DNA of 58,126 nt from Acidimicrobiia bacterium (GTDB lineage Bacteria > Actinomycetota > Acidimicrobiia > Acidimicrobiales > Aldehydirespiratoraceae). Under the pieces are notes generated by a model that saw nothing but the letters and a program-made list of their open reading frames with translations, had not been told where the DNA came from and ran no database searches. Location of the stretch: contig JAGWAO010000008.1 in NCBI GenBank assembly GCA_021296315.1, forward strand, positions 1 through 58,126, given 5' to 3'. Below, piece by piece: positions 1 to 58,126 of the stretch. Position 1 is the first letter of the stretch, and the number at the start of each line of letters is the position of its first letter. The position numbers and the translations under genes are program-made.

Positions 1-1428
1 GCTTCACCGGCCGGTGGTCGCCGCATGACCACCGCCAATCCCTTCACCGGGGACGTCTGGGCTGAGGTGGCCGACGATCCCGACGCCGTCGACGCGGCGG
101 TGGCCGCGGCCCGCCGGGCTTTCACCGACGGGCCGTGGTCCCAGACGCCGGCAGCGGAGCGGGCCCGGCTCATGCGGCGCCTGGGCGAGATCCTCACCCG
201 GGACGCCGACGAGCTGGCCGCGATCGAGACCCGCGACAACGGCAAGATCATCCGCGAGACCTCGGCGCAGGCCAAGAGCCTCCAGAGCTACTACGACTTC
301 TTCGCCGGCATGGCCGACAAGATCGCCGGCGAGCAGATACCCGCACCCACGCCCAACTTCCTCGTCTACACCGAGAAGGTGCCCGTCGGGGTGGTGGGCG
401 CGATCATCCCCTGGAATTCGCCGCTGCTGCTGTTGACGTGGAAGCTGGCGCCGCTGCTGGCCGCGGGCTGCACCGTGGTGGTCAAGCCGTCCGAGCTCAC
501 TCCGGTCACCGCGCTGCTGCTGGCCGAGCGGGCCGCGGAGGCCGGCTTCCCGCCGGGAGTGATCAACGTGGTCACCGGAGGCCCATCGGTTGGAGCCGCG
601 CTGACCGCCCACGGCGGCATCGACAAGATCACCTTCACCGGCGGCGGCGACACCGCCCGCCACGTCGCCCGGGCCGCGGCCGCCAACCTGGTGCCTACCG
701 TGCTGGAGCTGGGCGGCAAGTCGCCCCAGATCATCTTCGCCGACGCCGACGCCGACGCCGCGGCCAACGGCCTGCTGGCCGGGATCTTCGCGGCCAGCGG
801 CCAGACCTGCGTGGCCGGATCGCGTGCCTACGTCCAGCGGGGAATCGCCGACGACATCGTGTCGAGGGTCACGGCCCGGGCCACCGAACTGGTGCTGGGC
901 GACCCGTCGGACTTCGCCACCGAGATGGGCCCGGCCGCGTCGGACGCGCAGCGCGACCGCATCCTGGCCATGATCGAGCAGGCCCGGGCCGAGGGCGCCA
1001 CCGTCGCAGCCGGAGGGGTGGTCGACCCCGTCCTGGGAGGCCGCTTCGTGCGCCCCACTGTGATCACCGGCGCCACCAACGACACCACCATCGTGCGAGA
1101 GGAGGTGTTCGGGCCGGTGCTGGCCGTGATGACCTTCGACGGCGAGGACGAGGCCGTCAAGCTGGCCAACGACTCCGACTACGGGCTGGCCGCCGGCGTG
1201 TGGACCCTCGATGTGCGCCGGGCCCTGCGGATGTCGCGGGCACTGCATGCCGGCACTGTGTGGGTCAACACCTACCGCACCGTCAGCTACACCGCGCCCT
1301 TCGGCGGGTTCAAGCAGTCCGGCTACGGCAAGGACAACGGTCGTGAGGCCCTGGACGGCTACCTGTTGACCAAGACGGTGTGGGTCGAGCTGACCGGCGC
1401 CACCCGCGACCCCTTCGTGCTGGGTTGA
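1..1428 (+). CDS. Aldehyde dehydrogenase (NAD(P)+), 5' end cut by window
   Basis: Oxidises an aldehyde to a carboxylic acid with NAD(P)+; substrate unknown. The glutamate motif ELGGKSP (Glu at about residue 228 counted from the ATG at 25) and the catalytic cysteine in GQTCVAG (about residue 262) are intact, as is the C-terminal PFGGFKQSG segment. The frame is open to base 1, and the residues before the ATG at 25 (ASPAGGRR, then NPFTGDV) resemble the usual family N-terminus with a gap of asparagine-proline-threonine-glycine spacing. I therefore think the real start lies upstream and that the ATG at 25 is internal. The stop overlaps the P450 start (TGATG), so this is the first visible gene of a five-gene operon. 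Confidence 0.9.
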   Translation, partial: ASPAGGRRMTTANPFTGDVWAEVADDPDAVDAAVAAARRAFTDGPWSQTPAAERARLMRRLGEILTRDADELAAIETRDNGKIIRETSAQAKSLQSYYDFFAGMADKIAGEQIPAPTPNFLVYTEKVPVGVVGAIIPWNSPLLLLTWKLAPLLAAGCTVVVKPSELTPVTALLLAERAAEAGFPPGVINVVTGGPSVGAALTAHGGIDKITFTGGGDTARHVARAAAANLVPTVLELGGKSPQIIFADADADAAANGLLAGIFAASGQTCVAGSRAYVQRGIADDIVSRVTARATELVLGDPSDFATEMGPAASDAQRDRILAMIEQARAEGATVAAGGVVDPVLGGRFVRPTVITGATNDTTIVREEVFGPVLAVMTFDGEDEAVKLANDSDYGLAAGVWTLDVRRALRMSRALHAGTVWVNTYRTVSYTAPFGGFKQSGYGKDNGREALDGYLLTKTVWVELTGATRDPFVLG

Positions 1429-2771
1429 TGGCCCTCACTGGGCGTCTGGCCGCGCCGGCGGACCTCTCGGATCCGGCCACCTTCTCGGAAGGCATCCCTC
1501 ACGCCGCCTTCGCCGAGATGCGGACCCGCCCCGAGCTGAGCTGGACACCGCCCAGCGGCGGCGACCGCACCGGGTTCTGGTCGGTCACCCGCCACCAGCC
1601 GCTGTCGGAGGTGTCCCGGGACACCGACCTGTACTCCTCCGCGGTCGGCCACATCCAGATCTACGACATCGACGAGGACGCCCTGTCGGCCCGGGCGTCG
1701 ATGATCGACCTCGACCCCCCGGTCCACACCCGCCTGCGGCGGCTGGTCAGCTCCGCGTTCACGCCCCGCCACGTGCAGTCCTACGAGACCGCGGTGCGGG
1801 ACCGGATCGCCGATCGCCTCGATGCGCTGGTGGCGGCCGGCGGCGGCAACTGGGTGGACGCGGTGGCCGCGCCCATCCCGATCGGGGTGATCTGCGACAT
1901 CATGGGCGTGCCCGAGTCGGACCACGACTACATGATCGAGTTGACCGACCACCTGGTCGCGGGCACCTCCGGCAAGCCGCTGGAGCCCACCGCCTACGGC
2001 AACACCACCGAACTGCGGCTGCTGCCGTTCAACAGCCCGGCCGCCCACGGCATCAACGAGTACGCCCGTGCCCTCGGCGAGCGGCGCCGGGCCCAGCCCG
2101 CCGACGACCTGGTCACCAAGCTCATCGAGGCCGAGGTCGACGGCGAGCGGCTCACCGACGCCGAGTTCACCAACTTCTTCCGGCTGATGGTCTTCGCGGG
2201 CAACGAGACCACCAGGGCCTCCATGGCCCATCTGGCCCTGCACCTCGTGGACTTCGCCGACCAGTTCGAGCTGGTCCGCGCCGATCCGTCGCTCGTGGCC
2301 CAGGCGGCCGAGGAGGTGATCCGGTACTCGTCGCCGATCCTGTACTTCCGGCGCACGGTCACGCGCGACACCGTGTTGCAGGACACTCCGCTGTTCGCCG
2401 GTGACAAGGTGGTCTTGTGGTATGCGGCGGCCAACTTCGACGAGGAGGTGTTCGACGAGCCCATGCGCTTCGACGTCACGAGGCCGCTGCGGCCGCCCAA
2501 TGTGGCGTTCGGCGGCGGCGGCGCCCACTTCTGCCTGGGCGCGCCGCTGGCCCGACTCGAGGTGGCGATCCTCATCGAGTCGATCCTTCGGCGGGGCATC
2601 GACCTGGAGTTGGCCGGCGACCCCGTCTACGTGGACTCGAACTTCGTGAACGGCATCGAGCACCTGGAGGTCGAGGTCAGAGGCCGAGCGGACAGGCATG
2701 TCAATGCGGCCCATACGGGCGAGGCCGAGGCCCGAGCGGCCCGTGAGCGAAGCGAACAAGAGCGGGAATGA
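1428..2771 (+). CDS. Cytochrome P450
   Basis: Haem-thiolate mono-oxygenase of about 447 residues, soluble bacterial type. The haem-binding loop FGGGGAHFCLG carries the ligand cysteine (about residue 369), the I-helix oxygen-activation motif FAGNETT is present, and the ExxR motif EEVIRYS follows it. I start it at the ATG overlapping the aldehyde dehydrogenase stop (TGATG), because residues upstream of this do not look like P450. The last roughly 30 residues are not P450-like: they are encoded by dispersed repeat copy A and end in ARAARERSEQERE. The stop then overlaps the next start (ATGA). No ferredoxin or reductase gene is visible. The substrate cannot be told from sequence; operon context suggests catabolism of an organic acid or organosulfur compound. 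Confidence 0.93.
   Translation: MALTGRLAAPADLSDPATFSEGIPHAAFAEMRTRPELSWTPPSGGDRTGFWSVTRHQPLSEVSRDTDLYSSAVGHIQIYDIDEDALSARASMIDLDPPVHTRLRRLVSSAFTPRHVQSYETAVRDRIADRLDALVAAGGGNWVDAVAAPIPIGVICDIMGVPESDHDYMIELTDHLVAGTSGKPLEPTAYGNTTELRLLPFNSPAAHGINEYARALGERRRAQPADDLVTKLIEAEVDGERLTDAEFTNFFRLMVFAGNETTRASMAHLALHLVDFADQFELVRADPSLVAQAAEEVIRYSSPILYFRRTVTRDTVLQDTPLFAGDKVVLWYAAANFDEEVFDEPMRFDVTRPLRPPNVAFGGGGAHFCLGAPLARLEVAILIESILRRGIDLELAGDPVYVDSNFVNGIEHLEVEVRGRADRHVNAAHTGEAEARAARERSEQERE
2679..2768 (+). repeat. Dispersed repeat family 1, copy A
   Basis: Starts with AGAGGCCGAGCGG and ends in a core reading GAGGCCG, GGCCCGAGCGGCCCGTGAGC and AGCGAACAAGAGCGGGAA. It forms the 3' end of the P450 gene and runs straight into the next start codon. 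It shares the block CCATACGGGCGAGGCCG with copy B at about 10.9 kb. Other copies lie near 14.7, 17.4 and 56.5 kb. Confidence 0.85.
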
Positions 2772-4171
2772 CAACATCGCAACACGACAGGCTCGCACCT
2801 GATCGCGGACGCTCCCAGGTGAACGTGGCGGGCCTGCCCGACTTGGGGCCGGTGGACGGCTCGCCCGTGAGCGTCGAGGCGTGGGAGCGGGCCTGGGAGC
2901 AGTACCTGCACTATCGCGGCGATCCGGTGACGGTGGCGTCGGAGGCGGGCCGGAACGACGAGTCGTTCGTCATGGGGCCGGTGTTCGCCGCGGTCTACCG
3001 GGTGCTGGCCGGCGCCCCCCTCAGCTCGCCCGCGCTCGCCGCGGACGCCGGGCGGGCCAGGGCGGCTGGCTCGCCGGCCCTGGCCGCAGATGCGGGCCGG
3101 GGGCGGGTCGCCTGTTCGGGGGATCGCGAGCGAGTTCATGTGATGGCGCTCGAATTGCTCGTGGCGGGGGAGTTCACCGGAGCGGCCCGCCGATGGGACG
3201 AGATCTCCCGCAGCGAGCGAGACTTCGCGGCGGCGCGCTTCGCTCACGACGTCTACCTGCACGTCGGCGACGACGGTGGCAGGCTGGCGTCGAGTGCTCG
3301 GGCAGTCGAAGCGTGGCAGGACGAGCCGGGATGGGGGTTCGTGGCAGGCCAGCACGCCTTCGCCCTGGAGGAGGTCGGACGCTACGACGAGGCCGAGGAA
3401 CTCGGCCGGGCCGCCCTGGGCCTCGATCCCGAGGACTTGTGGTCCCGGCATGCGCTCGCTCACGTCTACGAGTCCACCAACGACACCGCAGCTGCGCTCG
3501 GATTGCTGGAGGGATCGGTCAACGTGTGGAACTCGCAGGAACTCCTCGCCACCCACATCTGGTGGCACCTCGCGTTGCGGCTGCTCGCCGACGACGACGC
3601 AGGCGGCGCGTTGGCGATCTTCGACGAGCGCCAGCCCCATGCCGCGACCGCCTTCCAGCTCTGCGACCAGACGTCGCTGCTGTGGCGCTTGGAGCTGGCC
3701 GGCTGCGACGCCGGCGACCGTTGGGACACGCTGGCTGACTGCTGGGACAGCGTGGCCGAGCGTCACACCTGCGCCTTCCTGGACGTGCACGCCGTTCTGG
3801 CGTTCAGCCGCCGGCCCGACCACCCCGGAGCGCGTCGCTGGTTCGAAGGACTGGAAGAACGCGAGGCCGGTGCCAGTGAGAACGACCGGACGTTCATCGA
3901 CGTGGTGGCGCCACTAGCCCACGCGTTCCGCGCCTACGCTGCGGGCGACACGGACCGCTTCGTCGGCGTTGTTGACGGTCTCGGTCGGTCCGCTCGCTGG
4001 ATTGGTGGCAGCATCGCCCAGCGGGACCTGATCACCCTGACCCGTCGGACGGCGGCTGCCGGTGCCAACCGTTCCAAGCCCGCGCCGGGCACCGGGGCCA
4101 GCACCGCGGAGGCTCCCCGCCGTCCGATGCCCGCGACCGCCGGTTCGGCAGACGACGGCGCGCTGGTGTGA
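2768..4171 (+). CDS. Tetratricopeptide-repeat protein, TTC38-like
   Basis: About 467 residues with helical TPR-type repeats (for example ALEEVGRYDEAEELGRAAL near residue 200), resembling the TPR38/TTC38 family, whose biochemical role is unknown. No signal peptide or membrane segment is seen, so probably cytosolic. The start ATG overlaps the P450 stop (ATGA) and the stop overlaps the next start (GTGA), so it is translated within the operon. Residues about 85-110 hold an imperfect duplication of SPALAADAGR, a likely local slippage expansion. The C-terminal 40 residues are low-complexity (Ala, Pro, Thr). It may be a scaffold for neighbouring enzymes, but nothing in the sequence proves that. Confidence 0.75.
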   Translation: MTTSQHDRLAPDRGRSQVNVAGLPDLGPVDGSPVSVEAWERAWEQYLHYRGDPVTVASEAGRNDESFVMGPVFAAVYRVLAGAPLSSPALAADAGRARAAGSPALAADAGRGRVACSGDRERVHVMALELLVAGEFTGAARRWDEISRSERDFAAARFAHDVYLHVGDDGGRLASSARAVEAWQDEPGWGFVAGQHAFALEEVGRYDEAEELGRAALGLDPEDLWSRHALAHVYESTNDTAAALGLLEGSVNVWNSQELLATHIWWHLALRLLADDDAGGALAIFDERQPHAATAFQLCDQTSLLWRLELAGCDAGDRWDTLADCWDSVAERHTCAFLDVHAVLAFSRRPDHPGARRWFEGLEEREAGASENDRTFIDVVAPLAHAFRAYAAGDTDRFVGVVDGLGRSARWIGGSIAQRDLITLTRRTAAAGANRSKPAPGTGASTAEAPRRPMPATAGSADDGALV

Positions 4172-5379
4172 GCTGGGAGCTCACCCCGGAGCAGCGGGCC
4201 CTCCAGGCCGAGGCCCGGGCCCTGGCCCGCGACGTCATCGCGCCCCGGGCCGCCGAGGTGGACCGCAGCGAGCAGTACCCCTGGGAGAACGCGGCTGCCT
4301 TGCAGCGGGCCGGGTTCACCGGCATGACCGTGCCCGCCGGCCTCGGCGGTCCCGGACGGTCGCTGCTCGACGCGGTCCTGGTGGTGGAGGAGATGTCCAA
4401 GGTGTGCGGCGTCACCGGCCGCATCGCGGTGGAGTGCAACATGGGGGCGCTGTCCGCGGTGCTGGCCTACGGCACCGACGCCCAGCGGGCCAGGGTTGCG
4501 GAGTTGGTGCTGGCCGGGGACAAGCCCGCCATCTGCATCACAGAGCCCGGCGCCGGGAGCGCGGCCTCGGAGATGACCACCAGGGCCGACCGCCGCGGCG
4601 ATGTCTACGTACTGAACGGCACCAAGCACTGGATCACCGGCGGCGGCGTGTCGGTCGCGCATCTGGTGTTCGCCCGTGTCTTCGACGAGCACGGCAACGA
4701 GGAGGGCATCGGCGCGTTCCTGGCTTTCCGGGACGAGACGCCCGGGCTCGAGATCGGAGCCCGCGAGCCGACGATGGGACTGCGGGGCCTTCCCGAGACG
4801 GTGGTCAGCTTCAACAACATGGAGGTAGGCGCGGACATGGCGGTGCAGCCGCCTTCGGGGTTGAGGAGAGGTTTCGCCGACTTGATGAACGCCTACAACA
4901 CCCAGCGGGTGGGGGCGGGCACGGTGGCGTTGGGCCTGGCTTCGGGCGCCTACGAGCTAGCGCTGGAGTTCGTGAAGAAGCGCGAGCAGTTCGGGCGGCC
5001 GATCGCCGAGTTCCAGGGTCTTCAATGGATGCTGGCCGACATGTCGGTGAGGCTGGAGGCGGCCCGCAGCCTCACCTACAGGGCCGCGGCCTCCCGGGGG
5101 CCCGGGGGCAGCCCGTTCCCCGATCCTGCGCTGGCTGCCCAGGCCAAGATCTTCACTGCCGAGGCGGCCATCGCGGTGGTGAGCGACGCTCTCCAGGCTC
5201 ACGGCGCGGCCGGCTACAGCCGCAACAACCCGCTGGAGCGCATGTACCGGGACGTGCGGATGTTCACCATCGGTGGCGGCACGGCCCAGATCCTGCGCAC
5301 GGTGGTGGCGTCGCGGATCCTGGACCTGAAGCTGCCCCAGACCCGCGGCGGCTACCTGCCGAGGGACCCGGAGCCGTGA
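4168..5379 (+). CDS. acd: Acyl-CoA dehydrogenase family, 3-sulfinopropionyl-CoA desulfinase-like
   Basis: A 403-residue flavoprotein of the acyl-CoA dehydrogenase fold: ITEPGAGSAASEM FAD-binding segment, KREQFGRPIAEFQG helix, C-terminal IGGGTAQILR. The usual catalytic glutamate is missing at both known positions: the C-terminal position is glycine (IGGGT instead of YEGT), and the isovaleryl-CoA dehydrogenase position in helix G is Gln246 (NTQRVGAG). There is an arginine at residue 85 (VTGRIAVE). As I recall, the desulfinase Acd of Advenella has Gln246 and a key Arg84 and also ends with a PQTR.GYL segment, as here. That enzyme removes sulfite from 3-sulfinopropionyl-CoA to give propionyl-CoA. 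The following gene is a class III CoA-transferase, as in known Act-Acd pairs. Start GTG overlaps the TPR stop. Confidence 0.7.
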   Translation: MSWELTPEQRALQAEARALARDVIAPRAAEVDRSEQYPWENAAALQRAGFTGMTVPAGLGGPGRSLLDAVLVVEEMSKVCGVTGRIAVECNMGALSAVLAYGTDAQRARVAELVLAGDKPAICITEPGAGSAASEMTTRADRRGDVYVLNGTKHWITGGGVSVAHLVFARVFDEHGNEEGIGAFLAFRDETPGLEIGAREPTMGLRGLPETVVSFNNMEVGADMAVQPPSGLRRGFADLMNAYNTQRVGAGTVALGLASGAYELALEFVKKREQFGRPIAEFQGLQWMLADMSVRLEAARSLTYRAAASRGPGGSPFPDPALAAQAKIFTAEAAIAVVSDALQAHGAAGYSRNNPLERMYRDVRMFTIGGGTAQILRTVVASRILDLKLPQTRGGYLPRDPEP

Positions 5380-6539
5380 CCGCACCGCTGGAGGGCGTGC
5401 TCGTGGTCACATTGGAGGCGGCCGTGGCCGCACCGTTCGCCACCCGCCAGCTGGCCGACCTGGGTGCCCGAGTCCTCAAGGTGGAACGTCCCGGCGAGGG
5501 TGACTTCGCCCGCCACTACGACTCGGCCATGGATGGCACGTCCGCGTTCTTCGTGTGGGCCAACCGCGGCAAGCAGAGCATCGAGCTGGACCTGAAGGAC
5601 TCCGAGGACCGCGCCACCTTCGACCGGCTGGTGGCCGGCGCCGACGTGTTCGTGCAGAACCTGTCGCCCGCCGCAGCCCGCCGGGCCGGGCTCCTTGCCG
5701 ACCAGCTCCGGGAACGCCTGCCCGGCCTGATCGCCTGCGACGTCTCTGGATACGGCCTGGGAGGCCCCCGCACCGATGACAAGGCCTACGACCTGGCCGT
5801 GCAGGCCGAGGGGGGCGCGGTGGCCTTGACCGGCACCGCGGAACAGGCGTGCAAAGTCGGGTTCTCGATAGCGGACATCGCCGCGGCGATGTACGCCTTC
5901 TCGTCGATCCTGGCTGCCCTCTATCGCAGGCAGGCCACCGGTGAGGGCGCCTCGATCGAGGTGTCGATGCTGGAGAGCATCGCCGAGTGGACCGCCGCGC
6001 CGACCTACGCGGCCGTGGGCAACGGCTCGGTGCCGCCGCGGGCCGGGCACCGCCACACCATCATCGCCCCCTACGGCATGTACCCGATGAGGGACGGCGA
6101 GCTGGTCATGGTCGCCGTGCAGAGCAACCGCGACTGGGTCGACTTCGCTACCCACGTGCTGGAGGACCCGGCGCTCATCGACGATCCCCGGTTCGTCGAC
6201 AACCCGGACCGCATCGCCAACATCGACGACCTGGAAACCATGATCACCTCGGTGTTCGCCTCGGTTCCGGCCGAGGAGCTGATCGGGCGCCTGCGGGCCG
6301 GGCGGGTGGCCCACAGCTTCGTGCGAGACCCGCTGGCCCTGTGGCAGCACGACCAGCTCAGAGCCCGCGACCGGTTCATGCACGTGACCACCCCGACGGG
6401 TTCGACCGAGGTCTACAGGCCTCCGTTCAACCTCAGCGGCACCGACGATCCCGACGCTACCGTCCCCGCCCTGGGCCAGCATGCCCCGGACCTGGTTGCC
6501 GAACTAGAAGCCCGCGCCGCCGGCCGGTCGGCTGACTGA
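5376..6539 (+). CDS. Class III (CaiB/BaiF) CoA-transferase, possibly Act-type
   Basis: A 387-residue family III CoA-transferase. Transfers CoA between acyl donors through an aspartyl-CoA anhydride; the likely nucleophile is Asp167 in SIADIAAAM. Other family marks are DLGARVLKVERPG near the N-terminus and YDLAVQAEGG. I chose the GTG at 5376 because it overlaps the stop of the previous gene (GTGA) and matches the family N-terminus (LEGVLVV...); the open frame extends upstream only as a shadow of the dehydrogenase gene. Next to a desulfinase-like enzyme, the best guess is a succinyl-CoA:3-sulfinopropionate CoA-transferase, but another dicarboxylate or carnitine-type substrate is possible. Last gene of the operon. 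Confidence 0.88.
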   Translation: MTAPLEGVLVVTLEAAVAAPFATRQLADLGARVLKVERPGEGDFARHYDSAMDGTSAFFVWANRGKQSIELDLKDSEDRATFDRLVAGADVFVQNLSPAAARRAGLLADQLRERLPGLIACDVSGYGLGGPRTDDKAYDLAVQAEGGAVALTGTAEQACKVGFSIADIAAAMYAFSSILAALYRRQATGEGASIEVSMLESIAEWTAAPTYAAVGNGSVPPRAGHRHTIIAPYGMYPMRDGELVMVAVQSNRDWVDFATHVLEDPALIDDPRFVDNPDRIANIDDLETMITSVFASVPAEELIGRLRAGRVAHSFVRDPLALWQHDQLRARDRFMHVTTPTGSTEVYRPPFNLSGTDDPDATVPALGQHAPDLVAELEARAAGRSAD

Positions 6540-6546
6540 GGTGCGG

Positions 6547-6936
6547 CTACTCGTCACCGGGCCACTCGTAGTCCCAGTCGAAGCCCAAGCCAATGACGAT
6601 CAGATGCTGAGGGTCTTGACCACTGCCGGGCTTCGTAACGAAGACGATGCGAGCCGGCGGGAATACGGGATGAAGGGAGCCGACGACGAGTTCTCGCACA
6701 TCGCGATACTGGCTGTCAAGAGCAGAGGCACGTGACCACGTCGCCGACACTGTTCTCGCCAATGCAGGCCAGCAGAGCGTCTCGAAGTCCTCGCGTGACG
6801 GGCGCGTGCCGTCCGGTCGTCTCTCGACGCCGAACATGCCCTTCACCGTCTCGTTGAAGGCGTGCGCCCTCACGACGGAGGGGCCTGCCGGATCAGCTGT
6901 CACTTGGGATGTAGCCGGCGGCGATCGCCACCTCAC
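6547..6936 (-). CDS. Small protein downstream of Panacea gene, candidate toxin
   Basis: Up to 129 residues, start uncertain: GTG at 6936, 6903 or 6873 are all possible and none has an ideally spaced ribosome site. The recognisable part runs from VRAHAFNETVKGMFG to the acidic C-terminus GFDWDYEWPGDE. I do not recognise the fold. It overlaps the end of the Panacea-domain gene on the same strand, the arrangement expected of a two-gene toxin-antitoxin unit in which Panacea is the antitoxin. It ends seven bases from the converging CoA-transferase gene. Function is inferred from position only. Confidence 0.5.
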   Translation of the reverse strand: MRWRSPPATSQVTADPAGPSVVRAHAFNETVKGMFGVERRPDGTRPSREDFETLCWPALARTVSATWSRASALDSQYRDVRELVVGSLHPVFPPARIVFVTKPGSGQDPQHLIVIGLGFDWDYEWPGDE

Positions 6937-7480
6937 GTCCCCAGGCGATCTCCTCCTCCGTGAGCGGCCGGACGTAGACGAGCGAGGTCTCGTACGGGAT
7001 GACCTCGTGGTGGTTCACGGTCTGCCAGCCAGCGGAAGCCCGGTGCGAGAAGTCGCTGCACTCCTTCCCCGTCATCCCGCGGAACTTCTCCAGCGCCAGT
7101 TCGAGAAACCGGAGATCCTCCGTGTCGAATATGGGTTCGGGCGAACGGCGGGCGATCAGAACCTTCTCCGGGCTCCGGGCGCTGCGGTCCCTTTCCTCCA
7201 TCTCGACGGCACCGGACCTCAGCAGATTCTTCCGCGTCGGCAGCAGACGAACCGGAGCGGGTCCTTCGTTCAGCTTCTGGTAGACCGCCCCGGTGACGGA
7301 ACGGTGCCGCTCGCGGAAGCTCTCGAAGTCGGCCCACCACAGGATCTTGTTCAGCTTGACCGCGCCCTGCCCGCCGGGGTCGTCAGCCATCCGCTCGGCG
7401 ACGTACACGATTGCCTCACCGAGCCGGTCATCTCCCGGCGGGGTGTCCATACCGTGTCTTGAGATATTCGGCAATGCCAT
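6893..7480 (-). CDS. Panacea-domain (SocA/DUF4065-like) protein, candidate antitoxin
   Basis: About 195 residues. The segment KLNKILWWADFESFRERHRS followed by GAVYQKLNEGPAP matches the Panacea/SocA-like pattern (KL.KLL..A......G.......EA...GP), known from antitoxins that neutralise unrelated toxins and from phage GepA proteins. I start it at ATG 7480, preceded by GGAAGGTG at a good distance, rather than the TTG at 7495. A perfect TATAAT box lies about 30 bases upstream. The next gene overlaps it by up to 44 bases. Likely antitoxin and autoregulator of the pair; that role is inference. Confidence 0.7.
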   Translation of the reverse strand: MALPNISRHGMDTPPGDDRLGEAIVYVAERMADDPGGQGAVKLNKILWWADFESFRERHRSVTGAVYQKLNEGPAPVRLLPTRKNLLRSGAVEMEERDRSARSPEKVLIARRSPEPIFDTEDLRFLELALEKFRGMTGKECSDFSHRASAGWQTVNHHEVIPYETSLVYVRPLTEEEIAWGREVAIAAGYIPSDS

Positions 7481-7507
7481 TTGAGCACCTTCCAATGGCT
7501 ATTGCGC

Positions 7508-7530
7508 ATTATACCGCAACCTATCGCGGT
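7508..7530 (-). promoter_or_regulatory. Promoter with overlapping inverted repeat upstream of Panacea gene
   Basis: On the minus strand a perfect -10 box TATAAT (7513-7508) is directly abutted by an inverted repeat, ACCGC at 7513-7517 and GCGGT at 7526-7530. No good -35 hexamer is visible. An operator touching the -10 box fits an autoregulated toxin-antitoxin operon. The local AT content is unusual for this window. Confidence 0.5.
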
Positions 7531-7552
7531 GGTGTGACACTCCAACAGGTCG

Positions 7553-8185
7553 TCAGGCGTCGGGGTTGTAGTCGGGGTTCTCCCAGACGATCAGCGAGGC
7601 CCAGCTGTCGACTGCGGGGTCGGTGATGTAGTCGGCGATCACGCCCCGGGCCTCGAAGCCGTTGGCGATCTGCATGGTGAGGGTGGCGTCGTACAGCTCG
7701 CCCGCCGAGACCTTGGCCACGTAGTCGGCCGCCGACATCTCGTCCTTGTGATCGGTGTAGCCGGGGATCACGCCTCCAGCCACGATGCCGGCCAGGTTGA
7801 GGTCGCGGCAGATCTGCTTGCGCATCTCGTAGAGGCGCCGGCCGATGCCCCGGCGCCGGTAGTCGGGCAGCACCGCGATGCTGGTGCCGTAGTACCAGGG
7901 GCCGTCGGGCTGGTGGCCGGTGCCGTCGTCGCCCCCGACCAGGTCGCGGATCGAGTGCTGGGTGTGGCTGAAATCGAAGTGCACCCGGATACCCAGACCC
8001 ATGGCCACCGGGGTGTCGCCGTCGAGCACCACCACGCCGCCGTCCGGGAACTCTTCGGCCAGGGCCTGCAACTCGTCGGCCCAATAGAGGTCCTGGCGAT
8101 CCGCGGTCGGGAAGGCGGTGTGCTCGATGTGCTGCAGAGCGTCGGCCCACTCCGCCCGGATGTTCGTGTACGTCAGCTCACCCAT
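7553..8185 (-). CDS. GNAT-family N-acetyltransferase
   Basis: A 210-residue acetyl-CoA-dependent acetyltransferase. The acetyl-CoA loop is seen as LPDYRRRGIGRRLYEMRK (about residues 106-123), preceded by the beta-strand GTSIAV. The long C-terminal part, containing GYTDHKDEMSAADYV and ending in a WENPDY motif, resembles the acetyltransferase half of proteins fused to carbon-nitrogen hydrolases, but no hydrolase domain is present. It starts with ATG 16 bases after the C45 peptidase-family gene on the same strand, so the two probably form an operon. Substrate unknown. Confidence 0.85.
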   Translation of the reverse strand: MGELTYTNIRAEWADALQHIEHTAFPTADRQDLYWADELQALAEEFPDGGVVVLDGDTPVAMGLGIRVHFDFSHTQHSIRDLVGGDDGTGHQPDGPWYYGTSIAVLPDYRRRGIGRRLYEMRKQICRDLNLAGIVAGGVIPGYTDHKDEMSAADYVAKVSAGELYDATLTMQIANGFEARGVIADYITDPAVDSWASLIVWENPDYNPDA

Positions 8186-8201
8186 GAGCGTCGCTGCCGC
8201 C

Positions 8202-9317
8202 TCAACTGCGGTGGGCCGCGGCAGGCGCCAGCGAGAAGTGCTCGTACTCGTTGTCGGCGGGCTGGCCCCAGCAGGCCCAGAAGTCGCCGGTGCGGGGCCG
8301 CATGATCACCGCGCCGCTCGACTCCACGCGGTACTTGGCGTCGGGCCAGCGGCAGATGGCGGTGGGCTCCCGGGTCACCTCCATCAGCCGCTCGGCGTCC
8401 AGCGGACCGTGCGTGTCGGCGAGCATGGCCGCGGCCAGCTCCAGGCGCCGGCGGGAGTTGGCCATCAGCTCGCCGTCCCGTTCACCCTCGAAGGGATCGG
8501 CCGCGGGCTCGGTCACATGGTTGGTGTGCACCAGCGGCTCGTTGGCCAGGGCCTGCACCGGCCGGGCCGACGGCATGGCCTCCACGCTGTAGCCCCGACC
8601 CTCGGCGTCGAGGATCAGGTAGTTGTGGGCACCGGCGAGATCGGCTCGCAGCAGCACGTCGAGCGCCTCGGCCGCGGTGGTCTGAGCGAGCATCTTGCGC
8701 ACAACCGACGGCCAGGTCACGCCGAAGCGGCCGTCGTTGCCGGTGAGGTTGTTGATTCCCACGCACACGCCGGCGGAGTTCATGCCGATCTGGCCCAGGC
8801 ACCCCACCGTGGTGAACACGAGGGCACCAGGCCCGTCGTCGGGGCGCAGGCGGACCAGCACCACGTAGGCGGTGGCGGTGTCGTGCATGTCCCAGGTCTG
8901 GCCGACCATTCCCGTCCCGGCGGCCCGATCGTCGGGCACCACGCATGCGGTGCAGTCGTCCTCCGTCACCGTGGCAGGGTGCGGGCCCCCGGTGGCGGCC
9001 CTCACCGTGTCCACGAAGTCGGTGAACCCGCCCACTACGACTGCTTCGGCCGGGGTGATGCCGGCCGCGGACGCCATGGCCAGCATCTCGGCGTGCAACC
9101 GGGGCGAGAACGTCTCATGGGCGGGCAGGCAGGCCTCTGCCAGCTCCAGCACCTTGCCCTGCTGAAGGGGTCCGCCGCTCCACAGTCCTTCAGCCACCAG
9201 CTCCACGCGGTCGCGGGCGTATTGCCGGATATCGGCTGCGTGAGCCCGACCGTGAGCGTCGCCCATGGCCTCGGGCGACCCGGCCAGGTCGAGTTGCCTG
9301 ATCGGCGGCCGTCGCAT
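8202..9317 (-). CDS. Peptidase C45 family Ntn hydrolase/acyltransferase
   Basis: About 371 residues of the acyl-CoA:6-aminopenicillanic acid acyltransferase (C45) family, N-terminal nucleophile hydrolases that self-cleave in front of a cysteine. The predicted nucleophile is Cys122 in EDDCTACVV, followed by the conserved GQTWDMH segment (GQNWD in relatives) and NSAGVCVGINNL. I start at ATG 9317; residues upstream are arginine/proline-rich and overlap a palindromic repeat. Members cleave or form amide bonds of many substrates, so the substrate is open. Probably co-transcribed with the GNAT gene and divergent from the FAD oxidoreductase. Confidence 0.82.
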   Translation of the reverse strand: MRRPPIRQLDLAGSPEAMGDAHGRAHAADIRQYARDRVELVAEGLWSGGPLQQGKVLELAEACLPAHETFSPRLHAEMLAMASAAGITPAEAVVVGGFTDFVDTVRAATGGPHPATVTEDDCTACVVPDDRAAGTGMVGQTWDMHDTATAYVVLVRLRPDDGPGALVFTTVGCLGQIGMNSAGVCVGINNLTGNDGRFGVTWPSVVRKMLAQTTAAEALDVLLRADLAGAHNYLILDAEGRGYSVEAMPSARPVQALANEPLVHTNHVTEPAADPFEGERDGELMANSRRRLELAAAMLADTHGPLDAERLMEVTREPTAICRWPDAKYRVESSGAVIMRPRTGDFWACWGQPADNEYEHFSLAPAAAHRS

Positions 9318-9358
9318 ACCCACAGAGTACCCCGGCCGCCGACCTGCCGTCCTCCCAG

Positions 9359-9406
9359 GGAATTGGCAGCGTTGTGCACGGATGGCGTGCGTTGTGCTGC
9401 CAGTTC
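9359..9406. repeat. Palindromic repeat family 2, copy 1
   Basis: Arms GGAATTGGCAGC (9359-9370) and GCTGCCAGTTC (9396-9406) with a 25-base centre that itself contains GCACG...CGTGC. Lies in the divergent region between the C45 gene and the FAD oxidoreductase. Confidence 0.75.
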
Positions 9407-9436
9407 GCGGTGGCGTGGGGGTCGGACGAGGTGGCG

Positions 9437-9442
9437 TAAAGT
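9437..9442 (+). promoter_or_regulatory. -10 box TAAAGT, probable leaderless promoter
   Basis: TAAAGT followed by six bases and then the ATG at 9449; no Shine-Dalgarno sequence can fit between them. Confidence 0.4.
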
Positions 9443-9448
9443 ACCGGG

Positions 9449-10849
9449 ATGCCCCCCGCTTCAACCATGGACGCCCGGTACCGCGAGCGGTCGATGTGGC
9501 TCGACACCTTCCCGGGCTCGCTCGACCCTCGCCCGGCACTGGACGGCGACACCGATGCCGACGTGGCCATCGTCGGCGGCGGGTTCACGGGACTGTGGAC
9601 CGCCTACTACCTGCTCGGTCTCGACCCGACGCTCCGGGTGGCGGTCATCGAACGCGACGTGTGCGGGTTCGGTGCTTCCGGCCGCAACGGTGGCTGGGTG
9701 GTCGGAGAGCTGGCCGCGGGCATCGAGAAGTACGCCGCTCTCGCCGACCTGCCTGCGTCGCTGCGCCTCGCCCGGGCCGTCTTCGACAGCGTCGACGAGG
9801 TCGGCCGGGTGGCCGCGGCCGAGGGGATCGACTGCGGCTACCACAGGGGCGGGGTGATCCGCCTCGCCCGCAACCGCCCCCAGGCCGGGCGCCAGGCCGC
9901 TGAAGTGGCTCACCACCATGAACTCGGTCTCACCCCCGACGAGATCCGGCTGCTGAGCGCGGACGAGGCCCGTGGTTACGCCAACGCCACCGGGGTGCTC
10001 GGCGGCATCTTCTACGCTCCCTGCGCGGCTGTGGACCCGGCCCGGCTGGTGCGGGGCCTGGCCGAGGCGGTGGAGCGGCGCGGGGCCAAGATCTACGAGC
10101 AGACTGCTGCGGCCGCCGTCGAGCCGGGCCGGGTGCTTACCGACCGGGGCACCTTCCGGGCCGAGGTGGTGGTGCGGGCAACCGAGGCCTACACCCGGGA
10201 TCTGCGGGGCCGGCGGCGCCAGCTGCTGCCCGTCTACTCGCTGATGATCGGCACCGAGCCGCTGCCGCAGTCGGTGTTCGACGATATCGGCCTGGCCGAC
10301 CGGCCCACATTCGCGGACGACCGCTACATGGTGATCTACGGCCAGCGCACCGCCGACGACCGCATCGCGTTCGGCGGCCGGGGAGTGCCCTACCTGTACG
10401 GATCGCGGATCAGCCCGGCCGTCGAGCGCCACCATCGCTCGCACGAACGCATCCACGCCACTCTCGTGGACCTGTTCCCCGCGCTGTCGGAGGCGCGGAT
10501 CACCCACCGGTGGGGCGGTGTGCTCGCCGTGCCTCGCAACTGGACCCCGTTCGTGCACTTCGACCGGGCTGCGGGCACAGCGGGCGCGGGCGGGTACGTG
10601 GGGGAGGGGGTGGCGCCGTCGAACCTGGCCGGGCGCACGCTGGCCGACCTGATCACCGGCACCGACTCCGAGCGGGTCGACTTGCCGTGGGTCGGGGTCC
10701 GCCACCGCCGCTGGGAGCCCGAGCCCTTACGGTGGCTGGGCGTGCGGACCAGCCGCTGGATCCTGGCCGCGGCCGACGCCTACGAGTTCCGCACCAACCG
10801 CGAGGCCAAGACCGCGGCAGCCGTGGCCGGCAAGCTCCGCGACGGCTGA
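9449..10849 (+). CDS. FAD-dependent oxidoreductase (DAO superfamily, PuuB-like)
   Basis: A 466-residue D-amino-acid-oxidase-fold enzyme. The dinucleotide motif VAIVGGGFTGLWTAYYL is at about residues 39-55, and GFGASGRNGGWV is the FAD loop typical of glycine/gamma-glutamylputrescine oxidases. The C-terminal FAD contact (GYVGEGVAPSNLAG) is present. Likely oxidises a primary or secondary amine to an aldehyde/imine; the nearby class III aminotransferase would fit amine or polyamine catabolism. Start ATG 9449 lies just after a TAAAGT box. Divergent from the C45 gene with a palindromic repeat between them. No membrane segment. Confidence 0.85.
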   Translation: MPPASTMDARYRERSMWLDTFPGSLDPRPALDGDTDADVAIVGGGFTGLWTAYYLLGLDPTLRVAVIERDVCGFGASGRNGGWVVGELAAGIEKYAALADLPASLRLARAVFDSVDEVGRVAAAEGIDCGYHRGGVIRLARNRPQAGRQAAEVAHHHELGLTPDEIRLLSADEARGYANATGVLGGIFYAPCAAVDPARLVRGLAEAVERRGAKIYEQTAAAAVEPGRVLTDRGTFRAEVVVRATEAYTRDLRGRRRQLLPVYSLMIGTEPLPQSVFDDIGLADRPTFADDRYMVIYGQRTADDRIAFGGRGVPYLYGSRISPAVERHHRSHERIHATLVDLFPALSEARITHRWGGVLAVPRNWTPFVHFDRAAGTAGAGGYVGEGVAPSNLAGRTLADLITGTDSERVDLPWVGVRHRRWEPEPLRWLGVRTSRWILAAADAYEFRTNREAKTAAAVAGKLRDG

Positions 10850-10869
10850 CTGCTCGCAGCCGGCCGTTG

Positions 10870-10960
10870 AGAGGCCGAGCGGGTGGGCGAACGAATCCGG
10901 TTCCATACGGGCGAGGCCGTGGCCCGAGCGGCCCGTGAGCGCAGCGCACAAGAGCGGGAA
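10870..10960 (+). repeat. Dispersed repeat family 1, copy B
   Basis: Same build as copy A: AGAGGCCGAGCGG at 10870-10882, the block CCATACGGGCGAGGCCG, then the core GGCCCGAGCGGCCCGTGAGC and ACAAGAGCGGGAA. Lies between the oxidoreductase stop and the aminotransferase promoter, in the direction of transcription. Confidence 0.85.
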
Positions 10961-11062
10961 CCACCCCGCCCCGACGCGACGGGTCTTCACCTGCCCGCGC
11001 AGGCTCTCAGTGGCCAGAGCGGGCCCGGCAGGGAATCTGCCCGCGGCCAGACTGCCTGAGGG

Positions 11063-11068
11063 CATAAT
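11063..11068 (+). promoter_or_regulatory. -10 box CATAAT, probable leaderless promoter
   Basis: CATAAT, seven bases, then ATG at 11076. The spacing places the expected transcription start on or next to the start codon. Confidence 0.45.
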
Positions 11069-11075
11069 CTGGCGC

Positions 11076-12368
11076 ATGACCACTAACTCTGAATTGGCTG
11101 AGCGCTATGCCTCGGCGCTGCCGAGCTTCCTGCACCTGCTCTACGACGACCCGATCTCGATCGACCGGGGCGAGGGCAGCTACGTCTGGGACGTCGAGGG
11201 CAACCGCTACCTCGACTTCTTCGGCGGGGTGCTCACCACCATGATCGGCCACGCCGAGCCCAGCGTGGTGGCCGCGGTGCAACAGCAGGCGGCCAAGGTG
11301 ATGCACACCTCCACGCTGTACCTGAGCGAGCCCATGATCGCCTTCGCCGAGGACGTGGCCCAGGTGTCGGGCATCGATGACGCCCGGGTGTTCCTCCTGC
11401 CGTCTGGGAGCGAGGCCAACGACGCCGCCCTGCTGCTGGCCACCGCCTACCGCGGCTCCAACCAGATCCTGGCCATGCGCAACAGCTACCACGGGCGCAC
11501 CTCCTCGGCCCAGGCCGTCACCGCTCAGCGCAGCTGGTCGTCCACCAGCCATACCGGTCTCAACGTCACCTACGTGCACGGCGGCTACCGGCTCCGGAGC
11601 CCGTTCCGGCACCTCGACGACGACGCCTACACCGCGGCTTGCGTCGACGACCTCGTGCAGCTCATCGACATGACCACCGCCGGAGACGTGGCCGCCATGA
11701 TCGCGGAGCCCATCCAGGGCGTGGGCGGGTTCACCGTGCCCCCCGACGGGTTCTTCGGGGCCATGGGAAAGGTGCTGTCGTCCCACGACATCCTGTTCAT
11801 CTCCGACGAGGTGCAGACCGGCTGGGGCCGCACCGGCGAGCACTTCTGGGGCTACGAGGCCCACGGGATCGTCCCCGACATGCTCACGTTCGCCAAGGGC
11901 GTCGGCAACGGCATCACCCTGGCCGGCGTGGTCGCCCGGGCCGAGATCTTCGATGCCATCAAAGCCCTTCAATTCTCCACCTTCGGAGGCAACCCGCTGT
12001 CGGCCGCGGCCGGCCGGGCCACTCTGCGCCGGGTGCTGGAGGACGACCTGCAGGCCAACGCCCGGGCCATGGGCCGGCGGCTGGCCGACGCCCTGGCTCC
12101 AGCAGTGGAGAGGTGCGACTGGGTGGCCGAGCTGCGGGGCCGGGGTCTCATGCAGGCCATGGAGTTCGTGCATCCCGGCTCCATCGAGCCCGACGCAGCC
12201 CGAGCCACGGCGGTGCTCGAGACGTGCGGGGATCGGGGGCTGCTCGTCGGAAAGGGCGGCCTCTACGGCAACGTGATCCGGGTGACGCCGATGCTGAACG
12301 TCACCGCGGCCGAGATCGACGAGGGCGCCGACGCCCTGGTGGGAGCGCTGGCCGCGGCCGACGCCTGA
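11076..12368 (+). CDS. Class III PLP-dependent aminotransferase
   Basis: A 430-residue aminotransferase related to alanine-glyoxylate (AGT2-type) and omega-amino-acid transaminases. The cofactor-binding aspartate is in FISDEVQTGWGRTGEHFWG and the Schiff-base lysine in MLTFAKGVGNG; the phosphate-binding SGSEANDAAL segment is also intact. I place the start at ATG 11076, where the family N-terminus begins and a CATAAT box sits seven bases upstream; the reading frame upstream is repeat-derived. It is followed after 31 bases by the sulfatase gene. With the upstream FAD oxidase it may process amines. Donor and acceptor cannot be deduced. Confidence 0.88.
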   Translation: MTTNSELAERYASALPSFLHLLYDDPISIDRGEGSYVWDVEGNRYLDFFGGVLTTMIGHAEPSVVAAVQQQAAKVMHTSTLYLSEPMIAFAEDVAQVSGIDDARVFLLPSGSEANDAALLLATAYRGSNQILAMRNSYHGRTSSAQAVTAQRSWSSTSHTGLNVTYVHGGYRLRSPFRHLDDDAYTAACVDDLVQLIDMTTAGDVAAMIAEPIQGVGGFTVPPDGFFGAMGKVLSSHDILFISDEVQTGWGRTGEHFWGYEAHGIVPDMLTFAKGVGNGITLAGVVARAEIFDAIKALQFSTFGGNPLSAAAGRATLRRVLEDDLQANARAMGRRLADALAPAVERCDWVAELRGRGLMQAMEFVHPGSIEPDAARATAVLETCGDRGLLVGKGGLYGNVIRVTPMLNVTAAEIDEGADALVGALAAADA

Positions 12369-12399
12369 GCTCGAGAACCTGCACCGAGAGGGGATTCCC

Positions 12400-14673
12400 A
12401 TGACCGGAGGGCAAGTTCCGATCCCGACCTTCGAGGGCCGCATCGGTCGGACCCAGTCCGAGTCCGAGCCCTGCTTCAGCGAGCCGCCGCACCCCGGAGA
12501 GGACTCGCCCAACGTGGTGATCATCCTGCTCGATGACACCGGCTTCGCCCAGTTCGGCTGCTACGGCTCAGACATCGACACCCCGAACGTCGACCGGCTG
12601 GCCGCGAACGGCGTGCAGTTCACCAACTTCCACGTCACGCCGCTCTGCTCGCCCACCCGGGCTGCGCTGGTCACCGGGCGGTCGCAGCACGCGGTCGGCC
12701 TGCGGACGCTGTCCAACTTCCGCACCGGGTACCCGCACCAGCTCGGCCACGTCTCGAACCATGCGGCCACGGTGGCCGAGGTGCTGTCCGCTGAGGGATA
12801 CGCCACATTCTGCGCGGGCAAGTGGCATTTGGCCCGCACCCAGGATTTGTCGGCTGCCGGACCCTTCGACCAGTGGCCGCTGGGACGGGGCTTCGACCGG
12901 TTCTACGGCTTCCTCGAGGGCGAGACCGACCAGTTCAACCCGGAGCTGGTGATCGACAATCACCGCGCCGACCCTCCGGCCGGGCCCGAGGACGGCTACC
13001 ACCTCAGCGAGGATCTCGTCGATCAGCTGCTGCTGATGATCAGCGACAGCAAGGGGATCCGCCCCGACCGGCCGTTCCTCGCCTACCTCCCCTTCGGCGC
13101 CACCCACGCCCCCCATCAGGCGCCCCCCGACTACCTGGCCAAGTACCGGGGCCGCTACGACGAGGGATGGGACGTCGTGCGGGAGCGCTGGTACCGGCGC
13201 CAGCTGGAGTTCGGGGTGATCCCGGACGGAACCCGGCTGGCGCCCCGCAATCCGGGCGTCGAGCCGTGGGACACCCTGCCCGAGAGCCACCAGAGGTTCG
13301 CGGCCCGCCTCCAGGAGGCCTTCGCCGCCTTCCTCGACCACACCGACGACCAGATCGGGCGGCTGGTCGGCGGCCTCGACCGGCTGGGCCAGCTCGACAA
13401 CACCATCCTGATCGTCCTGTCCGACAACGGGGCGTCCCAGGAGGGCGGCCCGTTCGGGGTGATGCACGAGATGAAGTGGTTCAACGGGATCCCCGAGGTG
13501 CCGGAGGAGGCGATCGCCCGGCTGGACGAGATCGGCGGCCCCCGCAGCTATGTGAACTACCCGTGGGGCTGGGCCCAGTGCGGCAACAGCCCGTTCAAGT
13601 GGTACAAGCAGAACACCCACGAGGGCGGGGTGCACGTGCCGCTGGTGGTCCACTGGCCCCGGGGCATCGCCGCCGCCGAGCGGGGCACCATGCGGCACCA
13701 GTTCGTCAACGTCTCCGACGTCGTGCCCACCGTCTACGAGCTTCTGGGCGTCACCCCGCCGGAGGTGTACAAGGGCCTCGAGCAGATGCCGGTCACGGGC
13801 CACTCGTTCGCGCCGGTGCTGCACGACGCCTCCCATCCCGCGACCAACACCCTGCAGTACTTCGAGATGTCCGGCTCGCGGGCCCTGGTGGCCGGCTCAT
13901 GGAAGGCGGTGTGCCGCCACATGATCGGCGCCGACTTCGACACCGAGCAATGGGAGCTCTATGACCTGTCGGTGGACGCGTCGGAGTGCGACGACCTCGC
14001 CGCGCGGCAGCCCGAGAAGCTGGCCGAGCTGATCGAGTTGTGGTGGAGCGAGGCGGAGCGCAACGGGGTGCTGCCCCTCGACGACAGCTGGGTCGGGATG
14101 TTCTCACCCCGTCTGGACGACCGCTCGCCCCATCCGATCAACCGCCGCTACCGCTACCAGTTGCCGATGTCGCCCATCGCGGTGGCGACTGCGCCCGCTC
14201 CGGGTGGGCGCGGCTTCGCTCTTGATGCCCGGGTGACCCGCGCTCCCGGGGACGAGGGCGTGATATGGGCGACAGGCACGGCCAGCGCCGGGGTCTCGAT
14301 GTTCGTACAGGACGACCGGCTCGTCGTCGACTACAACGCGTTCGGCGATCACACCGTGCTGGAGTCCGGCACGGAGGTACCCGCAGGGGACGCCACCGTG
14401 TCGATGCGCCTCAAGCGCACCAGCCGTGCGACGGGCACGCTGGAGATCGCGATCAACGGCGCCGAGTGCGGGCGATGCGACCTGCCGGTGTTCATGGGGA
14501 TCATCTCCGCGGTCGGCACCAGCATCGGCCGCGACCATGGCTCGGCGGTGTCGGATCGCTATGCGGCGCCGTTCCCCTTCTCGGGCACCCTGCACGACGT
14601 CGAGATCCAGCTGGCGCCGCGGACCCGCCGCGAGAACATCAACACGGCACGCGCCGAGATGGCCCGGCAGTGA
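12400..14673 (+). CDS. Arylsulfatase (type I, formylglycine-dependent), long form
   Basis: A 757-residue sulfatase that hydrolyses sulfate esters. The formylglycine signature C-S-P-T-R (Cys83 in LCSPTRAAL) marks the residue converted by a formylglycine-generating enzyme, which is not in this window. Metal ligands appear in IILLDDTG and VLSDNGASQEG, and GKWHLA is conserved. Beyond the core (to about residue 560) is a C-terminal beta-rich domain to 757, the length typical of actinobacterial AtsA/AtsD-like cytosolic arylsulfatases. No signal peptide. Start ATG 12400 is preceded by GAGAGGGG. Substrate unknown; a marine or host-derived sulfated metabolite is plausible. Confidence 0.9.
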   Translation: MTGGQVPIPTFEGRIGRTQSESEPCFSEPPHPGEDSPNVVIILLDDTGFAQFGCYGSDIDTPNVDRLAANGVQFTNFHVTPLCSPTRAALVTGRSQHAVGLRTLSNFRTGYPHQLGHVSNHAATVAEVLSAEGYATFCAGKWHLARTQDLSAAGPFDQWPLGRGFDRFYGFLEGETDQFNPELVIDNHRADPPAGPEDGYHLSEDLVDQLLLMISDSKGIRPDRPFLAYLPFGATHAPHQAPPDYLAKYRGRYDEGWDVVRERWYRRQLEFGVIPDGTRLAPRNPGVEPWDTLPESHQRFAARLQEAFAAFLDHTDDQIGRLVGGLDRLGQLDNTILIVLSDNGASQEGGPFGVMHEMKWFNGIPEVPEEAIARLDEIGGPRSYVNYPWGWAQCGNSPFKWYKQNTHEGGVHVPLVVHWPRGIAAAERGTMRHQFVNVSDVVPTVYELLGVTPPEVYKGLEQMPVTGHSFAPVLHDASHPATNTLQYFEMSGSRALVAGSWKAVCRHMIGADFDTEQWELYDLSVDASECDDLAARQPEKLAELIELWWSEAERNGVLPLDDSWVGMFSPRLDDRSPHPINRRYRYQLPMSPIAVATAPAPGGRGFALDARVTRAPGDEGVIWATGTASAGVSMFVQDDRLVVDYNAFGDHTVLESGTEVPAGDATVSMRLKRTSRATGTLEIAINGAECGRCDLPVFMGIISAVGTSIGRDHGSAVSDRYAAPFPFSGTLHDVEIQLAPRTRRENINTARAEMARQ

Positions 14674-14724
14674 GGCTTGCCGCCCGGCGAGCGGAGCGAT
14701 TCGTGAGAATCGGCGCGAGGCACT

Positions 14725-14776
14725 GAGCGATGCCGTGGCCCGAGCGGCCCGTGAGCGAAGCGAACAAGAGCGGGAG
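14725..14776 (+). repeat. Dispersed repeat family 1, copy C
   Basis: Core only, from GAGCGATGCCGTGGCC to CAAGAGCGGGAG, 50 bases after the sulfatase stop and in the same direction. The conserved reading frame LSDAVARAARERSEQERE is kept. Confidence 0.8.
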
Positions 14777-14826
14777 GGACACCGCGGCGAAGCACCGACC
14801 TCGCACCTACCGGTGTGGGTCCTCAC

Positions 14827-14849
14827 CTCCTCCGGCGTTCTCAGGAGGG
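14827..14849. terminator. Possible bidirectional terminator hairpin
   Basis: CCTCCT (14827-14832) and AGGAGG (14844-14849) form a 6 bp stem with an 11-base loop between the converging sulfatase and DUF1015 genes, covering the DUF1015 stop codon. No U-tract, so only tentative. Confidence 0.3.
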
Positions 14850-16118
14850 GTCCAGGTGGGCGGTGGCGCCGCGCCCCAGCACTCGCAGGAAGGCCCCGGC
14901 TCGGGGCTTGGGATAGAAGAAGCTGGACTTTGGGGGCATCTTGCTTCCCTCGTCGGCCACCGTCAGGAGCTCGTCCACTGACAACGGGTACATCACGAAG
15001 CCGAGGCGATCGGCGGCGTCGCAGCGGCGGATCAGCTCGTCGAGGCCGGCAGTGTCGGGGACGTAGCCGACGGTGCCGGTGGCGGCCAGTTCGTCGGCAC
15101 CGAGGACGGGGTCCAACACCGCCCGGCGCAGCCGGTCCACGTCGAGCGAGTCGAGAGCGCCTGCTTCGGAGTCGGGTGGGGGCAGCGTGAGCCGGTGCCA
15201 GCTTCCCGCCGCGTACACGCCGACCTCGCCACGATGTCTGGGCCGCGCATCGTCTGCAGTGGGCGCATGCTCAAGCTCTCCTCCCATGTAACTCACCCTG
15301 GATTGCATTGCCCGCAGGCAGTCTTTGTGGTTGTCGTGGTGCTGGTCGGCGGCGACCCGGTGGTAGGCCTCGACATGGAGCTGGCTGTGGGGGAACACCG
15401 CGGCCAGCGTGCGGCTGAGCACCGGGCTGGCCGGGTCGCTGGCCAGGGCCCGTTGCGCTGCGGCCGAACGGTGGTGTCCGTCCGTCACGTACAGCACCTT
15501 GCCGTCCAGCGCCTCCAGCAGCTTGTCGGTCAACTCGGCAGGGACCGTCCAGATCTGGTGGCGGACCAGGTCCGAGCCGAACTCCAGATCGGCCGGCGCC
15601 GCCCCGGCGGTCTCATCGAGCAAGGTCGCGTACTCCGAGTCGGCCCACGCTCGGACCGCCAGCGCCACCGGATGCGACGTGGCGCCCACCCCCGCCAAGT
15701 GGGCGGTCAGCAGTTCGGCGCGGTCCTCGCGCACTCCCTCGTGGATGAGGATGCGGCCGTCGTCGAAGCCGTTGACCGCCACTGTACAGATCATGCCGGT
15801 CTGGGAGCCCCGGGCATGGGTCAGCCGGTACAGGTAGAGGGCGCGCCGTCCTGTCGGCGCAAAGACGTCGGCATCGAGCAGGCGGCTCAGGGCGGCCGCG
15901 CCCTGGGTGACGAGGTTGTCCAGGGACATGTCCTCGTCGTCGAGCAGGTCCTCGCTGCTGCGGGTGACGTTCACGTAGCTGTACGGGTTCTCCCTGACGA
16001 TCGATCGGCGCTGGCCCGGGGTGAGGTTGTCGTAGGCGCGGCTGATCACCCGGTCGGCCCAGTCCGGCTTCACGAGCCAGCCCGCGAAAGGCGCCAGCAT
16101 CGGCTCCGCCCCGGTCAT
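14841..16118 (-). CDS. DUF1015 family protein
   Basis: A 425-residue member of DUF1015, widespread proteins often next to serine-biosynthesis genes and related in fold to ParB/SerK-type free serine kinases. The family signature TDGHHRSAAAQRAL is near residues 214-227; other conserved stretches are ENPYSYVNVTRS near the N-terminus and DSLDVDRLRRAVLDPVLG. No membrane segment. It follows serA on the same strand, joined to it by two tiny overlapping reading frames, so translation is probably coupled. A role in serine or phosphoserine metabolism is inference from family and neighbour. Confidence 0.82.
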   Translation of the reverse strand: MTGAEPMLAPFAGWLVKPDWADRVISRAYDNLTPGQRRSIVRENPYSYVNVTRSSEDLLDDEDMSLDNLVTQGAAALSRLLDADVFAPTGRRALYLYRLTHARGSQTGMICTVAVNGFDDGRILIHEGVREDRAELLTAHLAGVGATSHPVALAVRAWADSEYATLLDETAGAAPADLEFGSDLVRHQIWTVPAELTDKLLEALDGKVLYVTDGHHRSAAAQRALASDPASPVLSRTLAAVFPHSQLHVEAYHRVAADQHHDNHKDCLRAMQSRVSYMGGELEHAPTADDARPRHRGEVGVYAAGSWHRLTLPPPDSEAGALDSLDVDRLRRAVLDPVLGADELAATGTVGYVPDTAGLDELIRRCDAADRLGFVMYPLSVDELLTVADEGSKMPPKSSFFYPKPRAGAFLRVLGRGATAHLDPS

Positions 16119-16132
16119 GCGTCGAGCCTCAT
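16115..16132 (-). CDS. Mini-ORF 2 of the serA-DUF1015 relay (MRLDA)
   Basis: Five codons. Its ATG (16132) overlaps the stop of mini-ORF 1 and its stop overlaps the DUF1015 ATG at 16118, both as ATGA. Nearly identical to mini-ORF 1. It may exist only to carry terminating ribosomes onward. Confidence 0.35.
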   Translation of the reverse strand: MRLDA

Positions 16133-16146
16133 GCGCCGAGCCTCAT
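16129..16146 (-). CDS. Mini-ORF 1 of the serA-DUF1015 relay (MRLGA)
   Basis: Five codons starting with an ATG inside the serA stop (ATGA at 16146-16143) and ending inside the next ATGA. It stems from a 14-base tandem duplication of the stop-start junction (GCATGAGGCTCG plus two bases). Confidence 0.35.
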   Translation of the reverse strand: MRLGA

Positions 16147-17345
16147 GCGCCGAACACCGAGACCTGGATCACGTCGGGGAGCGCACGGACCGCGTCGAGC
16201 AGTCCCTCGCTGATGTCGCCGGCCACGTCGATGGTGGCCGCGGCGGCGACCGAGCCGGCGAAGATCTTGTTGCTCATGTTGGCCACGTTGAGGTTTCCGC
16301 CGCGCAGTTCCTCCAGGACCGAGGCGAGCACGCCGACCCGGTCGTAGTGGCGCACGCTGAGCGTGGCTGTGCGGTGGGGGGCCTGCTCGAGGTTCACGCA
16401 GTTGACGACGGCACCGGTGCGGTACTCCTCGATCACCTCGACGGCGCCCTCGGCCACGGCCTCCTGGGCCTGCCGGGTCGAGGCTCCGATGTGGTGGGTG
16501 GCGATGACCTTAGGGTGGCGGGCCAGCGCGGAGTCGACCGTCCCGGCGCTGGACGGGGGCTCGTCGGCGAATACGTCGATGCCGGCTCGCATGTCGGTCG
16601 AGTCGAGCGCGGCGATCAGGGCCTGCTCGTCGACGACTTCGCCGCGGGCGGTATTGATGAGCACGGCGTCCGGTCTCATGGCGCCCAGGAATCCGGCGTC
16701 GACCATACCTGCGGTGTGGGCGCCGCCGGGTACGTGCAGCGACACGATGTCGCTGGCGGCCAGCACCGAGGCCCGGTCGGGCAGGGCCAGCACGCCGATG
16801 TCGCTCATGCGCTGGCGCACGGGCCGGTCCCGCGTCTTGTCCTCGGTGACGACTCGGAGGCCGCAGGCGGCGGCCCGTTGCGCCACCTCCAGGCCGATGG
16901 CACCCATGCCGATGATGCCGAGCGTCGCTCCGTGCAGGCCGCGGGCCTTGCTATATGCCTTCTTGTTCCACTGTCCCGCCCTCACGTCGGCGGTGGCGGA
17001 GGCAATGTGGCGGTCGATGGCGAACATCAGCCCCAGCGTCAACTCGGCTACCGCTATGGCGTTGCGGCCGGGGACGTTGCACACGAACACGCCGAGCTCC
17101 GCAGCCCGGGCGCAGTCGATCGTGTTGGTTCCGGCGCCCGCTCGTACGACCAGTCCCAGGTCGTCGCCGGCCTCGATCGTCGCGGCCGTCACCCGCGTGC
17201 TGCGCACCACCAGCACGTCGAAGCCGGCGATGTGGTCGGGAAGGTCTTCGGCGGTGAGGGAGGGCTTCAACGCGCAGGTGTCGTCGCCGGCGCGCAGCCG
17301 TTCCACCGCAGTGTCGGACAGGCCGTCGGCGAACAGGATTCTCAT
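16143..17345 (-). CDS. serA: D-3-phosphoglycerate dehydrogenase-like (SerA)
   Basis: A 400-residue D-isomer 2-hydroxyacid dehydrogenase, NAD-dependent, expected to open serine biosynthesis by oxidising 3-phosphoglycerate. Seen: catalytic Arg in LINTARGEVVDEQAL, Glu in FADEPPSSAG and His in ATHHIGAST; the nucleotide motif GIIGMGAIGLEVA; and a C-terminal regulatory ACT domain from about residue 325 (TATLSVRHYDRVGVLASVLEELR). Start ATG 17345 overlaps the end of a reading frame from repeat copy D (ATGA). Faces folD across a 358-base regulatory region; serine feeds the C1-folate pool, so shared control is plausible. Confidence 0.88.
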   Translation of the reverse strand: MRILFADGLSDTAVERLRAGDDTCALKPSLTAEDLPDHIAGFDVLVVRSTRVTAATIEAGDDLGLVVRAGAGTNTIDCARAAELGVFVCNVPGRNAIAVAELTLGLMFAIDRHIASATADVRAGQWNKKAYSKARGLHGATLGIIGMGAIGLEVAQRAAACGLRVVTEDKTRDRPVRQRMSDIGVLALPDRASVLAASDIVSLHVPGGAHTAGMVDAGFLGAMRPDAVLINTARGEVVDEQALIAALDSTDMRAGIDVFADEPPSSAGTVDSALARHPKVIATHHIGASTRQAQEAVAEGAVEVIEEYRTGAVVNCVNLEQAPHRTATLSVRHYDRVGVLASVLEELRGGNLNVANMSNKIFAGSVAAAATIDVAGDISEGLLDAVRALPDVIQVSVFGA

Positions 17346-17413
17346 GCGGCTACCACCTCGGAACTCAAGCAGCGCAGCGAGTGGTGACGGCGACTTGCGA
17401 TGAGGCGGGGTGC

Positions 17414-17512
17414 TTCCCGCTCCTGTTCGCTGCGGTCACGGGCCGCTCGGGCCACGGCCTCGCTCGTTGCATTGCGAAGATCCTCATGATCGCCCCCATC
17501 CGCTCGGCCTCT
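17414..17512 (-). repeat. Dispersed repeat family 1, copy D
   Basis: Minus-strand copy: AGAGGCCGAGCGG at 17512-17500, then GAGGCCGTGGCCCGAGCGG and a core with two small changes (GTGACCGCAGCG, CAGGAGCGGGAA). Its reading frame SEAVARAARDRSEQERE continues without a stop to the serA start, where its TGA overlaps the serA ATG. Confidence 0.82.
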
Positions 17513-17541
17513 GGAGAGCGGCGATAGTACGCGGGCGGAAC

Positions 17542-17573
17542 TGGAATCGGAACAGTTCCGCATTCCGGAACGC
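17542..17573. promoter_or_regulatory. Palindromic operator upstream of folD
   Basis: Contains the perfect palindrome CGGAAC-A-GTTCCG (17548-17560), flanked by GGAAT on the left and ATTCC on the right, followed by CGGAACGC. The 26-base stretch 17548-17573 matches 24142-24167 upstream of fhs and the dimethylglycine dehydrogenase at all but four positions. Candidate binding site of a common C1-metabolism regulator. Confidence 0.6.
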
Positions 17574-17656
17574 TCATCGTAGGCCGGTGGGACGTAGCCT
17601 GTCTCGGGGCTCGACTGAAAGATCCGACGGTCTTGTCGCTTGCAGCAGGAGGAGAG

Positions 17657-17707
17657 ATGACCACCTATCCCACGCTGGGAGGCCGAGCGGGCTGGCGTCA
17701 CGGATGA
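17657..17707 (+). CDS. 16-codon leader ORF coupled to folD
   Basis: Starts with ATG directly after a strong ribosome site (GGAGGAGAG), encodes MTTYPTLGGRAGWRHG and ends with a TGA overlapping the folD ATG (ATGA at 17704-17707). The folD start itself has no comparable ribosome site, so folD translation may depend on ribosomes finishing this peptide. No run of one amino acid that would suggest classic attenuation. Confidence 0.5.
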   Translation: MTTYPTLGGRAGWRHG

Positions 17708-18588
17708 CTGAGCAGTTCGAGTTGACCGCGGGCGGTGCCGTGCTGATGAACGGCAACCGGCTCCGGGACGAGATCGTGGCCGAGCTCAACGCCGAGATCA
17801 CCGCGGCAGGCGGACCGGCGGTGTGCTTGGCCACCGTGCTGGTGGGCGACGACAAGCCCAGCCGCATCTACGTTCGCAACAAGCAGCGCAAAGCGGCCGA
17901 GGCCGCCATGGAGTCCCGGCACGTCGAACTCGGCGCCGACGCCAGCCAGTCGGAGGTGGAGGAGGCAGTCGGGGGTCTGGCCGCGGATCCGGGCGTGCAC
18001 GGCATCCTCGTGCAGCTTCCGCTGCCGGAGGGGCTGGATCCCGACACGGTCCTGGAGTTGATCCCGCCGGAGAAGGACGTGGATGGGCTGACGCCCAGGT
18101 CGATGGGCCGGCTGGTCAGGGGTCAGCGGGGTCATGTGCCCTGCACGCCGCTGGGGGTGATGCGCCTGCTGGACCGTTACGGGGTGGCGACTTCGGGCAG
18201 CCGAGCGGTGGTGATCGGCCGCTCGACGCTGGTGGGACTGCCGCAGGTGCTGCTGCTGGGTCGCAAGGGGGTGGACGCCACGCCCACTCTGGCCCACAGC
18301 CGCACCCCGGAGCTGCAGGAGGTGTGCCGACAGGCCGACATCATCGTCGCCGCCGCCGGCATGGCCCGTTTGGTGACTGCGGACTTTGTGCGACCGGGCG
18401 CGGCTGTGATCGATGTGGGGATCTCGCGCACGACCGACGGCATCGTCGGCGACGTGGACTTCGAGGCGGTGCAGGAGGTGGCCGGCGCAGTGACACCGAT
18501 GCCGGGCGGCACTGGACCGATGACGATCGCCTGCCTGCTGCAGAACACCCTGGCTGCAGCCCGCATGCTGGGAGCCTTCCCGGACTAG
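17704..18588 (+). CDS. folD: FolD: methylene-THF dehydrogenase/methenyl-THF cyclohydrolase
   Basis: A 294-residue bifunctional enzyme converting 5,10-methylene-THF to methenyl-THF with NADP+ and then to 10-formyl-THF. Family motifs are intact: YVRNKQRKA with the catalytic Tyr/Lys, VQLPLPEGL, PPEKDVDGL, the nucleotide loop GRSTLVGLP and PMPGGTGPMT near the C-terminus. I start at ATG 17704, overlapping the leader ORF stop. It is divergent from serA and shares an operator with the fhs region. Downstream are four 15-base tandem repeats. Central to the proposed methyl-group-to-formate route of this window. Confidence 0.95.
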   Translation: MTEQFELTAGGAVLMNGNRLRDEIVAELNAEITAAGGPAVCLATVLVGDDKPSRIYVRNKQRKAAEAAMESRHVELGADASQSEVEEAVGGLAADPGVHGILVQLPLPEGLDPDTVLELIPPEKDVDGLTPRSMGRLVRGQRGHVPCTPLGVMRLLDRYGVATSGSRAVVIGRSTLVGLPQVLLLGRKGVDATPTLAHSRTPELQEVCRQADIIVAAAGMARLVTADFVRPGAAVIDVGISRTTDGIVGDVDFEAVQEVAGAVTPMPGGTGPMTIACLLQNTLAAARMLGAFPD

Positions 18589-18591
18589 ACC

Positions 18592-18651
18592 GGTTCGGGC
18601 TAAGGCGGCTCGGGCCAAGGCGGCTCGGGCTTAGGCGGCTCGGGCTAGGCA
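18592..18651 (+). repeat. Four tandem 15 bp repeats after folD
   Basis: Units of the form GGCTCGGGCTAAGGC at 18592, 18607, 18622 and 18637, with one or two changes each, right after the folD stop. The last unit runs into the hairpin at 18645-18662. Confidence 0.75.
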
Positions 18652-18662
18652 GGCTTGCCTAG
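18645..18662. terminator. Hairpin between folD and the aldolase gene
   Basis: CTAGGCA-GGCT-TGCCTAG, a perfect 7 bp stem with a 4-base loop between convergent genes; it includes the TAG stop of the minus-strand aldolase gene. No U-tract. Confidence 0.4.
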
Positions 18663-19426
18663 TCGACCTTGAGGTGGCGGCGGATGGCCCAGTTGAAAAG
18701 GTCCCAGCCGTAGTCACTGAACACGATGTCGTCGCGGGAGGCCCGGGCGGCCTCGGCTGAGACGGGCAGACCGCGGCGGGCCTTCATCTGCACTTCGGCG
18801 ACGCGTTCCATCAGCACGAACCAGCCGAGGGCGTCGGCGGGACTGGTGCCGACGGTGAGAAGCCCGTGGTTGGCCAGGATGACGGCTCGGCAGTCGCCGA
18901 GAGCGACGGCGATGCGCTTGCCACCGTCGCAGGAGAGGATCTGGACCTCTTCATCGTCGAAGAGGGCGTGATCCTCGAAGAACAGTGTCGATTCCTGGGT
19001 GATGGGCTCGATCATGCGCCGCTCGGCCGCGAACGGGGTGCCCCAGGCGGTGTGCACGTGCGCGGCCGCGGTGACGTCGGGTCGGGCCTCATGGATGGGG
19101 TGATGGATGTGGTAGGCGGTGTTGTTGATGCGGGCGGGGCGACCGTCCTGGCCGGTGGCGCTGCCGTCCGGGGCGACCAGCACCATGTCTGAGGGTTGGG
19201 CCCGCTCGAAGGGGACCCGGTAGCGGAGCAGCCACATGTGGTCGGACCGCTCGGTGTCGCGGCAGGTGATGTGGCCGTCGCCGAGTTCGCCCCAACGCAG
19301 TGCAGCGAACAGCCGGTACGACGTGGCGAGGTCGTCCAGCAGCCGAGCCCGCTCCGCCGCGGGATCAGCCAGCACCGGCTCGACCGCCGGCCACCCGCCC
19401 TCAGCTGACCCGTGAGGCGAAGTCAC
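18659..19426 (-). CDS. Class II aldolase/adducin family protein
   Basis: A 255-residue zinc-dependent class II aldolase-like protein (RhaD/AraD/FucA superfamily), which cleaves or epimerises phosphorylated sugars or, in some branches, acts on other hydroxy acids. Zinc ligands are seen in AAAHVHTAWG (two His) and ANHGLLTVG (third His); HITCRD near residue 52 is typical of the adducin-like branch. Start GTG 19426. The stop lies in a hairpin facing folD. The upstream rmuC gene runs in the same direction 137 bases away. The exact substrate cannot be assigned. Confidence 0.85.
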   Translation of the reverse strand: MTSPHGSAEGGWPAVEPVLADPAAERARLLDDLATSYRLFAALRWGELGDGHITCRDTERSDHMWLLRYRVPFERAQPSDMVLVAPDGSATGQDGRPARINNTAYHIHHPIHEARPDVTAAAHVHTAWGTPFAAERRMIEPITQESTLFFEDHALFDDEEVQILSCDGGKRIAVALGDCRAVILANHGLLTVGTSPADALGWFVLMERVAEVQMKARRGLPVSAEAARASRDDIVFSDYGWDLFNWAIRRHLKVD

Positions 19427-19562
19427 GACACCATTCTGCCATAGGCCCGATCCGAATAGTCAGGGGTTGTCGCCGTCTCTCTATCGCTAGGCGCTGCGCT
19501 CATGGGGGCACGCGGGCGGTGCAGGACTGGACGCAGCGGAATGTGTCGTGGTGGGCTCGTTC

Positions 19563-20981
19563 TCAAGCGCTCCGCTTGTGGGGCAGCACGCTGCCTGGCG
19601 GGATGTCGGCCTCTGTCGCCGGGGCGGTCTCCTGCCCGCTCATCGCTCGCACAGTGGTCTCCACTGGCGCCAGTTCCGGTATGCGCCTGGCGTCGGACAC
19701 CGCCCCCAGGTCCTCAAAGCGCCGGGCCTGTGGCAGCACCCTGCTCTCGAGCGAGCCGACACCCTTGTTGTAGGCGGTGAGCGCTTGGTCGAGGCCCTTG
19801 CCCACACCGTGCATGTGCTCGGCGAAGGTCCGCAGGCGGCCATACAGCTCCTTGCCGAGATCCGCGATCTCCTGCGCGTTCTTCTGCATGTCCTGCTGCT
19901 GCCAGGCCAGTGCGACCGTTCGTAGGAACGCCAACAGAAGTCCGGGCGTGGCAATTAGCACCCTGTGCTCACGCCAAGCCTGCTCCCAGAGAGTCGGCTG
20001 CACCTTCATGGCCGCGTCAAGGATCGGGTCGGCGGGCACGAACATCAGCACGAAGTCCGGAGATCCCGCTACCGCGGCGTCGTAGTCCCGTTCGCTGAGT
20101 TCCTTGGCGTGTCTTGAGATAGCGGTCGCGTGGTTGGTCAGCAGAGCTAGCTCCCGGCGGGTGTCGTCGGCCTCGTGGGCCTTCAGGTAGTTCTCCAACG
20201 GGGCCTTCGCATCGATGACGACCTTCAACCCACCCGGCACGCTCACGACCGCGTCCGGCCGCGCCACGCTTCCCGGCACGGGCACGGTGTGCTGGGGGTA
20301 GTAGTCGATGTGCTGCTGCAAGCCCGCGAGCTCCAAGATGTTGCCAAGTTCCTGCTCAGCCCACTGGCCCCGGATGTTCGGCGAGCGCAGCGCCTCGCTG
20401 AGGCTTCCGGCAACCTTCTGCAGGGAGGCGACCTGGGTGGTCAGCCGCTCGTAGGCCCCCGTCCGCTCCTTCTCGATCTCGCCGGTGCGCTGACCCAGCT
20501 TCTCCAGACTCTCGCGGATGGGCCCGACGAGGCTGTCGATGGCCTCCGTGCGCTGTTCGAGCTCGGCCGCTGTGAGCTGTCGCTGGCTGTCGAACTGTTC
20601 CCTGGCCTGCTTGAGCAGGGTCTCGGTGCTCTCCTTGAGGACGCCAGCGGCCAGTCCCTTGAATTGATTGTCGAGCTGCGCGCGGGCAGCGGCCAGCTCC
20701 TCCGTGCGGGCCCTGTGGTCAGCCTTGACAGCTGCAAGCTCTGTCTGAGCGGTGACCAGTTCCCGGCGGGCCGAGTCGCGCTCTTGGCGAGCCGCGTCAC
20801 GCTCGTACCGGACTTGTTCCACCTCCCGCTCGCGTTCCTCCAACTGCACGGAGAGTCGAGTCAGCTCACCCGGGGCATCGATTGCCGGCGCCGAACGCCT
20901 GCGGAGCAGGAGCGCTACACCGCCGCCGACGATGATGCCGACAATGGTCGCCACCGCCACGATTGCTGCTGTCGGTTCCAT
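19563..20981 (-). CDS. rmuC: DNA recombination protein RmuC
   Basis: A 472-residue RmuC homologue, thought to limit DNA inversions at short inverted repeats by nuclease action. Order: an N-terminal membrane anchor (IVAVATIVGIIVGGGVALLL, residues about 6-25), a long coiled coil rich in Glu, Arg and Gln (about 35-190), then the RmuC nuclease-like domain with GQWAEQELGNILE, VVIDAKAPLENY and SPDFVLMFVP. I chose ATG 20981 so that the anchor is N-terminal; ATGs at 21011 and 21026 are alternatives. A GGGAGG lies upstream. The region before it is AT-rich for this genome and contains a decayed gene. Confidence 0.92.
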   Translation of the reverse strand: MEPTAAIVAVATIVGIIVGGGVALLLRRRSAPAIDAPGELTRLSVQLEEREREVEQVRYERDAARQERDSARRELVTAQTELAAVKADHRARTEELAAARAQLDNQFKGLAAGVLKESTETLLKQAREQFDSQRQLTAAELEQRTEAIDSLVGPIRESLEKLGQRTGEIEKERTGAYERLTTQVASLQKVAGSLSEALRSPNIRGQWAEQELGNILELAGLQQHIDYYPQHTVPVPGSVARPDAVVSVPGGLKVVIDAKAPLENYLKAHEADDTRRELALLTNHATAISRHAKELSERDYDAAVAGSPDFVLMFVPADPILDAAMKVQPTLWEQAWREHRVLIATPGLLLAFLRTVALAWQQQDMQKNAQEIADLGKELYGRLRTFAEHMHGVGKGLDQALTAYNKGVGSLESRVLPQARRFEDLGAVSDARRIPELAPVETTVRAMSGQETAPATEADIPPGSVLPHKRSA

Positions 20982-21092
20982 GAGCACGAACGTACCTCCC
21001 CCCTGTGACATCGCCCGGGATGCCATCGCCCTCTCGCCCTTGCAATAACATGAGAAATACTGTCAATAAATGTAGATTCAGGGATCTTGTAA

Positions 21093-21434
21093 GCCGACGG
21101 AGCGACAGGGTATGCCCTGTACCGGCCGGGCTCTGGGCCTCCTCGGCCCCGGCTGGAATACCGGATCTGCGGTCTCGATGGGGCGCTGCTCGCCCAGGTC
21201 GACCTCGCCTATCCCGCGCACCAGGTGGACATCGAGCTAGACAGCGTCCAGTACCACTTGAATCGTGAGTCCTTCGTCTCGGACCCGCCGCGGCGCAACG
21301 GTCTCACGGTCGCCGGCTGGAAAGTGCTGACGTTCACGTGGGACGACTACATCAATCACCCCGGCGGACTGTGCGAGGCCATCGCCGGCGCCTGCTTTGT
21401 CCCCTCCCGAACGCCCGAGGCGGCCGTTTCGAGG
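21093..21434 (+). pseudogene. Remnant of a DUF559-type endonuclease-like protein
   Basis: A plus-strand frame, open from just after a TAA at 21090, encodes a stretch recognisable as the C-terminus of actinobacterial DUF559/Vsr-like proteins: YRICGLDGALLAQVDLAYP, then ELDSVQYHLNRESF, DPPRRNGLTVAGW and VLTFTWDDYI. The N-terminal half of the usual protein is missing and there is no credible start or ribosome site, so it looks like a 5'-truncated relic. The preceding AT-rich stretch (21040-21090) shows nothing else I can name. Confidence 0.6.
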
Positions 21435-21449
21435 GGACGGCGGCGAGGG

Positions 21450-22325
21450 CTAGCCGCGGTGGGAGGACTGCCAGGTGACGGTGGGGGAGACCTGGTTGAA
21501 GGTGAAGACGTGCAGGCCGGTCACGCCGAGGTCGTCCAGAGAGGGGCTCAGGGCCATCAGGATGTGGTCGGGGTCGTAGTTGGGTGAGGTCATCAGCTTC
21601 GTGATGGCGGCCCGGTTCTTGCGGAGATACCGCAGCGACGGCCCCACGCCCAGGCGGGCGCCCATGGTGAGCAGCTTGGCCCGATCAACCACACCCGAGA
21701 TGCCCAGGTGGACGGGCAGCGTCAGCCCCGCGGCGCGCTCGGCCCGCAGCCATTGCTCGATCCGGTCGGGGTCGAAGCACATCTGCGTGCTGCAGTAGCC
21801 CTCGATCCCGGCATCGGTCAGCAACGCCTGCTTGGCGTGCAGGGCCTCATGCAGCACATCCTCGGCAATCAGCGGATGGCCGTGCGGATAGGCGGTCACG
21901 CCGATCGTGGTTAGCCCGTGGTCACACTCGAGCAGGTCCCGCAGGAACGAGGCCGCGTCCGGGTAGGCGCCGGGCGACTCCACATCGCCGCCGACCAGGA
22001 ACATCGTCGACACCCCGGTCGAGTGCAGCCAGGCCGCCAGTTCCGCCACCCGGGCCCGGTCCGGTGCCAGCCGGGCCGAGATGTGGGGGATGGCCTCGTG
22101 GCCCATCGCCAGAATCCGTTCGCTTATCTCGCAGGTGGCGTCCTGGCCCTTCACTGGGGACGCGGTCACCGACACCCGGGAACCCGGCGGCAGCGCCTCG
22201 AGGGCCTCATCGAGACTCTTGAGCGGTATGACCTCGAAGGTCAGCTGCTTGATGAGGTGAAGTCGGTGAAGCCGTGCCGCGAGGCCTTCGGCAGACAGGG
22301 GCGCGCGTCGGAGCTTTAGGGCCAT
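21450..22325 (-). CDS. metF: Methylenetetrahydrofolate reductase (MetF-like)
   Basis: A 291-residue FAD-dependent TIM-barrel enzyme interconverting 5,10-methylene-THF and 5-methyl-THF. Recognisable blocks are FEVIPLKSL near residue 30, VSVTASPVKG, PHISARL, FLVGGDVESPG, STQMCFDPDRIEQW and HVFTFNQVS at the end. Slightly divergent from E. coli MetF, as are many actinobacterial copies linked to demethylation clusters. It follows fhs on the same strand after 14 bases, so the two are almost certainly co-transcribed. In this setting it could either make methyl-THF or oxidise methyl-THF released by demethylation. Confidence 0.85.
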   Translation of the reverse strand: MALKLRRAPLSAEGLAARLHRLHLIKQLTFEVIPLKSLDEALEALPPGSRVSVTASPVKGQDATCEISERILAMGHEAIPHISARLAPDRARVAELAAWLHSTGVSTMFLVGGDVESPGAYPDAASFLRDLLECDHGLTTIGVTAYPHGHPLIAEDVLHEALHAKQALLTDAGIEGYCSTQMCFDPDRIEQWLRAERAAGLTLPVHLGISGVVDRAKLLTMGARLGVGPSLRYLRKNRAAITKLMTSPNYDPDHILMALSPSLDDLGVTGLHVFTFNQVSPTVTWQSSHRG

Positions 22326-22339
22326 CGTTGTCGACCGTC

Positions 22340-24043
22340 TCAGCTCAGGCCGACGATGTTGCCGTCGGCGTCGATGTCTATCCCTTTGGCGGCCGGCACC
22401 CGGCCCAGGCCCGGCATGGTCCGCATGTCGCCGCAGATCGGGTACACGAAGCCGGCACCCACCGACGCCCGCACCTCACGCACCGGGAGCGTCCACCCCG
22501 TCGGCGCGCCCTTCAGGGTCGGATCCGACGAGATCGACAGATGGGTCTTGGCGATGCACACCGGCAGGTTCCCGAACCCGGCCTCCGTGTAGGTGGCCAG
22601 CTGCTTGTCGGCAGTGCTGGAGTACTCGACCCCGTCGGCACCATAGACCCGGGTGGCCACTGTCTCGATCTTGGACTTCAGCGACGCATCGTCCGGGTAC
22701 AGCACCGCGAAGTCGCTGGGCTCCTCGGCCGCCTCGGCCACGGCCTCGGCCAGCGCCGCCGCGCCCCGCCCACCGTCGGCGAAGTGCGTCGTGACCGCCG
22801 AGCGGGCGTTGTACTCGGCCGCGATCTCGCCGATGGCGGCGACGTCGGCCGCGTTGTCCTCGGGGAACACGTTGATGGCCACCACCGGCGTGCAGCCGTG
22901 GATGCGCATGTTCTCGAGCTGCTTGCGCAGGTTGTCGCCGCCGGCGTGGACCTCGTCGGGGTTCTCGGCCAGCAGCGCCTCGGGCAGCGGCCGTCCGGCC
23001 ACGATCTTGTGCTTGCCCGAGTGGGCCTTCAGACCCCGCACGGTTGCCACCAGCACGGCCGCGTCGGGAGCGATCCCCGAGTAGCGGCACTTGATGTTGA
23101 AGAACCGTTCGGCGCCCATGTCGGCCCCGAAGCCCGCCTCGGTGAGCAGGAAGTCGGACGTGCGGATGCCGACCTGGTCGGCCACGATCGACGAGTTGCC
23201 GGTGGCGATGTTGCCGAACGGCCCGGTGTGCACCAGCGCGGGCGTGTTCTCCAGGGTCTGCATCAGGTTGGGCTTGATGGCCTCACGCAGGATCACGGCC
23301 ATCGACCCGGCCACGCCGATCTCCTCGGCGGTCACCGGGGTGCCGGCCTTGGTGTAGCCCACGACGATGCGGCCCAGCCGGGCTCGCAGGTCGTGGAGAC
23401 CGGTGCACAGCGCCAGCGCGGCCATGACCTCCGACGCGGCGGTGATGTCGAAGCCGGACTCCCGGGGCACGCCGTCGAGGCGCCCGCCCAGTCCCAGCGT
23501 GACGTTGCGCAGCGCCCGGTCGTTCACGTCCAGCACCCGGCGCCACGTGATGTTGTGAATGTCTAGGCCGGCTTCGTTGCCGTGGTAGAGGTGGGCGTCA
23601 ACCATGGCCGAGCACAGGTTGTGGGCTGCGGTCACTGCGTGCATGTCGCCGGTCAGGTGGAGGTTGAACAGCTCCATCGGCACAACCTGGCTGTAGCCGC
23701 CCCCGGCCGCGCCGCCCTTGATCCCGAACGTGGGGCCCATCGAGGGCTGGCGGATGGCGATGGTGGCGCTGCGTCCAATGTGCTGGAAGGCCTGGCCCAA
23801 CCCGACGGTGGTGGTGGTCTTTCCCTCTCCGAGCGGGGTGGGGGTGATGGCCGACACCACCACGTAGCGGGCCCGGGGCCGGCCGGCGTCGGCCAAGGCC
23901 CCGACCGCGTCGAGGCTCACTTTGGCCGCGCCCACGCCATAGGGCTCCAGCATCTCCGCCGGGATTCCAGCGTCGGCAGCGATCTCTTCAAGAGGCTTCA
24001 GGTTGGCCTGAGAGGCGATCTCCAAATCGGTCGGAAACGGCAT
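22340..24043 (-). CDS. fhs: Formate-tetrahydrofolate ligase
   Basis: A 567-residue 10-formyl-THF synthetase, which links formate and THF with ATP; run in reverse it yields formate plus ATP. The P-loop TPLGEGKTTTTVGLGQAF is near residue 65, followed by GPTFGIKGGAAGGGYSQV and LHLTGDMHAV. I start at ATG 24043, where the family N-terminus begins and GAAGGGG lies upstream; the longer frame is not Fhs-like. Forms an operon with metF and is divergent from the dimethylglycine/sarcosine dehydrogenase gene. With folD and the formate dehydrogenase it completes a methylene-THF to CO2 route. Confidence 0.95.
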   Translation of the reverse strand: MPFPTDLEIASQANLKPLEEIAADAGIPAEMLEPYGVGAAKVSLDAVGALADAGRPRARYVVVSAITPTPLGEGKTTTTVGLGQAFQHIGRSATIAIRQPSMGPTFGIKGGAAGGGYSQVVPMELFNLHLTGDMHAVTAAHNLCSAMVDAHLYHGNEAGLDIHNITWRRVLDVNDRALRNVTLGLGGRLDGVPRESGFDITAASEVMAALALCTGLHDLRARLGRIVVGYTKAGTPVTAEEIGVAGSMAVILREAIKPNLMQTLENTPALVHTGPFGNIATGNSSIVADQVGIRTSDFLLTEAGFGADMGAERFFNIKCRYSGIAPDAAVLVATVRGLKAHSGKHKIVAGRPLPEALLAENPDEVHAGGDNLRKQLENMRIHGCTPVVAINVFPEDNAADVAAIGEIAAEYNARSAVTTHFADGGRGAAALAEAVAEAAEEPSDFAVLYPDDASLKSKIETVATRVYGADGVEYSSTADKQLATYTEAGFGNLPVCIAKTHLSISSDPTLKGAPTGWTLPVREVRASVGAGFVYPICGDMRTMPGLGRVPAAKGIDIDADGNIVGLS

Positions 24044-24128
24044 CGTTGCCCCTTCTTTCGCAGCAGTCTTGCGCGGTTGCGGACACCGGCCGGGATGTTG
24101 GCGCGGCACCGCCCCCGAGGGTAGCTTG

Positions 24129-24167
24129 TCGTTCCGTATCCCGGAACGATTCCGCATTACAGAACGC
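24129..24167. promoter_or_regulatory. Palindromic operator between fhs and the dehydrogenase gene
   Basis: Two overlapping palindromes: TCGTTCC (24129-24135) with GGAACGA (24143-24149), and CGGAA-CGA-TTCCG (24142-24154), followed by CATTACAGAACGC. The 26 bases 24142-24167 nearly match the folD upstream site at 17548-17573. Suits a dimeric regulator controlling both divergent operons. Confidence 0.6.
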
Positions 24168-24252
24168 CGATGTGGCACCTGCCCCAAAGGCGGACGCCGC
24201 AGACTACATAAGATCCCAGTCCGGCTGGCATGGCAGCACAGGAGGAATGGTT

Positions 24253-26787
24253 GTGAGCGAGTTCCCCGCCAGCGCCAAGTGCGTGGTGATCGGGGCCGGC
24301 ATAGTCGGCAACTGTCTCGTAGGCCACTTGACCAAGCTCGGCTGGAACGACTTGGTGCTTGTCGACAAGGGACCCCTGCCCAACCCGGGCGGGTCGACCG
24401 GTCACGCATCGAATTTCATCTTCCCGGTGGACCACAACAAGGAGATGTGCCTGCTCGGCGTGCAGAGCGCCAACCAGTACCGGGACCTCGATCTGTCGGT
24501 CGACTCCGGCGGGATCGAGGTGGCCCGCACCCCCGACCGGATGGACGAGTTGCAGAGGCGCATGACCTCGGCAACCGCCTGGGGAGTGGAGGCCCACCTG
24601 CTCACCCCCGCAGAGGTCAGCGAACTGGTCCCCTTCGTCAACACCGACATCATCCTCGGGGGCTTCTACTGCCCGACGGTGTCGGTGGTGGACTCGCTCG
24701 AGACCGGCACCGTCATGCGCCGCCTGGCCGTCGACAACGGATGCCGGGTGCTGGCCAACACCGAGGTGCTCGACATTTGTACCGAGCCCGGCCCCAACCC
24801 CGGCGACCACACCGTCACCGCCGTGGTCACCGGCGCCGGAACCATCGAGACCGAGTACGTGGTAATCGCCTGCGGCGTGTGGTCCAACCGCCTGGCCAAT
24901 ATGGCCGGCGCCCATATCCCGCTCGTACCGGCCGTGCATCAGATGGCCGATGTCGGTCCCATGGACATCCTCGCCCAGACCGGCAACGAGATCGGCTACC
25001 CCATCGTGCGCGACATGGACACCTTCTGCTACGAGCGCCAGACCGCGGGCTCGATGGAGGTGGGCTCGTATGCCCATCGTCCCATCTTCCACCATCCCGA
25101 CGACATCCCCTCCAACGAGGAGGCCGCGCTCTCGCCGACGGAGATGCCGTTCACTCCCGACGACTTCGACCCCCAGATGGAGCAGGCCATCGAGCTCATG
25201 GACATGCTGGGCGACGCCGAGATCAAGTACGCCATCAACGGCCTGCTGTCGCTTACGCCCGACGCCATGCCGTGCCTGGGCGAGGTCCCCGAGGTGCGCA
25301 ACCTGTGGTCGGCCGCCGCGGTGTGGGTCAAGGAGGGTCCGGGCATGGCCCAGGTGGTGGCCGAGTGGATGACCTTCGGCTATCCCCGGGTGATCGACGC
25401 CCACGGAGCTGACATCGCCCGCTTCTACCCCGAGGAGCGTCCCGACGAACACATCTGGGCCCGCTCCGCCGAGCACTTCAACAAGACCTACGGCATCGTC
25501 CACCCCGCCGAGCAGTGGGAGAGCCGCCGCAACCTGCGGGTCGGGCCCTACTTCTCGCGCCAGGAGGACCTGGGCGCCTTCTTCTTCCAGGCCCGCACCT
25601 GGGAGCGGCCCCAGTGGTTCGAGTCCAACGCCGACCTCGTGGAGCGCTACGGGCTGGAGGAGCGGGAGGTCGAGTGGGACAACCGCTGGTGGAGCCCGAT
25701 AACCAACGCCGAGCATCTCAACCTGCGGGACAACTGCGGGCTGGTCGACCTGAGCGCGTTCCAGATCTACGAGCTGATCGGGCCGGGCGCGGTCGCCTAC
25801 GCCGACCGCCTCGCGGTCAACAGGATCGATGTTGGTGTCGGCCGATCCATCTACACGCCGTGGCTCACCCCCGACGGCGGCTTCCACTCCGACCTGACCA
25901 TGATGCGCATGGCCGAGGACCGGGTCCGGATCGTGACCGGCGTATTCGACGGCGGCCGCGACGAGTTCTGGACGCGCCGCCACATGCCGGCGGACGGATC
26001 GGTGAGCTTCGCCAACATCACCGACGAGATCACGACCCTCGGCCTGTGGGGACCCAACGCCCCGGCGGTGCTGGGCGCGCTGTGCGACGCCGACCTGAGC
26101 CAGGCCGGATCGCCCTACGGCTCGCTGGTCGACGTCGAGCTCGACTGCGGCACTGGCCGGCCCGTGGCCGCCACCCTGTTCCGCATCTCCTACGTGGGCG
26201 ACACCGGCTGGGAGATCTACCTGCGATGGGACGACGGCCCCGCGGTGTGGGACGCGCTGATGCGGGTCGGCGCCGACTACGGGCTGCGGCCCACCGGTGG
26301 CGGCGTGTACGGCACCTCCGGCCGCCTCGAGAAGGGCTACCGCCTCATGGGCGCCGAGCTCGAGAGCGAGTACAACCCACTGGAGGCCGGCCTGGCCCGG
26401 CCCCGGGTGAAGGCCGCCGACTTCATCGGCAAGGAGGCCTACCTGGCCGCCCGTGAAGCGGGCGACCCCGAGGTGCGGATGTGCGTGCTGACGGTCGAGG
26501 ACCTGCACGACGCCCGGGGCCGCAAGCGCTACATGCAGGGCGGCAACGAGCCCATCCTCACCGGCGACGGCGAGCGCATCGTCGACTCCCACGGCCGGGT
26601 GTCGAGGGTCACCACCGCCGGCCCCGGCCCCTCGGTGGGCAAGCACCTGCTGATGGGCTACCTGCCCTCGGAGATGGCCGCGCCCGGCACCGAACTTCAG
26701 GTCATGTACATGAACGAGCTGTTCCCGGTGCGGGTGGCGGGCACCGGCGCGGTGTTCGACCCCGACGACTCCCGCATGAAGAGCTAG
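24253..26787 (+). CDS. Dimethylglycine/sarcosine dehydrogenase-like FAD protein with GcvT-like C-terminus
   Basis: An 844-residue demethylating dehydrogenase. The N-terminal half is a DAO-type FAD domain (CVVIGAGIVGNCLVGHL); the histidine in GGSTGHASNF sits where relatives carry FAD bound covalently to His. The C-terminal half (about 430-844) is a THF-binding aminomethyltransferase-like domain, with LEKGYRLMGAEL, YNPLEAGL and DFIGKEAYL. It should oxidise an N-methyl group, hand it to THF as methylene-THF and pass electrons to ETF, encoded just downstream. I choose GTG 24253 because AGGAGG at 24240-24245 is too close to the ATG at 24247. Dimethylglycine versus sarcosine cannot be decided by eye. 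Confidence 0.85.
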   Translation: MSEFPASAKCVVIGAGIVGNCLVGHLTKLGWNDLVLVDKGPLPNPGGSTGHASNFIFPVDHNKEMCLLGVQSANQYRDLDLSVDSGGIEVARTPDRMDELQRRMTSATAWGVEAHLLTPAEVSELVPFVNTDIILGGFYCPTVSVVDSLETGTVMRRLAVDNGCRVLANTEVLDICTEPGPNPGDHTVTAVVTGAGTIETEYVVIACGVWSNRLANMAGAHIPLVPAVHQMADVGPMDILAQTGNEIGYPIVRDMDTFCYERQTAGSMEVGSYAHRPIFHHPDDIPSNEEAALSPTEMPFTPDDFDPQMEQAIELMDMLGDAEIKYAINGLLSLTPDAMPCLGEVPEVRNLWSAAAVWVKEGPGMAQVVAEWMTFGYPRVIDAHGADIARFYPEERPDEHIWARSAEHFNKTYGIVHPAEQWESRRNLRVGPYFSRQEDLGAFFFQARTWERPQWFESNADLVERYGLEEREVEWDNRWWSPITNAEHLNLRDNCGLVDLSAFQIYELIGPGAVAYADRLAVNRIDVGVGRSIYTPWLTPDGGFHSDLTMMRMAEDRVRIVTGVFDGGRDEFWTRRHMPADGSVSFANITDEITTLGLWGPNAPAVLGALCDADLSQAGSPYGSLVDVELDCGTGRPVAATLFRISYVGDTGWEIYLRWDDGPAVWDALMRVGADYGLRPTGGGVYGTSGRLEKGYRLMGAELESEYNPLEAGLARPRVKAADFIGKEAYLAAREAGDPEVRMCVLTVEDLHDARGRKRYMQGGNEPILTGDGERIVDSHGRVSRVTTAGPGPSVGKHLLMGYLPSEMAAPGTELQVMYMNELFPVRVAGTGAVFDPDDSRMKS

Positions 26788-26799
26788 CAGGACACCGGC

Positions 26800-27564
26800 A
26801 TGCGGGTCCTGTGCTGCGTGAAGCGGGTGCCGGCTCCCGGCGCGAAGATCAACGTCACCGCCGACGGCCTGGCCGTCGACGCCGCCCACCTGGGCTTCAC
26901 CACCAGCCCCCACGAGGAGTGCGGCGTGGAGGAGGCCGTGCAGATCGCCGAGCGCACCGGCGGAGAAGTGACCGTGCTCACGCTGGGTCCGGCCGAGGCC
27001 GCCGAGCAGTTGCGCTACGCGGCCTCGGTGGGCGCCCACCTCGGCGTGCTCGTCTCCACCGACGGTGCAGCCTGGGATCCCCAGCGCACCGCCCGAGCCC
27101 TGACCGCGGCCATCGAGTCGCTGGAGGCCGGCAGCGGAGCCTTCGACCTGATCCTGTTCGGCAATGAGTCGGCCGACTCGGGCGGCTTCCAGGTGGGAGT
27201 GCGGGTCGCCTATGCGCTGGGCCGCCCCATCGTCAACGGCATCAAGGGGATCGAGGTGGACGGCCCGGTCGTGCGGGCCCGCCGCGAGATCGACGGCGGC
27301 TTCGAGGTGTACGAAATGGACCTGCCCGCCGCGCTCGGCGTGAAGGAGGGCATCAACCTGCCCCGCTACCCGACCATGAGAGGACGCCTGGCGTCCAAGA
27401 AGCTGGAGATCACCACGCTCGTACTCGACGCCGCCGGTGGTGATCAGGCGCTGGTCCGCCTGCACCGCCCGACCGAGACCGTGTCGCAGACCGTGATCCT
27501 CGGCGACGGCCCCGACGCCGCCCCCGCCGCCGTCGACGTGCTCGAAGAACTGGGGCTGGTGTGA
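26800..27564 (+). CDS. etfB: Electron transfer flavoprotein, beta subunit
   Basis: A 254-residue ETF beta subunit (AMP-binding partner of EtfA). Starts MRVLCCVKRVPAPGAKI as the family does; ADSGGFQVGVRVAYALGRP corresponds to the nucleotide-binding region and LPRYPTMRGRLASKK to the family signature near residue 190. It begins 12 bases after the dehydrogenase gene and its stop overlaps the etfA start. The location makes it the dedicated acceptor for the N-methyl dehydrogenase. The ETF:quinone oxidoreductase is not in the window. Confidence 0.92.
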   Translation: MRVLCCVKRVPAPGAKINVTADGLAVDAAHLGFTTSPHEECGVEEAVQIAERTGGEVTVLTLGPAEAAEQLRYAASVGAHLGVLVSTDGAAWDPQRTARALTAAIESLEAGSGAFDLILFGNESADSGGFQVGVRVAYALGRPIVNGIKGIEVDGPVVRARREIDGGFEVYEMDLPAALGVKEGINLPRYPTMRGRLASKKLEITTLVLDAAGGDQALVRLHRPTETVSQTVILGDGPDAAPAAVDVLEELGLV

Positions 27565-28565
27565 TGCTGCTGGTGGTGCTCGAGCACGACCGGGGCACCC
27601 TCGGCGAGCCCGCCCGGGAGGCGCTCACCTTCGGGCGGACCCTGGCCGCCAAGATGGGCGTCGAGATGCACGCGTTGGCCATCGGGGCCGGCGCGCCGGC
27701 AACCGAGCAGGTCGCGGCCGCCTCCGGCGACCACGGCGCCGCTCGGCTGTACACCGTGGACCACGACTTGCTGAGCGACTTCGGTCCCGAGGCGTGGGGC
27801 CAGTCGCTGGTCCAGGTCATCAACACGCTCCAACCCGGCGCGGTGCTGGCCTGCGGCAGCGAGCGGGGCAACGAGGTGATGGCCCAGGCCGCGGCTCGCC
27901 TCGACTGGCCGTTCGTCGCCAACTGCACCGACATCATCCCGCCCGCCGGCGGGGGCGGGCAGTGGTCCATGACCCGCATCCAGTGGGGAGGATCGCTGCT
28001 GGAGGACGCCACCCTCACCACCGGCACCGCGCTGCTCACCTGCGGCCTGCACACGGTGGCCTCTGCACCGGTCGAGCCCGCGCCCGTCGCGCCCCCCGAG
28101 ACTCAGGCCGTGGCGGTGGAGTTGGACGCCGCCTTGGCCCGCACCGTGGTCAAGGACCGGGTCGTGCTGGAGGCCGGCGTCACCCTGCCCACCGCGCCGG
28201 TGGTGGTGGGCGGCGGCCGCGGCGTCGGCTCCGCCGAGGGGTTCGCCCCGCTGGAGGAGTTGGCCGAGCTGCTGGGCGGACGGGTCGGCTGCAGCCGGGC
28301 CGTCACCAACAACGGCTGGCGGCCGCACTCCGACCAGGTCGGTCAGACCGGCACCCGCATCGCCCCGGAGATCTACATCGCCTCGGGCATCTCCGGAGCC
28401 ATCCAGCACTGGGTGGGCGCCATGGGCTCGAAGCACATCCTGGCCATCAACATCGACCCCGAAGCCAACATGGTGGTCAAGGCGAACTGGGCCGTGATCG
28501 GCGACCTGCACCAGGTCATACCGGCGATCTCCGCCGAGATCCGCCGCCGACGGGACCGGCCATGA
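27564..28565 (+). CDS. etfA: Electron transfer flavoprotein, alpha subunit
   Basis: A 333-residue ETF alpha subunit, carrying the FAD that shuttles electrons. The C-terminal FAD domain is clear: [40 protein letters not shown] and [10 protein letters not shown] start at ATG 27564 (TGATG overlap with etfB); GTG 27561 is the alternative. The stop is linked to the iclR gene by an 8-codon ORF. Works with EtfB to accept electrons from the upstream dehydrogenase. Confidence 0.93.
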
Positions 28566-28588
28566 CCGAACTTAGGCTGCTGCCGTGA
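28562..28588 (+). CDS. 8-codon relay ORF between etfA and iclR
   Basis: Begins with an ATG inside the etfA stop (ATGA, 28562-28565), encodes MTELRLLP and ends in a TGA overlapping the GTG start of the IclR gene (GTGA, 28585-28588). One of several such links in the window. Confidence 0.35.
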
Positions 28589-29328
28589 CTGTGCAGTCGA
28601 TCAAGAGGTCGTTCGCGCTGCTGCGAGCGCTGGCGCTGGGTCCCGTGGGCGTCACCGAACTGGCCGAGCGGGTCGACCTACCCAAGAGCACAGTGGCCCG
28701 CCTGCTGGCCTCCCTTGAGGAGGAGCAGGCCGTCGAACAGACCGAGGCCGGCGGCGAGTACCGGCTGGGCTCAGGACTGATCGACCTGGCCGGATCGGCT
28801 CCCCGGGGCCGCAACCTGGTGGCCGCGGCCCGGCCCCACCTGCTGGAGCTGGCCGAGAGCCTCGACGAGGTCGCGGGGCTGTCGATCATCGACGGCGGGC
28901 AGGTCTACTACCTCGACCAGACCGAGTCCTCCTCCAACATCCAGGTGCGGGACTGGACCGGCGAGCACGCCCCGCTGCACGCCGTGCCCTCGGGCCTGGT
29001 GATCCTCGCCCACCAGCGCCCCGACTTCATCAATCGGTACCTGGCCGCGCCGCTGGTCCAGTGCACGCCCTGGACCGTGACCGATGCCGATGAGCTGCGG
29101 GACCGCCTCGAGCAGATCCGCAGCATCGGATACGCCTGGGTGTATGAGGAGTTCGCCGAGGAGCTCAACTCGGTGGCCGCCCCGGTATTCGAGAGCGGGG
29201 GCAGCGTGGAGGCTGCCCTGCACGTCCACGGGCCCGCGTACCGGTTCCCGAACCCCGACGACACCCACGACCTCGGCATGGCGGTGATCGAGGCGGCCGG
29301 CCGCCTCTCGATGCAACTATCGGACTGA
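28585..29328 (+). CDS. IclR-family transcriptional regulator
   Basis: A 247-residue IclR-type regulator: N-terminal winged helix-turn-helix (residues about 1-60; [22 protein letters not shown]) and a C-terminal effector domain ([15 protein letters not shown], then [11 protein letters not shown] and [20 protein letters not shown]). GTG start overlapping the relay ORF after etfA, so it is made with the demethylation operon. It is the obvious local candidate to bind the GGAA/TTCC-type palindromes upstream of folD and fhs, since IclR proteins often recognise such sites. That link is inference. It converges with proS across three tandem 17-base repeats. Confidence 0.85.
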
Positions 29329-29329
29329 G

Positions 29330-29380
29330 TTCCGGGCGCCGGTCAGCTCTGGGCGCCGATCAGCTCCGGGCGCCGGTCAG
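29330..29380. repeat. Three tandem 17 bp repeats between iclR and proS
   Basis: Units of the form CTCCGGGCGCCGGTCAG at 29330, 29347 and 29364, each containing a GGCGCC-type palindrome, filling the space between convergent genes and covering the proS stop codon. May act as a bidirectional transcription barrier. Confidence 0.7.
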
Positions 29381-31086
29381 GATCGGGTGTCGGCCAGGCG
29401 AGCGGCCACCTGGGGCGCGGCGTCCCCGATCGCGAGCCGCTCCGTCTCGCCGGTGGCCCGCTCAGTCAGTTCGACCTCGCCGCCGGCCACGGCACGGCCC
29501 GCGGTGATCCGCCAGGGGATGCCGACCAGCTCGGCGTCGGCGAACTTCACCCCTGCCCGGGCGTCGCGGTCGTCCAGCAGCACCTCCACGCCGAGCGCCC
29601 GCAGCTCGCCGTAGATCTGCTCGGCCGCGGCCACCGCGTCGTCGTCGCGCATGCTGGCCACGGTGATCACCGTCTCGTAGGGCGCCACCGCCACCGGCCA
29701 GATGAGGCCCCGGTCGTCGTGGTGCACCTCTGCCACCGCGGCCATGGCCCGGCCGATGCCGATGCCGTAGGAGCCCATGGTGATGGTGCGCTCCACCCCG
29801 TCGGCGTCCAGCACGGTGGCTCCCATGGCCTCGGCGTAGCGGCGGCCCAGCTTGAAGATGTGGCCGGTCTCGATGCAGCGCACCACCTCAAGGGGTTGGC
29901 CGCAGTTCACACACGGCTCCCCGGCCGACACCTCCCGCAGGTCGAGCCACTCGTCCACCGAGATGTCGCGGTCGACGTCCACACCGGAGAAGTGCCAGTT
30001 GTCGGTGTTGGCGCCGGTGGCCAGGTTGCGCCGCCCTCTCAGCGCTTGGTCGGCCACGATCCGCAGATCCTTCACTCCCACCGCGCCCAGTGAGCCGGGA
30101 TGGGCGCCCAGGCGCTCCAGGGTCTCGGACGCCTCGGCCGGGCGGATGTCGACCGCCCGGGTGCCGTCGGCCAGCTTCTGGAGGTTGAGCTGGTGGTCGC
30201 CCCGCACCAGGGCCAGTGTCATCGTCCCGTCGACCACCATGACCATGGTCTTGATCTGGCGGTGGGCGGGCGCGCCGCCCTCGACCGTCTCCAGCGCGGC
30301 AATGGTGCGCACCCCTGGGGTCGGGAACCGCAGAAGATCGGCGCTGGTGTCGCCATCGTCGACCGGCGCCAGCGTCGAGGTGGCCCTCTCCACGTTGGCC
30401 GCGTAGCCGCAGCCACCGCAGCGGGCGATGTCGTCCTCGCCGGCGGGGGAGGGCACCATGAACTCGACCGACCCGGTGCCGCCCATCATGCCCGATGACG
30501 CCTGCACCGCGATCGCGTCGAGCGAGAGCCGCTGGAAGGTCCGGATGTAGGCCTCCCGATGGATCTCGAAGGCGTGGTCCAGTCCGGCGTCGTCGAGGTC
30601 GAAGGAGTAGCTGTCCTTCATGGCGAACTCGCGCACCCGCAGCAGGCCCGACTTGGGCCGGGGCTCGTCGCGGAACTTCCATTGGATCTGGTACCAGATC
30701 TGGGGCAGCGACCGGTACGAGGTGATCTCCCTGGCGATTTCGCTGAACACCTCCTCATGGGTCATGCCCAGCGCCAGGTCGGCCTCCCTGCGGTCCTGGA
30801 GCCGGAACATCTCGGGGCCCACCGACTCCCAGCGGCCCGAGCGCTGCCAGATCGAGGCCGGGTGCATGGCCGGCAGCAGGAACTCCTGCGCGCCGATCTC
30901 CTCCATGCCGAGGCGCACGATGTCCTCGACCTTGTCGTGCACCCGCAGCCCCAGCGGCAGCAGCGAGTAGTGGCCGGCGTGAAGCTGGCGGATGAACCCG
31001 CCCCGCACCAGCAGCTTGTGGCTGGCCGCCTCGGCGTCGGCGGGCGCGTCGCGCAGCGTCGGGACGAACAGCTTCGACCATCTCAT
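29377..31086 (-). CDS. proS: Prolyl-tRNA synthetase (bacterial type)
   Basis: A 569-residue class II aminoacyl-tRNA synthetase charging tRNA-Pro. Motif 2 region WKFRDEPRPKSGLLRVREF, then the editing (INS) domain at about residues 225-385, motif 3 MGSYGIGIGRAM, and a C-terminal anticodon-binding domain (VITVASMRDDDAV onward). CGGCGYAANVE and EPCVNCGQPLE are typical of the bacterial form. Start ATG 31086 gives the standard N-terminus MRWSKLFVPTLR. Housekeeping gene, divergent from the BKACE gene. Confidence 0.96.
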   Translation of the reverse strand: MRWSKLFVPTLRDAPADAEAASHKLLVRGGFIRQLHAGHYSLLPLGLRVHDKVEDIVRLGMEEIGAQEFLLPAMHPASIWQRSGRWESVGPEMFRLQDRREADLALGMTHEEVFSEIAREITSYRSLPQIWYQIQWKFRDEPRPKSGLLRVREFAMKDSYSFDLDDAGLDHAFEIHREAYIRTFQRLSLDAIAVQASSGMMGGTGSVEFMVPSPAGEDDIARCGGCGYAANVERATSTLAPVDDGDTSADLLRFPTPGVRTIAALETVEGGAPAHRQIKTMVMVVDGTMTLALVRGDHQLNLQKLADGTRAVDIRPAEASETLERLGAHPGSLGAVGVKDLRIVADQALRGRRNLATGANTDNWHFSGVDVDRDISVDEWLDLREVSAGEPCVNCGQPLEVVRCIETGHIFKLGRRYAEAMGATVLDADGVERTITMGSYGIGIGRAMAAVAEVHHDDRGLIWPVAVAPYETVITVASMRDDDAVAAAEQIYGELRALGVEVLLDDRDARAGVKFADAELVGIPWRITAGRAVAGGEVELTERATGETERLAIGDAAPQVAARLADTRS

Positions 31087-31182
31087 GGCCCGTCACCGTA
31101 TCTACTCGCGCACCCCCGGACGCGCGCCGTCGACCTGCGCCATCGACCCCGAGCGGGGGAAGCCTGACCGGACCGGGAGCGG

Positions 31183-31188
31183 TAGGGT
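31183..31188 (+). promoter_or_regulatory. -10 box TAGGGT, probable leaderless promoter
   Basis: TAGGGT, seven bases, then GTG at 31196. The same hexamer and spacing precede the FMN dehydrogenase start at 40437. Confidence 0.45.
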
Positions 31189-31195
31189 TGCAGTG

Positions 31196-32077
31196 GTGAA
31201 CCGCAACCCGATCATCACCTGCGCGGTGACCGGTGCGGGCGATACCGCGGGCAAGCACCCCGATCTGCCGATCACGCCCACCCAGATCGCGACGGCCGCC
31301 CTGGAGGCGGCCGATGCCGGTGCGGCCATCGTGCACATCCACGTGCGCGATCCGGCCACCGGCAAGGGTGCCCGGGACGTGGACCTGTACCGCCAGGCAT
31401 TGCAGCAGGTGAGGGCGGCCAACCCCGACGTGATCATCAACACCACCGCGGGCATGGGCGGCGACCTGCTGATCGGCGATCCCAACCCGTTCGACTTCGG
31501 GTCCGAGGGCACCGACCTGGTCAGCGGCCTGGAGCGCCTCGCCCATGTGGAGGCCCTGCGGCCCGACATGTGCAGCATCGACTGCGGCACGCTCAACTTC
31601 GGCGAGGGCCACCAGGTGTACGTGAGCACCCCGAACATGATCCGCGACATGGCCAAGCGGGTGCGGGAACTCGGAGTCAAGCCCGAGCTCGAGATCTTCG
31701 ACACCGGCCACCTGTGGCTGGCCAGCACCCTCGTGGACGAGGGCCTGGTCGCCGATCCGCCCTGGATCCAGCTGTGCACCGGCATCCCCTACGGCATGCC
31801 CAACGATGTGGGCCTGCTCGCCGCGCTGACCCGCCTGCTTCCCGCCGGCGCCGAGTTCACCACCTTCGCGCTGTCGGCCCAGCAGGTCCCGTGGGTGGCC
31901 CAGGCCATGCTGCTCGGCGGCCACATCAGAGTCGGCCTGGAGGACAACCTGTACCTGGCCCGCGGCGTTTTTGCCTCCAATGCCGATCTCGTGAATCGGG
32001 CGCGAGAGGTAGTGGAGGCAATGGGGGGCAGAATTCAGTCCCCGGACCAGGCGCGTGACACGCTGTCACTAGGCTGA
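31196..32077 (+). CDS. Beta-keto acid cleavage enzyme (BKACE, DUF849)
   Basis: A 293-residue BKACE-family TIM-barrel enzyme; members split a beta-keto acid with acetyl-CoA into a CoA ester and acetoacetate. Zinc ligands are in VHIHVRDP; MCSIDCGTLNFG, ELEIFDTGHLW and HIRVGLEDNLYL are family hallmarks. I start at GTG 31196, fitting the N-terminus NRNPIITCAVTGAG; GTG 31193 is equally possible. Some BKACEs cleave 3-dehydrocarnitine to glycine betaine, which would feed the neighbouring demethylation genes, but no sequence feature proves this substrate. Followed 39 bases later by the formate dehydrogenase genes. Confidence 0.88.
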   Translation: MNRNPIITCAVTGAGDTAGKHPDLPITPTQIATAALEAADAGAAIVHIHVRDPATGKGARDVDLYRQALQQVRAANPDVIINTTAGMGGDLLIGDPNPFDFGSEGTDLVSGLERLAHVEALRPDMCSIDCGTLNFGEGHQVYVSTPNMIRDMAKRVRELGVKPELEIFDTGHLWLASTLVDEGLVADPPWIQLCTGIPYGMPNDVGLLAALTRLLPAGAEFTTFALSAQQVPWVAQAMLLGGHIRVGLEDNLYLARGVFASNADLVNRAREVVEAMGGRIQSPDQARDTLSLG

Positions 32078-32116
32078 GGTCCGGGCCGAGCGCTGATAGC
32101 AGGAGGGAAGGGGCAG

Positions 32117-34027
32117 ATGGGCGGAAAGTCCTACGACAAGCGGCTGCCGCGGCTGATCACTCCGATGGTGCGCGACAACGGGCGGCTGCGTCCCGCCACC
32201 TGGGACGAGGCCCTCGACCGGGCCGCCGACGGGTTCCGGGCCGTGCTCGACCGCCACGGGCCGGACGGCTTCGGCATGTTCAGCTGTTCCAAGGCCACCA
32301 ACGAGATGAACTACGCCGCCCAGAAGTTCATCCGCACGGCCATAGGGTCGAACAACATCGACTCCTGCAACCGAACTTGACACGCTCCCTCCGTCGTCGG
32401 TCTGGCGACAGTGTTCGGAGCGGACACCGAGGTCGAGCAGGCCGACGTCATCCTGCTGTGGGGCTCCAACGCCCGTGAGGCCCACCCGATCTTCTTCCAC
32501 CACGTCCTCGAGGGGCTCGCCAACGGCGCCCGCATGTACGCCATCGACCCCCGCCGCACCTCGTCGGCCAAGTTCGCCGACCGCTGGCTGGGGCTGTCGG
32601 TGGGCACCGACATCGCGCTGGCCAACGCCATGGGGCGCGAGATCATCGCGGCCGGGCTGCACAACCCCGACTTCATCGCCCGTTCCACCCAGGGTTTCGA
32701 GGCCTACGCGGCCCATGTCGAGTCGTACACCCTCGGCTGGGCCGCCGAACAGACCGGCGTGCCGGCCGAGGCCATCCGCGACATGGCCCACGCCTACGCC
32801 ACCGCACCCAAGGCCCAGATCCTGTGGACCCTGGGCATCACCGAGCACCACAACGCGGTCGACAACGTGGTGTCGCTCTGCAACCTGGCCCTGCTCACCG
32901 GCCATGTGGGCCGGTGGGGCTCGGGACTGTGCCCCCTGCGGGGCCAGAACAACGTGCAGGGCGGCGGCGACATGGGCGCCATACCCAACAAGTTCCCCGG
33001 CTTCCAGGACGTGGCCGACGACGAGGTGAGAGCCAAGTTCGAGGCCGCCTACGGCACCGAGCTCAACGGCGTGCCCGGCAAGCACCTGACGCTGATGTTC
33101 GAGGCCATGGAGGCCGGCGAGCTGCGGGCCTGCTACGTGATCGGCGAGAACCCGGCCGACTCCGAGGCCGACGTCGAGCACGCCCGCAAGCTGCTGGCCG
33201 GACTGGACATCCTGGTCGTGCAGGACATCTTCATGACCCGCACCGCCGAGATGGCCGACGTGGTGCTGCCCGCCTCGGTGGCATGGGCCGAGTCCGAGGG
33301 CACGGTCACCTCCAGCGAGCGACGGGTGCAGCGGGTCCGTCCCGCGGTGCCGCCGCCGGGCCAGGCCCGCCACGACATCGACATCATCGGCGAGATGGCC
33401 CGCCGCCTCGGCGTCGACTGGGGCCATCCCAGCTCCCGGGAGCTGTGGGACGAGATGCGGTCGATGTCGCCCATGCACGCCGGCATGTCCTGGGAGCGCC
33501 TGGAGGCCTCCGGCGGGCTCCAGTGGCCCTGCGGCAGCGAGGACGACCCGGGCTCGGAGTTCCTCCACGGCTGGCTGTGGGCCGACGACCTGGAGGGCCA
33601 CGATCCGGCGCCGTTCAGCATCACCCACCACGCCCCGCCCAAGGAGGAGCTCAGCGACGAGTTCCCGCTGCGGCTCACCACCGGCCGGGCGCTCGACTCC
33701 TACAACACCGGGGTGCAGTCGGGCGGCTACGCCTCCCCCATCCGCTACGGCGACGCCATCGACGTCAACCCGGCCGACGCGGCCGAGCTCGGCGTGGCCG
33801 ACGGGGAGCGGGTGCTGGTCAGCTCGCCCCGGGGATCGGTGGAGATGGACGTCCGCCTGCAGCCTGACATACCCACCGGTCTCACCTTCACTACGTTCCA
33901 TTTCCCAGAGCTGGTGGACGCCAACGTGTTGACCAACGACGAGTGGGACCCCCGCTCGGGTACGGCAGAGTTCAAGGCGGCCGCCATCCGCATCTCCAAG
34001 CTCGAGCCGGAACCCGCCCCCGCCTAG
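32117..34027 (+). CDS. fdhA: Formate dehydrogenase catalytic subunit, Sec-containing, lacking the N-terminal FeS domain
   Basis: One gene of 636 residues interrupted by an in-frame TGA at 32378-32380, read as selenocysteine 88: DSCNRT-U-HAPSVVGLATVFG continues the family active site exactly. Sec ligates molybdenum/tungsten in the bis-pterin cofactor and oxidises formate to CO2. Other blocks are VILLWGSNAREAHP, GQNNVQGGGDMGA, RTAEMADVVLPAS and a C-terminal cofactor domain (LRLTTGRALDSYN). The usual first domain with the CxxCxxxC [4Fe-4S] site is absent: the protein starts at the linker LPRLITPMVRDNGRLRPATWDEAL. That domain is the C-terminus of the gene at 35939. Start ATG 32117 follows AAGGGG. 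A SECIS-like hairpin lies directly after the TGA. Confidence 0.9.
32378..32422 (+). promoter_or_regulatory. UGA(Sec) codon with bacterial SECIS-like hairpin
   Basis: TGA at 32378-32380 is followed by a stem CGCTCC (32383-32388) / GGAGCG (32417-32422) and an apical stem GTCG (32393-32396) / CGAC (32406-32409) closing the loop TCGGTCTGG. The loop contains GGTCTG, like the SelB-binding loop of E. coli fdhF, at a similar distance from the UGA. The decoding genes selA-D are not in the window. Confidence 0.75.
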
Positions 34028-34048
34028 CGAATGACCGACGTACCCACA

Positions 34049-34097
34049 GGAATTGGCAGCCGAGGGTGCCGAGAACGGAGCGGACGGCTGCCAGTCC
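34049..34097. repeat. Palindromic repeat family 2, copy 2
   Basis: GGAATTGGCAGC (34049-34060) and GCTGCCAGTCC (34087-34097) with the central CCG-AGAA-CGG mini-stem. First of a tandem pair between fdhA and fdhB. Confidence 0.8.
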
Positions 34098-34121
34098 GGT
34101 TGTGTGTCCTTCGTGCTGCGG

Positions 34122-34169
34122 GGATTGGCAGCGGAGGATGCCGAAAGCGGAGTCGACGGCTGCCAGTTC
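34122..34169. repeat. Palindromic repeat family 2, copy 3
   Basis: GGATTGGCAGC (34122-34132) and GCTGCCAGTTC (34159-34169), centre CCG-AAAG-CGG. Nearly the same as copy 2 along its whole length, so the pair arose by duplication or repeated insertion. Ends 6 bases before the fdhB ATG. Confidence 0.8.
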
Positions 34170-34175
34170 GATGAT

Positions 34176-35942
34176 ATGACCGATATCTATCTGGGCGCGG
34201 ACCGCGCCACTGAGCCCGAAGTGGCCGCGGTCGATGCCGCGCTGGGGGCTCGGGGCGTCGATCCGGTGGTGCGTCCCGAGACCGAGAGGCTGTACACGTC
34301 GGGAAGGTCCAGGCGCCGGGAGCGCCGCCACTTCCTGCTGCCCGCGCTGCACGCCCTCCAGAACGCGGCCGGCTGGATCAGCCCGGGTGGCATCAACTAC
34401 GTGGCCGAGGTGCTGGACGTGCCCCCGGCCGAGGCCTTCGGCGTGGCCACCTTCTACGACCTGTTCCGCACCGAGCCGCCCGACCACGAAGGCGACACCT
34501 TCCATGTGTGCGTCGACGCGGCCTGCCAGATCGCGGGGTACGACGACCTGGCCGCCTCGGTGCGGGCGTCGGGCGGCCATGTGCACCTGGGGCCGTGCCT
34601 GGGCCAGTGCGAGCGGGCCCCCGCGCTGTTCGTGCAGGGGTCCGGGGGTCGTCGCGACTACGTGCCCGCCGACGACGAGCCCTTCGAGTTGCCCCAGGCC
34701 GGCGAAGAGTCGCTGCGCCTGCTGCGCCGGATCGGCGTGGCCGACCCCTCCTCGCTGGAGTCCTACCTAGCCCACGGCGGCTACCAGGCGCTGCGCCGGG
34801 CGGGCGAGATGGGCGCGGAGGCCGTCCTGGAGGCGGTGGCCGCCTCGGGGCTGTCGGGACGGGGCGGAGCCGCCTTCCCGACAGGGATCAAGTGGCGGGC
34901 CGTGGCCGCCGAGACCGGGCGGCCCAAGCATGTGGTGGCCAACTGCGACGAGTCCGAGCCGGGCACGTTCAAGGACCGCATCGTCATGGAACAAGACCCG
35001 TTCGCGGTGATCGAGACCATGGCCATCGCCGGGCTGGCCACCGGCGCGGCCAACGGCTGGATCTACATCCGGGGCGAGTACCCGCTGGCCACCGCCCGCC
35101 TTCAGGACGCCATCGACGCGGCCCGGGCCGCGGGGCTGCTAGGCCCGGACGCGGCCGGCACCGGCCACGACTTCGACATCGCCATCTGGCGGGGGGCGGG
35201 CGCCTACATCTGCGGCGAGGAGACCGCGCTGTTCAACTCGCTGGAGGGATTCCGGGGAGAGCCCCGCAACAAGCCGCCGTTCCCCACCACCCACGGCCTG
35301 TTCGGCGAGCCCACCGCCATCAACAACCCCGAGACGCTGCTCAACGTCGGTGACATCATCCTCGAGGGCCCCGACGCCTACCGGAGCCGGGGGACCGAGC
35401 GGTCGCCGGGAACCAAGCTGCTGTGCCTGTCGGGCAAGGTCGGGCGCCCCGGCCTCTACGAGGTGCCGTTCGGCACGAGCCTGGGCGACCTCCTGGACCT
35501 CGCGGGCGGGGTCGCCGGCAACGGCGAGCTTCAGGCCGTGCTGATGGGCGGCGCGGCCGGATCGTTCGTGGGCCCCGACTCGCTCAGCCTGCCGCTCACG
35601 CTGGAGGACACCCGGGCCGCGGGCACCACCCTCGGCTCGGGAGTGGTGATGGCCTTCGACACGTCGGACGACATGACCGCCGTGGTAGTGCGCATCGCCG
35701 AGTTCTTCCGGAACGAGTCGTGCGGGCAGTGCGTGCCGTGCCGGGTCGGTGCGGTACGACAGCACGAGACGCTGGTGCAGATGCAGAGGCGGGGTTCGCT
35801 GTCGCCCGCCCGCCGGACCCTCATCGATGAGATGGCCGAAGTGATGGTGGACGCCTCCATCTGCGGTCTGGGCCACACCGCGGCGTCAGCTGTCCGCTCC
35901 GCGCTGGACCTGGGCCTGATAGCGTCAGCGCCTTCCCGATGA
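34176..35942 (+). CDS. fdhB: Formate dehydrogenase NADH-binding subunit, NuoE-NuoF fusion
   Basis: A 588-residue fusion of a NuoE-like [2Fe-2S] domain (about 1-170; cysteines in HVCVDAACQ and GPCLGQCERAP) with a NuoF-like domain (about 190-588) that binds FMN and NAD (GRGGAAFPTGIKW, GAGAYICGEETAL) and a [4Fe-4S] cluster (SCGQCVPCRVG and ICGLGH). It passes electrons from the Mo subunit to NAD+, as in soluble NAD-dependent formate dehydrogenases. I start at ATG 34176: upstream residues are encoded by the two palindromic repeats. The stop overlaps the next gene (ATGA). Confidence 0.93.
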   Translation: MTDIYLGADRATEPEVAAVDAALGARGVDPVVRPETERLYTSGRSRRRERRHFLLPALHALQNAAGWISPGGINYVAEVLDVPPAEAFGVATFYDLFRTEPPDHEGDTFHVCVDAACQIAGYDDLAASVRASGGHVHLGPCLGQCERAPALFVQGSGGRRDYVPADDEPFELPQAGEESLRLLRRIGVADPSSLESYLAHGGYQALRRAGEMGAEAVLEAVAASGLSGRGGAAFPTGIKWRAVAAETGRPKHVVANCDESEPGTFKDRIVMEQDPFAVIETMAIAGLATGAANGWIYIRGEYPLATARLQDAIDAARAAGLLGPDAAGTGHDFDIAIWRGAGAYICGEETALFNSLEGFRGEPRNKPPFPTTHGLFGEPTAINNPETLLNVGDIILEGPDAYRSRGTERSPGTKLLCLSGKVGRPGLYEVPFGTSLGDLLDLAGGVAGNGELQAVLMGGAAGSFVGPDSLSLPLTLEDTRAAGTTLGSGVVMAFDTSDDMTAVVVRIAEFFRNESCGQCVPCRVGAVRQHETLVQMQRRGSLSPARRTLIDEMAEVMVDASICGLGHTAASAVRSALDLGLIASAPSR

Positions 35943-36799
35943 CCGATACGACCATCACCGAGACCGCGGTCACGATCACCATCGACGGGCAGCCTGTGGA
36001 GGTGGCCGAGGGATCCACCATCCATGCTGCCTGCGTTGAGGCCGGCATCGACACCCCGACCCTGTGCTGGGCCGAGAACCTCACCCCGGTCAACGTCTGC
36101 CGGGTGTGCGTGGTCGAGCTGGAGGGATCCAGGGCGCTGGTGCCGTCGTGCTCCCGGCCCGCCGAGGAGGGCATGGTCGTGCAGACCGACACCCCCCGGG
36201 TGCGCCACAGCCGCCGGATGGTGCTCGAGTTCCTGGGCTCGGGCGTCGACCTCAGCCAGGCCGACGACCTGCACCACTGGATCAAGGCCTACGGCGCCGA
36301 CCCCGACCGCTACGGCACCGACGGCCATCCCGTGGAGCGGGTGGAGGAGCCGGTCAAGGTCCAGGACGAGCTCTACATCCGGGACTACTCCAAGTGCGTG
36401 CTGTGCTACAAGTGCGTGGAGGCCTGCGGCGACGACGCCCAGCACACCTTCGCCATCGCGGTGGCCGGCCGGGGCTTCGACGCCCGGATCTCCACCGAGT
36501 TCGACGTGACCCTGCCCGACTCGGCCTGCGTGTACTGCGGCAACTGCGTGGGCGTGTGCCCCACCGGCGCGCTCCAGTTCAAGACCGAGTACGACCTGCG
36601 CGAGGTGGGGGAGTGGCGCCCGGACGACCAGACCGTGACCCGCACGGTGTGCTCCTACTGCGGCGTGGGCTGCAACCTCGACCTGCACGTGCAGGACGAG
36701 CGCATCGTGAAGGTCACCTCGCCGGCCGACCATTCGGTGACCAGCGGCCACCTCTGCATCAAGGGCCGCTTCGGCTGGCAGTACGTCCACGGAGAGTGA
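35939..36799 (+). CDS. Formate dehydrogenase FeS subunit = N-terminal part of FdhA as a separate gene
   Basis: 286 residues holding iron-sulfur sites that normally form the N-terminus of NAD-type FdhA: a [2Fe-2S] domain (Cys43, 54, 57, 71), two [4Fe-4S] ferredoxin motifs (Cys153/156/159/163 and Cys197/200/203/207), and at the C-terminus the molybdopterin-oxidoreductase [4Fe-4S] domain (Cys238, 241, 245, 273; CSYCGVGCNLDLH, then GHLCIKGRFGWQYVH). The protein ends exactly where the catalytic gene at 32117 begins in the alignment. The His/Cys3 cluster motif usual between the [2Fe-2S] and ferredoxin parts is missing (no cysteine from 72 to 152). ATGA overlap with fdhB. Confidence 0.88.
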   Translation: MTDTTITETAVTITIDGQPVEVAEGSTIHAACVEAGIDTPTLCWAENLTPVNVCRVCVVELEGSRALVPSCSRPAEEGMVVQTDTPRVRHSRRMVLEFLGSGVDLSQADDLHHWIKAYGADPDRYGTDGHPVERVEEPVKVQDELYIRDYSKCVLCYKCVEACGDDAQHTFAIAVAGRGFDARISTEFDVTLPDSACVYCGNCVGVCPTGALQFKTEYDLREVGEWRPDDQTVTRTVCSYCGVGCNLDLHVQDERIVKVTSPADHSVTSGHLCIKGRFGWQYVHGE

Positions 36800-36834
36800 G
36801 CCCGATCCCGGCAACGACGGACCGCCGCCAGTGA
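36796..36834 (+). CDS. 12-codon relay ORF
   Basis: GTG start inside the stop of the FeS-subunit gene (GTGA, 36796-36799), encodes MSPIPATTDRRQ, and its TGA overlaps the GTG start of the hydratase gene (GTGA, 36831-36834). Confidence 0.35.
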   Translation: MSPIPATTDRRQ

Positions 36835-37634
36835 CGGGATCGCCTGAGTCTGCCGCCCTTGAGGCCGCGGCCGAGCGGCTGCGGACTGCTTTGGTCGATG
36901 GCGTGGCCTGCGAGCCCGTGCGCGGGCTGCTGGGCACCTCCGCCGGTCCTGCGGCCGGCTACGCGGTGCAGCAGCTGAACACCGGGCACTGGCTCGCCGC
37001 GGGCCGGCGGATCAGCGGGCACAAGGTGGGACTGACCAACCCGGCCGTCCAGGCGCAGCTCGGCATGGACGAGCCCATCTGGGGGGTGCTGTTCGCCGAC
37101 AGGTGCCGCACCGACGGCGACGATCTCAGTGGGGCTGCGCTGATCGAGCCGCGGCTGGAGGTCGAGGTGGCAGTGGTGCTGGGGGCCGACCTCGACAGGG
37201 GCCGCCACACGGTCGTGGACGTGATCGGCGCCACGGCCTACGTGCTGCCCGCGCTGGAGATCGTCGACAGCCGCATTGTGGGCTGGGACATCACCATCGC
37301 CGACATGATCGCCGACAACGCCGGCGCCGGCTTCTACGTGCTGGGAACCCGCCCGGTGCCCCTGACCGCCGTCGACCTGCGCCGGGTGGAGATGCGACTC
37401 ACCGTCAACGGCAAGGAGGCTGCGACCGGCTCCGGGGCGGCGTGTCTGGGCAACCCGTTGAACTCCGTGCTGTGGCTGGCCGACGCCATGTGCGACCTCG
37501 GCACCCCGCTGCAAGCCGGCGAGTGCGTCATGACCGGCTCACTGTGCGGGATGCTGCCGTTGTCCCCCGGCGATGAGCCATGCGCCGAGATCGACGGCGT
37601 CGGCACGGTGTCGGCGAGTCTGTCCCCTGCCTGA
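36831..37634 (+). CDS. 2-keto-4-pentenoate hydratase-like protein (MhpD/FAH superfamily)
   Basis: A 267-residue member of the fumarylacetoacetate-hydrolase superfamily close to MhpD-type 2-oxopent-4-enoate hydratases and 4-oxalocrotonate decarboxylases. Metal ligands are in PRLEVEVAVVL, with GHKVGLTNPAVQAQLG near residue 62 and PALEIVDSRIVGWD. Adds water to a 2-hydroxydienoate in aromatic meta-cleavage routes. The start GTG overlaps the relay ORF from the formate dehydrogenase operon, yet I see no other meta-cleavage gene here, so its true substrate and the reason for its position are unclear. Confidence 0.85.
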   Translation: MTGSPESAALEAAAERLRTALVDGVACEPVRGLLGTSAGPAAGYAVQQLNTGHWLAAGRRISGHKVGLTNPAVQAQLGMDEPIWGVLFADRCRTDGDDLSGAALIEPRLEVEVAVVLGADLDRGRHTVVDVIGATAYVLPALEIVDSRIVGWDITIADMIADNAGAGFYVLGTRPVPLTAVDLRRVEMRLTVNGKEAATGSGAACLGNPLNSVLWLADAMCDLGTPLQAGECVMTGSLCGMLPLSPGDEPCAEIDGVGTVSASLSPA

Positions 37635-37650
37635 GACGCTCTTCGCGGTG

Positions 37651-38544
37651 TCAACCAGACGTGTCTGGGCTTGAGGCAGGGGCTCTCGGCCCACCGTCGC
37701 CCCTTGCTGCTGCGGCGGCGGCCACGGCGCGGCGGCGCAGGTGGACCGTCCAGTCGGCCAGTCCCACGATGACGCCGCCGACGATGTTGCCCAGCGTGAC
37801 CGCCACGAGATTCTGAGCGATCCCGGCTAGGTCCAGCCGGCTCACGTCGGCGGCCGTCAGCCCCGCGGCCGCCAGGGCGTCGGCATCGGCCGCGACCAGC
37901 GCCCCGAAGGGCAGGAAGAACATGTTGGCGACAGAGTGCTCGAATCCGCCCGCGACGAACGCCGTGACCGGCAGGGACACTGCCAGCAGCTTGTCGGTGA
38001 CCGTGCGCCCCGCGGTTGCCATCCACACGCCCAGGCACACCAGCATGTTGGCCACGATGCCCCGCAGGAAGGCGATCTCGAACGGAAGGTCCACCTTGCC
38101 GTTGGCCGACGTCACCGAGAAGACCGAGAACGAGTGGTCACCCTGCTCCCACCAGCGGCCGTAGAAGACCAGCAGCACAATGACGAGGGCGCCGATCAGG
38201 TTGCCCACGTAGACCAGCGCCCAGTTGCGGGCCAGCTCCCGCGGCAGGATCGTGCGGCTGAGGACGCTCATCACCATGAGGTTGTTGCCGGTGAACAGCT
38301 CGGCGCCGGTGACCACCACGAAGAAGAGGCCCATCGTCAGTCCCAGCCCCATGATGAGCCGGGTCGGTCCGGTGCCCAGCGTCGACTGAGCCGCGATCGT
38401 GCTCGTGAGCATTGCGCCGAGCGCAACGAACGCGCCGGCCATCACCGCCAGCACGAGCGTGGACGCCATGATGGCTCGGGCCTTGCCGACACCGGCCCGC
38501 ACCAGCTGTACGGAGATCTCTTCCGGCGGCGGCGTGGCGGTCAT
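37651..38544 (-). CDS. Formate/nitrite transporter family channel
   Basis: A 297-residue membrane protein with about six hydrophobic helices, of the FocA/FdhC/NirC family of pentameric anion channels. The helix with TGAELFTGNNLMVMSVL and the central-histidine motif GGFEHSVANMFFLPFGAL are conserved; this His gates and protonates formate in FocA. I start at ATG 38544; the GTG at 38571 would overlap the previous gene. Placed 3' to 3' with the formate dehydrogenase operon, so formate is the likely anion, though nitrite cannot be excluded. A C-terminal Ala/Pro-rich tail is probably cytosolic. Confidence 0.9.
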   Translation of the reverse strand: MTATPPPEEISVQLVRAGVGKARAIMASTLVLAVMAGAFVALGAMLTSTIAAQSTLGTGPTRLIMGLGLTMGLFFVVVTGAELFTGNNLMVMSVLSRTILPRELARNWALVYVGNLIGALVIVLLVFYGRWWEQGDHSFSVFSVTSANGKVDLPFEIAFLRGIVANMLVCLGVWMATAGRTVTDKLLAVSLPVTAFVAGGFEHSVANMFFLPFGALVAADADALAAAGLTAADVSRLDLAGIAQNLVAVTLGNIVGGVIVGLADWTVHLRRRAVAAAAAARGDGGPRAPASSPDTSG

Positions 38545-38557
38545 GGATCCTGGGTCC

Positions 38558-39196
38558 TTAGGTGGCGCCACCTGCGAGCCACATCTCTATGTCGTGGATC
38601 GCTTGGGACGTGGCCTGGCCTATCAGATCAAGCTTGCGCACCTGGTCTATGCGGGCTCGGGCCTTGCCATAGTCGCCCTTGGGCAACAGTTCCGGCAGGA
38701 TTCCGCAGGCGTCAGCCAGGCCGATGATGACGATGTCGCGCGGGCCGGGGATGTCGTCGCTGAGCAGCACTCCCAGGATGCGCAGTTTCACCTCGCGCTC
38801 CGCCTTGCCGTCGATGATCGGGTAGCGCCGGGAGCGGAACACCCAGAGGAAGCGCCCCTCGTGGCGCTCCAAGATGCCCCGCTCGGCCAGGCGTGACAGC
38901 GCCTCCTCCCGGATCTCCGCGGCCCGTCGGGCCGTCTGACCCACCCAGTACCGGGCGTCGCGCTGCTGGCCGGCCGCGATCGCTGCCAGTGTCGGGTCCA
39001 GGATGCTGTCGCCGACGGGCGTCGGGTCGATGAGGATGAGGTGCTCCGGGTCGGTGTCGATGCGGTTCTCCAGCGCGAGGTCCATGAGCACGCCGCCCGC
39101 GAGCGCATTGTCCAGCGCGATGCCTGGCACCGCCACGAACTTGCCGCCCTCGTCCCGCAGCAGGAGAAGGAGGATCTCCTCGGCGAATCTCAACAA
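38558..39196 (-). CDS. GPP34 (GOLPH3-like) family protein
   Basis: About 212 residues of the GPP34 family: FAEEILLLLLRDEGGKF at the N-terminus, then GVLMDLALENRID and ADACGILPELL. Eukaryotic members bind phosphoinositides at the Golgi; bacterial ones are common in actinomycetes with no settled role, perhaps in cell differentiation or lipid binding. Start is a TTG at 39196 or 39193 after AGGAGA; the longer TTG at 39214 would contain the ribosome site. Ends 13 bases before the formate channel gene, so the two are probably co-transcribed. Confidence 0.85.
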   Translation of the reverse strand: MLRFAEEILLLLLRDEGGKFVAVPGIALDNALAGGVLMDLALENRIDTDPEHLILIDPTPVGDSILDPTLAAIAAGQQRDARYWVGQTARRAAEIREEALSRLAERGILERHEGRFLWVFRSRRYPIIDGKAEREVKLRILGVLLSDDIPGPRDIVIIGLADACGILPELLPKGDYGKARARIDQVRKLDLIGQATSQAIHDIEMWLAGGAT

Positions 39197-39282
39197 GGTT
39201 CTCCTCGCTCCCAAGTTGTGTGGTCATCGTGCCCCGGAAGGCGGCTCCAACCGTCGGCGTGGACGGTCGGAATCCTACTTCC

Positions 39283-40437
39283 TCAGGCTGAGGCGAAGCG
39301 GGGGTCGCGGTCGCCCAGTTGGTCCAGGCGCTCGCAGCCGAGCTGGTGCATCACGGTGGTGAGCTGCTGCTCGAACATCGAGGCCACGAAACCGGCGCCC
39401 CCGGCTCCCAGGGCGCAGAGGCCGTACATGAACGCCCGGCCCGCGAGCGTGAAGTCGGCCCCGAGGGCCAGCGCCCGGGCGATGTCGAGCCCGCTGCGCA
39501 CGCCGCCGTCGAACAGCACCGGCACCCTTCCGCCGATGCGCTCCACTATGGGGGAGAGGGCCTCGATGGCCGCGGGCGCGGCGTCGAGTTGGCGCCCTCC
39601 GTGGTTCGACACCACTACCGCGTTGGCGCCGCTGTCGATGCAGCGCTCGGCGTCGTCGGGATGGAGGATCCCCTTGACCACTACCGGACCCGGCCACAGC
39701 TCGCACGTCTCGGCCAGGTAGTCCCACGACAGGGTGCCGCCCAGGCTGGCCCCGACGAAGCCGGCCAACTCCCGCAGCGTGGCCCGGTCCACGTAGCGCT
39801 CCAGAGTGTGGAATCGGGGCAGGCCGTTGCGCAGCAGCCCGAGAGTCCACGCCGGCCTGAGCGCGGCCTGGGTCACATGGCGGGGCGTGATGCGGGGCGG
39901 CATCGAGACCCGCTTGCGAGTCTGGCGCTCCCGCCGGGCCCGGGCCGGCACGTCGGCCGTCACCACCAGAATGTGGAAGCCGGCCTGCTGCGCCCGGCCG
40001 AGCAGGTCCTCACGGACGGCGACGTCTCTCGGGGGGTAGAGCTGGAACCAGCCCATGTCCCCGGCGCGGGGACCCACATCTGAGATGTCGGCGGTGTTGA
40101 CCGTGCTGGCCACGTACGGGATCCGGCACCGGGCCGCAGTCTCCGCCAGAGCGATGTCGGCACCGGGCCAGATCAGCCCGGTGAGGCCCACCGGGGCGAT
40201 CCCCACCGGCAGCGAGCAGCGGACCCCGAACAACTCGGTGCCGACGTCGGGCTCCAGTTCGCCCTTGAGGAACCGCGGCATCAGCAGCACCCGCTGGAGC
40301 GACTCGATGTTGCGGGCGCTGGCCCGCTCGTCGCCCTCGCCGCTGTCGAGGTACTCCCAGGCGAACAGGGGGGTGCGCCGGCGGGCCCGCCGCCGCAGGT
40401 CGTCCACCGTCTGGTATCGCAGGGACGGCCCTCGCAC
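39283..40437 (-). CDS. FMN-dependent alpha-hydroxyacid dehydrogenase (LldD/glycolate oxidase family)
   Basis: A 384-residue FMN TIM-barrel enzyme oxidising an L-2-hydroxyacid such as lactate or glycolate to the keto acid. Seen: [27 protein letters not shown] (FMN lysine), the catalytic His-Gly in SNHGGRQLD, and [20 protein letters not shown] for the phosphate. I start at GTG 40437, seven bases after TAGGGT; the frame upstream is encoded by palindromic repeat copy 4. Lacks a membrane-anchoring insert. Exact acid unknown (lactate, mandelate, glycolate). Confidence 0.88.
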
Positions 40438-40444
40438 GCTGGAC

Positions 40445-40450
40445 ACCCTA
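40445..40450 (-). promoter_or_regulatory. -10 box TAGGGT, probable leaderless promoter
   Basis: Minus-strand TAGGGT followed by seven bases and GTG at 40437, the same hexamer and spacing as upstream of the BKACE gene. Confidence 0.4.
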
Positions 40451-40468
40451 CGTTTCCCCGGCCCACAC

Positions 40469-40518
40469 GGGAATTGGCAGCCCAGGGCTCCCAATTGGGC
40501 GCCGACCGCTGCCAATTC
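40469..40518. repeat. Palindromic repeat family 2, copy 4
   Basis: Perfect arms GAATTGGCAGC (40471-40481) and GCTGCCAATTC (40508-40518) with an inner CCCAATTGGG palindrome. Lies between two minus-strand genes. Confidence 0.82.
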
Positions 40519-40536
40519 GAGCGGTGGGGTGACCGG

Positions 40537-41307
40537 TCAGGCCGGCGAGCTGGCCAGCACGTCTCCGAACAGGGCCAGCGACTGGGACCAGGCCCGCTCG
40601 GCGGCGGCCTCGTTGTACGAATGCGCGTCCGGCCACGTGTAGGCGTGGTCGGCCCCGGGCAGTATGTCGACGGTGACCCGGTCGCCGAGGGTGGAGACCG
40701 CCTCGATGAAGGGTGTCATGCTGGCCACGCTCATCATCTTGTCGGCCTCGCCGAAGCCGGCATAGAGCGAGCCGGCCAGGCTTCCGGCGGTCAGGTGGGG
40801 AGAGTCGGGCTCGCCGTCCACCAGGAACGACGGATGCCACATCGCGCCCGCCTTGAACTGGTCGGGCAGGCGCATCATGGTGCGGAACACGGCCCGCGCC
40901 CCCAGGCAGAAGCCGATACAGCCCGCCGGCTCCCCCGACCCTGCCGGCCGGTCGGCGGCCACCGCATCCAGCGCCGCGTCGAGGTCGTGCTGGATGCCCT
41001 CGTCGGTCAGCGACATCAGCAGCGACATCAACTGATCCCCGGCGCCCGGGTTGGCGGTCAGCTCCGCCGGGCCGTAGCCGATCATCCGTCCGTGGCGGTG
41101 GTAGAGGTCAGGAAGGATCACGTCGTAGCCGTGGCCGGCGAGGCGTCGCCCGAAGACGTGCAGGGCCTCCCGGATGCCGGGCTTGTCCATGAACATCACG
41201 ATCAGCGGGTGCGGCCCGCCCGACGCCGGTCGCATCCGGGGCACGGCCAGAGGCTCGCCGTCGCTGACCGTCTCGAGTATCGACTCTTGGACTGCAAGAC
41301 TGGACAT
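40537..41307 (-). CDS. Dienelactone hydrolase family protein
   Basis: A 256-residue alpha/beta hydrolase of the dienelactone hydrolase family. The nucleophile is a cysteine in GFCLGARAV, with the acid/His pair likely in GFGEADKMM and ADHAYTWPDAHSY. Such enzymes open carboxymethylenebutenolide in chloroaromatic degradation, though many homologues have other ester or lactone substrates. I start at ATG 41307, eight bases after a TAGCTT box; the TTG at 41316 is less likely. Divergent from the ATP-grasp operon. Confidence 0.88.
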   Translation of the reverse strand: MSSLAVQESILETVSDGEPLAVPRMRPASGGPHPLIVMFMDKPGIREALHVFGRRLAGHGYDVILPDLYHRHGRMIGYGPAELTANPGAGDQLMSLLMSLTDEGIQHDLDAALDAVAADRPAGSGEPAGCIGFCLGARAVFRTMMRLPDQFKAGAMWHPSFLVDGEPDSPHLTAGSLAGSLYAGFGEADKMMSVASMTPFIEAVSTLGDRVTVDILPGADHAYTWPDAHSYNEAAAERAWSQSLALFGDVLASSPA

Positions 41308-41315
41308 GGTTCGCA

Positions 41316-41321
41316 AAGCTA
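41316..41321 (-). promoter_or_regulatory. -10 box TAGCTT, probable leaderless promoter
   Basis: TAGCTT on the minus strand, eight bases before ATG 41307. Confidence 0.35.
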
Positions 41322-41401
41322 CCGGGGCCGCTCACATCGGCGGCAAGGTACGGGTGCTCAACTACCAGTGCTCACGCACAAGAGCAGCCCGCGGCGTGAT
41401 C

Positions 41402-41407
41402 TACCAT
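41402..41407 (+). promoter_or_regulatory. -10 box TACCAT, probable leaderless promoter
   Basis: TACCAT, eight bases before GTG 41416. Confidence 0.35.
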
Positions 41408-41415
41408 GGTCGGCC

Positions 41416-42891
41416 GTGGTCCAAATGTTGTCTGAGCCGCGAGATGGGTTGCTCGACCGGTACCAGCCGGGCGGCGCTTTCGACGAGGCGTTCGATGCCG
41501 ACGGGTCGGTGCGCGACACCTACAGCCGCATCGTCGAGCGGTTCCGGGAACTCGACGTCGACGAGATCAGGCGGCTCGAGAAGCTCGTCGCCGACGAGTT
41601 CCGCCGCCAGGGGATCACCTTCACCGTCTACAGCGAGGAGGAGGGCACCGAGCGCATCTGGCCCATGGACCTGTTCCCCCGGCTCATCGCCGCAGCCGAG
41701 TGGGACGAGCTGGCCCGGGGGCTGAGCCAGCGGGTCGCAGCCCTCAACTGCTTCCTGGCCGACCTGTACAACGGCGGTGCGGCGGCTGTCGCCGACGGAG
41801 TGGTGCCCCGGTGGCTGGTGATGTCGTCGCAGTGCTTCGAACGCAACGCCATGGGCATCGCCGTGCCCCACTCCGCGCACTGCAACGTGGCCGGGATCGA
41901 CGTGGTGCGCGACACCGACGGTCGGTACCGGGTTCTCGAGGACAACCTGCGCAGCCCCAGCGGCATCTCCTATGTGATCGAGAACCGGGCGGCCATGGCC
42001 AAGGCCTGCAGCTGGCTGTTCTACGACCACGCCGTGCAGCCCACCGAGCAGTACGGTCAGATGCTGCGCTCCACGCTGCAGTCGATGGCCCCGGGAGGCG
42101 AGCATGACCCCCGCATCGTGGTGCTGACCCCGGGCATCTTCAACGCCGCCTATTTCGAGCACGCCTTCCTGGCCCGCTCGATGGGCGTGGAGCTGGTCGA
42201 AGGCAGAGACCTGGTCGTCGACGACCACAAGGTGTACACCCGCACCATCGAGGGGCTGGTCAAGGTGGACGTCATCTACCGGCGCATCGACGACGACTTC
42301 CTCGACCCGGTCGCCTTCCGGCCCAACTCGACGCTGGGTGTGCCCGGGCTTCTCAGCGCGCTGCGGGCCGGGACCGTCACGGTGTGCAATGCGCTCGGCA
42401 ACGGCGTCGTCGACGACAAGGGCGTGTACCCCTACGTGCCTGAGATGATCAGGTACTACCTGGGCGCCGAGCCGATCATCGACAACGTCACCACCTACAT
42501 GATGTGGGACCCCGACCAGCGGCGCGAGGCGCTGGCCAGGCTGGACGAGCTGGTGGCCAAGCCGGTCGGCGAGTCGGGTGGCTACGGCGTGCTGATCGGC
42601 CCCCACGCCACCGAGCAGCAGCTGGACGAGGCCCGGGCCAGGATCGAGGCCGAGCCCCGCAGCTGGATCGTCCAGGAACTCGTGCAGCTGTCCACGCTGC
42701 CGTCGGTAGCGGAGGACCGCCTCGAACCCCGCCATCTCGACCTGCGGCCCTTCGTGCTGACCGGCGAGCGGACCCAGGTCTTCCCCGGCGGGCTCACCCG
42801 GGTGGCCATGCGCCGGGGGTCGCTCATCGTCAACTCCTCCCAGGGCGGGGGCTCCAAGGACACCTGGGTCCTCGCCCCCGAGACGCCATGA
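41416..42891 (+). CDS. Circularly permuted ATP-grasp type 2 protein
   Basis: A 491-residue member of the circularly permuted ATP-grasp family (old DUF404/DUF407), predicted to form amide bonds using ATP. Landmarks are LRSPSGISYVIENRAAM, DVIYRRIDDDFLDP, NALGNGVVDDKG, KPVGESGGYG and a C-terminal SSQGGGSKDTWVL. I start at GTG 41416; the much longer open frame upstream is a shadow of the dienelactone hydrolase gene. It is the first of the conserved ATP-grasp, alpha-E, transglutaminase trio, suggested in the literature to be a peptide ligation and cleavage system whose target is unknown. Confidence 0.92.
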   Translation: MVQMLSEPRDGLLDRYQPGGAFDEAFDADGSVRDTYSRIVERFRELDVDEIRRLEKLVADEFRRQGITFTVYSEEEGTERIWPMDLFPRLIAAAEWDELARGLSQRVAALNCFLADLYNGGAAAVADGVVPRWLVMSSQCFERNAMGIAVPHSAHCNVAGIDVVRDTDGRYRVLEDNLRSPSGISYVIENRAAMAKACSWLFYDHAVQPTEQYGQMLRSTLQSMAPGGEHDPRIVVLTPGIFNAAYFEHAFLARSMGVELVEGRDLVVDDHKVYTRTIEGLVKVDVIYRRIDDDFLDPVAFRPNSTLGVPGLLSALRAGTVTVCNALGNGVVDDKGVYPYVPEMIRYYLGAEPIIDNVTTYMMWDPDQRREALARLDELVAKPVGESGGYGVLIGPHATEQQLDEARARIEAEPRSWIVQELVQLSTLPSVAEDRLEPRHLDLRPFVLTGERTQVFPGGLTRVAMRRGSLIVNSSQGGGSKDTWVLAPETP

Positions 42892-42938
42892 CGGCCGCGT
42901 ACCGGTCATCGGGGAACTCGCCCGGGAGCGCGCCGTGA
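42888..42938 (+). CDS. 16-codon relay ORF
   Basis: ATG inside the ATP-grasp stop (ATGA, 42888-42891), encodes MTAAYRSSGNSPGSAP, and its TGA overlaps the alpha-E start (GTGA, 42935-42938). Confidence 0.4.
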   Translation: MTAAYRSSGNSPGSAP

Positions 42939-43918
42939 TCCTGGCCCGCCACGCCGAGGCGCTGCTGTGGGTGGGCCGCTACCTGGAGCGGGCCGAGACC
43001 ACGTCCAGGTGCCTCAACTACGCGGCCAACTCGATCACCCACCTGCGGGCCGGTGAGGCCCGCGCCGAGGGCGAGCTGATGGTCAGGACCCTCGGACTGC
43101 AGGACGAGTTGGAAGCCGTCGGTCCGCTGGAGAGCCAGCCCCAGCTGGTCGCCTTCCTGCTCTCCGACACCGACAATCCCGGGTCGGTGGTGTCGGCCAT
43201 CGTCGCGGTCCGCGAGAACCTGCGGTCGGTCCGGGACCGGATCCCGATCGAGCTGTGGGAGGAGGCCAACGGCCTCTATCTCAGGTTCCCGTTCCTCGGC
43301 CACGCCGACGCCGCACCGGCCGGGCTCCACGAGGTGCTGCTGATGGTGCGGCGGGCCTGCCTGGCCATCTCCGGAGTCCTCAACGAGGGCATGCGGCGCG
43401 ATGAGGGGCACGCCTTCGTGGTCGTCGGCCGGATGCTGGAGCGGTCGATCTTCACGGTGGGCCTGCTCGAGGCCAGCCACTCCGACGCCCGCGGGGTGAT
43501 GGACGCCGCCCGGATGCTGCGGCTCACCAGCTCGTTGCAGGCGTACCACCGCCAGCACGGCAACGCCCCCGACACCCACGGCGTGGTGCGCTACCTGCTG
43601 CACGCCCCGGACCTGCCCCGCTCGCTGCTGTCATGCCTCGGCCGGGCCGAGGAGGGCCTCACCGGGTTGGGGCCGAACTCCGCCGCGCTGGACCGCGCCC
43701 GCCGCAAGGCGGCCCTGCTGCGGGCCCGCCTGGAACTCGGCGAGGTCGAGGAGGCCATGGCCTCCGCTCCGGTGGCGACATTGCAGGACTTGGCGGTGCA
43801 GCTCACGGGACTGGCCAGCGACGTGCACGCCGGCATCGTGCCGCCGCTGGCCATGGCCACGGTCCAAGCCCAGTACGTCCGTCCCGGCGGGGCCGGCAAG
43901 GGCGAAGGGGCGGGATGA
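42935..43918 (+). CDS. Alpha-E domain protein (DUF403)
   Basis: A 327-residue all-helical alpha-E protein, the standard partner of circularly permuted ATP-grasp enzymes. The N-terminus (ILARHAEALLWVGRYLERAETTSRCL) with its ERAE motif is diagnostic; the rest is helical, including EGHAFVVVGRMLERSIFTVG. Start GTG 42935 overlaps the relay ORF stop and its own stop overlaps the next start (ATGA). Probable subunit or substrate-recognition partner of the ligase; not directly shown. Confidence 0.92.
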   Translation: MILARHAEALLWVGRYLERAETTSRCLNYAANSITHLRAGEARAEGELMVRTLGLQDELEAVGPLESQPQLVAFLLSDTDNPGSVVSAIVAVRENLRSVRDRIPIELWEEANGLYLRFPFLGHADAAPAGLHEVLLMVRRACLAISGVLNEGMRRDEGHAFVVVGRMLERSIFTVGLLEASHSDARGVMDAARMLRLTSSLQAYHRQHGNAPDTHGVVRYLLHAPDLPRSLLSCLGRAEEGLTGLGPNSAALDRARRKAALLRARLELGEVEEAMASAPVATLQDLAVQLTGLASDVHAGIVPPLAMATVQAQYVRPGGAGKGEGAG

Positions 43919-44880
43919 GGCTCGGAATCTCCTACCGGATGCACTTCCGCTACTCCGAGCCCGTGACCGAGTGCCAGAACGAGGTGCGGGTGCGGCCCCG
44001 CGACGACGATCACCAGCGAGTGCTGTCGTACCGGCTGACATCGCAGCCGCAGCTCCAGGTGTTCTCGGTCCACGACTACTGGGGCACGGTCGTGGAGCAA
44101 CTCGGCATCCGCACGCCCCACACCGAACTGGAACTGCTGGCCGAGGCGACCGTGGAGACGGCGGCCCGCCCCGAGCCGGCCGAGGCTCCAGCGGTCTCAG
44201 CGCTGGATGACGCCGGCTTCCGGTTGGAGCACTTCGAATTCCTGGAACCGTCCCAGCATGTCGACTGGCGCCCCGGCGACGCCGTCGAGCAGCGGGCCGC
44301 AGCCACGGTTGCAATAGCCGCGTCCGTGCCGGAGATGGTGTCCGCGGTGGTGGCCGATGTGCGAGGGGCGTTGAGCTACGAGCAGGGCGCCACCGACATC
44401 GGCGTCTCGCTGGCGAAGCTGCTCGAGGGAGGGGCAGGCGTGTGCCAGGACTTCGCGCACCTGGCGCTCGGCATGCTGCGCAGCGCCGGTGTCCCCGCCC
44501 GCTACGTCTCGGGATACTTGTTCGCGGCCGACGAGACCTCAGCGAACTCCGAGACCGCCGACATCGTGACAGTGCAGACCCATGCGTGGATCGAGGTCGC
44601 ATTGCCCGGCTGGGGCTGGTGGGCGCTCGACCCGACCAACGGCGGCCCCGTCGGGGAGCGCCACGTCGTCATCGGCTGCGGGCGCGACTACGGCGACGTG
44701 CCGCCGGTGAGAGGCGCCTTCATGGGCTCGGGTACCGCAGAGGTCGACGCCGAGGTGCTGATCGGAAGGCAGAGCGAGGACCTGCCCCCGGAAGCGCCGG
44801 CACCCCGGCGGGCCCGTTCCGACGTCAGGACGCCCGCAGCCCCGAGTTGGTCCCAGCAGAGCCAGCAACAGCAGCAGTGA
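43915..44880 (+). CDS. Transglutaminase-like cysteine protease family protein
   Basis: A 321-residue transglutaminase-fold protein. N-terminal beta domain (MRLGISYRMHFRYSEPVTE), then the catalytic core with Cys in GAGVCQDFAHLALG, His in THAWIEVALPGWGWW and Asp in ALDPTNGG. Members act as peptidases or amidases. It starts in the alpha-E stop (ATGA), closing the three-gene unit. Ends in a Gln/Ser-rich tail. A hairpin shared with the converging MFS gene follows. Confidence 0.92.
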   Translation: MRLGISYRMHFRYSEPVTECQNEVRVRPRDDDHQRVLSYRLTSQPQLQVFSVHDYWGTVVEQLGIRTPHTELELLAEATVETAARPEPAEAPAVSALDDAGFRLEHFEFLEPSQHVDWRPGDAVEQRAAATVAIAASVPEMVSAVVADVRGALSYEQGATDIGVSLAKLLEGGAGVCQDFAHLALGMLRSAGVPARYVSGYLFAADETSANSETADIVTVQTHAWIEVALPGWGWWALDPTNGGPVGERHVVIGCGRDYGDVPPVRGAFMGSGTAEVDAEVLIGRQSEDLPPEAPAPRRARSDVRTPAAPSWSQQSQQQQQ

Positions 44881-44898
44881 GCGGGGAGCGGAGTCTCA

Positions 44899-44933
44899 GG
44901 TTGGTTCTACGTGCCTACGGCACAGGACCAACC
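44899..44933. terminator. Bidirectional terminator-like hairpin
   Basis: GGTTGGTTCT (44899-44908) pairs with AGGACCAACC (44924-44933, one G-T pair), and GTGCC (44911-44915) with GGCAC (44919-44923) around a TAC loop: about 15 bp between convergent genes. The TAG stop of the minus-strand MFS gene lies at the loop. Confidence 0.6.
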
Positions 44934-46132
44934 CGAGATACCGGGGGTGAGCCGCCGCGGGCCCACAGCTGGAAGGCCAGCGCAATTGCGGTGTAGGCCA
45001 GATAGGCGACGCCGATCGGCATCACCGAGCCGTCGATGGCCCGGTCGGTGAACGAGGCCAGCAGCGACCCCAGCATCCAGGTGCTGACCCCCAGGGTCGA
45101 CGCGGCCGTGCCGGCCATCTCGCCCATCGGTTCCAGGGCCAGGCTCACACCGGACGGGAACACCGCCACGTGAACGGCGTTGCACAGCGTGAACAGTGCC
45201 AGCCACAGTCCGAACGGCGGCAGGCCGTCACCGGCAGCCGTCACCGCGAACAGCGCAGCAGAGGCCGCGGCGAAGGCGCTGCCGGCCCAGAGCACCAGCT
45301 GGCGGGCGTCCACCCAGTGCAGTAGGCGATTGCTGGTCAAGGCCACCGCGGCGGCAAGGACGCCGGCGGCGCTGAAGTACGGCACGAACCAGCTCGAACG
45401 GTCGTACACGTCGCCGAAGATCAGCTCGGTGCTGCCCAGGTAGGCCAGGAAGGCCCCGAAGCCGAAGGTGACCATCAGCGTGTAGCCCAGCGACGTGCGG
45501 TTGGAGACCACGGCCCGGAAGCCCGCCGCCACCGGACCGAGCCGCAACGACCGGCGGTGGGCATCCTTTAGCGTCTCGTCGAGGCGCAACGACCACGCCA
45601 GCGCGACCAGCCCGGTCACCACGCCGAAGGCCATCACCCAGCGCCACGAGCCGATAACCACCAAGCCCTTGCCGAGAACCGGAGCCACGATCGGCGCGAT
45701 GAAGAAGACGGCCTGGATGAGCGTCATCACCCGGGCCATGGCCGTTCCCGCGTAGCGGTCCCGCACGATGGCCTGCGTCAGGATCCGAGGTCCCGCGGCC
45801 GCGAACCCCCACACGAACCGGCTGGCGTAGAGCACGCCCAGTGACGGGGCCAGCGCCGCCGCCAGAGCAGCCGCGGCGTACAGCACCAGGCTCCCCGCCA
45901 GGGCCCGCTTGCGGCCCACGGCGTCGGCCAGGGGGCCGTAGAACAGGTGTCCGATCCCGGCCCCCATCAGGAACAGCGTCACCGTGAGGGACAGCCGGGT
46001 GGAGTCGTCGTCGAGGCCGAAGGCGGGACGCATCTGCTCGAAGGCGGGCAGCAGGATGTCGATGGCCAGCGACGACATCGCCGTCAACAGCCCCATCAGC
46101 AGCACGAACTCCCGCTCGCCCATGCGGCTCAT
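44915..46132 (-). CDS. MFS multidrug efflux transporter, Bcr/CflA-like (paralogue 1)
   Basis: About 405 residues with roughly 12 membrane helices. MFS motif A appears as GPLADAVGRKRAL, and the N-terminus (FVLLMGLLTAMSSLAIDILLP, then QMRPAFGLDD) is typical of Bcr/CflA drug-proton antiporters. Start ATG 46132, or the GTG at 46144 that overlaps the stop of the upstream paralogue (GTGA). Its C-terminus is eight residues longer than that of paralogue 2 because it extends into the hairpin at 44899-44933. Substrate unknown. Confidence 0.88.
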   Translation of the reverse strand: MSRMGEREFVLLMGLLTAMSSLAIDILLPAFEQMRPAFGLDDDSTRLSLTVTLFLMGAGIGHLFYGPLADAVGRKRALAGSLVLYAAAALAAALAPSLGVLYASRFVWGFAAAGPRILTQAIVRDRYAGTAMARVMTLIQAVFFIAPIVAPVLGKGLVVIGSWRWVMAFGVVTGLVALAWSLRLDETLKDAHRRSLRLGPVAAGFRAVVSNRTSLGYTLMVTFGFGAFLAYLGSTELIFGDVYDRSSWFVPYFSAAGVLAAAVALTSNRLLHWVDARQLVLWAGSAFAAASAALFAVTAAGDGLPPFGLWLALFTLCNAVHVAVFPSGVSLALEPMGEMAGTAASTLGVSTWMLGSLLASFTDRAIDGSVMPIGVAYLAYTAIALAFQLWARGGSPPVSRVGPVP

Positions 46133-46140
46133 CGGCCCGC

Positions 46141-47325
46141 TCACGGCGGCGAGCCGCCCCGAGCCCAGAAGTGGCACACCAGCGACAGCACGCTGTAGGT
46201 GAGGTAAGCGATGCCGATCGGCATCACCGAGCCGTCGATAGCCCGGTCGGTGAACGAGGCCAGCAGCGAGCCTCCCAGCGAGCCGCAGGCCCCCATCACG
46301 GCCGCCGCGGTGCCCGCCAACTTCCCCATCGGCTCCAGAGCCAGGCTTATGGCGGTCGGGAACACCCCCACGCAGCTGGCGTTGGCCAGGCTGAACAGCA
46401 CCATCCAGAGGCCGAACGGAGGCAGGCCTTCGCCGGCCACGGTCACTGCGAACAGGGCGGCCGAAATGGCGACGAAGGCCGCGCCCGCGCCCAGTGCCAG
46501 CTGGCGGGCGTCCACCCGGTGGAGCACCCGGTTGCAGCCCAGCGCCACTGCTGCGGACGCCAGGCCGAAGGCGGAGAAGTACGGGACGAACCACCCCGGG
46601 CGGCCGTACACATCGCCGAAGATCAACTCGGTGCTGGCCAAGAAGGACAGGAACGCACCGAAGCCGAAAGTGATCATCAGCGTGTAGCCGAGAGAGGTGC
46701 GGTTGCACATGACCGAACGGAATCCCGCCAGCACCGGTCCGACGCTCAACCGACGTCGGTGCTCGGGGTCCAGGGTCTCGGCGAGACGTACCGACCATGC
46801 CAGTACCGCCACCGCGATCACTGCGCCGAAGGCCATCACCCAGCGCCATGAACCGATTTCCACCAAGCCCTTGCCAAGAACCGGAGCGAGGATGGGTGCG
46901 ATCATGAACGCGGTCTGGATGAGCGTCATCACCCGGGCCATGGCCGTGCCCGCGAAGCGGTCGCGCACGATGGCCTGCGTGAGGGTCCTGGAGCCGCCCG
47001 ACGCGATTCCCCACACGAACCGGCCGGTGTAGAGCACGCCCAGCGACGGGGCCAGCGCACAGGCCAGCGCGGCCGCACCGTAGAGCGCCATGCCCCCCGC
47101 GAGCGTCGGTTTGCGCCCCACGGCATCGGCGATGGGGCCGTAGAACAGGTTGCCGACGCCCGTCCCCATCAGGAACAGGGTGATGGTGAGGGCCAGCTCG
47201 GCGGAGTCGTCGTCGAGGCCGAAGGCGGGACGCATCTCCGCGAAGGCGGGCAGCAGGATGTCGATGGCCAGAGCCGACATGGCGGCCACCAGGGCCATGA
47301 ACAACACGAACTCCCGCTCACCCAT
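46141..47325 (-). CDS. MFS multidrug efflux transporter, Bcr/CflA-like (paralogue 2)
   Basis: 394 residues, closely similar to the next gene along its whole length (shared stretches include NRTSLGYTLM, STELIFGDVY, SLLASFTDRAIDGSVMPIG). Motif A is GPIADAVGRKPTL. Start ATG 47325 gives MGEREFVLFMALVAAMSALA. First gene of a two-gene operon produced by tandem duplication and then diverged, perhaps widening substrate range or forming a heterodimer. Divergent from the esterase gene. Confidence 0.88.
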   Translation of the reverse strand: MGEREFVLFMALVAAMSALAIDILLPAFAEMRPAFGLDDDSAELALTITLFLMGTGVGNLFYGPIADAVGRKPTLAGGMALYGAAALACALAPSLGVLYTGRFVWGIASGGSRTLTQAIVRDRFAGTAMARVMTLIQTAFMIAPILAPVLGKGLVEIGSWRWVMAFGAVIAVAVLAWSVRLAETLDPEHRRRLSVGPVLAGFRSVMCNRTSLGYTLMITFGFGAFLSFLASTELIFGDVYGRPGWFVPYFSAFGLASAAVALGCNRVLHRVDARQLALGAGAAFVAISAALFAVTVAGEGLPPFGLWMVLFSLANASCVGVFPTAISLALEPMGKLAGTAAAVMGACGSLGGSLLASFTDRAIDGSVMPIGIAYLTYSVLSLVCHFWARGGSPP

Positions 47326-47484
47326 GCGGTGTTCGGGCCTGATCACGGCGGCGAGTCTGCCCCAGGCACGGCCGGCAACCCTCCACGGGTGCGGTGGGCT
47401 GGCGAGTCCGGCCGCCGACGGGCCCGGCGGCGGGTTAGGGTGCGGCCCACTCACGGGCCCACCGAGCCCAGAAGGGAGCAGGCG

Positions 47485-48570
47485 ATGACGGACACGATGA
47501 CCGCCGCGAGACTCAGTCTTCCCGGACGGCTGGGAGACCCCGACATGACCCTGGCCACCGACCCGCGCTCGGACCCCCGCATGGTGGCGGTGCTTGAGCC
47601 GTTGGGCTTGGCCGGGCGGGCCGACCCGGTGCCGCTCAGCGCCGAGTCGTCGCTCGAGGACATCCGCACGGTTGCAGCGTTGGGTGAGCCGGGATTCGAG
47701 CAGCTCTTCGACGTGCTGTTCGCGGGCCTGACGCCCGTCGAAGGCGTGGAGTCGCGCACCGAGGTGATCGGCGGCGTCGACGGCAACGACATCAGTCTCT
47801 ACATCCACCGCCCGGCTGGCGACGGCGGCCCGCATCCGGGCATCCTGCACATCCACGGCGGCGGCATGGTGATCCTCTCCGCGGCGGGTGCCTCCTACCG
47901 GCGCTGGCGCGACGCGCTGGCCGCTCTCGGGCTGGTGGTGGTGGGGGTGGAGTTCCGCAACGCCGCCGGGGGGCGCGGCAGCCACCCGTTCCCGGCGGCC
48001 CTCAACGACTGCACCGCGGCGCTGGAGTGGATGCACGCCCACCGGAAGGACCTCGGGGTGTCGAAGCTGGTGGTGTCGGGCGAGTCCGGCGGCGGGAACC
48101 TCACGCTGGCTACATCGTTGAAGGCCCGCCAAGATGGCCGCCTCGGCATGATCGACGGGGTGTACGCCCAGTGCCCGTACATTTCAGGTACGTATGCGAG
48201 CCCGCCGCCGGAGCTGCCGTCGCTGCACGAGAACGACGGTTACTTCCTGGCCAGCGACCTCATGGGGTACTTCGTGGAGGCCTACGACCCGGGCGGAGCG
48301 AACCTGACCAACCCGCTGGCCTGGCCCTGGCACGCCGCGGTGGACGATCTCGCCGGCATGCCGCCCCACGTGATCTCTGTCAATGAACTCGACCCCCTGC
48401 GAGACGAGGGACTCGACTACTACCGCAAGCTCGCCCGGGCAGGCGTCACGGTCAGCAGCCGCACCGTCAACGGCACCTGCCACGCCGGCGACCTGCTGCT
48501 GCCGGGCGCCCTGCCCGAGGTGTACGCCGCCTCGGCCCGCGATCTAGCCACCTTCGCCCACGCACTCTGA
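47485..48570 (+). CDS. Alpha/beta hydrolase, HSL (family IV) esterase-like
   Basis: A 361-residue hydrolase. The oxyanion-hole motif HIHGGGMV and nucleophile elbow GESGGGNL mark the hormone-sensitive-lipase family; Asp in NELDPLRDEG and His in GTCHAGDLL complete the triad. The N-terminal 90 residues form a cap. Start ATG 47485 follows AAGGGAG, and a TAGGGT box at 47436-47441 gives a short leader. No signal peptide, so an intracellular ester hydrolase of unknown substrate. Convergent with the dehalogenase-like gene 14 bases away. Confidence 0.88.
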   Translation: MTDTMTAARLSLPGRLGDPDMTLATDPRSDPRMVAVLEPLGLAGRADPVPLSAESSLEDIRTVAALGEPGFEQLFDVLFAGLTPVEGVESRTEVIGGVDGNDISLYIHRPAGDGGPHPGILHIHGGGMVILSAAGASYRRWRDALAALGLVVVGVEFRNAAGGRGSHPFPAALNDCTAALEWMHAHRKDLGVSKLVVSGESGGGNLTLATSLKARQDGRLGMIDGVYAQCPYISGTYASPPPELPSLHENDGYFLASDLMGYFVEAYDPGGANLTNPLAWPWHAAVDDLAGMPPHVISVNELDPLRDEGLDYYRKLARAGVTVSSRTVNGTCHAGDLLLPGALPEVYAASARDLATFAHAL

Positions 48571-48584
48571 GCCGCACGTCGCGG

Positions 48585-50687
48585 CTAGCCGCGGCGGACT
48601 CGCGCTCGGGCCTCGGCCGGGGTCTCGGCCTCCCCGGTACGGGCCAGGGCCTCCTTGCGGACCAGCTTGACGGGCACGCCGATGGCGTCGCCGGGCGGGA
48701 GCATGTCGGCGGTGTAGAGGGCGATCTGCTGGCGGGCCGCCACCTTGTCTCCCTCCATGTCGAGGTTGCGGGCGTTGGTGCCCTTGGGCGGGACGATGGC
48801 CCGGCCGTCGCGCCACTCCAAGTCCCACCACCACTTCTTGATGGGGTTGATCGAGCCGTTGCCCACCCTGTCGTCCAACCGGGCCAGCCAGCTGCGGGTG
48901 AACGGCAGCTTGATGGCGGCCCACAGCAGCGCCCGCTCGGCCAGCACCCCCTCGATGTTGAACGGGCAGGTCTTCATGCAGCGCCCGCAGGCCGATCCTC
49001 GCAGGTTGCCCAACCTGTACTTGGTGCATCGCTCGACGTCGGGCTTCCACATCTCGGCCCCGTTGAACATGACCTTGTCGCCGAAGGGGATGGCTGCGCA
49101 GGGACACTCCCGGGCGCACTTGGTGCACTTGGAGCAGAAGTCTTGGAGCCCGAAGTCGATGTGGCGGTCGGGGGTGACCGGCATGTCGGTGGTGACCACC
49201 ACCGACTTGAACCTCGGACCCACGAACGGGTTGAGAACCAGCTCGCCGATACGGCTCAGCTCGCCCAGGCCGGCGTGCAGCACCAGCGGTATGTGCAGCA
49301 CGTCGGACTCGGCGTTGGTGTGACTGCGGGCGCTGTGGCCCAGCGAGCGGATGTGGGACGAGATGATCCCGGCGATCTGCGCGCCCCGCATGTAGGCCCG
49401 CATCGACTGCGCGCCGCTCACCCAGTCGTCGCCGCTGGCGCCCTCCATGGTCTCATAGCCCTGATCCAGCAGGATCACCAGCGCGTTGGCGTGGTAGGGC
49501 TCCACGACGGATCCGTCCTTGCGGTGCGAGTACCAGGCATAGGTGGGGACCCGGCACACGCCGGCCATGTCGCCGCCGAGGTGGTAGGCCAGCGCCTTGA
49601 GAGCGTCGGCGTTGGCGTCCGGATCGCGGCTGCCGGGATCGGTCTCGGAGGCGACCTCGCCGTCCTGGTAGGGGACCATGGCGTCGATCTGGTGCACGTA
49701 CGACTGGGCGTGGGGGGTCTTCCAGGCGAACACCTTGACGTCGCCCTGGAACTTGGGCCCCATGTCGCCGTTGGCCGCCCGGGGGAACCCGCCGGCCCGC
49801 ACCGGCACCCGGGGCACCTCGTCCTCGATGATGAGGGTGGTGGGCGAGTCGACCCGCTTGATGCGCTCCATCGGGTAACGGCCCATGTGCAGGGGCCGGT
49901 GGTCGCCGTTGAGCCGCCCGATGCCGGCCCGGGTGCCGCCCCGGCCCAGCAGCCAGCCGAGCCCGCAGGTGCTGCGCAGAGCCCCCAGCGGCGACCGGCG
50001 GGCGAGAGGGGCGTGGGGATCGAGCTCCCAGTCCGTGCTCACCACCGACAACGCGAACCCGCCGCCGATGTAGGGCACCCGCAGCCGCCCCCTGTGCACT
50101 TCCACCAGGCCGGCCTGGAGCGCCACCCGGTCCAGGTCGAGATCGCTGGCGTCGGGTGTGTGGGCCACCGCGTCGTGGCCCAGGGTCCGGATGTAGTGGG
50201 CGGTGATCACGGCCAGCTCGGTGGCCCGCAGTCCGGCGCTGACCTGGCGGGTCCCGTCGATCCAGTCGTCGCCGGGTCGGGAACCGTCGAGCTTGCGGGT
50301 GAAGCTGATCAGGATGACGACGCCGTAGCGGTGCGCCCGCCTCGCACCGGTCCAGGCCTCTTCGGGTATCAGCCCGCAGCCGACCATGTCGGCGTCGAGG
50401 AAGTACAGGCCGGCCTTGAGGTTGCGGGCGGCATCGGCCGGGTCGTCGGGAATCGGCGCTTCCGGTGCCACCGGCCCGTGGCGTTGCTGGTTGAACAGGT
50501 CGAGGTACAGCCCGTAGGCGGGCGCGGCTGATCGGGGGCCGGATGGTTCGCCCTCAGCCGGCCGGGGCGGCAACCGTCCGGAGTTCAGGCCCGGGGGACG
50601 GGCGTCGGCCGCGGCAAGCCGGGGAAGGCGCTCCAGCGGGTACGGCCCGAGGTGGACCGGCCGCTTGCGGTGCGAGAACAGCCTCAT
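48585..50687 (-). CDS. Reductive dehalogenase homologue, cytosolic catabolic type with internal duplication
   Basis: 700 residues. The C-terminal half carries a cobalamin-binding nitroreductase-like domain and two [4Fe-4S] motifs: Cys518/521/524/528 (CSKCTKCARECP) and Cys554, 567/570/574 (CGRCMKTCPFN), as in RdhA and QueG. The N-terminal half (about 1-250) repeats the cobalamin-domain pattern without clusters: HLGPYPLERLPRL matches HMGRYPMERIKRV, and TAHYIRTLGHDAVAHT matches SSHIRSLGHSARSHT. As I recall, the Nitratireductor enzyme NpRdhA also has such a vestigial N-terminal domain and similar length. No Tat signal and no rdhB-like membrane anchor, so soluble. Probably removes halogen from an aromatic; substrate unknown. 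Confidence 0.8.
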   Translation of the reverse strand: MRLFSHRKRPVHLGPYPLERLPRLAAADARPPGLNSGRLPPRPAEGEPSGPRSAAPAYGLYLDLFNQQRHGPVAPEAPIPDDPADAARNLKAGLYFLDADMVGCGLIPEEAWTGARRAHRYGVVILISFTRKLDGSRPGDDWIDGTRQVSAGLRATELAVITAHYIRTLGHDAVAHTPDASDLDLDRVALQAGLVEVHRGRLRVPYIGGGFALSVVSTDWELDPHAPLARRSPLGALRSTCGLGWLLGRGGTRAGIGRLNGDHRPLHMGRYPMERIKRVDSPTTLIIEDEVPRVPVRAGGFPRAANGDMGPKFQGDVKVFAWKTPHAQSYVHQIDAMVPYQDGEVASETDPGSRDPDANADALKALAYHLGGDMAGVCRVPTYAWYSHRKDGSVVEPYHANALVILLDQGYETMEGASGDDWVSGAQSMRAYMRGAQIAGIISSHIRSLGHSARSHTNAESDVLHIPLVLHAGLGELSRIGELVLNPFVGPRFKSVVVTTDMPVTPDRHIDFGLQDFCSKCTKCARECPCAAIPFGDKVMFNGAEMWKPDVERCTKYRLGNLRGSACGRCMKTCPFNIEGVLAERALLWAAIKLPFTRSWLARLDDRVGNGSINPIKKWWWDLEWRDGRAIVPPKGTNARNLDMEGDKVAARQQIALYTADMLPPGDAIGVPVKLVRKEALARTGEAETPAEARARVRRG

Positions 50688-50721
50688 CGACGGCTCAGCT
50701 TAGAGACAGGGCCGGCCCGGA

Positions 50722-50727
50722 TACCGT
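50722..50727 (+). promoter_or_regulatory. -10 box TACCGT, probable leaderless promoter
   Basis: TACCGT, six bases before the GTG at 50734, within the 46-base gap between divergent start codons of the dehalogenase-like and aminoacylase genes. Confidence 0.35.
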
Positions 50728-50733
50728 GAGGCG

Positions 50734-52416
50734 GTGCGCCAGCTGATCACCGAAGCGCTGATCGTCACCGGCGACAGCGCGTCCCAGCCCTCCGTCGGTG
50801 ACGTGCTGATCGACGGCGACCGCATCGTCCATCTGGGGCAGGTGCCACCCAGCGCGGCCGCCGGAGCGGAGCGCACCATCGAGGCCGACGGTCGGGTGCT
50901 GGCCCCCGGCTTCGTGGACACCCACAACCACGGCGCCCTGGCCGGAACCCGGATCGGCGAGAACGGGATCCCGATCAGCTGCGAGATGGCGGTGCGGGGC
51001 GGCGTGACCAGGCGCATCTGTGGCGTGGACGGCCTTTCCCCCGCGCCGGTGGCGTCCGACCAGCGGGCCGAGTACGCCGCGCAGCTTGCTCCCCTCGACG
51101 GCACCGCGGGCCCCGCGGGCGGCCCCGACAGCGACGACCCCGCCGGAGGCCTCGACTGGCCGTGGTCGACGATGGAGGAGTTCCTGGCCTGGCACGCGGG
51201 TCGGTCCGTCACCGACCTGGGGATGCACCTGGGCCACAGCGCGGTGCGGCGCACGGTGATGGGCAACCTCGATCGCACCGCCGACGACGCCCAGATCCGG
51301 GCCATGGCCGAAGTGGTGCGCCGGGAGGCTCCCTGGTGCCTGGGGCTTTCCACCGGGCTTGTCTACAACCCGGCCGTCTACTCCGACCAGCGGGAGATCA
51401 CCTCCCTGGTGAGGGCGTTCAACGAGGTCAAGCCGGGCGCACTGTACCCCCACCTACGGTCGGAGAGCGACGACATCATCGAGGCGCTCGACGAAGTGAT
51501 CACCGCCGCGGTCGAGGGCGGGGGCGGCTACTGCAGCGAGCATTCCAAGATCGCGGGCCACCGCAACTGGGACCGCTTCGGCGACGTGGCGGCCAGGCTC
51601 GACGACGCGGCCGGCTCGGTGCCCACCATGGGCAACATGTACCCGTACACCGCGGGCAGCACCACCGCCGACGCTCTGTTCCCGCCGGAGGTGCGCTCCG
51701 GCACCCGGGCCGAGTTCCTGGCCCGGCTGACCGACGACCGTGTGCGGGAGTTCGCGTTCGAGAAGATCTACGGCGAAGGCTTGGGATGGGACAACTTCGT
51801 GTCGTTCTGCGGGGGCCTGGAGGGAATCCAGATCGCGGGGGTGCTCCAGGGAGTGGGCGACGAGTTCCTGGGCAAGCGCTTCTCGGACGTGGTGCTGGCC
51901 GCGGGCGTGACCGACATGAACTCGATAGAGGCCCACGACGCGGTCTGCGACTTCTTCCTGCACAACCGGGGCGAGGTGTCGATCATCAGCCACTACGGCA
52001 ACGAGGCCACCGTGGAGCGGTTCTTCCGCCGCCCGAATATGGCGCTGTGCACCGACGGTCTCATGCCGGGACCGGGTCAGAAGCCTCATCCCCGGTCGCT
52101 GGGAGCCTTCCCCAAGGCGCTACGCATGGCCCGGGAGCTGGGCATCCCGGTGGCCGAGATCGTGCACCGGCTGGCGGTGCTGCCGTGCGTCTTCATGGGG
52201 CTGCCCAGCCCGGTGCTGCGCGAGGGTGCCGACGCCTCGCTGGTGCTGATCGACTGGGACCGCGTCACCGAGCGCAACAGCTACGAGGACCCCCTGGTGC
52301 CGCCCGAGGGCATCGACGCCACCTGGGTACACGGCGAGCTGGTGCAGCACGAGGGCCGCATCCACCCGCCGGGGGCGTTCTCCGGCCGCCACCTGCTAAC
52401 GCGGCCTGTCGACTGA
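50734..52416 (+). CDS. N-acyl-D-amino-acid deacylase family amidohydrolase
   Basis: A 560-residue D-aminoacylase-type amidohydrolase that removes acyl groups from N-acyl-D-amino acids. Metal ligands: HxH in PGFVDTHNHG, later His in YPHLRSE and CSEHSKIAGH, Asp in LCTDGLMPG. MYPYTAGSTT and HPRSLGAFPKAL are family blocks. Start GTG 50734 gives the normal N-terminus (LITEALIVTGD). Divergent from the dehalogenase-like gene and followed by a nested palindrome. Exact substrate unknown; D-amino acid or hydantoin-like compounds are both possible. Confidence 0.9.
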   Translation: MRQLITEALIVTGDSASQPSVGDVLIDGDRIVHLGQVPPSAAAGAERTIEADGRVLAPGFVDTHNHGALAGTRIGENGIPISCEMAVRGGVTRRICGVDGLSPAPVASDQRAEYAAQLAPLDGTAGPAGGPDSDDPAGGLDWPWSTMEEFLAWHAGRSVTDLGMHLGHSAVRRTVMGNLDRTADDAQIRAMAEVVRREAPWCLGLSTGLVYNPAVYSDQREITSLVRAFNEVKPGALYPHLRSESDDIIEALDEVITAAVEGGGGYCSEHSKIAGHRNWDRFGDVAARLDDAAGSVPTMGNMYPYTAGSTTADALFPPEVRSGTRAEFLARLTDDRVREFAFEKIYGEGLGWDNFVSFCGGLEGIQIAGVLQGVGDEFLGKRFSDVVLAAGVTDMNSIEAHDAVCDFFLHNRGEVSIISHYGNEATVERFFRRPNMALCTDGLMPGPGQKPHPRSLGAFPKALRMARELGIPVAEIVHRLAVLPCVFMGLPSPVLREGADASLVLIDWDRVTERNSYEDPLVPPEGIDATWVHGELVQHEGRIHPPGAFSGRHLLTRPVD

Positions 52417-52439
52417 CGGTCACGACCTAGCCAGCCGAG

Positions 52440-52481
52440 ATTGACGTACTCTTGCTCCCTATAGGGGGAAACTACGTCAAT
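52440..52481. other. Nested palindrome between convergent genes
   Basis: Outer arms ATTGACGTA (52440-52448) and TACGTCAAT (52473-52481) are perfect; the centre contains CCCTATAGGG (52457-52466). It sits between the aminoacylase and the MpaB-globin gene. Could be a bidirectional terminator or a protein-binding site. Confidence 0.6.
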
Positions 52482-52502
52482 TTGGTGACAACCGCGGACG
52501 AA

Positions 52503-53903
52503 CTATGCCGGGGGCTGGTTGATCAGGTGGGTGGCCGCGTTGTCGAAGTGGTCGAACATGGCGGCACGGATCTCGTCGGGCAGGGGACGGCCGGTGCCGT
52601 CGGCGATGGTGGCCGCGTCGAGCGAGGCGGTCATGTGGGCCATCCACGCGTCGCGCTCGGCCCAGCCGATGGCGAAGGGGAAGTGCCGCATGCGCAGGCG
52701 GGGGTGGCCCCGCTCCTCGCTGTAGTGCGGCGGCCCGCCCCAGTACTGGGCCAGGAAGCCGGCCAGCCGCCTGCGGGACGGACCCATGTCGCGCGGGTAC
52801 ATCGGCCGCAGCAAGCGGTCGTCCTCGACGGCGTCGTAGAACCGGTCGACCAGCTCGTCGAAGAACGGCTGGCCGCCCACGATCTCGTACATGGTCGGCG
52901 GCGCCTGCATCGCCTCTCGTAGCGACCCCGTGATGTTCAATCCGGCCTGCCAGCTCTCACCCTCGCTACCCGCTGCGTCGTCATGGCCGGTGGCCGGCGT
53001 GTCGGCGTCGGGCTCAGTGGTCACGGTCGAGGCATCTCGCGGAACTTGGAGGGGGTCCAGGGCGGCTCGCCACGACGGGCTGTTGCGCAGACCCCAGCGC
53101 AGGAATCGCAGCAGCGCTGTCGCGCCCAGGCGGGCGCCCGGGCGGGCTCTCACGCCGAGCACCTCGCTCAGCTCGGGGGGCATGGTGCTGATCGCGCCAT
53201 GCATCAGTACGTCATAGCCCAGCCGCTGGCGGGCCGGCAGCGGCGGCTGGCGCAGGAAGTCCACCGCGGACCGCATACCTGCGCTGGGCGCCAGATCCGG
53301 ATGGGTGTAGACCCAGGCGTGCAGCTCGGCCGCGGTCTGGGGCAGGGGAGCGGCGCCGAGCACGGCCCCCACCTGGGACTGTTCGACCACGAACCGGTCG
53401 GCCTCGGCCTCCGTCAGCCCCGGGCCGAACTCGCGGTACGACACCAGGAACGACTCGGTGAGGGTGTTGTGCACCCAGGCGGCCAGCTCCGGCATGGTCG
53501 CGTCGTAGGCGATGCCCCGGTGCGAGGTGCCGCTCACGCCCTGGTGGGCGGCCCGGACCCGCTCGACTGCCTCCTCCACTTCGGGCATGGCCCCGAACGT
53601 CGCCGACGTCACGTAGAAGGCGGTGCGGTTCAGGCGGCCCATGGGGTCGTCGCGGTAGCGGCTGTGCTCGTCGACGCCGGCCACAGCCTCGGGATGGGCG
53701 GCCTGGATCAGCAGGGCCCGGATGGCTCCCACGAACACGCTCACGTCCCCGATTGCCTTCCAGCTCACTGAGCCCGGCCCGCACAGCCCGGCGTCGCCGG
53801 GATAGTCGGCCGTGCGCTGCAGCGGCATCTCGCCGTGGGAGAACAGCCCGCTGACGGAGGCCCCCAGGCGCGCCCGGTAACGCTGCAGCGTGTCCACACC
53901 CAA
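52503..53903 (-). CDS. MpaB/DUF2236 haem oxygenase-like domain fused to a truncated haemoglobin
   Basis: 466 residues in one uninterrupted frame. Residues about 35-285 are an MpaB/DUF2236 domain, the family of haem-containing latex-clearing oxygenases and mycophenolate MpaB (IQAAHPEAVAGVDEHS, YREFGPGLTEAEADRF). After an acidic linker (about 290-335), residues 337-466 are a group II truncated haemoglobin: YEIVGGQPFF, QYWGGPPHYSEERGHPR, proximal His407 in RMRHFPF and Trp420 in AERDAW. Normally separate proteins. The globin may deliver or sense oxygen for the oxygenase; that is inference. The start ATG/GTG at 53903 precedes family-like sequence; no signal peptide. Confidence 0.85.
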   Translation of the reverse strand: MGVDTLQRYRARLGASVSGLFSHGEMPLQRTADYPGDAGLCGPGSVSWKAIGDVSVFVGAIRALLIQAAHPEAVAGVDEHSRYRDDPMGRLNRTAFYVTSATFGAMPEVEEAVERVRAAHQGVSGTSHRGIAYDATMPELAAWVHNTLTESFLVSYREFGPGLTEAEADRFVVEQSQVGAVLGAAPLPQTAAELHAWVYTHPDLAPSAGMRSAVDFLRQPPLPARQRLGYDVLMHGAISTMPPELSEVLGVRARPGARLGATALLRFLRWGLRNSPSWRAALDPLQVPRDASTVTTEPDADTPATGHDDAAGSEGESWQAGLNITGSLREAMQAPPTMYEIVGGQPFFDELVDRFYDAVEDDRLLRPMYPRDMGPSRRRLAGFLAQYWGGPPHYSEERGHPRLRMRHFPFAIGWAERDAWMAHMTASLDAATIADGTGRPLPDEIRAAMFDHFDNAATHLINQPPA

Positions 53904-53984
53904 GACGCTACTGCCGCCGCCCAGGGCAGCGGGCTCGCGTGGTTGCGGGACAGTGGGCCGCGATCTCGCGACCCTGGATCCGGC

Positions 53985-54979
53985 TCAGGTCACCGTGCCG
54001 GCCTGGGTGCCGCGGCGGGCCTTCATGCGCTGGCGCATCCGGGAGTGGGCCTCGGGGGTGCCGTCGTGGAAGGTGCCGAACAGCTTGTCGATGGGCACGG
54101 GCCGGTTGCCGTAGTTGCACTCGAAGTAGCGGTGGTGCAGATGGTGGAAGTAGTCGGCGCCCGGCGCGGTGCGCCCCTCGCGCCGGCCGACCTCGAAGCG
54201 CTCGAACCCCGAGTGCGACACCGGCCGCCGAGGATCACGATGAACGGATGGGCCGGGACCACCCACCACAACGCGAACACGCTGAAGTAGATCACGTGCT
54301 CCAGCGGGTGCATCGAGATGCCGGTCCACGGCCCGGTGTTGACGTTGCGGTGGTGCAGGTAGTGGGCGTGGTCGTAGAACCAGCGCACATGCAGCAGCCG
54401 GTGGTTGAGGTAGAAGTGGGTCACCGACCACACGAACACCGCGACGGTGAGCACCGACAGGTACGGCCACCCCGAACTCCACCCAACCGACGGGATCCAG
54501 TCGTTGGCGTAGAACCACATGGTGAGCGACTCGTACGCGGTCCAGATGGTGACGCCGCTGACCAGGCTCCAGAACACGTTGTCCCGGGTCTGGTTGGTCC
54601 ACAGGAACTCCCGGTTGGTGGTACTCATCCACTGCCGGTTGTACTTGTAGCGCTGCTGCTGGGCCCGCCGCATGTACAGCGCCAGATGCAGCGCTCCCGC
54701 CACTGCGGCCAGGATCAGCGCGTTGCGCACGTAGATCTGCAGCATCCACCCCGGATGGAGGCTCGCCATGCGCTCCATGGAGGGTGTGAGGTAGTTCCAC
54801 GTCAGCGCGGCCAGCGCCACCCACCACACGCCGTAGGGCAGCATCACCGGCGTGACCAGGTACCGCAGTGTCGCAACCGGCCGCGGCGGCCAGTCGAACA
54901 TCGGCGACGTCGTTATGGGCACGTCGGGCTCGTAGCCCTTGGAGCCGGGGCTGCCGACCGCCGGAGACGTATCCGCCAT
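53985..54979 (-). pseudogene. Sterol desaturase/fatty-acid hydroxylase-like gene with frameshift
   Basis: From ATG 54979 (AAGGAGG upstream) the frame encodes a multi-helix membrane protein with di-iron His boxes HFYLNHRLLH and HAHYLHHRN, up to HPFIVILGG. There the frame changes (about 54215-54235): the family C-terminus, including HSGFERFEVG and the third box HHLHHRYFECNYG, continues in another frame and stops at 53985. A short stretch of the loop between the two seems to be missing as well. Either a real inactivating deletion or a sequencing/assembly error. The intact protein would be an O2-dependent lipid hydroxylase or desaturase, suggestive next to a haem oxygenase and globin. Confidence 0.78.
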
Positions 54980-55138
54980 AGCCCTGCGACCTCCTTCGAA
55001 CCACCCCGATCTGCCCCGAGTGGTGCGGAATGCTACAACCCGGGAGGAACCCGTGCAGGATTCTCGGGTCGATTCTGTCGACATACTGCAGGTGTCCAAC
55101 CCGAGATTCCGGAGTGACCGACCGGACCGGCGGCACCG

Positions 55139-55144
55139 TATGCT
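55139..55144 (+). promoter_or_regulatory. -10 box TATGCT, probable leaderless promoter
   Basis: TATGCT, seven bases, then ATG 55152 of the molybdenum hydroxylase operon. Confidence 0.45.
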
Positions 55145-55151
55145 CTCGGCC

Positions 55152-56021
55152 ATGAAATATGCCTCCCCGACGACGGTGGCCGAGGCTGTGGATCTGCTGG
55201 ACTCCGAGCCGGACGCCCGCGTGTACGCGGGCGCAACCGACCTGATCCCCCAGATCCGCGCCGGACGTCCCGAACCGGCCGTGATGGTCGACCTGAAGCG
55301 CATCGAGCGGTTGTGCGCCGTCAGCAGCCGCGGATCCACGTACACGGTCGGCGCGGCCACGCCCACCGCCGACATCTGCGCCCACGACGGCCTGGCTGCG
55401 GCCTTCCCCGGCCTGGTCGAGGCCAGCGGGCTCATCGGCTCGGACCAGATCCAGAGCCGCTCGAGCTGGGGCGGCAACCTGGCCAATGCCTCGCCCGCGG
55501 CCGACACCCCTCCCAGCCTCATCGTCAACGACGCCCGGGCCGTGATCGCCGGACCGGGCGGGGAGCGCACCGTGGCCGCGGCCGAGGTCGCCACCGGCCC
55601 CGGCATCACGTCGCTCGGCGGTGGCGAGTTCATCGTCGAGTTCGAGTTGGACGAGCCGCCGGCCCGCACCGCCGACGCCTACCTGCGGCTGATCCCCCGC
55701 ACCGAGATGGACATCGCGGTGGTCGGCGCGGCGGCCCGGGTCACCCTCGACGGCGACGGCAAGGTCTCCGCGGCGGCCATCGCCCTCGCTGCGGTGGCCC
55801 CGACCGTGGTACGGGTGCCCGGCGCCGAGGCCGCCCTGATCGGCAACGAGCCGGCCGGCGATGCGCTGGCCGCCGTGGAGGCGGCTGCGTCGGCCGCCAC
55901 CAACCCCATCGACGACAAGCGGGGCACCGTCGCCTACCGCCGGCAGGTGGCCGGCGTGCTGGCCCGCCGGGCGGTGTCGATCGCGGCCGAGCGGGCCCGC
56001 GAGCGAGGAGGCCAGTCATGA
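55152..56021 (+). CDS. Molybdenum hydroxylase FAD-binding subunit (CoxM/XdhB-like)
   Basis: A 289-residue medium subunit of the xanthine dehydrogenase/CO dehydrogenase family. Starts in the family manner (KYASPTTVAEAVDLL), with YAGATDLIPQIRAG and SRSSWGGNLANASPAAD binding FAD and TEMDIAVVGAA in the C-terminal part. Receives electrons from the 2Fe-2S subunit. ATG 55152 follows a TATGCT box; GTG 55053 with GGGAGG in front is a longer alternative, but the extra residues are not conserved. Stop overlaps the next start (ATGA). Confidence 0.9.
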   Translation: MKYASPTTVAEAVDLLDSEPDARVYAGATDLIPQIRAGRPEPAVMVDLKRIERLCAVSSRGSTYTVGAATPTADICAHDGLAAAFPGLVEASGLIGSDQIQSRSSWGGNLANASPAADTPPSLIVNDARAVIAGPGGERTVAAAEVATGPGITSLGGGEFIVEFELDEPPARTADAYLRLIPRTEMDIAVVGAAARVTLDGDGKVSAAAIALAAVAPTVVRVPGAEAALIGNEPAGDALAAVEAAASAATNPIDDKRGTVAYRRQVAGVLARRAVSIAAERARERGGQS

Positions 56022-56491
56022 GCCGCGTCCACGTCACCTGCACCATCAACGGCGACCCGGCCGAGTTCCTCTGCGACGGCGGCCAGACGCTGCTCGACGC
56101 CCTGCGCGACGAGGTGGGCCTCACCGGGGCCAAGGAGGGCTGCGGCACCGGCGACTGCGGGGCCTGCTCCGTCGTCATGGACGGGCGGCTGCTGTGCTCG
56201 TGCCTGGTGCTCGCCCCCGAGGCCGAGGGCGCAACCGTCTCCACCGTGGAGGGGATGGCCAGCGGCGACGACCTGCATCCCCTCCAGCAGTGCTTCCTGG
56301 AGGGCGCCGCCCTGCAGTGCGGCGTGTGCACCCCCGGGTTCCTGGTGGCGGCCAAGGCGCTGCTCGACCGCAACCCCCATCCCACCGAGACCGAGGTCCG
56401 CTTCGGCCTGGCCGGCAACCTCTGCCGGTGCACCGGCTACGACAAGATCGTGCGCTCGGTGCTGGCCGCAGCCCAGAGGCTGAGCGGGTAG
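56018..56491 (+). CDS. Molybdenum hydroxylase 2Fe-2S subunit (CoxS/XdhC-like)
   Basis: A 157-residue small subunit with two [2Fe-2S] clusters: the plant-type site GCGTGDCGACSV plus CSCLV, and the second site CGVCTPGF with NLCRCTGY. Links the molybdenum and FAD subunits. ATG 56018 overlaps the FAD subunit stop, with GGAGG upstream. The last codons coincide with the beginning of repeat copy E, which separates this gene from the large subunit. Confidence 0.93.
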   Translation: MSRVHVTCTINGDPAEFLCDGGQTLLDALRDEVGLTGAKEGCGTGDCGACSVVMDGRLLCSCLVLAPEAEGATVSTVEGMASGDDLHPLQQCFLEGAALQCGVCTPGFLVAAKALLDRNPHPTETEVRFGLAGNLCRCTGYDKIVRSVLAAAQRLSG

Positions 56492-56574
56492 GGGCGCCAA
56501 TGCGACGATTCCAAGAGGCGCTGAGCGAAGCCGTGGCCCGAGCGGCCCGTGAGCGCAGCGAACAAGAGCGGGAA
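56475..56574 (+). repeat. Dispersed repeat family 1, copy E
   Basis: AGAGGCTGAGCGG at 56475-56487 (inside the end of the 2Fe-2S gene), then GAGCGAAGCCGTGGCCCGAG and the core to CAAGAGCGGGAA. An ATG at 56501 opens a 28-codon frame containing LSEAVARAARERSEQERE whose TGA overlaps another ATG (56583), starting a 7-codon ORF that ends at the ribosome site of the next gene. Confidence 0.85.
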
Positions 56575-56615
56575 ACACCGCAATGAACGAGACGACCGAG
56601 AGCTAGGAGCCGCAA

Positions 56616-58126
56616 GTGACCGTCACCGAGCCCAAGCCCCGCTACAAGTACGTCGGCACCCGGCCCGTCCGCCACGACGGGCTCGAGAAGGTGACCGGCC
56701 GGGCCCGCTTTGCGGCCGACCTCAACATGTCGGGGCAGCTCCACGGCATCGTGGTGCGCTCACCCCACGCCCACGCCCGGATCACCTCCATCGACACGTC
56801 GGAGGCCGAGGCCATGCCCGGCGTCAAGGCGGCGATCACCGGCGACGACTTCCCGGCCGTCGATCCCGGCCACCGCCAGTACGACATGTGCATCAACGTC
56901 ATCGCCCGCGACAAGGTCTTCTACGAGGGCCACGCCGTGGCTGCGGTGGCCGCCTCCACCCGCGACCAGGCCCAGGCGGCCGCGGCTGCGGTCAAGGTGG
57001 AGTACGAGGTGCTGCCCGCGGTGCTCACCATCGACCAGGCGCTGGCCCCCGACGCCCCCCTGCTGCACGCCCACATGATGACCGCAGGCGCGGAGGAGCC
57101 CGCGGAGGAGCCTTCCAACATCAGCAACATCACCCGGTTCTCCAGCGGCACGGACATGGACGCCGGGTTCGCCGAGGCCGATCTGGTGATCGAGCGGGAG
57201 TTCACCACCCAGCCGGTCCATCAGGGATACATCGAGCCCCACGCCTGCGTGGCCGACACCGGCCAGGACGGCCACACCACGATCTGGTGCTCCTCGCAGG
57301 GGCATTTCAACGTGCGGTCGTCCACCGCCACGCTGCTCGGCTGGGAGAACACCCGCATCAGGGTGATCCCCGCCGAGATCGGCGGCGGCTTCGGCGGCAA
57401 GACCACCATCTACCTGGAGCCGCTGGCCGTGGCCCTGTCGGCCAGGGCGGGGCGTCCGGTGAAGATGGTGATGACTCGCGACGAGGTGTTCCGCGCCACC
57501 GGCCCCGCCCCCGGCACCAAGCTCAGGATCAAGCTCGGCGTCCAGAGCGACGGCAACCTGGTGGCCGGGGACGCCTACTTGATCTACACCAACGGCGCCT
57601 ACGCCGGCCCCGGAGGGCTGCTGGGCGCCATGACCGTGTTCGAGTCCTACAACATTCCCAACTTCGACATCGAGGCGCTCGACGTTGTGATCAACACGGC
57701 CCGCTCGGCCGCCTACCGGGCTCCGGCCGCGCCCCTGACCGCCTACGCGATGGAGACCCTGCTCGACGAGGTCGCCACCGAGCTCGGCATCGACGCCATG
57801 GAGCTGCGGCTCAAGAACGCGGTCGCTGAGGGCGACCCGTCGACGATGGGCTTCCCGTTCGCCCGCATCGGCTTCGTGGAGTGCCTCGAGGCGGTGCGCG
57901 ACCACCCGCACTTCACCGCTCCTTTGGGCCCCAACCAGGGCCGGGGACTGGCCGCCGGCTACTGGTTCAACATCGGCGAGTCGTCCAGCGCCACCGTCAA
58001 CCTCAACGAGGACGGCACCGCCACGGTGGTGACCGGCAGTCCCGACATCGGCGGCAGCCGGGCCTCGATGGCGCTGATGGCCGCCGAGGAGCTGGGCATC
58101 GACCCCTACGACATCCGCCCCGTGGT
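56616..58126 (+). CDS. Molybdenum hydroxylase large (molybdopterin) subunit, 3' end outside window
   Basis: The first 503 residues of a CoxL/XDH-type large subunit, open to the window end. Starts at GTG 56616 after AGGAG. Seen: YVGTRPVRHDGLEKVTGRARFAADL at the N-terminus, VHQGYIEPHACV, the molybdopterin motif GGGFGGKT and AYRAPAAPLTAYAMETLLDE. The CO dehydrogenase form I active-site loop (AYxCSFR) is absent, so this is not a classical CO dehydrogenase; it is more likely an aldehyde or N-heterocycle hydroxylase. Works with the two upstream subunits. The 125-base gap before it is repeat copy E and two tiny ORFs. Confidence 0.9.
   Translation, partial: MTVTEPKPRYKYVGTRPVRHDGLEKVTGRARFAADLNMSGQLHGIVVRSPHAHARITSIDTSEAEAMPGVKAAITGDDFPAVDPGHRQYDMCINVIARDKVFYEGHAVAAVAASTRDQAQAAAAAVKVEYEVLPAVLTIDQALAPDAPLLHAHMMTAGAEEPAEEPSNISNITRFSSGTDMDAGFAEADLVIEREFTTQPVHQGYIEPHACVADTGQDGHTTIWCSSQGHFNVRSSTATLLGWENTRIRVIPAEIGGGFGGKTTIYLEPLAVALSARAGRPVKMVMTRDEVFRATGPAPGTKLRIKLGVQSDGNLVAGDAYLIYTNGAYAGPGGLLGAMTVFESYNIPNFDIEALDVVINTARSAAYRAPAAPLTAYAMETLLDEVATELGIDAMELRLKNAVAEGDPSTMGFPFARIGFVECLEAVRDHPHFTAPLGPNQGRGLAAGYWFNIGESSSATVNLNEDGTATVVTGSPDIGGSRASMALMAAEELGIDPYDIRPV

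Follow-up and report, generated by a model that had tools for sequence, protein, structure and literature searches.

Organization of the Locus

The window, i.e., the whole stretch of DNA analyzed here, comprises 58,126 nucleotides of a metagenome-assembled genome (MAG; 83 contigs, 86% complete) from an Acidimicrobiia bacterium. It contains three genes on one strand (Table 1), encoding the catalytic domains of the formate dehydrogenase (FDH) subunit FdhA (C-part, 636 amino acids), a NuoE-NuoF fusion (NuoEF or EF, 588 amino acids), and the iron-sulfur (Fe-S) domains of FdhA (N-part, 286 amino acids). The order C-part, NuoEF, N-part is permuted relative to single-chain FdhA.

Table 1. Features of the locus, with positions in the window
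Feature	Position	Strand	Basis or remark
Shine-Dalgarno sequence AGGAGG of the C-part, 10 nt before ATG 32117	32101..32106	+	sequence reading
C-part: catalytic domains of FdhA (bis-MGD-binding; residue 88 is Sec), without Fe-S domain	32117..34027	+	PF00384 12-429, PF01568 518-622
TGA taken as selenocysteine, codon 88 of the C-part	32378..32380	+	PF00384 match continues across
Putative SECIS apical hairpin GUCGUC-GGUCU-GGCGAC	32393..32409	+	conserved GGTCT motif
NuoE-NuoF fusion (FMN/NAD domain, NuoF [4Fe-4S], NuoE-type [2Fe-2S])	34176..35942	+	PF01257, PF01512, PF10531, PF10589
ATGA overlap of NuoEF stop and N-part start	35939..35942	+	4 nt
N-part: HoxU/NuoG-like [2Fe-2S] and two [4Fe-4S] domains, plus Mo-proximal Fe4S4 domain	35939..36799	+	PF13510, Fer4 models, PF04879
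Fe4S4 domain (cluster A1, Lys275), in FdhA normally at the head of the catalytic part	36632..36790	+	PF04879 residues 232-284; TIGR01591 profile 1-49
Formate/nitrite (FNT-family) transporter, context only	37651..38571	-	PF01226

Under translation table 11 the C-part is called as two open reading frames (ORFs), and a single gene is obtained only when the in-frame TGA is read. For NuoEF we preferred the ATG at 34176 over that at 34053; homology with relatives starts at residue 42 of the ORF that begins at 34053. The 4-nt overlap between NuoEF and the N-part is possible in 79 of 109 distinct loci with the split arrangement, suggesting that translation of the two may be coupled. The gap between the C-part and NuoEF is 149 nt in the window, as against a median of 0 over 108 loci. 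Two copies of a palindromic repeat, TTGGCAGC-N26-GCTGCCA, sit between the C-part stop and the NuoEF start; the repeat occurs in the window at 34053-34093, 34125-34165, and 40474-40515, and has 44 exact matches (34 places) in the genome, compared with none for a reversed control.

FdhA Is Divided between Two Genes

Three alignments place the cut in FdhA at the same junction. Against the NCBIfam Fdh-alpha profile TIGR01591, residues 236-284 of the N-part cover positions 1-49 and residues 9-626 of the C-part cover positions 50-672. Against single-chain R. capsulatus FdsA (6tg9_A, 958 amino acids), residues 11-283 of the N-part align with 25-303 and residues 7-627 of the C-part with 303-932. Among the Pfam domains, PF04879 (Fe4S4) was found in the N-part only (residues 232-284), and PF00384 and PF01568 in the C-part only. 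Because the two products tile both the profile and FdsA in this way, they jointly amount to one complete FdhA, cut just past the Fe4S4 domain. An earlier note on this DNA had claimed that FdhA is split over two genes whose order is permuted, with the Fe4S4 domain fused to a ferredoxin-like part downstream of NuoEF; the alignments bear this out, and the coordinates that it gave for the two halves are right. What is described below on the selenocysteine codon, the absence of an A4-type cluster, and the wide conservation goes beyond what it claimed.

On its own, the C-part scores 607 bits with TIGR01591, as against a cut-off of 666, the first 49 profile positions lying on the other gene. It keeps the Sec88-His89 pair (Sec or Cys, then His) that is typical of the class in Fdh-alpha catalytic domains, and HoxU-like Fe-S domains and a NuoE/NuoF diaphorase are both present at the locus; unlike in the FdsABG/MeFDH1 class, the proximal [4Fe-4S] domain is not on the catalytic chain. 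No intact FdhA N-terminal domain on a catalytic part was found in the assembly (86% complete), where the next-best match to the C-part was 27% identical. We rejected stop readthrough from the N-part into the C-part, given that the C-part is located upstream of NuoEF and that the N-part ends in TGA, TAG, or TAA in different loci. A fold search with an AlphaFold model of the C-part (pLDDT 72.5) gave FdhF as the top match (TM 0.46, rmsd 12), a likeness at the level of family only, and the corresponding model of the N-part was poor (pLDDT 55) and unusable.

A Selenocysteine Codon in the Catalytic Part

The residues around the in-frame TGA read NIDSCNRT-TGA-HAPS, and the PF00384 match spans the codon; we therefore marked it as selenocysteine. 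For this position, split loci gave 94 distinct contexts, 90 with TGA and four with a Cys codon. The motif GGTCT lies at exactly +21 from the TGA in all 90 Sec contexts and in none of the four Cys contexts, and one pair of the putative SECIS stem, C-G in 82 of the former, is reversed to G-C in the other 8. The GGUCU loop is presumably the same as that of the E. coli fdhF SECIS. The hairpin appears in predicted folds, yet the energy of these folds is no better than that of shuffled sequences, and an Rfam scan of 32000-37000 returned a single irrelevant match and nothing relevant at the SECIS. Elsewhere in the genome, SelA and SelB are encoded side by side on one contig (C25), FdhD is encoded, and a tRNA-Sec gives a borderline score (48.5 bits, cut-off 47). 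The features by which a bacterial selenoprotein is recognized, i.e., an in-frame TGA with a SECIS, SelA, SelB, and tRNA-Sec, were all found, the last barely above its cut-off.

Two Cys members (L193 and L194) nest inside the split group on a tree of catalytic parts, from which two others (L195 and L196) were left off as near-copies; because of this nesting, Sec has most likely been replaced by Cys there.

Just past the SECIS (32417-32440), the C-part in the window lacks six residues (18 nt) of a GGGTxSY loop that is present in all 112 other split C-parts, including one (L139) with 94% identity. This gap near the active site could be a natural deletion or an assembly error, so that the copy in the window could be impaired or misassembled.

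The Fe-S Ligands Lie on the N-Part

In the passages of the report on the R. capsulatus enzyme (RcFDH) available to us, electrons pass through A1, A2, A3, A5, B6, and FMN, and cluster A4 (His117, Cys121, Cys124, and Cys130) is off this path, at the dimer interface (PMC7171172). All 16 Cys ligands of the on-pathway clusters of FdhA are on the N-part. None of the 110 distinct split N-parts has lost a ligand of the [2Fe-2S] cluster, A3, or A2; the A1 ligands, together with Lys275, are kept in 109, the remaining one being cut off before its last four Cys. With every Fe-S ligand of the undivided FdhA located on the N-part, the catalytic subunit is left with the molybdopterin and Sec and has no Fe-S domain.

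A motif of the A4 type (His/Cys3; census pattern: H, 1-4 residues, C..C, 4-6 residues, C) was found in none of the 110 distinct split N-parts, as compared with 14 of 17 fused ones. Among the three fused N-parts without the pattern, one (L217) has four Cys in that region and may hold an A4 cluster with other spacing. Of 20 N-parts from regions without a C-part, one has the motif; we take it to be that of a fused gene cut by its contig (L210). No A4 motif was seen in Azospirillum FdhA either. A search of the genome for FdsD gave no match, the control genomes being silent as well.

Two further features of these proteins were noted. An extra Cys at residue 32 of the N-part (36032-36034) occurs in 104 of 110 split N-parts, where all 17 fused ones have Ala. 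Two Cys-containing FdhAs (L213 and L214) with the gene order N-C-EF have extra sequence at the junction where the split group is cut, and no A4 motif.

The Split Is Widespread in Actinomycetota

We examined 159 regions containing an N-part, 147 of them distinct by DNA, some contigs being present twice. The order C-EF-N was found in 120 regions (110 of the 147 distinct ones). Of these, 119 were classified by script; the other is L134, in which the C-part is overlapped by the match to NuoEF. Because regions were chosen by their N-part match, such counts are not frequencies of architectures. This recurrence in relatives, where the split forms an inherited group and no simple rearrangement artefact was seen, means that the split is due neither to chance nor to an assembly error. 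The N-part directly precedes the C-part in 17 regions. The other 22 have no C-part in the region: 17 are cut by contig ends, one is the cut fused gene (L210), one is L114, and in three (L054, L065, and L066) the C-part was found about 7-11 kb away from EF-N, so that the halves need not be neighbors. In L114 (3351-4184), a split-type N-part has other ORFs but no match to NuoEF or the C-part in the 3.3 kb upstream, possibly as a result of misassembly.

A split-type N-part was detected in at least 41 of the 148 genomes from the order (in some as a fragment at a contig end), and a split-type C-part in 41; both occur in 39, i.e., in 39 of the 43 with either among the matches listed. In three of the four genomes with one part (G094, G145, and G017) it is at a contig edge, the fourth being G106. 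Across 396 genomes of the phylum, 41 from 13 families had an N-part match at E ≤1e-75; wider regions were taken for 28 of these, and in 26 the C-part is upstream of NuoEF, the other two (L186 and L201) ending at a contig edge. A scan of named genomes gave at least 511 relatives, of which 80 were kept, all MAGs; most are titled Acidimicrobiia, Acidimicrobiales, or Acidimicrobiaceae, and Ilumatobacter and Candidatus Microthrix are included. In a plasmid collection, the best 25 of 1575 records for the C-part reach 42% identity and the best 25 of 340 for the N-part 38%, all records being below 60%. Open frames of about 350-420 amino acids that match the N-part at about 40% identity look like further splits, a reading that was rejected: those fetched (L207, L208, L209, L211, L215, L217, and L225) are fused Sec-containing FdhAs whose frame ends at the TGA.

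On the tree of 88 catalytic parts, made by a quick method with a midpoint root, all 68 split rows are on the same side of a branch whose SH-aLRT support is 100, with a stem of length 1.4, and 20 rows are fused. Its rows had been cut from 133 by dropping near-copies (≥88% identity), partial matches, and L134 (two stops). Long branches lead to L216 and L255, and the place of L255 as sister to the split group may be false, due to long branches meeting. Among ORF clusters near the operon, FdhD was found at 8 of 67 loci and formate-tetrahydrofolate (THF) ligase at 8 of 67, one representative of each being confirmed by Pfam.

A Probable Three-Subunit Formate Dehydrogenase

Taken together, the sequences point, with a probability of about 85%, to a cytoplasmic three-subunit, NAD-linked FDH whose proximal [4Fe-4S] cluster would be on another polypeptide than the catalytic part. 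From the tiling, the conserved ligands, the NuoEF overlap, and the co-occurrence of the parts we infer that the N and C chains bind each other, together restoring the fold of single-chain FdsA; the conserved ligands and Lys275, with the co-occurrence, are most naturally read as a [4Fe-4S] cluster supplied in trans. The C subunit would bind Mo (or W) bis-MGD and, by means of Sec88, oxidize formate to CO2. Electrons would then cross the subunit boundary to A1 on the N subunit and pass through its A2, A3, and [2Fe-2S] clusters to the NuoF [4Fe-4S] cluster and FMN of EF, and on to NAD+; in this scheme the choice of metal, the direction of the reaction, and the role of NAD are inferred. Since the A4 dimer-interface cluster is missing, a single C-EF-N protomer like that of MeFDH1 is predicted, rather than a dimer like that of R. 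capsulatus FdsABGD.

It is unlikely that EF and the N-part instead form a free-standing NADH oxidoreductase module serving several enzymes, with a vestigial Fe4S4 domain and a C-part that uses another partner. HoxU-type parts are indeed shared by hydrogenases, complex I, and FDHs. Three genomes of a single genus (G056, G098, and G130) have EF-N separated from the C-part by about 7 to 11 kb, and EF-N adjoins Rieske-type genes in L054, L065, and L066, with CoxM-like genes in L054 and L065 and also CoxS and CoxL in L054 (names from translations). However, no uncut split N-part has lost the A1 ligands or Lys275, and the 20 N-parts from regions lacking a C-part, the three with a distant C-part included, all have them as well; the N-part and C-part also accompany each other in nearly all genomes with either.

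Metal-dependent FDHs are reversible, and the sequence itself gives no direction, so that the enzyme might be mainly an NADH-driven CO2 reductase, or act on another substrate. We hold this to be quite unlikely, given the FNT-family transporter in the window and the FdhD and formate-THF ligase genes beside some relatives, all of which fit formate oxidation. It is also countered by Actinomycetospora chiangmaiensis, the strain of a probable relative (see below), in which, according to the parts of the report available to us, removal of formate needs selenium, FDH1 being also a candidate for it (PMC7176365).

An assembly error, frameshift, or decayed gene might be suspected in an incomplete MAG of many contigs, with an in-frame TGA and a six-residue gap confined to the window's copy, but is very improbable: the C-EF-N order recurs in regions from many assemblies, the N-part stops vary, a conserved motif follows the TGA, and the C-part has its own Shine-Dalgarno sequence. 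For the split itself this explanation is refuted, although the missing 18 nt in this copy may yet reflect an error.

What is normally one long chain appears here as two, cut between the metal site and the Fe-S wire, and this is common to many actinobacteria. The split enzymes likely represent a group of molybdopterin oxidoreductases with a cluster-free catalytic subunit, in which the whole wire, including the pterin-adjacent cluster and the conserved lysine, would be on a separate subunit and the redox center would meet its first acceptor only at an interface. If so, it is possible for the first electron transfer out of a molybdopterin site to be relocated to the interface between proteins and to persist there across a phylum; the enzyme would be an FDH already divided in two by nature, useful for combining catalytic and wiring modules, and the split group a natural test of the purpose of cluster A4. 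A practical warning is that a standard gene call yields two truncated ORFs and a stray ferredoxin-like gene for this selenoenzyme.

Comparison with Known Systems

We found no description of such a split of FdhA in the literature searched, which included parts of PMC7176365, PMC7171172, PMC10869683, PMC10478512, and PMC13397495 and reviews among the literature covered, and one may exist. The comparisons with published enzymes below draw on the passages of each paper available to us. FdsABGD of R. capsulatus (6tg9) has the same catalytic fold as the split enzyme, in which the path A1-A2-A3-A5-B6-FMN can be kept, but differs in its one-chain FdsA, separate NuoE- and NuoF-like subunits, FdsD, and cluster A4 (PMC7171172). 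MeFDH1 of Methylobacterium extorquens (7vw6), which consists of one alpha-beta pair, resembles the split enzyme in its merged NuoE-NuoF-like beta subunit and in lacking a dimer-interface cluster, but has a one-chain alpha subunit and Cys instead of Sec (PMC10869683).

A haloarchaeal FDH (Halarchaeum plasmid, L255; gene order NuoF-like, N, FdhF) likewise has a separate HoxU-like gene, between the NuoF-like gene and FdhF. It is cut one domain earlier, however: its FdhF keeps its own Fe4S4 motif, and the His/Cys3 motif is present. HoxU of the NAD-reducing hydrogenase (5xf9_B, 242 residues) resembles the N-part as a small Fe-S subunit of its own that accompanies a NuoF-like diaphorase, but matches the N-part only to residue 229, without the molybdopterin Fe4S4 domain.

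The closest case in the literature may be in A. chiangmaiensis, for which three Sec-containing FDHs are reported (PMC7176365). One of them, the cytoplasmic, Sec-containing FDH3 of strain DSM 45062 (FdhA3/FdhB3/FdhC3), has subunits of 640, 614, and 316 amino acids, close to the sizes of the C-part, NuoEF, and the N-part. A split alpha subunit is not mentioned for FDH3 in the passages of that report available to us. All three subunits were detected by proteomics and were 3.1, 2.8, and 2.2 times up on 2-HIBA (PMC7176365). Judged by subunit sizes, subunit naming, and phylum alone, FDH3 is a probable member of the split group.
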